Positions 1 through 33,937 of a stretch of DNA of 33,937 nt are shown one piece after another. This stretch comes from Chloroflexi bacterium RBG_13_51_36 (GTDB taxonomy: Bacteria; Chloroflexota; Dehalococcoidia; GIF9; AB-539-J10): NCBI GenBank assembly GCA_001796515.1, contig MGMS01000028.1, forward strand, positions 68,355 through 102,291. The letters run 5' to 3'. The translations under genes and the position numbers were made by a program. The stretch's first letter is position 1. Every line of letters starts with the position of its first letter. The notes below the pieces were generated by a model, which searched no databases, was not told the DNA's origin, and was given only the letters and a program-made list of their open reading frames with translations.

Positions 1-2
1 TG

Positions 3-962
3 TCGAGGAATCTGAGGAATAGGCATCTGGCGGCTTACCTGGAGCTTCACCGCAGCGGCAAGCTCAGGGAACGGGTGAGTACGTCTCTATCCTTGTTGGA
101 GAGATGCTGTGTCTGCCTTCGCAGTTGCGGTGTGAACCGCGTGGCCGGCGATGTAGGCAAATGCCATACAGGTCGTGAGGCGTTGGTGTCCAGCTATGGG
201 CCTCACTTCGATGAAGAAGTTCCGTTAGTGGGCAGGTATGGCTCGGGCATCATATTCTTTTCAAACTGCAACCTTACATGTCTATTCTGCCAGAATTATC
301 CCATCAGCCAGCTAGGCGAAGGGCGAGAAGTGAGCAAGAGAGAGTTAGCGTACATAATGCTCTCCCTTCAAGCTAAAGGATGCCACAACATAAACCTGGT
401 ATCGCCAAGCCATGTAGTTCCGCAAATCTTGGAGGCACTGGAGCTACCGGTAGAATCGGGCCTACACCTCCGTCTGGTATATAACAGCGGTGGTTATGAC
501 TCGCTGGAGACCTTGAGCATACTTGAGGGCATTGTTGAAGTCTATATGCCGGACATGAAATACGATGATGAGAAGATTGCCGGAGAGCTGTCGGGCATTG
601 CGAATTATCCTGAGGTAAGCAAAGCTGCAATCAAGGAAATGCATCGGCAGACAGGTGACCTCGAGATAAGCCGGGAGGGAGTGGCCCAACGAGGACTTCT
701 GGTTTGCTATTTGGTCTTACCTGACTGTCTGGCAGGAACGGAAGGGATCGTAAATTTTCTCAATAGAGAAATCTCCAGGGACACCTATCTCAACATCATG
801 GCTCAATACTATCTCTGTCACAAGGCTTTTCAAATTCCGAGTTTAGGGTGGCGAATATCTTCTGTAGAATTCCAGGAGGCGTTATCTCTAGCCCACAGGG
901 CCGGTCTAAGGCGGCTGGACAAGATCCATGCCACCGAGGGTCTTCTGCTGTGCCTAAAGTGA
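3..962 (+). CDS. PflX-like radical SAM protein (5' partial)
   Basis: Radical SAM iron-sulfur protein of the PflX group (COG1313), related to pyruvate formate-lyase activating enzymes. Counting from the GTG at 75, the cluster motif CNLTCLFC places Cys65, Cys69 and Cys72 as ligands of a [4Fe-4S] cluster that cleaves S-adenosylmethionine. An N-terminal set (Cys11, Cys12, Cys14, Cys18, Cys30) precedes it, as in PflX proteins. The frame stays open from base 3 through the GTG, and the upstream codons read like a family N-terminus (AAYLELHRSGKLRER). The true start therefore lies before the window and the GTG at 75 is probably internal. The target is unknown; PflX proteins are presumed activases or peptide modifiers. 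An acylphosphatase gene follows after 31 bases, probably in the same operon. Confidence 0.85.
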   Translation, partial: SRNLRNRHLAAYLELHRSGKLRERVSTSLSLLERCCVCLRSCGVNRVAGDVGKCHTGREALVSSYGPHFDEEVPLVGRYGSGIIFFSNCNLTCLFCQNYPISQLGEGREVSKRELAYIMLSLQAKGCHNINLVSPSHVVPQILEALELPVESGLHLRLVYNSGGYDSLETLSILEGIVEVYMPDMKYDDEKIAGELSGIANYPEVSKAAIKEMHRQTGDLEISREGVAQRGLLVCYLVLPDCLAGTEGIVNFLNREISRDTYLNIMAQYYLCHKAFQIPSLGWRISSVEFQEALSLAHRAGLRRLDKIHATEGLLLCLK

Positions 963-993
963 CGGGAGATATGTCGAGACAACGAGGGTATCT

Positions 994-1314
994 GTGAGCG
1001 AAGAGGGCGACTCGGTGTGGTGTAAGGAAATGACTGACACCGCACGCCTTTCGGCAACCGTTTATGGACGGGTGCAGGGTGTTTACTTCCGCTACTTCAC
1101 TCGAACCGAGGCCAGAAAATTAGGTTTGACGGGCTATGTGTGCAACCTTGCCGGCGGCGATGCCATTGAGGTTCAAGCTGAAGGAAGGAAACCACAGTTG
1201 CACAGGCTACTGGAGCAACTCAAGACAGGCCCGCCGGGAGCATGGGTCAGGAAGGTGGAAGTGGATTGGTCAGACTATTCAGCGCAGTTCGAAGATTTCA
1301 GGATAAGATACTGA
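994..1314 (+). CDS. acyP: Acylphosphatase
   Basis: Small cytoplasmic acylphosphatase that hydrolyses carboxyl-phosphate bonds such as acetyl or carbamoyl phosphate. The signature GRVQGVYFRYFTR carries the phosphate-binding loop and catalytic Arg; the Asn of GYVCNLAGGD is the usual catalytic Asn, and the chain ends in the typical FRIRY. The GTG at 994 has a GAGGG Shine-Dalgarno 5 bases upstream and gives 106 residues. The ATG at 1030 gives 94 residues, closer to the usual 90-95, but its AAGGA lies almost on the start codon. The family assignment is firm; the exact start is not. Confidence 0.9.
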   Translation: MSEEGDSVWCKEMTDTARLSATVYGRVQGVYFRYFTRTEARKLGLTGYVCNLAGGDAIEVQAEGRKPQLHRLLEQLKTGPPGAWVRKVEVDWSDYSAQFEDFRIRY

Positions 1315-1371
1315 GAAGACTCGAAGATCAAATTCAGAACTCCCAATGCAGAAAATGAAGGAACGGAGTAC

Positions 1372-1455
1372 TCAGTAGTCAATGGAGATAGGTGGCTACC
1401 GGCTACTGAATTTCGTCTGCTGGGTACGGGATTCAAGATCCAGGTTACTCCTGGA
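1372..1455. repeat. Two small inverted repeats in a convergent gap
   Basis: The 146-base gap between convergent acyP and the DUF362 gene holds no gene. TCAGTAG (1372-1378) faces CTACTGA (1403-1409) across 24 bases, and TCCAGG-TTACT-CCTGGA (1439-1455) forms a 6-bp hairpin. Neither is followed by a T-run on either strand, so a classical intrinsic terminator is not shown. They may be transcription-end structures or the remnant of a dispersed intergenic repeat. Confidence 0.35.
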
Positions 1456-1460
1456 CGGAC

Positions 1461-2213
1461 TCAGTCCTCAAGTTGAGGCCTGCCTTCACTAATCAGCTTT
1501 AAGTGCTGGCACTCAATCCCGGCTATTTGAGAGGCCCTCAGGTCAATTTCGTGGGGTTCCCCAATCAAAATCTTCCCGTAATCCTCCGTCTGTCCTTTCG
1601 TAGGGTCATCACCGTAAAAGAATTTTTGATGGGCTTCGATAATGCCCAGATCGAAAGGCAGAGTGAAGTAGAGGTCAGCAAGGACTTTCTCAATGCCCAA
1701 CTCACGCAGAGTTCCCCAGCCCCCTGACTTGCCCTTTTTGTACTTGCTCACTGGCAGCAGACTCAGAAGGTTTGCCACACTGAAGCGGCCAAAACGACCA
1801 CTCACCTTGAAGGGGGTCACGCTGATCAAGAAGTCGCTGCGCAACACCACATTGGGCACCCAAAAACTTTCTACAGCATAGAATTCAGTCAAAGGGTTCT
1901 GCACCTCGATGAAGATGGAATCCCTGATATCGAGCATTAGGACGTGATGAAAGTTGTATCCTAGAGCTTGATACACCGGATAAATCGATTCACCGCTGGG
2001 AGTGCCATCCGCAATAAGAATATCGGCATTGCTAATTCTTCTAATACCTCTGATAACGGCATTGAGCAGCTTTGGGCTTGTTGTTACAGGGTACGGCAAG
2101 GGATAACCGGCGCAAGGTTTAATCAAAACCCGTCTTGCCCAGGCTAGCTGTGGAGGGGGAGCAAACACAAAATCCGAGTCTTTCGCAATCATTGACTTCA
2201 CACGAGCTGCCAA
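1461..2213 (-). CDS. DUF362 domain protein
   Basis: A 250-residue member of the DUF362 family (PF04015), whose biochemical role is not settled; relatives are often tied to iron-sulfur or ferredoxin proteins. Family features are VLIKPCAGYPLPYPVTTSP near the N-terminus, an ADGTPSGES segment, and the C-terminal GEPHEIDLRASQIAG. No cysteine cluster is present, so it is the bare domain. The frame opens after a TGA with TTG at 2213 as first candidate; GTG at 2201 and ATG at 2192 are alternatives. It begins about 10 bases after the metallo-hydrolase gene and is the last gene of the pepA operon. Confidence 0.75.
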   Translation of the reverse strand: MAARVKSMIAKDSDFVFAPPPQLAWARRVLIKPCAGYPLPYPVTTSPKLLNAVIRGIRRISNADILIADGTPSGESIYPVYQALGYNFHHVLMLDIRDSIFIEVQNPLTEFYAVESFWVPNVVLRSDFLISVTPFKVSGRFGRFSVANLLSLLPVSKYKKGKSGGWGTLRELGIEKVLADLYFTLPFDLGIIEAHQKFFYGDDPTKGQTEDYGKILIGEPHEIDLRASQIAGIECQHLKLISEGRPQLED

Positions 2214-2223
2214 ATTTCAACAT

Positions 2224-2871
2224 TCACAAAGCTGGCTGCAATAGCAGAATCTCACGGGCAGCCGGCAGATTTTCACGGTCGAACTCTGCTTCGCTGTCCA
2301 CTATCCTTCTTACATTCTCCTTGCCTCTAAGGAACTCCTCGACAGTGGCTATCGGATAGGTACACTTGGGCGTCTTGAAATGCATAGGAATTGTTATTCT
2401 CGGCTTCAATTGGTCAGATACCTGAGAGGCTACAGAGGAATCAATAGTGAAGAAGCCACCCACAGGGGCGAATAGTATGTCGACGTCACCAATTTCAGTG
2501 ACCTGTGCAGAACTGAGCACGTGCCCTAAATCACCGAGGTGACAAAGCTTCATGTGGTCTACGGTGAAACAAAAAACTGTGTTAAGTCCCCTTTCCTGGC
2601 CGTGAGAAGTATCGTGAGACGTAGCAATGCCCTTGAACTGAATGCCTTTGACAGTCTTCTTACCACTGCCCTTAATCACTTCCGGTTTCCCCTGTACTGC
2701 GGAGACGTTGTTATGGTCACCGTGGTCATGACTCACCAGGACAACATCAGCAGTTTCCCTGATGGGAGAATAGTTGATGCCTCCACCCACGGCATAAGGG
2801 TCTGTGATTACTCTTAAACCATGTCGGGAGGTAATCAAGAAACAGGCATGACCTAGCCACTTCACTTTCAT
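2224..2871 (-). CDS. UlaG-like MBL-fold metal-dependent hydrolase
   Basis: Cytoplasmic metallo-beta-lactamase-fold hydrolase of the UlaG/YtkL-like group (Lactamase_B_3). The metal motif is SHDHGDHN (His48, His50, Asp52, His53), with further candidate ligands His86, Asp114 in HLGDLGH, and the His in IPMHFKTP. Its 215 residues are usual for a stand-alone member. The ATG at 2871 overlaps the pepA stop as ATGA and has GGAGG just upstream, so the two genes are translationally coupled. The substrate cannot be read from sequence. Confidence 0.88.
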   Translation of the reverse strand: MKVKWLGHACFLITSRHGLRVITDPYAVGGGINYSPIRETADVVLVSHDHGDHNNVSAVQGKPEVIKGSGKKTVKGIQFKGIATSHDTSHGQERGLNTVFCFTVDHMKLCHLGDLGHVLSSAQVTEIGDVDILFAPVGGFFTIDSSVASQVSDQLKPRITIPMHFKTPKCTYPIATVEEFLRGKENVRRIVDSEAEFDRENLPAAREILLLQPAL

Positions 2872-4376
2872 ATCGCCTCCTGATTCCTTGCCTCGCTCAA
2901 AGCTAATTCGACCAAGGTTCTAACTCCAAATCCAGTGGCTCCTTTCACGATATAACCGCCATCCTTGTGAGAGAGACGGGGGCCAGCTATGTCGAGATGA
3001 ACCCAGGGGGTATTATCAACAAATTCAGCCAAGAAGAGGGCAGCCGTAATGGCGCCGCCATATCTGTTGCCGGTATTCTTAATATCGGCGATTTCGCCCT
3101 TGTTCTGCTCTTTATACTCCTCAGCCAAGGGCATTTGCCACATCTTCTCGCCTGCTCTTTGCGCAGCCCTAAGGACCTTGTCTATCCAGCCCTGGTCGTT
3201 GCCAAAAAGACCACCATAGGACAGGCCCAAGGCAACCCGACAAGCCCCGGTTAAGGTCGCTAAATCTACGAGAGGGGATAGTCCAAGTTTCCGCGCGTAA
3301 CTCAGGGCGTCGGCCAGAATAAGCCTTCCTTCAGCATCTGTGCTTATCACCTCTATGGTCTTGCCGTTCATCGCCTTCAGTACATCTCCCGGCTTCAAGG
3401 CGGTGCCACTGGGTAGATTCTCGGTAGCCGGCATAATGGCGGTGACATTAATCTTCGGCTTCAATTGAGCGATAGCCGCAAGCGCTGCCATAACGGCGGC
3501 AGCACCGGCCATGTCATTCTTCATCTCGTCCATCCCTTCCGACGGCTTAATGGAGATGCCTCCGGAATCAAAAGTTATGCCCTTGCCCAGAAAACCCAGG
3601 GCTTCTTGGGAACGTTCAGCTCCTCTATAAGCAAGAGTTATTAGCTTGGGCGGCTGGTTGCTCCCTTTTGCTACCCCCAAGAACGCTTCCATCCCCATCG
3701 CCTCCATGTCTTCTCGGTCAAAGACCCTAAACTCCAAATTATGTTTGCTGGCTATTTCCTTGGCTATTTCTGCCATCTGACCAGGCGTCATGTAATTAGC
3801 TGGTTCATTACCCATATCTCGCGCCAAATTGGTGGCTTCAGCTACCAGCTTCCCTTTGCCAATGGCCGCCTCTAAAATTGGCACTTTGTCCCCTTCTTTT
3901 ATGACTACCAATATTTCTTTTATATCTTCATATTCCGGCTTTTTGTATTTGGTGAAGCTATAAAGCCCAAGAAGGGCGCCCTCAGCTATTGCCTCGGCTG
4001 AAGCCTCAAGCTCAATACCACCTATGCCAGTGCCATGGAGTATTGTAGCTATCCTGTGGCAATTGAATTTACGCAATGCCCGACAAGATTCTCCGGTCGC
4101 CCCGCGAACCTTATCCAGATTGAAATCCTGTCGCTTGCCCAACCCGGCAATGGCAACTATTCCTGCTGGCAGCTTCCCAAGTGTATGGAGGGTGCTAACT
4201 TCACCGAACTTGCCCTTGATCTCGCCGCGGCCGATTAGAGAGCTAATAGCGCCGTTTAAAGCCTTGTCTACAGCAGAGGTAGCGCCGCCCGGTTGTTCGA
4301 CACCCTCAAAAAGGTTTACCACGATAGCATCACTGTCGACTTGAGATATGTCTCCAACTCTAACCCTAATTTCCAA
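2868..4376 (-). CDS. pepA: Leucyl aminopeptidase (M17 family)
   Basis: Manganese/zinc-dependent cytosolic aminopeptidase that removes N-terminal residues from peptides. The catalytic domain shows GKGITFDSGG (Lys265, Asp270), Lys277, KNDMAGAA (Asp288) and STDAEGRL (Asp347, Glu349, Arg351), matching the two-metal site and catalytic Lys/Arg of the M17 family. The usual N-terminal macro-like domain covers about residues 1-165. The 502-residue length is typical. The start is TTG at 4376 with GGAG 7 bases upstream; the ATGs at 4383 and 4389 are out of frame. First gene of the operon pepA, MBL hydrolase, DUF362. Confidence 0.95.
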   Translation of the reverse strand: MEIRVRVGDISQVDSDAIVVNLFEGVEQPGGATSAVDKALNGAISSLIGRGEIKGKFGEVSTLHTLGKLPAGIVAIAGLGKRQDFNLDKVRGATGESCRALRKFNCHRIATILHGTGIGGIELEASAEAIAEGALLGLYSFTKYKKPEYEDIKEILVVIKEGDKVPILEAAIGKGKLVAEATNLARDMGNEPANYMTPGQMAEIAKEIASKHNLEFRVFDREDMEAMGMEAFLGVAKGSNQPPKLITLAYRGAERSQEALGFLGKGITFDSGGISIKPSEGMDEMKNDMAGAAAVMAALAAIAQLKPKINVTAIMPATENLPSGTALKPGDVLKAMNGKTIEVISTDAEGRLILADALSYARKLGLSPLVDLATLTGACRVALGLSYGGLFGNDQGWIDKVLRAAQRAGEKMWQMPLAEEYKEQNKGEIADIKNTGNRYGGAITAALFLAEFVDNTPWVHLDIAGPRLSHKDGGYIVKGATGFGVRTLVELALSEARNQEAI

Positions 4377-4467
4377 AATTCATCTCCATAGAATGCACGG
4401 ATTTTAGAACATTTATTTTACTTTATTTAAATGAATAATTGAAGAGGTTAGTAGAGGAGATTTCCTC

Positions 4468-5040
4468 TTATCTCGTTATTGCGTGCACTATCTTATCGAT
4501 CATGGCAGTAATATGCTGCCTGGTATCGATAACAAGGTGATTGCGAGAAATCTTTTCCCTCCACAGCTTCATCTTGTTGTGCACTTGCCATCTCGCGTCC
4601 GATCCATCATCAGGCGCAGGTGTTTCTTCCCGTGCCAGAAGGCGCTGCCGCACGACTTCGGCGGGAGCTTCAACCGAGACCGGAATGAACTTTGCGTAGG
4701 CCCTTTGTTCGGCGCGGCAGAAATACTCTCGATGACGCTCCAACAGGTTTGTGGCATCAAGAATCGCAGGAATTTCCTGCCTTGGCCGTCCCTCGACGAG
4801 TAGATGCCAAGCAGAGGAGAGGCGATTGTTTTCATTCTCTTCGTAATGCGGAGAGGCAAACAGAGTTTTTCGCAGGCTGTCGCTTGCCGAGATTAGGAAA
4901 ATAGACCTTTAAGCCGGTTGGCGGCAGGGAAAGGGCTTTCCTGTGCCTGGCAGACCACTGACCAGTAAAAGCGCGGGCTCTGCCCGTCGCTGAGGTAGGC
5001 TATCAAGACTTCGCTCTACTTTCTGTAAGTCTTCGTCCAA
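4468..5040 (-). pseudogene. Decayed P-loop kinase-like ATPase gene
   Basis: Read on the minus strand in one frame from TTG at 5040, this encodes a predicted small kinase (AAA_33/zeta-toxin-like P-loop family). LLLVSGLPGTGK is a clear Walker A, followed by SDSLRKTLFASPHY, ILDATNLLERHREYF, VEAPAEVVRQRLLAREETP and a C-terminal KISRNHLVIDT. A TAA at 4909-4911 interrupts the frame nine codons after the Walker A lysine, and the residue after that lysine is Pro, not Ser/Thr. Spacing across the stop is the same as I expect in an intact family member. This suggests a nonsense change or compensating indels rather than a net frameshift. The part after the stop is open to 4468. An alternative is a sequencing error. 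Confidence 0.7.
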
Positions 5041-5151
5041 GTTGCTTGGCGTACATCACGATTATCACCACGGATCAGTTTGCGCGTCAAAGCATTGCTT
5101 TTTCCGGGTTTCTTGTGGCGGAAACACAAAGCCGCTTCGCAGTCTGTGAGC

Positions 5152-6159
5152 CTATGTCTTTGCCAGTCCAACGGTGTTAAGGAAAGCAGCTACGATAAGC
5201 GGATCGAACTGAGTCCCAGCACAACGCTTTATTTCTTCTACAATATCAGTGATGGACATTGCCGATCGATACGGTCGGTCGGACATCATAGCGTCAAAGG
5301 CATCGGCTACAGCCAGGATTCTGGCTCCCAAAGGTATGGCATCGCCAATTATAACCTGATGAAGTCCGCCGCCGTCATAACGGGCGTGGTGGTGCTCAAT
5401 CATCTCAGTTATCTTCCCGCTGACCAGGGGCCGCACAATCTCGACACCGACGTGAACATGAGTCATGATGTGCTCGTACTCTTCGGGTGTCAGCTTGCCG
5501 GGCTTATTCTGGATAGCGGCGTCGACCGCAATCTTCCCGATATCATGGAGCAAACTTCCCCAGCGCAAATCTTCTAAATCCTGCGCAGATAGAGAAAGCT
5601 CATTACCCAGAGCTAATGATATTTCGGTCACTCGGCGAGAATGTCCGCCCGTATACTTGTCTTTCGCTTCCAGAGCAGATACCAGCGCCTCAATGGCGCC
5701 CAGGAAAAGTTTTTTGATCTCTCCCGTCTGCTCTTCAATCCTTTCCTCTAGGTATTGCTGGTACTCCCTTATCTCAAGCTGTAGATGTCTTTTCTCGAGA
5801 GCTCTTTTGACGGATAGAGAAAGTTCTTCCAGGTTGAAGGGCTTACAGATGTAGTCGTCAGCCCCTTTCTTCAAGCACTCAATGGCAATAGTAATGTCGT
5901 TGACTGCCGTGGCCATAATAATCGCTGTGTCATGGTATTCTGCTTTTATCTCGGGCAGGAGTTCCATCCCCGATTTACCGGGCATCTTCACGTCCAGCAT
6001 AACTAGGGCAATGGGGACGGTTGCCAGCATGTTCAGCGCCTGTTCTGCATCAGCCGCTTGCCCACATTGGTAACCCTCTCCTGTCAGTTTCGAGCAAAGG
6101 AGTCTCCTGATTCCAGGTTCGTCATCAACTATGAGCAGTGTATCTTGCTGGCTAGGCAT
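5152..6159 (-). CDS. Response regulator, REC plus HD-GYP domain
   Basis: Cytoplasmic response regulator of the RpfG type. REC domain about 5-120: acidic pair Asp12/Asp13, phospho-acceptor Asp56 (MLDVKMP), Lys106 (CKPF). A short coiled coil leads to the HD-GYP domain (about 150-330), which in this family hydrolyses cyclic di-GMP. Metal residues are visible: His173, His205-Asp206 (LLHDIGKI), His230 or His234, and His256/His257. The hallmark GYP segment is altered: HHHARYDGGGLHQ has GLH in place of GYP, so activity or partner binding may differ. It lies 97 bases after the PAS-kinase gene and is probably its cognate regulator. Confidence 0.9.
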   Translation of the reverse strand: MPSQQDTLLIVDDEPGIRRLLCSKLTGEGYQCGQAADAEQALNMLATVPIALVMLDVKMPGKSGMELLPEIKAEYHDTAIIMATAVNDITIAIECLKKGADDYICKPFNLEELSLSVKRALEKRHLQLEIREYQQYLEERIEEQTGEIKKLFLGAIEALVSALEAKDKYTGGHSRRVTEISLALGNELSLSAQDLEDLRWGSLLHDIGKIAVDAAIQNKPGKLTPEEYEHIMTHVHVGVEIVRPLVSGKITEMIEHHHARYDGGGLHQVIIGDAIPLGARILAVADAFDAMMSDRPYRSAMSITDIVEEIKRCAGTQFDPLIVAAFLNTVGLAKT

Positions 6160-6256
6160 ACTTCAGTTCTTTCTGGTCAGAAGTACTCTCGGTCATTGCT
6201 ACAGTTGTCTTTTATCTCTAACCGTTGAAATACTCTCCGCATTGATATAGTCTGTC

Positions 6257-9214
6257 TCACAGCAGTCCTGAATCTGGCCGCTGCCTCTTGATGGGTAGTT
6301 CGACCAAGACGATGGCTCCTTTCCCTAGCTCGCTCTTCACATATATTTGGCCGCCGTGCTCGGTCACTATTCCGTGGCAAATGCTCAAACCAAGCCCCGT
6401 GCCCTTGCCTGCTTCTTTGGTGGTGAAGAAGGGGTCAAATATCCGCTTAAGATTCTCCGGTGGAATACCCGGACCGTCATCGGCAATTGAAATAACCACA
6501 GCACCATTCCGTTTCTTGGTCGTAATGGTCAGGGTCCCTCCGTTATGCGCTTCATTCATGAAGTATTCAGCATTGATGATGATGTTGAGGAAGACCTGTT
6601 GCATCTGGAAATAGTCAACCATGAGTTCAGGCAAGTCTGGGGCAAGATGTTTCCTGACTTCAATACCGTTCATTTCGTGTACATAAGCTCGCAATTCCAG
6701 CACATCCTCAATAACACTATTTATCTGGTTGGGCTGCTTCACAGGCGCCTGTTTTCGGGCAAATGTAAGGAGGTCTTTTGTTACGCGGGCGGCGCGCTGA
6801 GCCTCGCTGTAAATAATCTTAACATCATCGCGAATATCGTCAGGGACTTTCTTTTCCATTAACAACTGAGAGAACCCCAGAATGCTTGTCAGCGGATTGT
6901 TGAGTTCGTGGGCAGTGCCGGCTGCCAGTTCGCCAAGGGAAGCCATCCGGTCAGTCATCATGAGTCGTTCTCGTTGCCGCATTTGCTCGGTAATGTCCGT
7001 AAAAGAAATTAGGGTCGCCACCCTGCCCTCATGAATAATCTTGGCAGCTGTCGTATTTATCCATATTTCTCGGCCGTCTCTGGTCAGAGCTTTGAACTGA
7101 TACCCCCCGTGTGGGTTCTGCTCAAACGCGGCCGGGTTGGTAATCTCCATGTATCTCTCTTTATCGTCCGGAAGAATGAAGAAAGAAGGCTCTTCTTTAG
7201 AGACTTCCTCTGCAGAGGTGAACCCGAACATTTTCACAGCGGCTTGATTGACCATTACAATTCTCGCAGTCTCGGCATCCAAGACGACGGTGCCGATGAC
7301 CGAGCTATTGAACAAGGTTCTGTAATTCTCCTCGCTTTGGCGCAGTTTCTTTTCCGTCTTCTTGCGCTCGGTGATATCGCGCCCAACGCCACGGAATCCG
7401 ATGATTTCCCCTATGTTGTCCCGCAAAGGGGAGATCGATGTTTCGGCGAAGCCCTGGACACCGTCTTTGCGGATTGTCCTCCATGGGAAGCCCTTGTTTG
7501 GTACTCCGGTCTGATACACTTCATTAAAGATGCGAAATACGGACTCGATGTCATCTTCTACTGTAAACGCTTTGTAGCTCATTCCAATCAGCTCTTCCCT
7601 CGAGTATCCCAGGTCTCGGCACACCGAACGGTTGACAAAGGTGAGGTGTCCACCGAGGTCAACCTCGAAGTAGGCATCTTCCATCTCCTCCAGTATGGTC
7701 CGGTATCTCTCTTCAGATTCCCTCAGCGCTTCCTCTGCCTTCTTGCGCTCGGTGATGTCACGGGAGACGCAAAAGATTAGTTTCTGGCTGGCGCACGTGG
7801 CTCCGTTGATACTGATATCGACATCGATGACGGAGCCATCTTTTCGGGTGTGTTTTGTCTCTAGGCGGAAGCCCTTCTCGTCAGCATTTCGACCCATCTC
7901 AAGTATTTTTTCGGGTGGAAAGTTCTTGTCCCAGTCCCAAGTATGGAGCTTGTGAACTTCCTCCAGGGCATAGCCTAGCATCTCAGCAAAACGCTGATTG
8001 GCCTCCACTACGCAAGCGTCTACATCAAGGACGACTATCCCGTCGAGAGATTGGTCAATGAGCAGGCGGCGCCGGGTCAATTCATCGGCCAGAACCTGCT
8101 CCTGCCTCTTGTGCTTGGTGACGTCCCTGGCGATCTCAAGACAGGAAACAATTCTCCCCTCGGCATCTCTAATCGGACTGGCCGTATTCTCCCAGAAGGC
8201 AACCTCTCCGGCGAGTTCTGTCTTCCTCTCCGCAGTGTGCGATTTACCATCCTTGAATGCCCCTTCCACCGGGCACCCGTCACATATCTTGTCTCTGCCT
8301 TCATAAGCCCGATAGCATTTCTCCCCTAGGTGGTCACCACCAGAAGCTATCCTCGATGGCTCATTTTGATAGATAATGTTATATTCCGTATCCTGTATGG
8401 TGACGGTGTCTTCCAGGGAATCTATCAGTGATTGTAGCTTATTCCTCTCGGCTTGAAGTGCGTCCTCTGCCTGCTTATGCTTGGTAATGTCCCTGACCAA
8501 AACTGAGATGTTGCCATGGGAAGGATAGGCACTGATCTCAAAGACGTAGCGTCTACCGTCAATATCAAAATCGTTAACAAAAGTCTGGGGTTGTCGCGTC
8601 TTGAGCACATCACGGTACACTTTTTCCGCCCTTCTCAGTCCAGGCGTGTCCAGGAAGACTTCTGACAAGGATTTCCCAATAGCATCCTCCGTCCTGATCC
8701 CCGTGAGGATTTCCGATCCCTTGTTCCAATAGGTATATCGTAGATGTTCATCCATCGCGAAGAAGGCGTTGGTGATGCTGTTGGCAAGCTCTCTGTACTT
8801 CTCTTCGCTCTGCTTTATCGCTTCCTCTGTCTCCTTGCGCTCGGTGACTTCCATGTAACTGCCCAGAATTGCCTGTTTACCATGGTAGTCGATGGACCTC
8901 ACAGTCGCCATAACCCAGACAATGCTGCCATCTCTGCAAATGACTCTGAATTGATATGGGGAAAGAAGCTCTCCTTTCAGCATTCTTCGAGTATTTTCGT
9001 TGACCATTCCCCTATCTTCGGGAACGACAATATCCAAAGAATCCTTGCCTATCAATTCATCTGCCGCGTAGCCGATGGCCATCGGAAAGTAGGGGTTGAC
9101 ATAGCAGAATCTCTTGTCCTGCATGATGCAGACTCCAACTGGCGCTTCTGCGGCCAGAGCCTTGAGCAGCGTCTCTTCATCCTTTCGTTTAACCGTCGGT
9201 GTCAGTGACTTCAT
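6257..9214 (-). CDS. Six-PAS soluble sensor histidine kinase
   Basis: Histidine kinase of 985 residues with no hydrophobic segment, so a cytoplasmic sensor. Six PAS modules are readable at about 15-128, 137-247, 258-369, 381-492, 503-618 and 629-743, most ending in an ITERKKAE-like linker. The dimerisation domain has the phospho-acceptor His769 (GTAHELNNPLTS). The ATPase domain has Asn881, DDGPGIPPEN and GKGTGLGLS. PAS3 carries Cys300 and CDGCP (Cys311, Cys314), candidates for a metal or redox centre. The ATG at 9214 has GAGGT 7 bases upstream. It sits between the MerR-like gene (12-base gap) and the HD-GYP regulator. The signal sensed is unknown. Confidence 0.92.
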   Translation of the reverse strand: MKSLTPTVKRKDEETLLKALAAEAPVGVCIMQDKRFCYVNPYFPMAIGYAADELIGKDSLDIVVPEDRGMVNENTRRMLKGELLSPYQFRVICRDGSIVWVMATVRSIDYHGKQAILGSYMEVTERKETEEAIKQSEEKYRELANSITNAFFAMDEHLRYTYWNKGSEILTGIRTEDAIGKSLSEVFLDTPGLRRAEKVYRDVLKTRQPQTFVNDFDIDGRRYVFEISAYPSHGNISVLVRDITKHKQAEDALQAERNKLQSLIDSLEDTVTIQDTEYNIIYQNEPSRIASGGDHLGEKCYRAYEGRDKICDGCPVEGAFKDGKSHTAERKTELAGEVAFWENTASPIRDAEGRIVSCLEIARDVTKHKRQEQVLADELTRRRLLIDQSLDGIVVLDVDACVVEANQRFAEMLGYALEEVHKLHTWDWDKNFPPEKILEMGRNADEKGFRLETKHTRKDGSVIDVDISINGATCASQKLIFCVSRDITERKKAEEALRESEERYRTILEEMEDAYFEVDLGGHLTFVNRSVCRDLGYSREELIGMSYKAFTVEDDIESVFRIFNEVYQTGVPNKGFPWRTIRKDGVQGFAETSISPLRDNIGEIIGFRGVGRDITERKKTEKKLRQSEENYRTLFNSSVIGTVVLDAETARIVMVNQAAVKMFGFTSAEEVSKEEPSFFILPDDKERYMEITNPAAFEQNPHGGYQFKALTRDGREIWINTTAAKIIHEGRVATLISFTDITEQMRQRERLMMTDRMASLGELAAGTAHELNNPLTSILGFSQLLMEKKVPDDIRDDVKIIYSEAQRAARVTKDLLTFARKQAPVKQPNQINSVIEDVLELRAYVHEMNGIEVRKHLAPDLPELMVDYFQMQQVFLNIIINAEYFMNEAHNGGTLTITTKKRNGAVVISIADDGPGIPPENLKRIFDPFFTTKEAGKGTGLGLSICHGIVTEHGGQIYVKSELGKGAIVLVELPIKRQRPDSGLL

Positions 9215-9226
9215 CCGTTTACCTCT

Positions 9227-9445
9227 TTAGCCGCTCCTGCTTATCGCGAAAACGTGGTTGGTCTTCGTTCTGATAGTTTCTACTTGAGCTGCCGTGAATA
9301 GTCTCCAACCCCGCCAGTCTCGGTACTCGACATCGGAGAATATGCCTTCTTTCAACCACCTGAAGAGGGTATTCCTACTGATGCCGACTATCCGACAGAC
9401 TTCGGATGTCCGGTAATAGGTCTTCCCATTGACAACAATAGCCAT
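9227..9445 (-). CDS. MerR/excisionase-like HTH protein
   Basis: Small DNA-binding protein of 72 residues. The segment TSEVCRIVGISRNTLFRWLK is a winged-helix HTH of the MerR/excisionase type, followed by a wing-like RDWRGWRLFTAAQVETI. There is no effector domain, so it is a bare DNA-binding unit. First gene of the operon with the PAS kinase and HD-GYP regulator, 12 bases ahead of the kinase. It may regulate the operon itself or be an adaptor for its output; neither is shown by sequence. Confidence 0.8.
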   Translation of the reverse strand: MAIVVNGKTYYRTSEVCRIVGISRNTLFRWLKEGIFSDVEYRDWRGWRLFTAAQVETIRTKTNHVFAISRSG

Positions 9446-9494
9446 ATATTTCTCTTATGAGAATACTCAACTATGCCAAACTATACTATTGACT

Positions 9495-9524
9495 AATATA
9501 GGCGTGTGTGTCCGTAAGCGTCAA
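9495..9524 (-). promoter_or_regulatory. Sigma70-type promoter of the PAS kinase operon
   Basis: On the minus strand, TTGACG (9524-9519) and TATATT (9500-9495) are separated by 18 bases. They lie about 50 bases ahead of the MerR-like start, leaving a leader of roughly 40 bases. Both hexamers match the vegetative consensus in 5 of 6 positions. Confidence 0.6.
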
Positions 9525-9774
9525 TCACCCATTCGTACCGATTGTGTATTACTTTAGTCCCAGTATGTTGTGCTACTTGTATCGGCCAAATACAGCCTGT
9601 GAAGTAGTAGCGCTTTTTGCCATTGTCTACTGATATTGAGCATCAACTGACCAGACTCGTCAGGTTTCTCATCGCGGAGTAGAGCAAGATGCAATGCGTC
9701 ACTTCAGCGGGGAAAATGGATAGACAGGAATAGACTCAAGTGGATTCAAATCTTGGCGAACAATTGGCCGATTA
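9525..9774. other. Intergenic stretch without gene
   Basis: About 250 bases between the promoter of the MerR-like gene and the 3' end of uvrB. I see no coding frame with family features and no RNA gene. A weak hairpin (CTGAC facing GTCAG near 9650) has no T-run. It presumably holds the untranslated end of uvrB and upstream promoter sequence. Confidence 0.4.
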
Positions 9775-11763
9775 TCATTTGGTCAGAGGTGGAACGGGTT
9801 TCTCGTCTTTTCTCAATTCGATGATGCGGTCGCGAATCATGGCAGCTTTTTCAAACTCCAGGTTCTTGGCCGCCGCCTTCATCTGAGATTCCAGTTGTTT
9901 GATAAGTCGGGCCATTTCTTCCTGGGAGACAGGGGTGACCGCATAGGGAGTCCTTGTCTCGGCTACCGCTTGAACTCTTTCAGTAATGTCTTTGATTGCC
10001 TTCCTGATTCCCCGCGGGGTTATGCCGTGCTCTCCATTGTAGGCGTCTTGCACCCCTCGTCGTCTCTGAGTTTCTTCTATCGCCCTTTGCATTGATTTAG
10101 TGACGGTGTCAGCATACATTATGACGTGGGCATTTATGTGTCTGGCGGCACGACCCATGGTTTGAATGAGGGCCTCCTCTGATCTAAGGTAGCCTTCTTT
10201 GTCAGCATCAAGTATGGCTACTAGGCTCACCTCAGGCAAGTCCAATCCCTCGCGCAAGAGATTGATGCCCACCACCACATCATAGACGCCAAGGCGCAGG
10301 TCACGGAGGATCTCAACACGTTCCAAAGTCTCCACTTCTGAATGTAAGTAATGGGTTTTGATCTCCATCTCCTTCAAATAATCGCTCAACTCTTCTGCCA
10401 TGCGCTTAGTCAAAGTGGTCACCAGACAGCGCTCTCCTTTAGCCACCCTGTTCTTTATCTGATGAATAAGGTCATCAATCTGTCCCTTAACTGGCTTAAC
10501 TTCCACAGTAGGCTCCAGTAGACCGGTGGGGCGGACCAGTTGCTCCACTATTTGCTGGCTGCGCTCATATTCGTAGGGCTTGGGTGTGGCAGAGACATAG
10601 ATAACCTGGTTGACGCGCCCGCTGAACTCCTCGAAATTCAGCGGGCGGTTATCCAGGGCTGAAGGGAGACGAAAACCGTAATCAACCAATGTCTGCTTTC
10701 GAGCAATGTCGCCGTGGTACATACCTCTTATCTGGGGCAGGGTCATATGTGATTCATCGATGAACAGGAGGAAATCGTCAGGGAAGTAATCCAGCAAAGT
10801 CCAGGGAGTGCTCCCTGGTGCCCGCCGCTGGAGATGCCGGGAGTAGTTCTCTACTCCGCTGCAGTACCCGACTTCTTGGAGCATTTCGATATCGTAATTG
10901 GTCCGCGTCTCAAGCCGCTGGGCTTCAAGTAGTTTGTCTTGGCTCTTCAGTTGTTCTATTCTTTCCTTCAGTTCAATTTTAATATCCTCAACGGCTGCCA
11001 GCAATTTCTCATGGGAGGTGACAAAGTGCTTTGCCGGGTAAATATCCACCTGATCGCAATGAGCCATCATTTCACCGGTCAAAGGGTCAACCTCTACAAT
11101 ACGCTCAATCTTGTCTCCCCAAAATTCTATTCTCAGGGCTGTTTCCTGATATGCGGGCTGAATCTCCAGGGTGTCACCCCGGATACGGAACTTGCCTCTG
11201 GTGAAGTCATAGTCGTTTCTCTCATACTGCATATCCACCAGATGGCGCACCAGTTTGTCCCGGGGGTAGTCTCTGTTTGTTCCGATAGTGAGGGCAAAGC
11301 CATGATATTCCTCAGGTGCGCCCAGACTATAAATACAGGAGACAGAAGCAACGATAACCACATCCCGGCGGGTGAAGAGGGACATGGTAGCGGCATGCCG
11401 CAGCCTGTCAATCTCCTCATTTATGTCGGTTTCCTTCTCAATATAGAGGTCAGTACTGGGGATATAGGCTTCCGGCTGGTAGTAATCATAGTAGCTAACA
11501 AAGTATTCCACAGCATTTTCGGGGAAGAATTCCTTGAACTCGGTTGCCAATTGGGCAGCCAGAGTCTTATTGTGGCAAATAACCAGGGTTGGCCTTCGTA
11601 CCCTTTGGATGACATTGGCCATAGTGAAGGTCTTGCCGCTGCCTGTGACTCCCAGCAGTGTCTGCTCCCGGTAACCTTTGTTCAAACCATCGACCAGTCT
11701 GTCTACGGCCTGCGGCTGGTCACCGGTAGGGCGAAAATCGGAAACTATCTTAAACTGGGGCAT
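9775..11763 (-). CDS. uvrB: UvrABC excinuclease subunit B
   Basis: Helicase-like damage-verification subunit of nucleotide excision repair. Walker A GVTGSGKT lies near residue 38-45; the [15 protein letters not shown] beta-hairpin inserts into the DNA; DESH ([14 protein letters not shown]) is the Walker B region; QTMGRAARH is motif VI; a C-terminal UVR motif ([19 protein letters not shown]) binds UvrC. The length of about 662 residues is normal. I take ATG at 11763 ([10 protein letters not shown]) as start; GTG at 11772 would add three residues. Neither has a strong Shine-Dalgarno. No uvrA or uvrC lies in the window. Confidence 0.97.
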
Positions 11764-11879
11764 CAATATCACTCATCATAATGGATGAAGACAACCCCTA
11801 ATATATAGGAAACAAAGAAATTTTGCAGGACCGAATTAAGAAGCGGCACTATCCACGGATGTTGTGCTAAATCGAGGTC

Positions 11880-11908
11880 TTGTTTGAGACATCAAGCTAT
11901 GTTAGAAT
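11880..11908 (+). promoter_or_regulatory. Possible promoter for the small ORF and gltX
   Basis: TTGTTT (11880-11885), a 17-base spacer and TAGAAT (11903-11908) lie 40 bases ahead of the small coiled-coil gene. The -10 is good; the -35 matches only its first three positions. It is the best candidate in the gap. Confidence 0.3.
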
Positions 11909-11948
11909 TTGATATCCTGTACATATACGAAGAAAGGAAACCGATGAC

Positions 11949-12206
11949 ATGAAATCCTACGAGGAACTCGCTAAAGAGCAGGGGAGGAGGGAAAGTAGTT
12001 TCTTGTCTAGCTTGGGAGAGGCCGAGATAGGGGAATTGCCTGATTTTGAGGCTGACTTGGGCCAACGACGACAGGAAATTATGTTCAAGATAACTACCGA
12101 GATGGAGGATACTAAGAACGCCCTGAATCAGGTTGAGCAACTTGCTCAGCGACTCAAGAAATATCTGGACCGTCTAAAGAAGATACATCAAACACTCTCT
12201 CAGTAA
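11949..12206 (+). CDS. Small coiled-coil protein of unknown function
   Basis: An 85-residue, highly charged, soluble protein that I do not recognise. Residues from about 30 to 82 are rich in Glu, Gln, Lys and heptad-spaced Leu/Ile/Val (METTKNAL-like and VEQLAQRLKKYLDRLKKI), so an alpha-helical coiled coil is likely. The ATG at 11949 is preceded by AAAGGAAA about 10 bases upstream. It precedes gltX by 26 bases in the same direction and is probably cotranscribed. No signal peptide or membrane segment. Function unknown; the lack of long competing frames and the Shine-Dalgarno argue that it is real. Confidence 0.6.
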   Translation: MKSYEELAKEQGRRESSFLSSLGEAEIGELPDFEADLGQRRQEIMFKITTEMEDTKNALNQVEQLAQRLKKYLDRLKKIHQTLSQ

Positions 12207-12232
12207 CGGCAAGTCACACGGAATACAGCGTA

Positions 12233-13687
12233 ATGCAGTCTGAGTCGGGAACATCTGTCAGAGTTCGCTTCGCCCCCAGTCCTACAGGGTATCCACATTT
12301 AGGCAACATTAGGACTGCCCTGTTCAACTGGCTTTTTGCTCGTCATCATGACGGGAAGTTTATCTTACGAATTGAAGACACGGATATCACTCGTAAGGTA
12401 GAAGGGGCGGTGGAGGTAATCCTGGATAGCTTGCAGTGGCTGGGATTAGACTGGGATGAAGGACCTTACTTCCAATCGCAACGATTGGCGATTTATCGGG
12501 AAACTGTTCACAAACTACTTAAGGAAGGTCATGCATATCTGTGCTACTGCTCTCCAGAGCGGTTGGAGACGATGCGTCATGAACAGGCAAAACAGAAACA
12601 GCCGCCCAAATATGACCGCCATTGTCGAGATTTAGCGCAGGAGGAAAGAACTCGATTAGAGTCGTCAGGTGCTACTCCCGTCGTTCGCTTTAGAACGCCC
12701 CTCGAAGGCGAAACTACTTTCCATGACCTAGTTTATGGCCTGGTGACTTTTAGACACGATACGCTGGATGACTTCGTGCTGCTGAAATCCGACGGTTACC
12801 CCACATACCACCTGGCCAATGTAATAGATGACCATGTAATGACCATCTCCCATGTTCTCAGAGCGGAAGAGTGGCTGTCCAGCACTCCACGCCACGTTTT
12901 GCTTTACCAAGCTCTTAACTGGCAGGCTCCCCAGTTTGGCCACTTGCCCATGATTCTGGGACCCGACCGCGCGAAGCTTTCCAAGAGACACGGTTCCACC
13001 AATATAAACGAATATCAAAAAGAAGGATATCTACCGGATGCCATGGTGAATTTCTTAGCGCTTTTGGGGTGGTCGCTCGATGACCGAACCGAGGTGCTAT
13101 CACGGGAGGAGTTGATAAAGCAGTTCAGTCTCGAAAGGGTAGGCAAAACAGCGGCCGTTTTTAACAAAGATAAGCTAGAATGGATGAATGGGTTTTATTT
13201 GCGCAAACTGAACCTGGGAGAATATGTCCAACAGGCCATGCCATTTTTGAATAGAGATCTGCCAGGATTTGTGAAGCGTCCGTTGGACGAAGCGTATGTC
13301 GGCGAGGTTCTGTCGCTGATCAAAGAGCGAGCCAAGACCCTCGCTGAGATTCCTCAGCTTGCCAGCTTCTTCTTCCTTGATGAGATACAATACGATCCAG
13401 GTTTGCTTTTAGGCAAGAAACTGGATGCCCAAGCAGCTGCCAAGGCCATTACGGTTGCCTCGCGACAGTTACAGGAGGTAGAGATCTGGGATGCTACCAC
13501 GCTCGAGGGTAATGTTCGCCCTCTGGCCGGAGAGTTAAACTTGGGTACCGGGGAATTGTTCGGTTTGTTGAGGATAGTTGTTACAGGACGTACTGCCGCG
13601 CCGCCGCTATTTCAAACCATTGCAGTGCTGGGAAAGAAGAAATGTCTTGAACGGTTCGATGCGGCATTGCGGTTGCTACCTGCCTAG
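12233..13687 (+). CDS. gltX: Glutamyl-tRNA synthetase
   Basis: Class I aminoacyl-tRNA synthetase charging tRNA with glutamate. The HIGH motif appears as PHLGN (residues 21-25) within FAPSPTGYPHLGNIRTALFN, and the KMSKS loop as KLSKR (248-252) in DRAKLSKRHG. A zinc-site-like CYC followed by YDRHC is in the connecting peptide. The C-terminal anticodon-binding region is complete and the 484-residue length is standard. The start at 12233 has only a weak ribosome-binding site, consistent with coupling to the upstream small ORF. Whether it also charges tRNA-Gln depends on gatCAB elsewhere. Confidence 0.96.
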   Translation: MQSESGTSVRVRFAPSPTGYPHLGNIRTALFNWLFARHHDGKFILRIEDTDITRKVEGAVEVILDSLQWLGLDWDEGPYFQSQRLAIYRETVHKLLKEGHAYLCYCSPERLETMRHEQAKQKQPPKYDRHCRDLAQEERTRLESSGATPVVRFRTPLEGETTFHDLVYGLVTFRHDTLDDFVLLKSDGYPTYHLANVIDDHVMTISHVLRAEEWLSSTPRHVLLYQALNWQAPQFGHLPMILGPDRAKLSKRHGSTNINEYQKEGYLPDAMVNFLALLGWSLDDRTEVLSREELIKQFSLERVGKTAAVFNKDKLEWMNGFYLRKLNLGEYVQQAMPFLNRDLPGFVKRPLDEAYVGEVLSLIKERAKTLAEIPQLASFFFLDEIQYDPGLLLGKKLDAQAAAKAITVASRQLQEVEIWDATTLEGNVRPLAGELNLGTGELFGLLRIVVTGRTAAPPLFQTIAVLGKKKCLERFDAALRLLPA

Positions 13688-13794
13688 CTAGGTCGGATGC
13701 TGTATGTAGTTTTGCAGCAAGATTCCAAGTAGTCGCGCCTGTCGCTTAGGTTGCCAGAAGATCCACAATCTCTGCCTGGAAAATCCAAAGGGTA

Positions 13795-13824
13795 TTGACA
13801 AAGCTTTGCTCTTATAGTAACAAT
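13795..13824 (+). promoter_or_regulatory. Promoter of the DUF5679 gene
   Basis: A perfect TTGACA -35 at 13795-13800 is followed by AACAAT (13819-13824, spacer 18) or TAACAA (13818-13823, spacer 17). It lies 34 bases ahead of the ATG at 13858. The exact -35 makes it convincing although the -10 is weak. Confidence 0.5.
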
Positions 13825-13857
13825 ATAGGTATAGCAAAACCGAAAAAGGAGGGCACA

Positions 13858-14001
13858 ATGGCAACAGCTTATTGTATGAAGTGCAGGAAGAAGAGGGAAA
13901 TAAGCAACCCAAGGCGGGTTATGCTCAAGAACCGCAGACCAGCCACCCAGGGTGTTTGCCCTGTGTGCGGCACAAAAGTATTCAGAATAGAGAAGCGCTA
14001 A
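13858..14001 (+). CDS. DUF5679 zinc-ribbon-like small protein
   Basis: A 47-residue basic protein of the DUF5679 type, conserved but uncharacterised. It has two cysteine pairs, CMKC near the N-terminus and CPVC near the C-terminus, spaced as a zinc ribbon, with RRPATQGVCPVCGTK as the characteristic segment. The ATG at 13858 has AGGAGG at good spacing, so an upstream in-frame start at 13795 is unlikely. It is probably monocistronic with its own promoter. The shape resembles small ribosomal-protein or RNA-binding zinc ribbons, but no function is established. Confidence 0.8.
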   Translation: MATAYCMKCRKKREISNPRRVMLKNRRPATQGVCPVCGTKVFRIEKR

Positions 14002-14475
14002 TTATCTAGGGCAGCACTCAGTTCTGAAAAAGGTCGTGCATCGGCGGTGATTTCGCCGACGCCTGTGTGAACTCCGGAGGCGAGATGGGAAAAGCTCTGT
14101 GGGGTATTTGTCTCTTGGTGAGCCGTGTGGGGTTCTGGGGAGCGGTCTGACGCAAAGGGTGCGGGCAGTTACTTCCCGAGCACCGTCGGAGGCTTGACAG
14201 GTTTCATATTTTCGATCGGAGCCGCTTTTAGACATCTGCTAGATTCCTTACCGCGAATATTCTTTTGCTGCTGATAATTCGGCGCTTATTGATGTATTGG
14301 CGCTGGAGAGCACGTGATCCAATCTGCGTGTTCTGAATCTTTTTCCAAGTCTATCTATTGCGGAGGTCATTGAAAAGATTTGCCTTCTGTACTCCCGCCG
14401 GCTGCGCCAACCTCTTTTTGCGTCTTTCTCATATCCCATGTTTCCCATCTATTTGTCGCAGTAAACGTGGACTTT
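14002..14475. other. Stretch without a recognised gene
   Basis: About 470 bases between the DUF5679 gene and leuS. Short open frames on both strands (for example minus 14002-14235 and 14248-14448) lack Shine-Dalgarno sequences and family features. Two hairpins are visible: TCGGCG facing CGCCGA around 14040-14060, and GGTGC-GGG facing CCC-GA-GCACC around 14155-14190. Fragments of a hydrophobic plus-strand frame (GGLTGFIFSIGAAF near 14190-14230) hint at a decayed membrane-protein gene, or the region holds an unrecognised structured RNA. I cannot decide between these. Confidence 0.4.
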
Positions 14476-14492
14476 TAATTCATGCTGAATTA
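14476..14492. promoter_or_regulatory. 17-bp palindrome upstream of leuS
   Basis: TAATTCA-TGC-TGAATTA is a perfect inverted repeat with 7-base arms, ending 18 bases before the leuS ATG. The leuS start has no clear Shine-Dalgarno. The palindrome may be an operator or a short hairpin near the transcription start; no terminator T-run or T-box signature accompanies it. Confidence 0.4.
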
Positions 14493-14510
14493 GGTTAAAC
14501 TTGAGCAAAT

Positions 14511-16955
14511 ATGACTCCAAAGTATCACCCTCAGGAAATTGAGAATAAGTGGCAACAGAAGTGGGCAGCCGACCACATCTACAAAGTAGAAGAGCACAGT
14601 AAGCGCCCCAAATTCTATGCCCTAACCATGTTTCCCTACACGTCGGGGGATCTTCACATCGGCCACTGGTACGCCATGGCGCCTGCAGATACATATGCCA
14701 GATTCAAAAGGATGCAGGGGTATAATGTGCTTCATCCCATGGGTTTTGATGCCTTTGGGTTACCTGCGGAAAATGCAGCCATCAGCCGTGGAATTCACCC
14801 TTACGACTGGACCATGAAAAACATAAAGAATATGCGTCGACAACTGAGGAGTATGGGGGCAATATACGACTGGAACCGCGAAGTAGTCACTTGCTTGCCA
14901 GGCTACTACAAATGGACGCAGTGGTTCTTCCTTAAATTTTATCACGCTGGCTTGGCCTATCGGGCTAAGGCACCGGTTAACTGGTGTCCCAGATGCCAGA
15001 CAGTTCTGGCTAATGAACAAGTAGTGGGGGAAGGTTTTTGCGAAAGGTGTAGCGCGCCAGTCACCAAAAAGGACTTGCAGCAGTGGTTTTTCAGAATTAC
15101 TAGATACGCCGAGGAACTGCTCGACCATAGTCGGTTGGATTGGCCAGAGCGCATAAAGATAATGCAGACGAATTGGGTGGGCAAGAGCGAGGGCGCAGAA
15201 ATTTCGTTCCGTCTGAAGCACGCAGGGGTGGAGGAAAAAGAGATACGAGTGTTCACCACCCGACCCGATACCGTTTTTGGTGTGACCTTCTTCCTGCTGG
15301 CTCCCGAACATCCTTTGGTTTCTCGACTGACTACACTGGAACACAAAACAGAGGTAACTGAATATGTCGTTTGGTGTCGGCGCCAAACTGAGTACGAACG
15401 TGTGGCGGTGGGTAGGGAGAAGACGGGGGTCTTTCTGGGAAGCTACGTTGTCAATCCAATGAATGGAGAGAATGTGCCTATCTGGATTTCCGATTATGTG
15501 TTGCCAACTTACGGCACAGGAGCGGTCATGGCAGTACCAGCTCATGATGAACGAGACCTGGAATTTGCCAGAAAATTCAAGCTACCTGTGCGAACAGTGA
15601 TTGCCCCTCCGGGTTGGACAGGGGAGGAGTTGACCGAAGCATATGGCGGGTCGGGCACGATGGTGAATTCTGGGGAGTTTAGCGGCTTGTCCAGTGAACA
15701 AGGATATGAGGCAATCTGTGATTCACTGGAAGAAAAGGGCTCGGGTAGGCGGACAGTCGTGTACCGCCTCCGGGATTGGCTTATCTCGAGGCAAAGGTAT
15801 TGGGGGGCACCTATCCCCATAGTCTATTGTGATAGGTGTGGCATAGTTCCCGTGCCCGAGAAGGATTTGCCCGTTCTTCTTCCGTCCGATGCGGAATTTA
15901 GACCGACTGGGGAATCTCCGCTAAAGTACTGCGAGTCATTCGTAAATACCACTTGCCCTAGGTGCTCTGGGCCAGCACAAAGGGAAACCGACACCATGGA
16001 TACTTTCATGTGTTCCTCTTGGTATTTCCTGCGCTACACCAGTCCGAAAACCAGGGTGGCTCCGTTCAACCACTCCAAAGTGAAACAATGGTTGCCGGTG
16101 GATTTGTATACAGGTGGCGCTGAGCACGCGGTTATGCATCTGTTCTACGCTCGCTTCTTCATTAAGGCACTAAAAGATATGGGACTGGTCGAGTTCGATG
16201 AGCCCTTCACGCGCCTATTTAATCAAGGGACCATAATCTATCGTGGTGATAAGATGAGCAAATCTAGAGGCAATGTAGTTGCCTCTGACGAATATGTGGC
16301 TAGCCTGGGAGCTGATGCCGTTCGTGGTTATGTCATGTTCATTGGTCCCTGGGAGTTGGGAGGGGAATGGAATGATAGAGGTATTGTAGGCATCAGCCGC
16401 TGGCTCAACCGGGTGTGGGGTTTAGTGACAACAGGCTATACCAGCCGCGTTGTTAATCCTGGGGCCGAGAGGGAATTCCTTCACCTAACTCATAAGACAA
16501 TTAGAGAAGTGACTGCTGATCTGGAAAAATTCCGCTTCAATACTATGCTGTCCGGTCTTATGGAATTCAGTAACTACCTATCTAGGGTCAAAGAGAGCGG
16601 AGTGGTGTCAAGTTCTCTATGGCGGGAAGCTATTGCCTATTTTGTGCTTCTCCTCGCTCCTGCCGCTCCACACCTTGCCGAGGAGTTATGGAACAAGACC
16701 GGGCATCCCTACAGTATTCATAACCAACCATGGCCTGAGTATGACGAAGAGCTAACCAAGGAGGACGAGATTACGTTAATCATTCAGGTAAATGGCAAAC
16801 TTCGCGATAAGGTGCTTGTACCCTCTTCTATAAGTGACATGGAGGCAAAGGGGCTAGCGCTGAGCCGAGACCGAGTGAAGGCTTATATTAATGGGAAGAA
16901 ACTTGCCATGGTTATTTATGTTCCCAAGCGAGTAGTGAATGTTGTGCTAGGATAA
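14511..16955 (+). CDS. leuS: Leucyl-tRNA synthetase
   Basis: Class I synthetase charging tRNA-Leu. HIGH motif His49-Ile-Gly-His52 in SGDLHIGHWYAM; KMSKS at 581-585 in GDKMSKSRGN. The editing domain has YGTGAVMAVPAHDERD with the conserved Asp-containing GTG-HDERD region. A zinc ribbon (CPRCQTVLANEQV with a later CERC) and a second pair (CDRCG) are present. The length of 814 is typical of bacterial LeuRS. The start MTPKYHPQEIENKWQ is the usual beginning, although no good Shine-Dalgarno is visible. The stop overlaps the first base of the proC ATG. Confidence 0.97.
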   Translation: MTPKYHPQEIENKWQQKWAADHIYKVEEHSKRPKFYALTMFPYTSGDLHIGHWYAMAPADTYARFKRMQGYNVLHPMGFDAFGLPAENAAISRGIHPYDWTMKNIKNMRRQLRSMGAIYDWNREVVTCLPGYYKWTQWFFLKFYHAGLAYRAKAPVNWCPRCQTVLANEQVVGEGFCERCSAPVTKKDLQQWFFRITRYAEELLDHSRLDWPERIKIMQTNWVGKSEGAEISFRLKHAGVEEKEIRVFTTRPDTVFGVTFFLLAPEHPLVSRLTTLEHKTEVTEYVVWCRRQTEYERVAVGREKTGVFLGSYVVNPMNGENVPIWISDYVLPTYGTGAVMAVPAHDERDLEFARKFKLPVRTVIAPPGWTGEELTEAYGGSGTMVNSGEFSGLSSEQGYEAICDSLEEKGSGRRTVVYRLRDWLISRQRYWGAPIPIVYCDRCGIVPVPEKDLPVLLPSDAEFRPTGESPLKYCESFVNTTCPRCSGPAQRETDTMDTFMCSSWYFLRYTSPKTRVAPFNHSKVKQWLPVDLYTGGAEHAVMHLFYARFFIKALKDMGLVEFDEPFTRLFNQGTIIYRGDKMSKSRGNVVASDEYVASLGADAVRGYVMFIGPWELGGEWNDRGIVGISRWLNRVWGLVTTGYTSRVVNPGAEREFLHLTHKTIREVTADLEKFRFNTMLSGLMEFSNYLSRVKESGVVSSSLWREAIAYFVLLLAPAAPHLAEELWNKTGHPYSIHNQPWPEYDEELTKEDEITLIIQVNGKLRDKVLVPSSISDMEAKGLALSRDRVKAYINGKKLAMVIYVPKRVVNVVLG

Positions 16956-17782
16956 TGATGGAAAGAAGAAGAGACAAGGAAAAGAAGAAACTGAAAATAG
17001 CGTTTATTGGTGGTGGGGCTATGGGGGAAGCGATGATCAGATGTCTTTTAACAAAAAAGGTAGTTATGCCGCAGGATGTTACGGTCAGTGATGTCAGCCC
17101 AGTGCGGCGTAAGCTGTTGACCAGAGAATATGGAGTCAACGCTGTGGCTGACAATAAAGAGGCAGCGGCGAAGGCTGACTTCATTGTTCTAGCGGTGAAG
17201 CCGCAGAATCTACATCAGGTAATTGAGGACGTAAGAGGTTTAGTGTCCCAGAAGCTGGTACTATCTATAGTAGCCGGCGCCACTCTATGCGATTTATCTG
17301 CAGGCCTAGACTACCCATTGATTGTTCGAGCTATGCCTAATATGCCCGCGCAGATTGGCGAGGGAATGACTGTCTGGACGGCAACCGCCGAGGTTCAGCA
17401 GAAGCAAAGAGAATTGGCCCGGCTTGTACTGGCAGCTTTGGGCAAAGAGATTTATGTTGCCGATGAGAAATATCTAAATATGGCCACTGCGTTGAGTGCC
17501 AGTGGCCCGGCCTACGTCTTTCTTTTTATCGAGGCACTCATCGATGCCGGTGTCCACGTTGGCTTGCCCCGAGACATGGCTCGAGAGATGGTTGTACAGA
17601 CTATACTTGGCTCTACTCACACGGTTGAGAAGATGGGCAGGCACCCTGCTGATTTGAGAAACACGGTCACTTCGCCAGGGGGAACGACCACAGAGGCTCT
17701 CCGTCAGCTAGAAAAAGGAGGATTCCGTTCTCTTTTGCTGGAGGCTGTGGCTGCTGCCTACGAAAAAGCTAAGCACCTTTGA
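16955..17782 (+). CDS. proC: Pyrroline-5-carboxylate reductase
   Basis: NAD(P)H-dependent last step of proline synthesis. The Rossmann motif is IGGGAMGEAM near residue 20. The family signatures ALSASGPAYVFLFIEAL and SPGGTTTEALRQLEKGGF are intact, together with VRAMPNMPAQIGEGMT. The length of 275 is usual. It starts at the ATG overlapping the leuS stop (TAATG), with AGGA just upstream, so the two are coupled. A short charged extension (RRRDKEKKK) precedes the Rossmann strand; the ATG three bases further in is equally possible. Confidence 0.95.
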   Translation: MMERRRDKEKKKLKIAFIGGGAMGEAMIRCLLTKKVVMPQDVTVSDVSPVRRKLLTREYGVNAVADNKEAAAKADFIVLAVKPQNLHQVIEDVRGLVSQKLVLSIVAGATLCDLSAGLDYPLIVRAMPNMPAQIGEGMTVWTATAEVQQKQRELARLVLAALGKEIYVADEKYLNMATALSASGPAYVFLFIEALIDAGVHVGLPRDMAREMVVQTILGSTHTVEKMGRHPADLRNTVTSPGGTTTEALRQLEKGGFRSLLLEAVAAAYEKAKHL

Positions 17783-17794
17783 GCATTGTGTTAG

Positions 17795-18751
17795 ATGGAC
17801 TCACTTTTTGAATACCGCAAGTGTCCCAATTGTGGACAAGACGATTTTGAAGTGCTCTTCGGATCTGATATGAAGACAGACGATTTCAATGTGCTCTTTG
17901 ACTATATGATGGAAGGACGCGATTCTCAAGAAGGTGTGGAAGGTTACCTGGTGCCGGGAAAAGAGTGGGGTAGACACGTCAAGTGCAGGAATTGCCATCT
18001 TATATATATGAACCCAGTGGAGAAAGTAAGCAAGACCAATGAATATTACTTCAAGGCGAAGAATACTCATGCTCCTACCATACGAGAAAGCTATTTGAAG
18101 ACTGCTGAATCTCAGCTACACCTAATTCAAAAATATGCGACCGGCAAGAACCTTCTGGACGTAGGTTGTGCACAGGGATTCTTTCTATATAATGCCTCCA
18201 GAGGGGGATATACTACCAAGGGCATTGAAATATCACAGGATGCGGCGGAATATGGGATTAGGGAATTTGACTTGGATATAGAAGCCAAGCCCTTTGAAGA
18301 ATTACGATTTCCTGAAAATCATTTCGATGTTGTTACTCTATGGCAAGTTCTAGAGCACGTGCCATACCCACTCACGGTTCTCAAAGAAGTTCATAGGATA
18401 CTCAAGCCTCAAGGGTTGCTGGCGGTATCGACGCCAAATATTGAAGGAATCCCGGCGAGAATCTTGAGAAGAAAGTGGTGGGATATAAAGAGGCTGCATA
18501 TCAACCAATTCAGTACAAGAACTCTTGGAGACATCCTCCAGAATGCTGGGTTCAGAAATACATCGTCAGTCTCTTATAGAGGATTTGTGAGCCTGTCTAT
18601 ATTGCTCACAATGATGTTAAAATACCTGAATATATATGAGCCGCTGAAAGCATTGTTCAATGCTGACTCGATTATTGGCAAGGTACTGAACAAGATAATG
18701 TTAATATATCCATCGAGTCTTAATCATTGTGTCGTGCTCGGCTTCAAATAG
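17795..18751 (+). CDS. SAM-dependent methyltransferase with N-terminal zinc finger
   Basis: Class I methyltransferase (Methyltransf_23 type). An N-terminal zinc-binding unit has CPNC (residues 9-12) and CRNC near residue 67, as in many methyltransferases acting on sugars, lipids or natural products. The SAM site is LLDVGCAQGFFL, with a post-motif QVLEHVPYP and LKPQGLLAVSTPN. The C-terminal region is hydrophobic (LSILLTMMLKYL) and may touch membrane. The gene looks more AT-rich than proC and lacks a strong Shine-Dalgarno, so it may have been acquired. It leads into the two radical SAM genes with a 23-base gap. Substrate unknown. Confidence 0.8.
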   Translation: MDSLFEYRKCPNCGQDDFEVLFGSDMKTDDFNVLFDYMMEGRDSQEGVEGYLVPGKEWGRHVKCRNCHLIYMNPVEKVSKTNEYYFKAKNTHAPTIRESYLKTAESQLHLIQKYATGKNLLDVGCAQGFFLYNASRGGYTTKGIEISQDAAEYGIREFDLDIEAKPFEELRFPENHFDVVTLWQVLEHVPYPLTVLKEVHRILKPQGLLAVSTPNIEGIPARILRRKWWDIKRLHINQFSTRTLGDILQNAGFRNTSSVSYRGFVSLSILLTMMLKYLNIYEPLKALFNADSIIGKVLNKIMLIYPSSLNHCVVLGFK

Positions 18752-18774
18752 TAGATCGGGGTTATTACTGGATA

Positions 18775-19767
18775 ATGGCGCGTCTTTCTCTTTCACAAGG
18801 AACTAAGATTGCCGCAGGGGCAATACGTAACTACATAACTAAGCGCCCTGTAGTGGTCTCTTATGAAGTAACGCTCTCGTGTAACTGCAATTGCCGCCAC
18901 TGCGACCTTGGGGGAGTAGTAAAGGATGAAAAGCAAATTGAACCACACGAGTACAGAGACATAACTCGGCGCTTGAAACCAGTCGCGGCGCAAATTTCCG
19001 GCGGTGAGCCGCTTTTGCGTAAGGACATAACAGCTATAGTGCAAGCTGTCAAACAGGGCGGTGCGCAATACGCGATACTTGTTACCAACGGGGTGTTGTT
19101 GAATGAGAGCAACTATTTGCGCCTACGCGAAGCAGGGGTAAATCAATTTTCGGTATCACTCGACTTCCCTGATGAACGGCATGACGAGTTTCGACGACGA
19201 CCAGGTCTCTATAAACGTCTGGAACAGACTGTGCCACAACTGGCCAAGCTTGGCTTCCGTGACATTATCCTGAACACAGCTATAACCAAGGCCAACGTGA
19301 AGGAAATACTGCCTCTGACAAGAAAGGCCATTGAGTGGGGCGTAGACATATCGTACAGCGCATATACTGCACTGCGCACAGGAGATCGGGATTATTGCCT
19401 CAACAATCAAGACGATCTGGAAATTCTGCGCCAGGCTATCGACGAGCTGATAATACTACGAAAGAATGGCGTCCATCTAACCAACCCGGAACTGACACTC
19501 CGAGACACTTTGAAATTCTTTCAACAAGGACACATGCCAGACTGCAAGGCGGGCATGAGATTTCTTGTCGTAATGCCCGACGGCAGCTTGGTACCCTGTT
19601 CACTGCACCGCAGTAAATACGACACTCGCGAAGATATGATAGAGGGTTTTTCCAAGATTAACCGATGTGATAGTTGTTACGTAGCCATAAGATCCTACAG
19701 CGAGATGTCATTCTTTAGTCACGCGAAGAATCTTCCCACGTACTTGCGGCAAATGATTTTCCACTGA
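18775..19767 (+). CDS. Radical SAM protein with SPASM-like tail (copy 1)
   Basis: Radical SAM enzyme with CNCNCRHC as the [4Fe-4S] motif near residue 37-44, the SGGEPLLR strand and GVNQFSVSLDFPDERHDEF. The C-terminal cysteines (PDCKAG, LVPCS, CDSCY) suggest an auxiliary SPASM-like cluster. The frame is open from 18727, but alignment with the next gene shows that the shared N-terminus starts at ATG 18775 (MARLSLSQG against MGNVSLLRA). It follows the methyltransferase gene by 23 bases. The substrate is unknown; relatives modify peptides, lipids or cofactors. Probably a tandem duplicate of the next gene. Confidence 0.85.
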   Translation: MARLSLSQGTKIAAGAIRNYITKRPVVVSYEVTLSCNCNCRHCDLGGVVKDEKQIEPHEYRDITRRLKPVAAQISGGEPLLRKDITAIVQAVKQGGAQYAILVTNGVLLNESNYLRLREAGVNQFSVSLDFPDERHDEFRRRPGLYKRLEQTVPQLAKLGFRDIILNTAITKANVKEILPLTRKAIEWGVDISYSAYTALRTGDRDYCLNNQDDLEILRQAIDELIILRKNGVHLTNPELTLRDTLKFFQQGHMPDCKAGMRFLVVMPDGSLVPCSLHRSKYDTREDMIEGFSKINRCDSCYVAIRSYSEMSFFSHAKNLPTYLRQMIFH

Positions 19768-19838
19768 CAGGCACTACTAGGTGCAACCTAACATTGGGTG
19801 ACCATACGGTGATTCATCTTCTGATCGGGGAGTGATAA

Positions 19839-20840
19839 GTGGGAAATGTCTCTCTATTGCGGGCTATGAAGCTTGTCACAAGAGGGATACACAACTATAC
19901 AACTAAGCGTCCCCTAGCGGTTGGCTATGAAGTGACTCTTTCCTGCAACCTGAATTGCCGCCACTGCGACCTTGGGGGTGTCATAAAGGATGAAAAGCAA
20001 ATAAGACCAGAGGAGTATGGGAATTTAACTCGACGCCTGAAGCCAGTCGTAGCCCTATTCTCCGGTGGTGAGCCACTGCTGCGCAAAGATATAGCAGCCA
20101 TAGTCAAGGCTGTTAAGCAATCTGACGGTACGCCATACCTGATACTCGTCAGCAACGGCTTGCTGCTAAACGAAAGCAATTATCTGCAACTGCATGAAGT
20201 GGGAGTGAATCAGTTTTCCGTATCGCTTGAATTTCCTGATGAGCGACAGGATGAGTTTCGAGGGCGGCCTGGTCTCTACAAGCATTTGGAGCAAACTCTT
20301 CCCGGGCTGGCCAAGCTCGGGTTTCGGGATATTCTGTTGAACACGGCTATAAATAAAGCCAATCTGAGGGAAATATTGCATTTGGCGAGAAGGGCAATTG
20401 AGTGGGGCGTAGATATATCGTATAGTGCATACACTCCGCTGCGAACAAGCAATGAGGACTATTGTCTCAGCAATGGAGAGGATTTGAGAATTCTACGCCA
20501 GGCCATTAACGAACTTGTAGTGTTAAGAAAACGAGACAATCATATAGCTAACGCTGAAGCTATACTTGTCGATACCCTGAAATTCTTTGAACAAGGTTAT
20601 CTGCCAGACTGCAAGGCCGGCATAAGATCTCTTATCGTAATGCCCGACGGAAGCCTCGTTCCATGTTCAATGCGCCGCAGCAAGTATGATACCCAGAAAG
20701 AGATGGCAGCAGAATTCGCCCCAACTAATCAATGTAATAGCTGCTATTGCGGACTAAGGTCTTATAGCGAGCTATCGTTCCTGAATCACGTAAGGAGTAT
20801 CCCTCACTACAGCGAACGACTTTTCGCCCGCGATATTTGA
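19839..20840 (+). CDS. Radical SAM protein with SPASM-like tail (copy 2)
   Basis: Close paralogue of the preceding gene, with the same order of motifs: CNLNCRHCDLGG, SGGEPLLRKDI, GVNQFSVSLEFPDER, EWGVDISYSAYT, PDCKAG, LVPCS and a final CNSCYCG. The GTG at 19839 is supported by GGGGAG 6 bases upstream and by alignment with copy 1. Copy 2 has an extra cysteine after the last pair. The paralogues stay similar at the DNA level around the cluster motif, so the duplication may be recent or kept by conversion. A 71-base gap with a small palindrome (TAGGT-GCA-ACCTA, 19778-19790) separates them. Confidence 0.85.
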   Translation: MGNVSLLRAMKLVTRGIHNYTTKRPLAVGYEVTLSCNLNCRHCDLGGVIKDEKQIRPEEYGNLTRRLKPVVALFSGGEPLLRKDIAAIVKAVKQSDGTPYLILVSNGLLLNESNYLQLHEVGVNQFSVSLEFPDERQDEFRGRPGLYKHLEQTLPGLAKLGFRDILLNTAINKANLREILHLARRAIEWGVDISYSAYTPLRTSNEDYCLSNGEDLRILRQAINELVVLRKRDNHIANAEAILVDTLKFFEQGYLPDCKAGIRSLIVMPDGSLVPCSMRRSKYDTQKEMAAEFAPTNQCNSCYCGLRSYSELSFLNHVRSIPHYSERLFARDI

Positions 20841-20851
20841 TAAGGTCTATT

Positions 20852-21118
20852 CTAAGTAGTGGCTGGAGTCTTACCAGGGTGCAGCTTGCGCCACTTGTCC
20901 AGTAATTGCTCCTTTGTCTCCTTATGAGCCGGGTCAGGAACGCAGGCATCGACGGGGCAAACTTCAGCACATTTGGGTGATTCAAACCAGCCCATACATT
21001 CGGTGCATTTAGCAGGGTTAACAACATAGATCTCTTTCCCCTCAGTTATGGCCTCATTTTTGCATTCTGGTTCGCAGGCGCCACAACTAATGCACTCTTC
21101 AGTAATTTTGTATGCCAT
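20852..21118 (-). CDS. 2[4Fe-4S] ferredoxin, YfhL-like
   Basis: Small cytoplasmic electron carrier of 88 residues. Cluster I uses Cys9, Cys12, Cys15 and Cys19 (CISCGACEPEC); cluster II uses Cys38, Cys41, Cys50 and Cys54, with the long 8-residue insert between the second and third ligands seen in YfhL/Allochromatium-type ferredoxins, plus Cys59. A charged helical tail follows. The ATG at 21118 has AGGAGGT upstream. It is the last gene of the operon rsmD-coaD-ferredoxin and faces the radical SAM genes tail to tail, 11 bases apart. Confidence 0.92.
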   Translation of the reverse strand: MAYKITEECISCGACEPECKNEAITEGKEIYVVNPAKCTECMGWFESPKCAEVCPVDACVPDPAHKETKEQLLDKWRKLHPGKTPATT

Positions 21119-21154
21119 CTCTCTGTTACCTCCTTAGTTTCTTGGCCCCTAATT

Positions 21155-21667
21155 TTACATCCTTCCCTTGCCAGTAGCAAGCGTGATAGACACTGAAAAC
21201 TTGTCTCTTAGAGCTAGGGCTACATGGTCAGGGACCATGCCTTCCAGGCATCCTCCTAACTTGGCTACCTCCTTGATCAATGAAGAGCTTAGAAACTGGT
21301 ATTGAGAGCTAGTCATCAAGCATAGCAGCTCGATGTCCGGTGCCAGCTTTCTGTTCATCAAGGCCATCTCAAATTCCCGTTCGAAGTCGGAATTTGCCCT
21401 CAAGCCACGGATCATGACCTTTCCGCCTACCTGATGTATGAAATCCACAGTCAGGCCTTTGAAGGCCCTAACACGGACGTTGGACAGGCCGGTTGCTGCT
21501 ACTTTCACCAGTTCTACCCTTTGTTCCAGAGGGAAAAGTGGCTGTTTAGAAGGATTCTCATAGATACCGACAATCAATTTGCCGAACAGGGCTGTGGCTC
21601 GCTCAATGATATCCATGTGCCCATAGGTAAGAGGGTCAAACGTACCCGGATAGACTGCCACGACCAT
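21155..21667 (-). CDS. coaD: Phosphopantetheine adenylyltransferase
   Basis: Penultimate step of coenzyme A synthesis, transferring AMP from ATP to 4'-phosphopantetheine. The nucleotidyltransferase motif TFDPLTYGH occupies residues 9-17, and the second signature is SSSLIKEVAKLGG. MIRGLRANSDFEREFEMALMN is the substrate-binding strand. I choose ATG 21667, which has AGGAGG 7 bases upstream, over the in-frame TTG at 21673, which sits almost on that site. It begins two bases after the rsmD stop. coaE, the next enzyme of the pathway, begins at 33378. Confidence 0.95.
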   Translation of the reverse strand: MVVAVYPGTFDPLTYGHMDIIERATALFGKLIVGIYENPSKQPLFPLEQRVELVKVAATGLSNVRVRAFKGLTVDFIHQVGGKVMIRGLRANSDFEREFEMALMNRKLAPDIELLCLMTSSQYQFLSSSLIKEVAKLGGCLEGMVPDHVALALRDKFSVSITLATGKGRM

Positions 21668-21669
21668 AG

Positions 21670-22227
21670 TCAAACCTCCTTGTCGAATTTCTGGTACAAA
21701 GAAATAAAAGTGTCACCGTAGCGGCGTTCTCTAACAAGATGAAGTCCATCATAGTCGGAATTTAGGGAGAATCGGTTTGCGTGACAAAGCACAATTGTAG
21801 AACCCTCCACGAGCAATTTCGACTTAGCTAGATTCACAAGTAGATTATTGGCCGACGGGTCAGAGTAGGGCGGGTCCATGAAGATAATATCATAGCTACT
21901 ATCGAGGAAGGAAAGGGCTCTGCTCACACTACAGCAGTAAACATGTGCCCGATGCAATTGCCCTATTCTCTCCAAGTTGGTTCTGATAATATCACAGCAG
22001 TTTCTTCTGCAGTCAACGAAATCGACCCATTCTGCCCTACGGCTCAAAGCTTCGATACCTAGAGCACCAGTGCCAGCGTATAAATCAAGAATCTTACGCC
22101 AATTGGCAGGGCTGTTCTCCAGAAGAGAGAAAATAGCTTGCTTTACGACGCTAGTTGTGGGTCTAATAGAGCGCCTTGGCAAAGTCTTCAGATGAGTCCC
22201 CTTTACTTTGCCACCAGTAACTCGCAT
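21670..22227 (-). CDS. rsmD: 16S rRNA guanine-N2 methyltransferase
   Basis: Methylates G966 of 16S rRNA. The SAM-binding motif LDLYAGTGALGIEALSR and the catalytic DPPY (IIFMDPPYSD) are clear, with the N-terminal MRVTGGKVKGTHLKTLP and RPTTSVVKQAIFSLL regions of the family. Its 185 residues are typical. The ATG at 22227 has AAGG at good spacing. It leads the operon with coaD and ferredoxin from a promoter in the divergent region shared with clpC. Confidence 0.93.
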   Translation of the reverse strand: MRVTGGKVKGTHLKTLPRRSIRPTTSVVKQAIFSLLENSPANWRKILDLYAGTGALGIEALSRRAEWVDFVDCRRNCCDIIRTNLERIGQLHRAHVYCCSVSRALSFLDSSYDIIFMDPPYSDPSANNLLVNLAKSKLLVEGSTIVLCHANRFSLNSDYDGLHLVRERRYGDTFISLYQKFDKEV

Positions 22228-22255
22228 TCTTGTTGACCTTGAATATTAATTCGCC

Positions 22256-22274
22256 GGTACTATAGTATAGTACC
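22256..22274. promoter_or_regulatory. Perfect 19-bp palindrome, candidate operator
   Basis: GGTACTATA-G-TATAGTACC has 9-base arms and a single central base. It covers the putative -10 box of rsmD and lies 34 bases upstream of the clpC -35. A related inverted repeat, AGTAT-GGTCT-ATACT (22322-22336), overlaps the clpC -10. It resembles neither CIRCE nor the CtsR box. Confidence 0.6.
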
Positions 22275-22293
22275 ATTTTGTCGCTTACTTCAA
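22264..22293 (-). promoter_or_regulatory. Promoter of rsmD-coaD-ferredoxin
   Basis: On the minus strand, TTGAAG (22293-22288), an 18-base spacer and TATACT (22269-22264) sit about 37 bases ahead of the rsmD ATG. The -10 lies within the palindrome at 22256-22274. Confidence 0.55.
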
Positions 22294-22307
22294 CTAAGCT
22301 GGTCTTA

Positions 22308-22336
22308 TTGACTGAAAGGATAGTATGGTCTATACT
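22308..22336 (+). promoter_or_regulatory. Promoter of the clpC operon
   Basis: TTGACT (22308-22313), a 17-base spacer and TATACT (22331-22336) each match the vegetative consensus in 5 of 6 positions, 28 bases ahead of the clpC ATG. The inverted repeat AGTAT-GGTCT-ATACT spans the -10. Confidence 0.7.
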
Positions 22337-22364
22337 TTAGGTTGAAATTGCGAACGGAACTGAA

Positions 22365-24824
22365 ATGAGCACAGGATTTGAAAGATTTTCCGAAGGAGCC
22401 CGCAGAGTATTGACTCGGGCTCAGGGAGAGGCACAACGCCTAGGTCACAATTACATCGATACTGAGCACATATTATTGGGGATAGCCGGTGAGGAGTTGG
22501 GGGTTGCAGCCAAGGTGTTGACTAATTTTGGTATCTCCATGAGCAAGATCCAGGCGGCTGTGGAATTTGTGATTGGGAAAGGTGAGCGTCGAGCCACTAA
22601 AGGAGAGGTTGACCTCGCTCCTCGGGCAAAAAGAGCAATTGAGTTTGCTGTGGATGAGGCGCGTCGTCTTAATTCCAGCTATATAGGGGTAGAGCATCTT
22701 CTGTTGGGATTATTGCGCGAAAGCGAAGGGGTGGCTTTCAGTGTTTTGGAGAGTTTCGGTATTACTTTGGAGCGAACACGTGATGAAGTTAGTCGAGTAG
22801 TTAGGCAGGAAACCGTGCGGGCTCGCGCCACAGGTCGCGTTGCTACACGTACGCCGACCTTGGATCAACTCGGAACCGACTTAACTGCCCTGGCCCGGGC
22901 AGACAAGCTTGACCCTATCATAGGGCGTCAGAAGGAGATTGAACGAATAATCCAGATACTAAGTCGTCGCACTAAGAATAATCCCGCACTCATAGGTGAA
23001 GCCGGTGTCGGCAAAACAGCTATTGTTGAAGGCTTGGCCCAGCGCATAGTAGCCGGGGAGGTTCCTGAGGTCCTGCAGGGCAAGAGGATAATAGCCCTGG
23101 ATATAGGCGCTCTAGTGGCAGGAACAAAATATCGTGGTGAATTTGAGGAGAGGTTAAAGAAGGTTATCGAAGAAGAGAAGGCTGCCGGAAATTGCATCTT
23201 GTTTATCGATGAAATGCAGACTATTGTGGGCGCCGGAGCCGCGGAAGGCGCCGTTGACGCCTCTAATCTCCTGAAACCTTCGTTGTCGCGCGGCGAGATT
23301 CAATGCATTGGCGCGACTACCTTGGACGACTACCGCAAATACGTGGAGAAAGATCCGGCTTTGGAACGGCGGTTCCAACCTATCTTGGTAGCGGAACCTA
23401 CTATGGAAGAGACGCTGGAAATACTACGAGGCGTTAAACATAGATATGAAGAATTTCACCAACTGGATATAAGCGATGAAGCCCTGCAAACGGCCGCCAC
23501 ACTAGCTACGCGATATATAGCCGACCGCTTTTTGCCCGATAAGGCTATTGATTTGGTGGACGAAGCCGGTTCTAGAGTACGAATTAAACGGGGTAGCGCC
23601 CCCATTGGCTTGGGCGAAGCAAGGCGAGCTTTGGAAAGTGTCCGCAAGGAAAAGGACTCGGCTATCGCAGCTCAGCAGTATGAGTATTCAGGCGAGTTGC
23701 GTGCTCGTGAGCTTCAGCTAACAGAGAAGATCGAGACCATGGAAAAGGAGTGGCGAATTAAGCAGGAACAGGGCCGACCTGTAGTTACCTCAGAGGATAT
23801 TGCCGAGGTAGCGAGTATGTGGACAGGCATACCTGTAGTGAAACTGACTATCGATGAAACCAGCCGCCTTTTGCAGATGGAGGAGACCCTACATAAGCGT
23901 ATTATCGGCCAGGATGAGGCCATAAATACCATAGCCAAAGCAGTGAGAAGAGCTCGAGCCGGGTTAAAAGACCCCAGGCGTCCCATGGGCGTCTTTATCT
24001 TTTTAGGCCCCACCGGAGTAGGTAAAACTGAATTGGTAAGGACCCTGGCCGAGTTCATGTTCGGCAGCGAAGATGCTCTAGTCAGGCTCGACATGTCGGA
24101 GTTTATGGAGCGCCACACTGTAGCTCGCTTGGTTGGAGCACCACCGGGTTATATTGGTTATGAGGAAGGTGGTCAGTTAACTGAGGCAGTAAGGCGGAAG
24201 TCCTATTGCGCTATTCTTCTCGATGAAATTGAAAAGGCTCATGAAGAGGTATTCAATATCCTGCTCCAGATTTTCGACGATGGTCATTTAACAGATGCCA
24301 AAGGGCGAAGAGTTGATTTTCGTAACAGCATCATAGTCATGACCAGCAATATCGGTGCTGAGCTTATTAAGCGTGATATGACCCTCGGTTTTGCTGCCCA
24401 TATCGAGGGCGAGGCAAAGCAGCAGATGGAGTATGGAAAAATGAAGAAACAAGTGCTCGACAAGATGAAGGAAAAATTTCGGCCCGAGTTCCTTAACCGC
24501 ATTGATGACACGGTCGTATTCCATGCTTTAAGCAAAGAACATATTCGCCAGATTGTGGACCTGATGCTCAACCAGGTTATCGCCTCCCTTAGTGAGAGGA
24601 ATGTCACTCTGGAAGTAACTGATGCAGCTAAAGATTTCATAGGTAACAAGGGTTATGACCCTGTTTTTGGAGCCCGCCCCTTGCGTCGCACTATTCAGAA
24701 TTTGGTTGAGGATCCGCTCTCCGAGGCTTTGCTGCGTGGTGAATTCCTGCCAGGAGACACGGTGCATGTGGATTGTGTTGAGGAGAAAATTGTAATGAAA
24801 CCATTAGTTAAGGAGACTGTATAA
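22365..24824 (+). CDS. clpC: ClpC ATPase, Clp protease regulatory subunit
   Basis: Hsp100 unfoldase that feeds proteins to ClpP. Order of domains: two Clp_N repeats (about 1-150), first AAA module with Walker A GEAGVGKT (211-218) and Walker B ILFIDEM, a middle region with a UVR motif (around [19 protein letters not shown]), second AAA module with GPTGVGKT (548-555) and [11 protein letters not shown], and the C-terminal ClpB_D2-small domain. The length of 819 is typical. No ctsR, mcsA or mcsB is adjacent, unlike Firmicutes clpC operons, so regulation probably uses the palindromes upstream. It leads an operon of five genes. Confidence 0.96.
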
Positions 24825-24826
24825 AC

Positions 24827-25048
24827 ATGCCTCGAGAAACAATCGAAGCGCCGCTGCCTGGAAGAATAGTACGTGTTGAAGTGACTGTGGGTAACACAGT
24901 CCAGGAGGGCGGCGTGATTTGCACGATAGAAGCTATGAAAATGGAGAATCCCATATTATCTCCGGTGAAGGCCTCGGTCGTGGAGGTGGCAGTTTCACCA
25001 GGACAAGTGGTTAAGACCGGGGAAAAGCTAGCCGTCATCGAGTATTAA
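24827..25048 (+). CDS. Biotin/lipoyl attachment domain protein
   Basis: A free-standing 73-residue biotinyl domain. EAMKMEN gives the Lys that biotin ligase would modify, and the hammerhead fold is suggested by APLPGRIVRVEV and GQVVKTGEKLAVIEY. It has only the C-terminal domain of a carboxyl carrier protein, lacking the Ala/Pro-rich linker. It begins two bases after the clpC stop with AAGGAG about 11 bases upstream. No carboxylase subunit is nearby. It could serve a decarboxylase or carboxylase encoded elsewhere; why it lies between clpC and radA is unclear. Confidence 0.88.
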   Translation: MPRETIEAPLPGRIVRVEVTVGNTVQEGGVICTIEAMKMENPILSPVKASVVEVAVSPGQVVKTGEKLAVIEY

Positions 25049-25066
25049 CTATCGTGGCCGACAGAC

Positions 25067-26494
25067 TTGAAATCCAGTAGTCAGGGCAAATCTAAATTCA
25101 GAAATGTCTTTGTTTGTCAGCAATGTGGCAAGGAAAGTCCTAAGTGGTTGGGACACTGCCCTGATTGCCAGACCTGGAATAGCTTCGTAGAGACTAGAAT
25201 CGCCACATCTCGTACGCCCAGCCGATCTTACACTACTGAGAACAGACCCCGGGAACTTTCCCAAGTTGAGAAAGGTGACTTTCTTCGCTTTCCCCTTGGC
25301 TTTGCCGAGGTGAATCGAGTTCTGGGAGGTGGTCTAGTTCCGGGTTCTCTAGTGCTTGTTGGTGGCGAGCCGGGAATAGGCAAGTCTACGCTTCTGCTCC
25401 AGATTTCGGCGATGATGGCCCGGAATGATAATGTTGTCGCCTATATTTCCGGTGAAGAGTCTATTAATCAGGTTAAACTTAGAAGCGAGCGACTCGGAAT
25501 AGAGGGCAAGGGGATACACTTTCTCTCTGAGCCTGATTTGCTTTCCGTATTAGAGTGCCTGGAGGGACTCTCTCCCCAACTGGCAATTATCGATTCCATC
25601 CAGACTATGTATCTGGAAGATGTAGCCGGGACGCCGGGAAATATTTCCCAGGTCAGGGAGTGCACTTGGAGATTGGAGAGGTGGGCGAAACAAAGAAATG
25701 TGCCCCTGCTAATCACCGGGCACGTGACCAAGGAAGGGGCTATTGCGGGCCCGGGAACGCTAGAACATATCGTTGATGTGGTGCTTTACTTTGAGGGCGA
25801 GCCATTTAGCAATTACCGGGTGCTGCGCAGCGTGAAGAACCGTTTCGGTTCCACCAACGAGGTAGGGATATTTGAGATGAGCGATAGGGGACTAATGGAA
25901 GTGGATAATCCTTCTCAGGTCTTCTTGTCGGCACACAAGGATGAGACCATGGGCTCAGTGGTCGTTCCCACTCTTGAAGGGAACCGTCCTCTATTGGTAG
26001 AGATTCAGGCTTTGACTACTCCTAATAGTTTTGCTCCCCCAAGGCGCATCGCTAATGGAGTTGATTTCAATCGGTTACTGTTGATAATTGCCGTGCTTAC
26101 TAAACGTGCTGGATTGAAGCTTTTCAATCAGGATATCATAGTCAATGTTACTGGTGGGTTAAGGGTCAATGAGCCAGCTGCTGATTTAGGAATTGCCTTG
26201 GCCATTGCCTCCAGTTTTCTTGATGCCAGGCCAATTTCAAGCTTAGTTGCTCTGGGAGAGGTGGGCTTGAACGGAGAGCTCAGAGGGGTATCGCAAATAG
26301 AGCGCAGAATTGCTGAAGCCACGAGGTTGGGTTTCAAATCCTGTCTTATGCCTAGACTCAAATCCAAGGCGTCGACTGATATGGCTTATATTCAATTGCT
26401 CGAGGCTGGGTCGGTGGCTGAAGCCCTGAGACTGGGACTTACAAGGGGAGGTGGCAAAGAAAGTGCCAAGGGCGAAAGTACAGAACAAGAGTAA
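25067..26494 (+). CDS. radA: DNA repair protein RadA (Sms)
   Basis: RecA-like helicase acting in recombination intermediates. N-terminal C4 zinc finger (Cys17, Cys20, Cys31, Cys34), Walker A GEPGIGKS (100-107), the RadA-specific KNRFG (257-261), and a C-terminal Lon-protease-like domain (about 290-450). The 475-residue length is typical. The first possible start after the upstream stop is TTG at 25067, without a clear Shine-Dalgarno; the assignment is sure, the start moderately so. Its 3' end overlaps the ispD reading frame. Confidence 0.95.
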   Translation: MKSSSQGKSKFRNVFVCQQCGKESPKWLGHCPDCQTWNSFVETRIATSRTPSRSYTTENRPRELSQVEKGDFLRFPLGFAEVNRVLGGGLVPGSLVLVGGEPGIGKSTLLLQISAMMARNDNVVAYISGEESINQVKLRSERLGIEGKGIHFLSEPDLLSVLECLEGLSPQLAIIDSIQTMYLEDVAGTPGNISQVRECTWRLERWAKQRNVPLLITGHVTKEGAIAGPGTLEHIVDVVLYFEGEPFSNYRVLRSVKNRFGSTNEVGIFEMSDRGLMEVDNPSQVFLSAHKDETMGSVVVPTLEGNRPLLVEIQALTTPNSFAPPRRIANGVDFNRLLLIIAVLTKRAGLKLFNQDIIVNVTGGLRVNEPAADLGIALAIASSFLDARPISSLVALGEVGLNGELRGVSQIERRIAEATRLGFKSCLMPRLKSKASTDMAYIQLLEAGSVAEALRLGLTRGGGKESAKGESTEQE

Positions 26495-27176
26495 AAGTAG
26501 TAAGTTAGGCGTGGTTATAGTTGCTGCCGGCAGTAGCCAGCGGATGGCCGGCATAAACAAGGTCTTTGCCCCTCTCGGAGGAAAACCTTTGCTGGCTTGG
26601 TCCGTCGATGTCTGTCAGGAATATGGATTGATTCAACAGATAGTCCTAGTATTGAATGACAAGGATTTGGCCCGAGGGCAGGAATTGAAGGAGGAGAGAA
26701 GCTGGTCCAAAGTCACTTTATGTCCCGGCGGTACGCGCCGGCAGGATTCGGTGAAGAAAGGACTGGGTCAAATAAAGGGTTGTGATTGGGTTATGATTCA
26801 TGATGGAGCGCGGCCTTTCTTGACCCCAGAGATGATTGAGGAGGGGCTTAAGGCAGCTAAGAAGACTGAGGCTGCTGTAGCCGCGGTGCCAGTCAAAGAT
26901 ACTATCAAGGCTGCCGGTGATGGGAGACTGATTAGAGAAACATTCCCTCGTGATAAATTGTGGGCGGCGCAAACTCCACAGATGTTCAGCCTTGATATGA
27001 TAACCATGGCCTATGAGAACCTCGCGGCAGAGGTCACCGATGATGCTGCTGCTGTGGAACTCCTGGGATATAAGGTAAGGCTTTATATGGGCGATTATAG
27101 AAATATAAAGGTAACCACGCGTGAGGATTTGGCGTTGGCACGTATCATCGCAAGAGAATGGAAGCAGAAGAATTAA
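26451..27176 (+). CDS. ispD: 2-C-methyl-D-erythritol 4-phosphate cytidylyltransferase
   Basis: Third step of the MEP isoprenoid pathway, making CDP-methylerythritol. The CTP-binding loop is VVIVAAGSSQRMAGINKVF, followed by CPGGTRRQDSVKKGL, IHDGARPFL and the C-terminal TDDAAAVELLG and NIKVTTREDL. The GTG at 26451 overlaps radA by 44 bases but sits directly on the GGGAGG; the GTG at 26463 has better spacing (about 10) and removes four residues. Either start keeps the catalytic loop. It overlaps ispF by 19 bases, so the two pathway enzymes are coupled. Confidence 0.93.
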   Translation: MAKKVPRAKVQNKSKSSKLGVVIVAAGSSQRMAGINKVFAPLGGKPLLAWSVDVCQEYGLIQQIVLVLNDKDLARGQELKEERSWSKVTLCPGGTRRQDSVKKGLGQIKGCDWVMIHDGARPFLTPEMIEEGLKAAKKTEAAVAAVPVKDTIKAAGDGRLIRETFPRDKLWAAQTPQMFSLDMITMAYENLAAEVTDDAAAVELLGYKVRLYMGDYRNIKVTTREDLALARIIAREWKQKN

Positions 27177-27673
27177 GGGTTGGTATTGGGTGGGACAGCC
27201 ATCCATTGGTCTCTGGACGAAGTCTGGTTTTGGGAGGCGTCGATGTCCCTTACCACAAAGGGCTATCGGGCTGGAGCGATGCTGATGTGGCAATCCATGC
27301 CATAATAGATGCTTTGTGCGGTGCCGCCGATCTCGGTGACATCGGCACTTTATTCCCTCCTGGTGAACCGGAATATAGGGGTGTTTCAAGCCTGGTCTTG
27401 TTGAAGAACACCAGCGAATTGCTTAGAGCCAAAGGACTCAGAGTAGCCAACATTGATGTTACCATCATAGCGCAAGAGCCGAAGCTTTCACCCTTCATCT
27501 CAGAGATGCGGAAACGCATAAGCCAGGCCCTCGGTATAGATTCGACACAGGTAATGGTCAAAGCTACCAGCACCAACGGTTTAGGGTTCATCGGTAGGGC
27601 AGAAGGAATGGCAGCTCAGGCTGTGGTTCTGATTCGGCAAAAATGGAGTGTCCGAAGGTTAGGAAAAACATGA
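27158..27673 (+). CDS. ispF: 2-C-methyl-D-erythritol 2,4-cyclodiphosphate synthase
   Basis: Fifth step of the MEP pathway, cyclising the CDP-methylerythritol phosphate intermediate. Metal ligands are in GWDSHPL (Asp, His) and the later His of SDADVAIHAIIDAL; DIGTLFPPGEPEYRG and the C-terminal TSTNGLGFIGRAEGMAA are conserved. Slightly longer than the usual 155-160, with a short extra tail. The ATG at 27158 lies in the end of ispD. It ends the clpC operon and faces a minus-strand gene across 50 bases that hold a hairpin (AGTGAA-CTCT-TTCACT, 27706-27721). Confidence 0.95.
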   Translation: MEAEELRVGIGWDSHPLVSGRSLVLGGVDVPYHKGLSGWSDADVAIHAIIDALCGAADLGDIGTLFPPGEPEYRGVSSLVLLKNTSELLRAKGLRVANIDVTIIAQEPKLSPFISEMRKRISQALGIDSTQVMVKATSTNGLGFIGRAEGMAAQAVVLIRQKWSVRRLGKT

Positions 27674-27723
27674 AGAACCCGCTTCCTTCATACGGAACCT
27701 CAGGAAGTGAACTCTTTCACTCC

Positions 27724-28029
27724 TCACAGATGGCACACTTCGATTACCACCATTTCGTAGCTTGGCTCGGCCTCTTTCCAACAAATTACGAATTTAACCT
27801 TCTTTCCTTCTATTAGATGTTTCTCACTCTGGTTGCGCAGCTTCTTGAAGTCCGCTGACTCTAGGAAAGGTCTCAGAAGCTCGATCCTCTCCTCAAGTTT
27901 TCTATCTGTCTCCCCACCTCCCACATATTGGCTTACCGAATTCCAGAATTCTTTCCTGGTTGCACTCTCTATGCAAGGGGAGAGGTTTGGAAAAAGCTCA
28001 ATGGCTTCCATAGGTTTAATGTGTATCAT
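27724..28029 (-). CDS. Hypothetical protein
   Basis: I do not recognise this protein. From ATG 28029 it has 101 residues: an N-terminal MIHIKPMEAIELFPNLSPC, a charged helical middle (EERIELLRPFLESADFKKL), and a beta-rich end (KKVKFVICWKEAEPSYEMVVIEV). No signal peptide or membrane segment. The frame could begin ten codons earlier at TTG 28059, but that TTG lies within the -35 of the divergent promoter and I prefer the ATG. It lies divergent to the DUF134 gene cluster and could be linked to it. Confidence 0.6.
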   Translation of the reverse strand: MIHIKPMEAIELFPNLSPCIESATRKEFWNSVSQYVGGGETDRKLEERIELLRPFLESADFKKLRNQSEKHLIEGKKVKFVICWKEAEPSYEMVVIEVCHL

Positions 28030-28052
28030 CAGCCGGTGGCTGCAGTGAAAAT

Positions 28053-28081
28053 TTGACAATTTCGACAGAGTACATTATCAT
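28053..28081 (+). promoter_or_regulatory. Near-consensus promoter of the DUF134/NifX cluster
   Basis: TTGACA (28053-28058), a 17-base spacer and TATCAT (28076-28081): the -35 is perfect and the -10 matches 5 of 6. Expected transcription start near 28088, about 43 bases before the DUF134 ATG at 28131. Confidence 0.7.
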
Positions 28082-28082
28082 T

Positions 28083-28104
28083 ATTATGGACGTATGTTCA
28101 TAAT
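28083..28104. promoter_or_regulatory. Operator-like palindrome at the start of the cluster
   Basis: ATTATGGAC-GTAT-GTTCATAAT is a 22-base inverted repeat with 9-base arms and one mismatch. It covers the predicted transcription start of the downstream operon, where a bound repressor would block initiation. The adjacent DUF134 protein, a likely DNA binder, is an obvious candidate regulator. Confidence 0.55.
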
Positions 28105-28130
28105 TCTTAGCAAAAATAAGGTGACCTTTG

Positions 28131-28616
28131 ATGGGTAGACCGGCGAAATTGCGATGCGTTACTCACTTGCCGACTGTGGGGCTTTTCAAGCCGGCGGGAA
28201 TTCCGGCGAATGCTTTGCAGGCCGTTCGCCTCTCACTTGAGGAGGTTGAGTCTATCCGTCTCAAGGATTTGGACGGGCTGGAACAGGAAGATTGCGCTCA
28301 GCAAATGCGGATTTCCAGGCCTACTTTCCATCGGGTATTGGAATCGGCTCGAAAAAAGGTGGCTGATGCCTTGACTAATGGCAAGGCAATTCAAATTGAA
28401 GGAGGCAACTTTGAGCTTGCCCAGCGTCTCTTCAGATGCAGTGATGATGGCCATGAATGGAATGTGCCTTTTGAGGCGATGGCACAGAAACTCCCTTTGT
28501 CATGCCCGATCTGCTTTAGTGGGAATATCCAGGCGCAGCCTCTGCCCTCATTTGGTGCAGGTAGAGGCTGCGGCAGAAGATTTCGCGGTGGCGGGTGGTG
28601 GCGAAGAAATACATAG
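28131..28616 (+). CDS. DUF134 (UPF0251) putative DNA-binding protein
   Basis: Protein of 161 residues in the DUF134 family, predicted transcription regulators with a sigma-like HTH. The family start MGRPAKLRCV, the GIPANAL segment and the HTH (about 50-75, LEQEDCAQQMRISRPTFHRV) are clear. A C-terminal zinc-binding region (Cys103, CPIC at 125-128) and a Gly/Arg tail (GRGCGRRFRGGGWWRR) follow. ATG 28131 has AAGGTGA 7 bases upstream. It leads the cluster, consistent with DUF134 genes often lying beside NifX-type and MinD-type genes in anaerobes. Regulation of this locus is inferred, not shown. Confidence 0.88.
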   Translation: MGRPAKLRCVTHLPTVGLFKPAGIPANALQAVRLSLEEVESIRLKDLDGLEQEDCAQQMRISRPTFHRVLESARKKVADALTNGKAIQIEGGNFELAQRLFRCSDDGHEWNVPFEAMAQKLPLSCPICFSGNIQAQPLPSFGAGRGCGRRFRGGGWWRRNT

Positions 28617-28632
28617 AAAGGAGGTGATAACG

Positions 28633-28887
28633 ATGCCATTCGGAGATGGGACAGGACCGTGGGGCTTGGGTCCGATGACCGGAAGAGCGGCTGGTTACTG
28701 CGCTGGTTTTGGCAGGCGAGGCTTCACAAATCCAGCACCCGGTTACCGACGCCCTTATGGCTACGCTTATTCAACGCCGCTATGGTCTAGCTGGGGATAT
28801 GGTCCGGGTCGTGGTTTTGGTCGTGGTTTTGGTCGTGGCTTGGGCCGAGGCTGGTATAGACGGGGATTATATGGATATCCTTGGTAG
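28633..28887 (+). CDS. Small Gly/Arg-rich DUF5320-like protein
   Basis: An 84-residue protein whose head (MPFGDGTGPWGLGPMTGR) is the DUF5320 signature, shared here with the proteins at 29349 and 30674. The remainder is Gly/Arg/Tyr-rich with a GRGFGRGFGRGLGRGW repeat and an aromatic end. Only one Cys (GYCAG) is seen. The ATG at 28633 has a full-length Shine-Dalgarno, AAAGGAGGTGAT, so longer in-frame starts upstream are false. Unlike the next two proteins it has no coiled-coil tail. Function unknown. Confidence 0.8.
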   Translation: MPFGDGTGPWGLGPMTGRAAGYCAGFGRRGFTNPAPGYRRPYGYAYSTPLWSSWGYGPGRGFGRGFGRGLGRGWYRRGLYGYPW

Positions 28888-28918
28888 CAAGTCTTAGAAT
28901 TTCTTAAGGAGGTGAAAG

Positions 28919-29296
28919 ATGCCTAATGGATATGGTAGAGGATTCGGGAGGGGAGGGTGGGGGTTTGGCTTTCGAGGAAGCTCTCCGCCTTGGCCTTTTG
29001 TGGGCCTGGGAAGAGGAGGATTGCCTAGATGCGGTTATTTCTTTAGTGGAAATGCAGGAGTGCCTGTACCACCGGCTTATCCTTCCTATGGCAGCCCTTG
29101 GGCTATGCCTTATTATGGAGAAATGGATTATCCTGCAGCTATGCCATATGGATATGCCGGAGCGCCTATGGGAGTGGATTCCTATGCTCCGCAGATGACT
29201 AGGGAGCAGGAACTGGACTTCTTGAGAAGCCAGACTGAAGCGTTGGAGACCGAATTGGACGTAATTAGCAAGAGGCTAGAGGAGCTTCGTAAGTGA
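28919..29296 (+). CDS. Gly/Pro/Tyr-rich protein with coiled-coil tail
   Basis: 125 residues. The N-terminal half is Gly-, Pro- and Tyr-rich (GRGFGRGGWGFGF, PYGYAGAPMG) and probably disordered. The C-terminal segment from about 93 (MTREQELDFLRSQ to the end) is a charged amphipathic helix shared with the next two genes. The ATG has AAGGAGGTGA upstream. The usual GDGTGP head is missing, so this is a divergent DUF5320 relative. The helical tail likely mediates oligomerisation. Function unknown. Confidence 0.78.
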   Translation: MPNGYGRGFGRGGWGFGFRGSSPPWPFVGLGRGGLPRCGYFFSGNAGVPVPPAYPSYGSPWAMPYYGEMDYPAAMPYGYAGAPMGVDSYAPQMTREQELDFLRSQTEALETELDVISKRLEELRK

Positions 29297-29348
29297 AAAA
29301 GAGAGCGGTGTTTACATAATAATACTTGAATTGAAAGGGAGGTAAATT

Positions 29349-29684
29349 ATGCCAGGATTTGATGGAACGGGACCACATGGAAGGGGCCCAATGACAGGAG
29401 GTGGAAGAGGTTTTTGCAGCTCCTGGGGCATAGGACGCATGTATGGGTCTGACAGGGGATATGGGTTCGGGCGAAGATATGGGTCTGGAATGGGCATGCC
29501 TTACGCTCGGCCCGCATCATATGGTTATGCTGGAGCACCTATGTGGGCAGTACCGGGAGCCGATCCCTATGCTTCGCAGATGACCCGTGAGCAGGAATTG
29601 GATTTCCTGAAAGGTCAAGCTGATGCAATAAAGGGACAATTAGAGCAAATAGATGCTAGAACAAAGGAACTGGAGACAGAATAA
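29349..29684 (+). CDS. DUF5320-like protein with coiled-coil tail
   Basis: 111 residues. Head MPGFDGTGPHGRGPMTGGGR is the DUF5320 signature; the middle is Gly/Tyr/Arg-rich with PASYGYAGAPM, also found in the preceding protein; the tail (about 78-111, MTREQELDFLKGQ onward) is the same charged helix. The ATG has GGGAGGT 6 bases upstream. It looks like a duplicate of the preceding gene that kept its head. Likely partner of the NifX-domain protein, which ends in a similar helix. Confidence 0.82.
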   Translation: MPGFDGTGPHGRGPMTGGGRGFCSSWGIGRMYGSDRGYGFGRRYGSGMGMPYARPASYGYAGAPMWAVPGADPYASQMTREQELDFLKGQADAIKGQLEQIDARTKELETE

Positions 29685-29702
29685 ACTGAAAAGAGGTGCA
29701 TA

Positions 29703-30278
29703 GTGAAAATTGCAGTATCAGCAACAGCTCCCAGTTTGGATGCTGAGGTAGACCCGCGTTTTGGGAGGTGTCAGTACTTCATTATCGTTGACCCCCAGAG
29801 CATGAAATTTGAGGCCTTGGATAACGGTAATGCTATGGCTTCCGGCGGCGCAGGCATCAGTACAGCTCAGATGATTGCCGGCAAGGGGGCAGAGGTGGTA
29901 CTCACGGGTAATTGTGGGCCCAACGCTTATCAGACGCTTTCAGCAGCGGGGATTCAGGTAATCACCGGTGTTTCGGGCAGGATAAGAGACGCTATTGAAG
30001 CCTACAAGGCAGGCAAACTCCAGCCCAACGCTCAACCCAGCGTAGGCAGCCATTATGGGATGGGTATGGGGTCTGGCATGGGTACGGGTCGGGGTATGGG
30101 CGGGGGAATGGGCATGGGCAGAGGAATGGGAATGGGGCCAGGAATAATGCCTCAAGCATCGCCTCCAGCAATGAGCCCAGAGCAGGAGATAGAGACGCTT
30201 AAGAGCCAAGCTAAGATGTTGGGACAACAGCTGAATGAAATTCAGCGTCGTCTTGAAGATCTGAAAAAAGGGAGGTAA
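29703..30278 (+). CDS. NifX/NifB-like cofactor protein with Met/Gly tract
   Basis: Residues 1-106 are a dinitrogenase iron-molybdenum cofactor (Nif-X/B, PF02579) domain with the usual MKIAVSATA start, VDPRFGRCQYF and GNCGPNAYQTL. Unusually, residues 116-150 form a methionine/glycine tract (GMGMGSGMGTG and similar, at least nine Met), and about 157-190 a charged helix related to the tails of the two preceding proteins. Stand-alone NifX domains are about 110-120 residues, so this is an extended form. The GTG start has AGAGG upstream. The tract could bind Cu(I); no nitrogenase genes are nearby. See the findings on the orange-protein-like locus. Confidence 0.85.
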   Translation: MKIAVSATAPSLDAEVDPRFGRCQYFIIVDPQSMKFEALDNGNAMASGGAGISTAQMIAGKGAEVVLTGNCGPNAYQTLSAAGIQVITGVSGRIRDAIEAYKAGKLQPNAQPSVGSHYGMGMGSGMGTGRGMGGGMGMGRGMGMGPGIMPQASPPAMSPEQEIETLKSQAKMLGQQLNEIQRRLEDLKKGR

Positions 30279-30281
30279 GCT

Positions 30282-30506
30282 ATGCCCATCTACGAGTATC
30301 AGTGCACACGGTGTGGAGAAAGGTTCGAAGTCCGCCAAACTATTGGCGAAGATGGTTCGAGTTTGAGTTGTCCTAAGTGCCACACTGAGAACCCGAAAAG
30401 ACTCTTCTCCTCGTTTTTTAGGCCCGGCTCAAGTGCAACCGAGTCATCGGAAACGAATTGCCACACGTGTAGCTCTGGAGTTTGCGGATTGCCGCCGATG
30501 GGGTGA
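30282..30506 (+). CDS. FmdB-type zinc-ribbon protein (copy 1)
   Basis: 74-residue FmdB/CxxC_CXXC_SSSS family protein. The zinc ribbon has CTRC (Cys8, Cys11) and CPKC (Cys30, Cys33) with the characteristic MPIYEYQC start, and three further C-terminal Cys (60, 63, 68) that may bind a second metal. It begins three bases after the NifX-domain gene with GGGAGGT upstream. The family is annotated as regulatory, but its function is uncertain. Confidence 0.88.
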   Translation: MPIYEYQCTRCGERFEVRQTIGEDGSSLSCPKCHTENPKRLFSSFFRPGSSATESSETNCHTCSSGVCGLPPMG

Positions 30507-30592
30507 AGAAAAGTTAAATTGTGGTTAAACGGGGAGTTAGAAAGAGGGAGACTTCATACTCATCTTAACCCTGTCTGATTGAAGGAGAAGGA

Positions 30593-30642
30593 TTTCACGC
30601 AGGGCTAAGAAGAGTAGCTTGTGAAAGCCGAATTAGATACTC
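30593..30642 (+). other. Possible structured leader of the 30674 gene
   Basis: The 167-base gap contains overlapping pairings: TTTCAC (30593-30598) with GTGAAA (30621-30626); GCTT-GTGA-AAGC (30617-30628), a GNRA-type tetraloop hairpin; and GAGTA (30612-30616) with TACTC (30638-30642). These are partly exclusive or pseudoknot-like, as in regulatory leaders. It resembles no riboswitch that I can name. Confidence 0.3.
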
Positions 30643-30673
30643 TAACAAAAGAGAAGCAACAAGGAGGTGAATT

Positions 30674-30898
30674 ATGCCTAGAGGAGATGGTACGGGCCCT
30701 TATGGGCAAGGTCCCGGAACTGGCAGGGGATTAGGACGCGGCGCAGGCAGAGGCAGAATGGGTGGAGACCGTCCTGGAGCGGGCCCCAGTGGGAATTGTA
30801 TATGTCCTAGTTGTGGGGAAAAGGTTCCGCACCAGGCAGGTGTTCCCTGCTATGACCTGAGTTGCCCCAAGTGCGGGGCAAAGCTGACCCGGGAATAG
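30674..30898 (+). CDS. Gly-rich protein with C-terminal zinc ribbon
   Basis: 74 residues. The head MPRGDGTGPYGQGPGTGRG repeats the DUF5320 motif. It is followed by a Gly/Arg stretch and a C4 zinc ribbon from CPSC (Cys44, Cys47) and CPKC (Cys64, Cys67), with additional Cys42 and Cys59. The ATG has AAGGAGGTGA upstream. Its stop is separated by one base from the next ATG, which couples it to the first MinD-type ATPase. Together this suggests a small metal-binding accessory of the ATPase. Confidence 0.8.
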   Translation: MPRGDGTGPYGQGPGTGRGLGRGAGRGRMGGDRPGAGPSGNCICPSCGEKVPHQAGVPCYDLSCPKCGAKLTRE

Positions 30899-30899
30899 A

Positions 30900-31760
30900 A
30901 TGATAATCTCTGTTGCCAGTGGAAAAGGTGGCACAGGCAAGACGCTGGTGGCAACCAGCTTAGCTCTTTCCTTAAAGGATAATCATAAGGTTCAACTGTT
31001 AGATTGTGATGTAGAGGAGCCAAATGCTAATATTCTTCTGCGTCTGCCTATAAAACAGAGCCAGCCTGTGTATATTCCCATCCCCAGGGTACAGGAAGCG
31101 AAATGCACCTATTGCGGCAAGTGCGCTGAAGTCTGTGCCTACAACGCTATTGCGGTGATTAAGCAAAAAGTGCTCGTTTTCCCCGAACTATGTCACGGCT
31201 GCGGAGGATGTTCTTATCTATGCCCTGAGTCTGCTATTACTGAAGAGGGAAGAGGGGTGGGGATAGTCGAAAGAGGCAGTTCAGGGAATTTGGAATTAAT
31301 TCAAGGGAAGCTTAACGTGGGCGAAGCGATGGCTCCCCCAGTAATCAGGGAAGTAAAGAGGTATACCAACCCCGCAAATATAGTAATTATTGATGTTCCA
31401 CCAGGAACTTCGTGTCCTGTAATAGAAGCAGTAAAAGGGAGCGATTTTTGTCTCCTCGTGACCGAGCCCACTCCGTTTGGCCTTAATGACCTTTCCCTAG
31501 CGGTGGAAGTCGTGAGTGAGCTGGACATCCCCTGCGGGGTGATAATAAACCGCGTTGGTGTGGGCAGTAAGGAGGTGGAGCAGTATTGCTGTCGAGAGAG
31601 GATACCAATTTTGTTGACAATTCCGTTGGATAGAGAAATTGCCGCGCTCTATTCCCGGGGCATTCCCTTGATAGAAGGAATGCCTCGGTGGCGTGAGGAA
31701 TTTCTTAGACTCTTTCAGGACATTAAGGGCATGGTTCCCGCCAGCCGATTAGCAAAATAA
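30900..31760 (+). CDS. MinD-family ATPase with inserted ferredoxin domain (copy 1)
   Basis: Cytoplasmic P-loop ATPase of COG1149. The deviant Walker A is SGKGGTGKT (Lys9, Lys14), and switch residues lie in LLDCDVEEPN and IIDVPPGTSCP. Inserted at about 62-112 is a 2[4Fe-4S] ferredoxin domain (Cys69, 72, 75, 79 and 98, 101, 104, 108). 286 residues is normal for this group. Relatives occur in the orange-protein (ORP) gene sets of Desulfovibrio and in archaea, where they are thought to assist metal-cluster handling. Probably works with the next ATPase. Confidence 0.92.
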   Translation: MIISVASGKGGTGKTLVATSLALSLKDNHKVQLLDCDVEEPNANILLRLPIKQSQPVYIPIPRVQEAKCTYCGKCAEVCAYNAIAVIKQKVLVFPELCHGCGGCSYLCPESAITEEGRGVGIVERGSSGNLELIQGKLNVGEAMAPPVIREVKRYTNPANIVIIDVPPGTSCPVIEAVKGSDFCLLVTEPTPFGLNDLSLAVEVVSELDIPCGVIINRVGVGSKEVEQYCCRERIPILLTIPLDREIAALYSRGIPLIEGMPRWREEFLRLFQDIKGMVPASRLAK

Positions 31761-31836
31761 CGACTGACAACAAGTTGCCGGAGGCGGTAAGAGAGTCTAC
31801 CGTATCTATCTAAGACGCCGACAAAAAGGCGTGAAT

Positions 31837-32700
31837 ATGATGAAAGAAATTGTGGTTCTTAGTGGCAAGGGAGGGACAGGGAAGACATCTATCGTCGCAT
31901 GTTTTGCATCCCTAGCCAAAAGTAAGGTGTTGGCTGATTGTGACGTGGATGCCGCCGACCTGCATCTCCTCCTTAAACCAAGGATTAAGGAGGACAAGGA
32001 GTTTTGGAGCGGCAGGGTCGCGTCCATAGACGAAGGGAAATGCACAGAATGTGGCTTATGCCAGGAATTGTGTCGTTTTGGGGCCATTAAGGATTTTAGA
32101 GTCGACCCCATTTCCTGTGAAGGCTGCGGCTTCTGCTACCATATCTGCCCTGTTGATGCCATCGCTATGAAGGACAGCATGAGTGGGCATTCGTTCATCT
32201 CTGAAACAAAGTACGGTTATTTATGCCACGCCAGGTTAGGTATTGCCCAAGAAAATTCAGGAAAGTTGGTGGCGTTAGTGCGGCAGAACGCCAAGCTCAT
32301 CGCTGAGAGAAGGAATTTGGACTACATCATCACCGATGGTCCTCCAGGCATAGGCTGTCCGGTTATCTCCTCGCTATCGGGTGCCAATCTGGCATTGTTG
32401 GTGACCGAGCCCACGTTATCAGGGATTCATGACCTCGAGCGCGTAATTGGTGTTTGCCGCCACTTCGGCGTTCCTGTCTTAGTTTGCGTAAATAAATATG
32501 ACCTCAACGAAGATAATACCGATCGAATTGAACGCTATTGCAGTGAAGAAGGGATAGAGGTGGCCGCCAGGATTTCTTTTGATAATGTGATGACCCAGGC
32601 AATCGTTGAAGGGTTGCCGGTAGTAGAATATACAAACGGCAAGGTAACGCAGCAGATAAAAGAACTGTGGCAAATTGTCTCAACGAGACTAGAAAAATAG
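31837..32700 (+). CDS. MinD-family ATPase with inserted ferredoxin domain (copy 2)
   Basis: Paralogue of the preceding gene. Walker A GKGGTGKT; ADCDVDAADLH; ITDGPPGIGCPV. Its ferredoxin insert uses Cys69, 72, 75, 79 and Cys94, 97, 100, 104, in the same place as copy 1. I choose ATG 31837, which has AAGG 7 bases upstream; GTG 31831 is too close to it and ATG 31840 is also possible. The sequences diverge in the region between insert and second switch, so the two are likely an obligate pair. 76 bases separate it from copy 1. Confidence 0.92.
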   Translation: MMKEIVVLSGKGGTGKTSIVACFASLAKSKVLADCDVDAADLHLLLKPRIKEDKEFWSGRVASIDEGKCTECGLCQELCRFGAIKDFRVDPISCEGCGFCYHICPVDAIAMKDSMSGHSFISETKYGYLCHARLGIAQENSGKLVALVRQNAKLIAERRNLDYIITDGPPGIGCPVISSLSGANLALLVTEPTLSGIHDLERVIGVCRHFGVPVLVCVNKYDLNEDNTDRIERYCSEEGIEVAARISFDNVMTQAIVEGLPVVEYTNGKVTQQIKELWQIVSTRLEK

Positions 32701-32709
32701 GAGGTAGAG

Positions 32710-32955
32710 ATGCCAGTTTATGAATACAGATGCTTGGATTGTGGGAATATCTCAGAAATATTCTTCCGCAGCCCTGACGATCAAAATATCCGATGTCCAG
32801 CATGTGGCAGCTACAGGCTGGACAAACTCCTCTCCGCGCCGTATACTCTGAGGTCTCGTGCCTCTATACCTGGCACGACGTGCTGCGGCAAGGCAGAGCG
32901 TTGCGAGACGCCTCCTTGCTCCTTGGACGACACTTGCAGGAGGGATAACAAATGA
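32710..32955 (+). CDS. FmdB-type zinc-ribbon protein (copy 2)
   Basis: 81-residue FmdB family protein (MPVYEYRCLDCG, Cys8, Cys11, Cys29, Cys32) with five more C-terminal Cys (58, 59, 65, 70, 76), more than copy 1. AGGAGG lies 5 bases upstream of the ATG. It overlaps the following NifX-like gene as ATGA. It therefore pairs with a NifX protein, as copy 1 does, suggesting a functional NifX-FmdB pair. Confidence 0.88.
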   Translation: MPVYEYRCLDCGNISEIFFRSPDDQNIRCPACGSYRLDKLLSAPYTLRSRASIPGTTCCGKAERCETPPCSLDDTCRRDNK

Positions 32956-33290
32956 GATTCGCAGTACCTATCACGGATGGTAAAGTATCTACCCACTTTG
33001 GCCATTGTAGTCATTTCGCCTTATTTGACGTTGATGAAGCTACCAAGGCGATTGTAGGAAGAGAGGTCATACCATCACCGGGACATCAACCCGGATTTCT
33101 TCCTGCGTGGCTGGCTGAAGAAGGGGTTTCTGTTGTCATAGCTAGCGGCATGGGTTCCCGGGCCCGGGCCATCTTCAATGAAAATCACATTGAAGTCGTT
33201 ATTGGTGCGCTTGGTGACGACCCTGAGAAAGTTGTTCTTGATTACATGAAAGGGGAGTTAACAACAGGTGATAATATATGCGACCACTAA
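32952..33290 (+). CDS. NifX/orange-protein-like cofactor protein
   Basis: 112 residues of the Nif-X/B domain (MRFAVPITDGKVSTHFGHCSHF, ending around LGDDPEKVVLDYMKGEL), without an extension. The HFGHCSHF segment has His and Cys suited to binding a metal cofactor, as in ORP and NafY-type proteins. It overlaps the FmdB gene by four bases (ATGA). It differs from the NifX protein at 29703 by lacking the Met/Gly tract. It closes the cluster before coaE. Confidence 0.88.
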   Translation: MRFAVPITDGKVSTHFGHCSHFALFDVDEATKAIVGREVIPSPGHQPGFLPAWLAEEGVSVVIASGMGSRARAIFNENHIEVVIGALGDDPEKVVLDYMKGELTTGDNICDH

Positions 33291-33377
33291 GGCCAATGGG
33301 AGAACAGAACCAAAACAAGAGTAGGTTCGAGCACCACCAATTTAGGCTCTGTGATTAAGGAGACAAAGAGAGACTAG

Positions 33378-33937
33378 ATGATTGTTGTTGGCCTGACAGG
33401 AAGTGTGGGCACGGGGAAAAGCACGGTAACTAATTTTTTTAGACAATTGGGGGCCTACATAATTGATTGGGATGAGCTGGCTCGGACGGTAACCTGCCCT
33501 CACTCAAAGGCCTGGAAAGAAATAGTAGCGTATTTTGGGGAAGGTAATCTGAATGACGACCTGACGATCAATCGGCAGAAACTGGCTGATACAGTATTTT
33601 CCGACAAGGAAAAGGTGGCAAAGCTAAACCAGATAGTTCATCGCGAGGTGTTCAGGGAAGACGAAAGAATTACAAATGAGATCAGAAGCCATGACCCCAA
33701 TGCTCTGATTATTAAGGACATTCCGTTACTGTTTGAGCTTACCCATCCTATATCTGTGGACAAGATAATTGTTGTCTCTGCCAGTGAACAAACCCAATTG
33801 AGACGCCTAAAAGAGAAGGGGATGAGTCGGGAGGATGCGCGCCGCAGGATAGACTCCCAACTTCCTTTGGAAGAAAAAATCAAATCCGCGGATTTTGTCA
33901 TTAATAATGACGGTCCCCCCGAAAAGGCAAGGAAGCA
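33378..33937 (+). CDS. coaE: Dephospho-CoA kinase (3' partial)
   Basis: Last step of coenzyme A synthesis, phosphorylating dephospho-CoA. The ATG at 33378 opens a frame that runs off the window end, with about 186 codons visible of a usual length near 200. Walker A is TGSVGTGKST (Lys14). IIDWDELAR, IKDIPLLFEL and the lid RRRIDSQLPLEEK follow the family pattern. No strong Shine-Dalgarno is seen (AGAGAGACTAG). It lies 87 bases after the NifX cluster in the same direction, in a gap with no other gene. Confidence 0.93.
   Translation, partial: MIVVGLTGSVGTGKSTVTNFFRQLGAYIIDWDELARTVTCPHSKAWKEIVAYFGEGNLNDDLTINRQKLADTVFSDKEKVAKLNQIVHREVFREDERITNEIRSHDPNALIIKDIPLLFELTHPISVDKIIVVSASEQTQLRRLKEKGMSREDARRRIDSQLPLEEKIKSADFVINNDGPPEKARK

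Follow-up and report, generated by a model that had tools for sequence, protein, structure and literature searches.

Three neighbouring genes in a 33,937-nucleotide stretch of Chloroflexi bacterium RBG_13_51_36 (contig MGMS01000028.1; hereafter the window) encode proteins, here P1, P2 and P3, whose C-terminal tails are, as judged by sequence comparison, one homologous helix, equivalent to the C-terminal half of the Pfam family DUF5320. The head of P3 is a domain of the orange protein (ORP) type, and the window contains an ORP-type cluster of an anaerobic Dehalococcoidia bacterium. From structure models of single chains and the heptad pattern, the tail helices most likely pair as coiled coils between chains, and the balance of evidence on which chains they join is set out below.

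Gene layout of the ORP-type cluster

The features of the cluster are collected in Table 1. The original prediction had drawn attention to open reading frames at 28919-29296, 29349-29684 and 29703-30278, and all three were recovered at these positions. Five DUF5320 parts lie within 2.3 kb with heads and tails mixed, as a head only (28633), a tail on another head (P1), a head and tail together (P2), a tail on an ORP domain (P3) and a head on a zinc ribbon (30674). The DUF5320 head GDGTGP...TGRG and the C-terminal helix are joined in one chain in P2 only; P1 and P3 carry the tail without the GDGTGP head, and 28633 and 30674 carry that head without the tail. Many relatives also have, downstream of ORP, a gene of the 30674-30898 type, with a DUF5320 head, a four-Cys zinc ribbon and no coil. 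At 32952, the NF041136 match covers the C-terminal domain of that model and lies under its whole-protein cut-off.

Table 1. Features of the ORP-type cluster, in window coordinates
Feature	Position	Strand	Evidence
DUF134 DNA-binding protein, likely local regulator	28128..28616	+	Pfam PF02001 E 5e-25
DUF5320 protein, head only (GDGTGP...GRGFGRGFGRGLGRGW), without coiled-coil tail	28633..28887	+	PF17253 positions 1-61, E 8e-13
P1: Gly/aromatic-rich head (GFRGSSPPWP...GGLPRC) and coiled-coil tail	28919..29296	+	
P1 tail, hybrid of class A (first half) and class B (second half)	29192..29293	+	
P2: full-length DUF5320 protein	29349..29684	+	PF17253 positions 1-99, E 2e-20; predicted helix 80-110, remainder disordered
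P2 tail, class A	29577..29681	+	
P3: Nitro_FeMo-Co domain (ORP-like), then Gly/Met-rich linker, then coiled-coil tail; GTG start	29703..30278	+	
P3 globular domain, ORP / MTH1175-type	29703..30038	+	PF02579 E 1.7e-24; 2WFB 45% identity, rmsd 0.9
P3 linker, disordered, Gly/Met-rich	30039..30167	+	pLDDT <50 at residues 118-155
P3 tail, class C, predicted helix 159-189	30168..30275	+	
FmdB-type zinc ribbon protein	30282..30506	+	PF09723 E 6e-16
DUF5320 head fused to zinc ribbon, without coil	30674..30898	+	PF17253 positions 1-39, E 3e-6; CxxC pairs
MinD/Mrp-type ATPase, two 4Fe-4S motifs, Orp3/Orp4-like architecture	30900..31760	+	PF01656, PF00037
MinD/Mrp-type ATPase no. 2, two 4Fe-4S motifs	31831..32700	+	PF10609, PF00037
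FmdB-type zinc ribbon protein no. 2	32710..32955	+	PF09723 E 5e-13
Lone Nitro_FeMo-Co domain, MrpORP type (THFGHC...CDH), without tail	32952..33290	+	PF02579 E 9e-22; NF041136 E 1e-34

The three tails are one DUF5320 helix

The tails of P1 (QMTREQELDFLRSQTEALETELDVISKRLEELRK), P2 (QMTREQELDFLKGQADAIKGQLEQIDARTKELETE) and P3 (AMSPEQEIETLKSQAKMLGQQLNEIQRRLEDLKKGR) all open with the same motif, S/T-x-E-Q-E, and align without gaps over 34 positions, with identities of 18/34 (P1-P2), 15/34 (P1-P3) and 13/34 (P2-P3). Heptad-preserving shuffles, in which a/d residues stay at a/d positions, gave a mean of 6 to 7 identities, which the real tails exceeded with p <=5e-5 for P1-P2 and for P1-P3, and 4e-4 for P2-P3. 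Using the Pfam DUF5320 model (PF17253; curated whole-protein cut-off 27 bits), P2 scored 74.2 bits, 28633 49.9, P3 42.8 and 30674 28.6, all of which pass, while P1 fails with 18.6. The match in P3 spans residues 114-187 (profile positions 31-99, E 1.3e-10, over the curated cut-off) and that in P1 spans residues 72-123 (profile positions 62-99, E 0.004, under the cut-off). P2 is a full member of the family, P3 carries the tail on an ORP domain, and P1 has a hybrid tail. DNA identity among the three window tails is 0.49-0.59 and their synonymous differences are near-saturated, which rules out recent gene conversion among them.

AlphaFold2 single-chain models of P2 and P3 were built from two homologue alignments, one of 63 and one of 36 sequences. 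In P2 a helix was predicted at residues 80-110 (31 residues, pLDDT about 90) with all preceding sequence disordered, and in P3 a confident globular domain was followed by a disordered linker (118-155) and a helix at 159-189 (31 residues, pLDDT about 80-85). The claim that the tails match in start, length and heptad pattern is therefore borne out by the gap-free 34-residue alignment, its excess over shuffles and a 31-residue helix in both P2 and P3; structure prediction, proposed at the outset as a check, gave one helix in each of these chains. The a/d pattern is mixed, with L, A/S, L and I at a, and L, L/I, I and L at d.

The head of P3 is of the orange protein type

The P3 head had initially been described as a NifX domain, a name that we have dropped. 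By both sequence and fold its nearest solved relative is the Desulfovibrio gigas orange protein 2WFB (E 1e-22; 45% identity; rmsd 0.9 Å; TM 0.91 by target length). The NifX and NafY nitrogenase cofactor chaperones have the same fold but are much more distant (9IAN chain F, E 1.5e-4; NafY 1P90, E 7e-4), and the domain is better named an ORP / MTH1175-type Nitro_FeMo-Co domain. 2WFB is 120 residues long and aligns to P3 residues 2-112 only, whereas P3 adds a Gly/Met-rich linker and the coiled-coil tail; as 2WFB is tail-less, ORP can work without a P3-type tail. A match of the P3 linker to PDB 6TRP was judged to be low-complexity.

The orange protein is defined by a bound S2MoS2CuS2MoS2 cluster. 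ORP binding of a heterometallic cluster has been described, and for D. vulgaris co-purification of Orp3, Orp4 and Orp8 is reported (PMC6345978). The window resembles the Desulfovibrio ORP complex, as known here from genes, in also having two MinD-like ATPases that bear two 4Fe-4S motifs each (30900, 31831) and an MrpORP-type domain (32952). However, MrpORP in the window is a lone domain rather than a two-domain protein, and the cluster adds DUF5320 proteins and two zinc ribbons. DUF5320, ORP and the ORP cluster are already named, and the fusion is already matched by an existing Pfam model. In the open-access literature we found no description of an ORP-DUF5320 fusion, and DUF5320 itself is mentioned there in passing, for a predicted quadruplex-binding motif.

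The tails form conserved classes in relatives

From public genomes, 80 loci were sampled by the ORP domain alone; these were mostly from Dehalococcoidia, with some from Planctomycetota, Armatimonadota and records titled Deltaproteobacteria. Orthologues are present in the window's own genus and family, and the ORP-DUF5320 fusion recurs in other phyla. The tails fall into class A on stand-alone DUF5320 proteins (MTREQELDFLKxQAEAIKGQLEQIDARIKELE), class B on short proteins (MPKEEEIxMLEEQExxLTSELDGVRKRLEELRK) and class C on the ORP protein (SPEQEIEMLKSQAQMLGQQLNEIQRRLEELEK). Leave-one-out assignment separated A from C correctly in 55/56 and 56/56 cases. A gap-free core of 29 columns, taken from 62 A/C locus pairs, holds four heptads with a/d positions hydrophobic in nearly every locus, the exception being the second a, which is small (Ala in class A; Ser, Ala or Thr in class C). 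Among 19 related loci pN/pS was 0.21 for the A tail, 0.26 for the C tail and 0.21 for the ORP domain, values that indicate purifying selection on the tails like that on the globular domain. Conservation of the tail in homologues, on which the original prediction had staked its reading beforehand, was therefore found, at pN/pS 0.21 and 0.26.

The P1 tail is an A/B hybrid in protein and DNA, and the window cluster is without the separate class B gene of relatives. The last 16 codons of this tail have 0.73 DNA identity to the class B tail of one relative (locus L080), and the L080 tail is 0.46 identical to P2. The head segments of P1 and P2 are consecutive in one protein of some relatives (e.g. 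L086:5230-5709), so these two heads are mosaic rather than unrelated. This qualifies the statement that the heads differ as far as P1 and P2 are concerned.

Pfam DUF5320 matched 63/63 aligned full-length ORP homologues (E up to 0.01), a count biased by the choice of this set for length. In an even draw across the phylum a DUF5320 match was found in only 12/151 genomes, and the family is therefore patchy.

Coiled ORPs nearly always have a stand-alone tail beside them

After removal of duplicates and cut contigs, 67 loci with a coiled ORP and 15 with a coil-less ORP were counted. A stand-alone tail protein lies just upstream of the coiled ORP in 65/67 loci, with a median gap of 19 bases and 58/65 gaps under 100. 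Coil-less ORPs have a stand-alone tail in 8/15 loci by automatic count (Fisher p 5e-5 against coiled ORPs), or in 9/15 with locus L156 read by eye (p 3e-4); because the loci are related these counts are not independent, and the p-values overstate independence. On the ORP-domain tree, about ten changes are enough to account for the commonest coil/tail state. This tree has few columns and many unresolved forks, and on it the coil-less state is scattered, with stand-alone tails gone too in some lineages and kept in others. That 9/15 coil-less ORPs sit beside stand-alone tails indicates that these tails have some function independent of an ORP coil.

The coil has been lost by frameshift in locus L149, where it persists in another frame, and in L097 its absence reflects a gap of N. 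Simple frameshift as a general explanation fits these two loci and fails for most others. In L125:3188-3814 the Gly-rich linker of the ORP runs directly into the downstream zinc-ribbon protein, and in L132:5803-6294 it stops just short of the ATPase gene, the coil being lost in both; these losses look as if they arose by recombination between Gly-rich repeats, or by misassembly. In L147:293-928 and L158:2491-3408 an ORP-type domain is followed by a two-cluster 4Fe-4S ferredoxin at the position of the coil in relatives.

Which chains the helices may join

A single amphipathic helix beside disordered sequence, with near-invariant a/d positions over four heptads, most likely buries its hydrophobic stripe against the helix of another chain. 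The original prediction went further and took the shared tail to mean that the three proteins assemble with each other. Much of its basis has held, as the tails are homologous, predicted to be helical, heptad-patterned, conserved, adjacent to disorder and co-occurrent in 65/67 loci. Less favourable are the charge scores, which lend no support to unlike over like pairing, the weakness of co-variation, and the stand-alone tails kept by 9/15 coil-less ORPs. Our best guess is nonetheless that unlike tails, on different proteins, pair with each other, a proposal that we hold to be evenly balanced. Divergence between classes A and C is lower at a/d/e/g than at b/c/f positions (difference 0.22, p 0.013). 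Once the ORP-domain signal is removed, A and C tails co-vary weakly (partial r 0.17, Mantel p 0.016), and they are no more alike within a locus than between loci (59.7 vs 61.1). Relatedness of the loci means that these p-values, too, overstate independence. Instead, each tail may form its own homo-oligomer, from dimer to tetramer, with the likeness being that of paralogous DUF5320 tails and not a sign of mutual binding. The classes are indeed separately conserved and distinguishable, stand-alone tails are kept where ORP is without a coil, and a charge score for parallel pairing favours neither like nor unlike tails (A-A 3.16, C-C 3.03, A-C 3.13). Against this, few coiled ORPs (2/67) lack a stand-alone tail beside them, and divergence is greater on the outer face of the helix than at its interface; we regard separate homo-oligomers as rather unlikely, if a serious contender.

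Less probable still is docking of the tails to one shared third partner instead of to each other, for example the two Fe-S ATPases of MinD type (30900, 31831), which are the counterparts of Orp3/Orp4. The a/d positions are conserved almost throughout the four heptads, as is typical of coiled-coil pairing with like helices, and the tail-less D. gigas ORP suggests that an ORP domain needs no tail for its partners. Docking of this kind would nevertheless suit the co-purification of Orp8 with Orp3/Orp4 in D. vulgaris (PMC6345978), the presence of the ATPases in the same cluster, and the two-cluster ferredoxin that takes the place of the coil on the ORP domain in L147 and L158. Finally, the charged helices might resemble each other by chance, as all coiled coils do, and coiled-coil composition does yield spurious profile matches, weak matches to unrelated coiled-coil families having been obtained here. 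Such an explanation is barely credible and was rejected on the DUF5320 profile, the shuffles and the a/d conservation, since the likeness beats heptad-preserving shuffles, P2 and P3 lie over the DUF5320 cut-off, the tails have the S/T-x-E-Q-E start in common, and orthologous tails are conserved in tens of loci.

A possible role in metal-sulphur assembly

The ORP tail nearly always occurs with stand-alone tails, and not vice versa, and for this reason we read it as a DUF5320 plug that docks the ORP protein on DUF5320 assemblies. With pairing of unlike tails, the C-terminal helix of DUF5320 would serve as a small interchangeable coiled-coil plug, joining the low-complexity heads of the DUF5320 proteins to the metal-sulphide-binding domain of ORP in one assembly. 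The two neighbouring MinD-like Fe-S ATPases would probably be part of this assembly, which might retain a metal-sulphur cluster or pass it on. Taken as a whole this explanation could as readily prove wrong as right, and its metal-cluster role is suggested by analogy with ORP and IssA (PMC6345978, PMC5524996). If true, it would reveal the way in which a protein that binds metal sulphide is anchored in a larger assembly. The conserved tail that ties DUF5320, a family without an assigned role, to the ORP domain makes its role directly testable, and with it that of the ORP complex, which is itself unsettled.

IssA of Pyrococcus furiosus, for which thioferrate is described, and the IssX clade share this domain (IPR003731) and extend it at the C-terminus with Gly-rich sequence (PMC5524996). 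The DUF5320 heads of the window are similar in make-up to the IssA tail, with 23-29% Gly, 16-23% aromatic residues and more basic than acidic residues. In contrast, the IssA tail is predicted to be unstructured without a helix (PMC5524996), while P3 has a linker and then a helix, and the P3 linker (35% Gly, 2% aromatic, 2 basic/49 residues) falls outside the IssA-type Gly/aromatic/cationic criterion. Speculatively, and with the odds well against it, the ORP system of many anaerobes could be built on an exchangeable coiled-coil plug, with DUF5320 proteins supplying, as separate chains, metal-sulphide-binding tails of IssA-like Gly/Arg/aromatic make-up. These would join ORP in trans via class-specific (A, B, C) helices, and the resulting mixed particle, fed by MinD-like ATPases, would store or transfer metal and sulphur; on this reading DUF5320 would gain its first function.

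Other observations in the same genome

Elsewhere in the window, at 18727-19767 and 19839-20840, lie adjacent and clearly paralogous radical-SAM-like proteins with SCNCNCRHC / SCNLNCRHC motifs and Cys-rich C-termini. A further locus of the same genome (L010; C16:84515-84682, minus strand), beside an rsmG-like gene, encodes a small protein whose head is rich in aromatics and whose charged helix (FPEKKEYLDMLEEYKRDLEEELREVEKEIEETKK) resembles that of DUF5320; the match of this protein to the family is weak.
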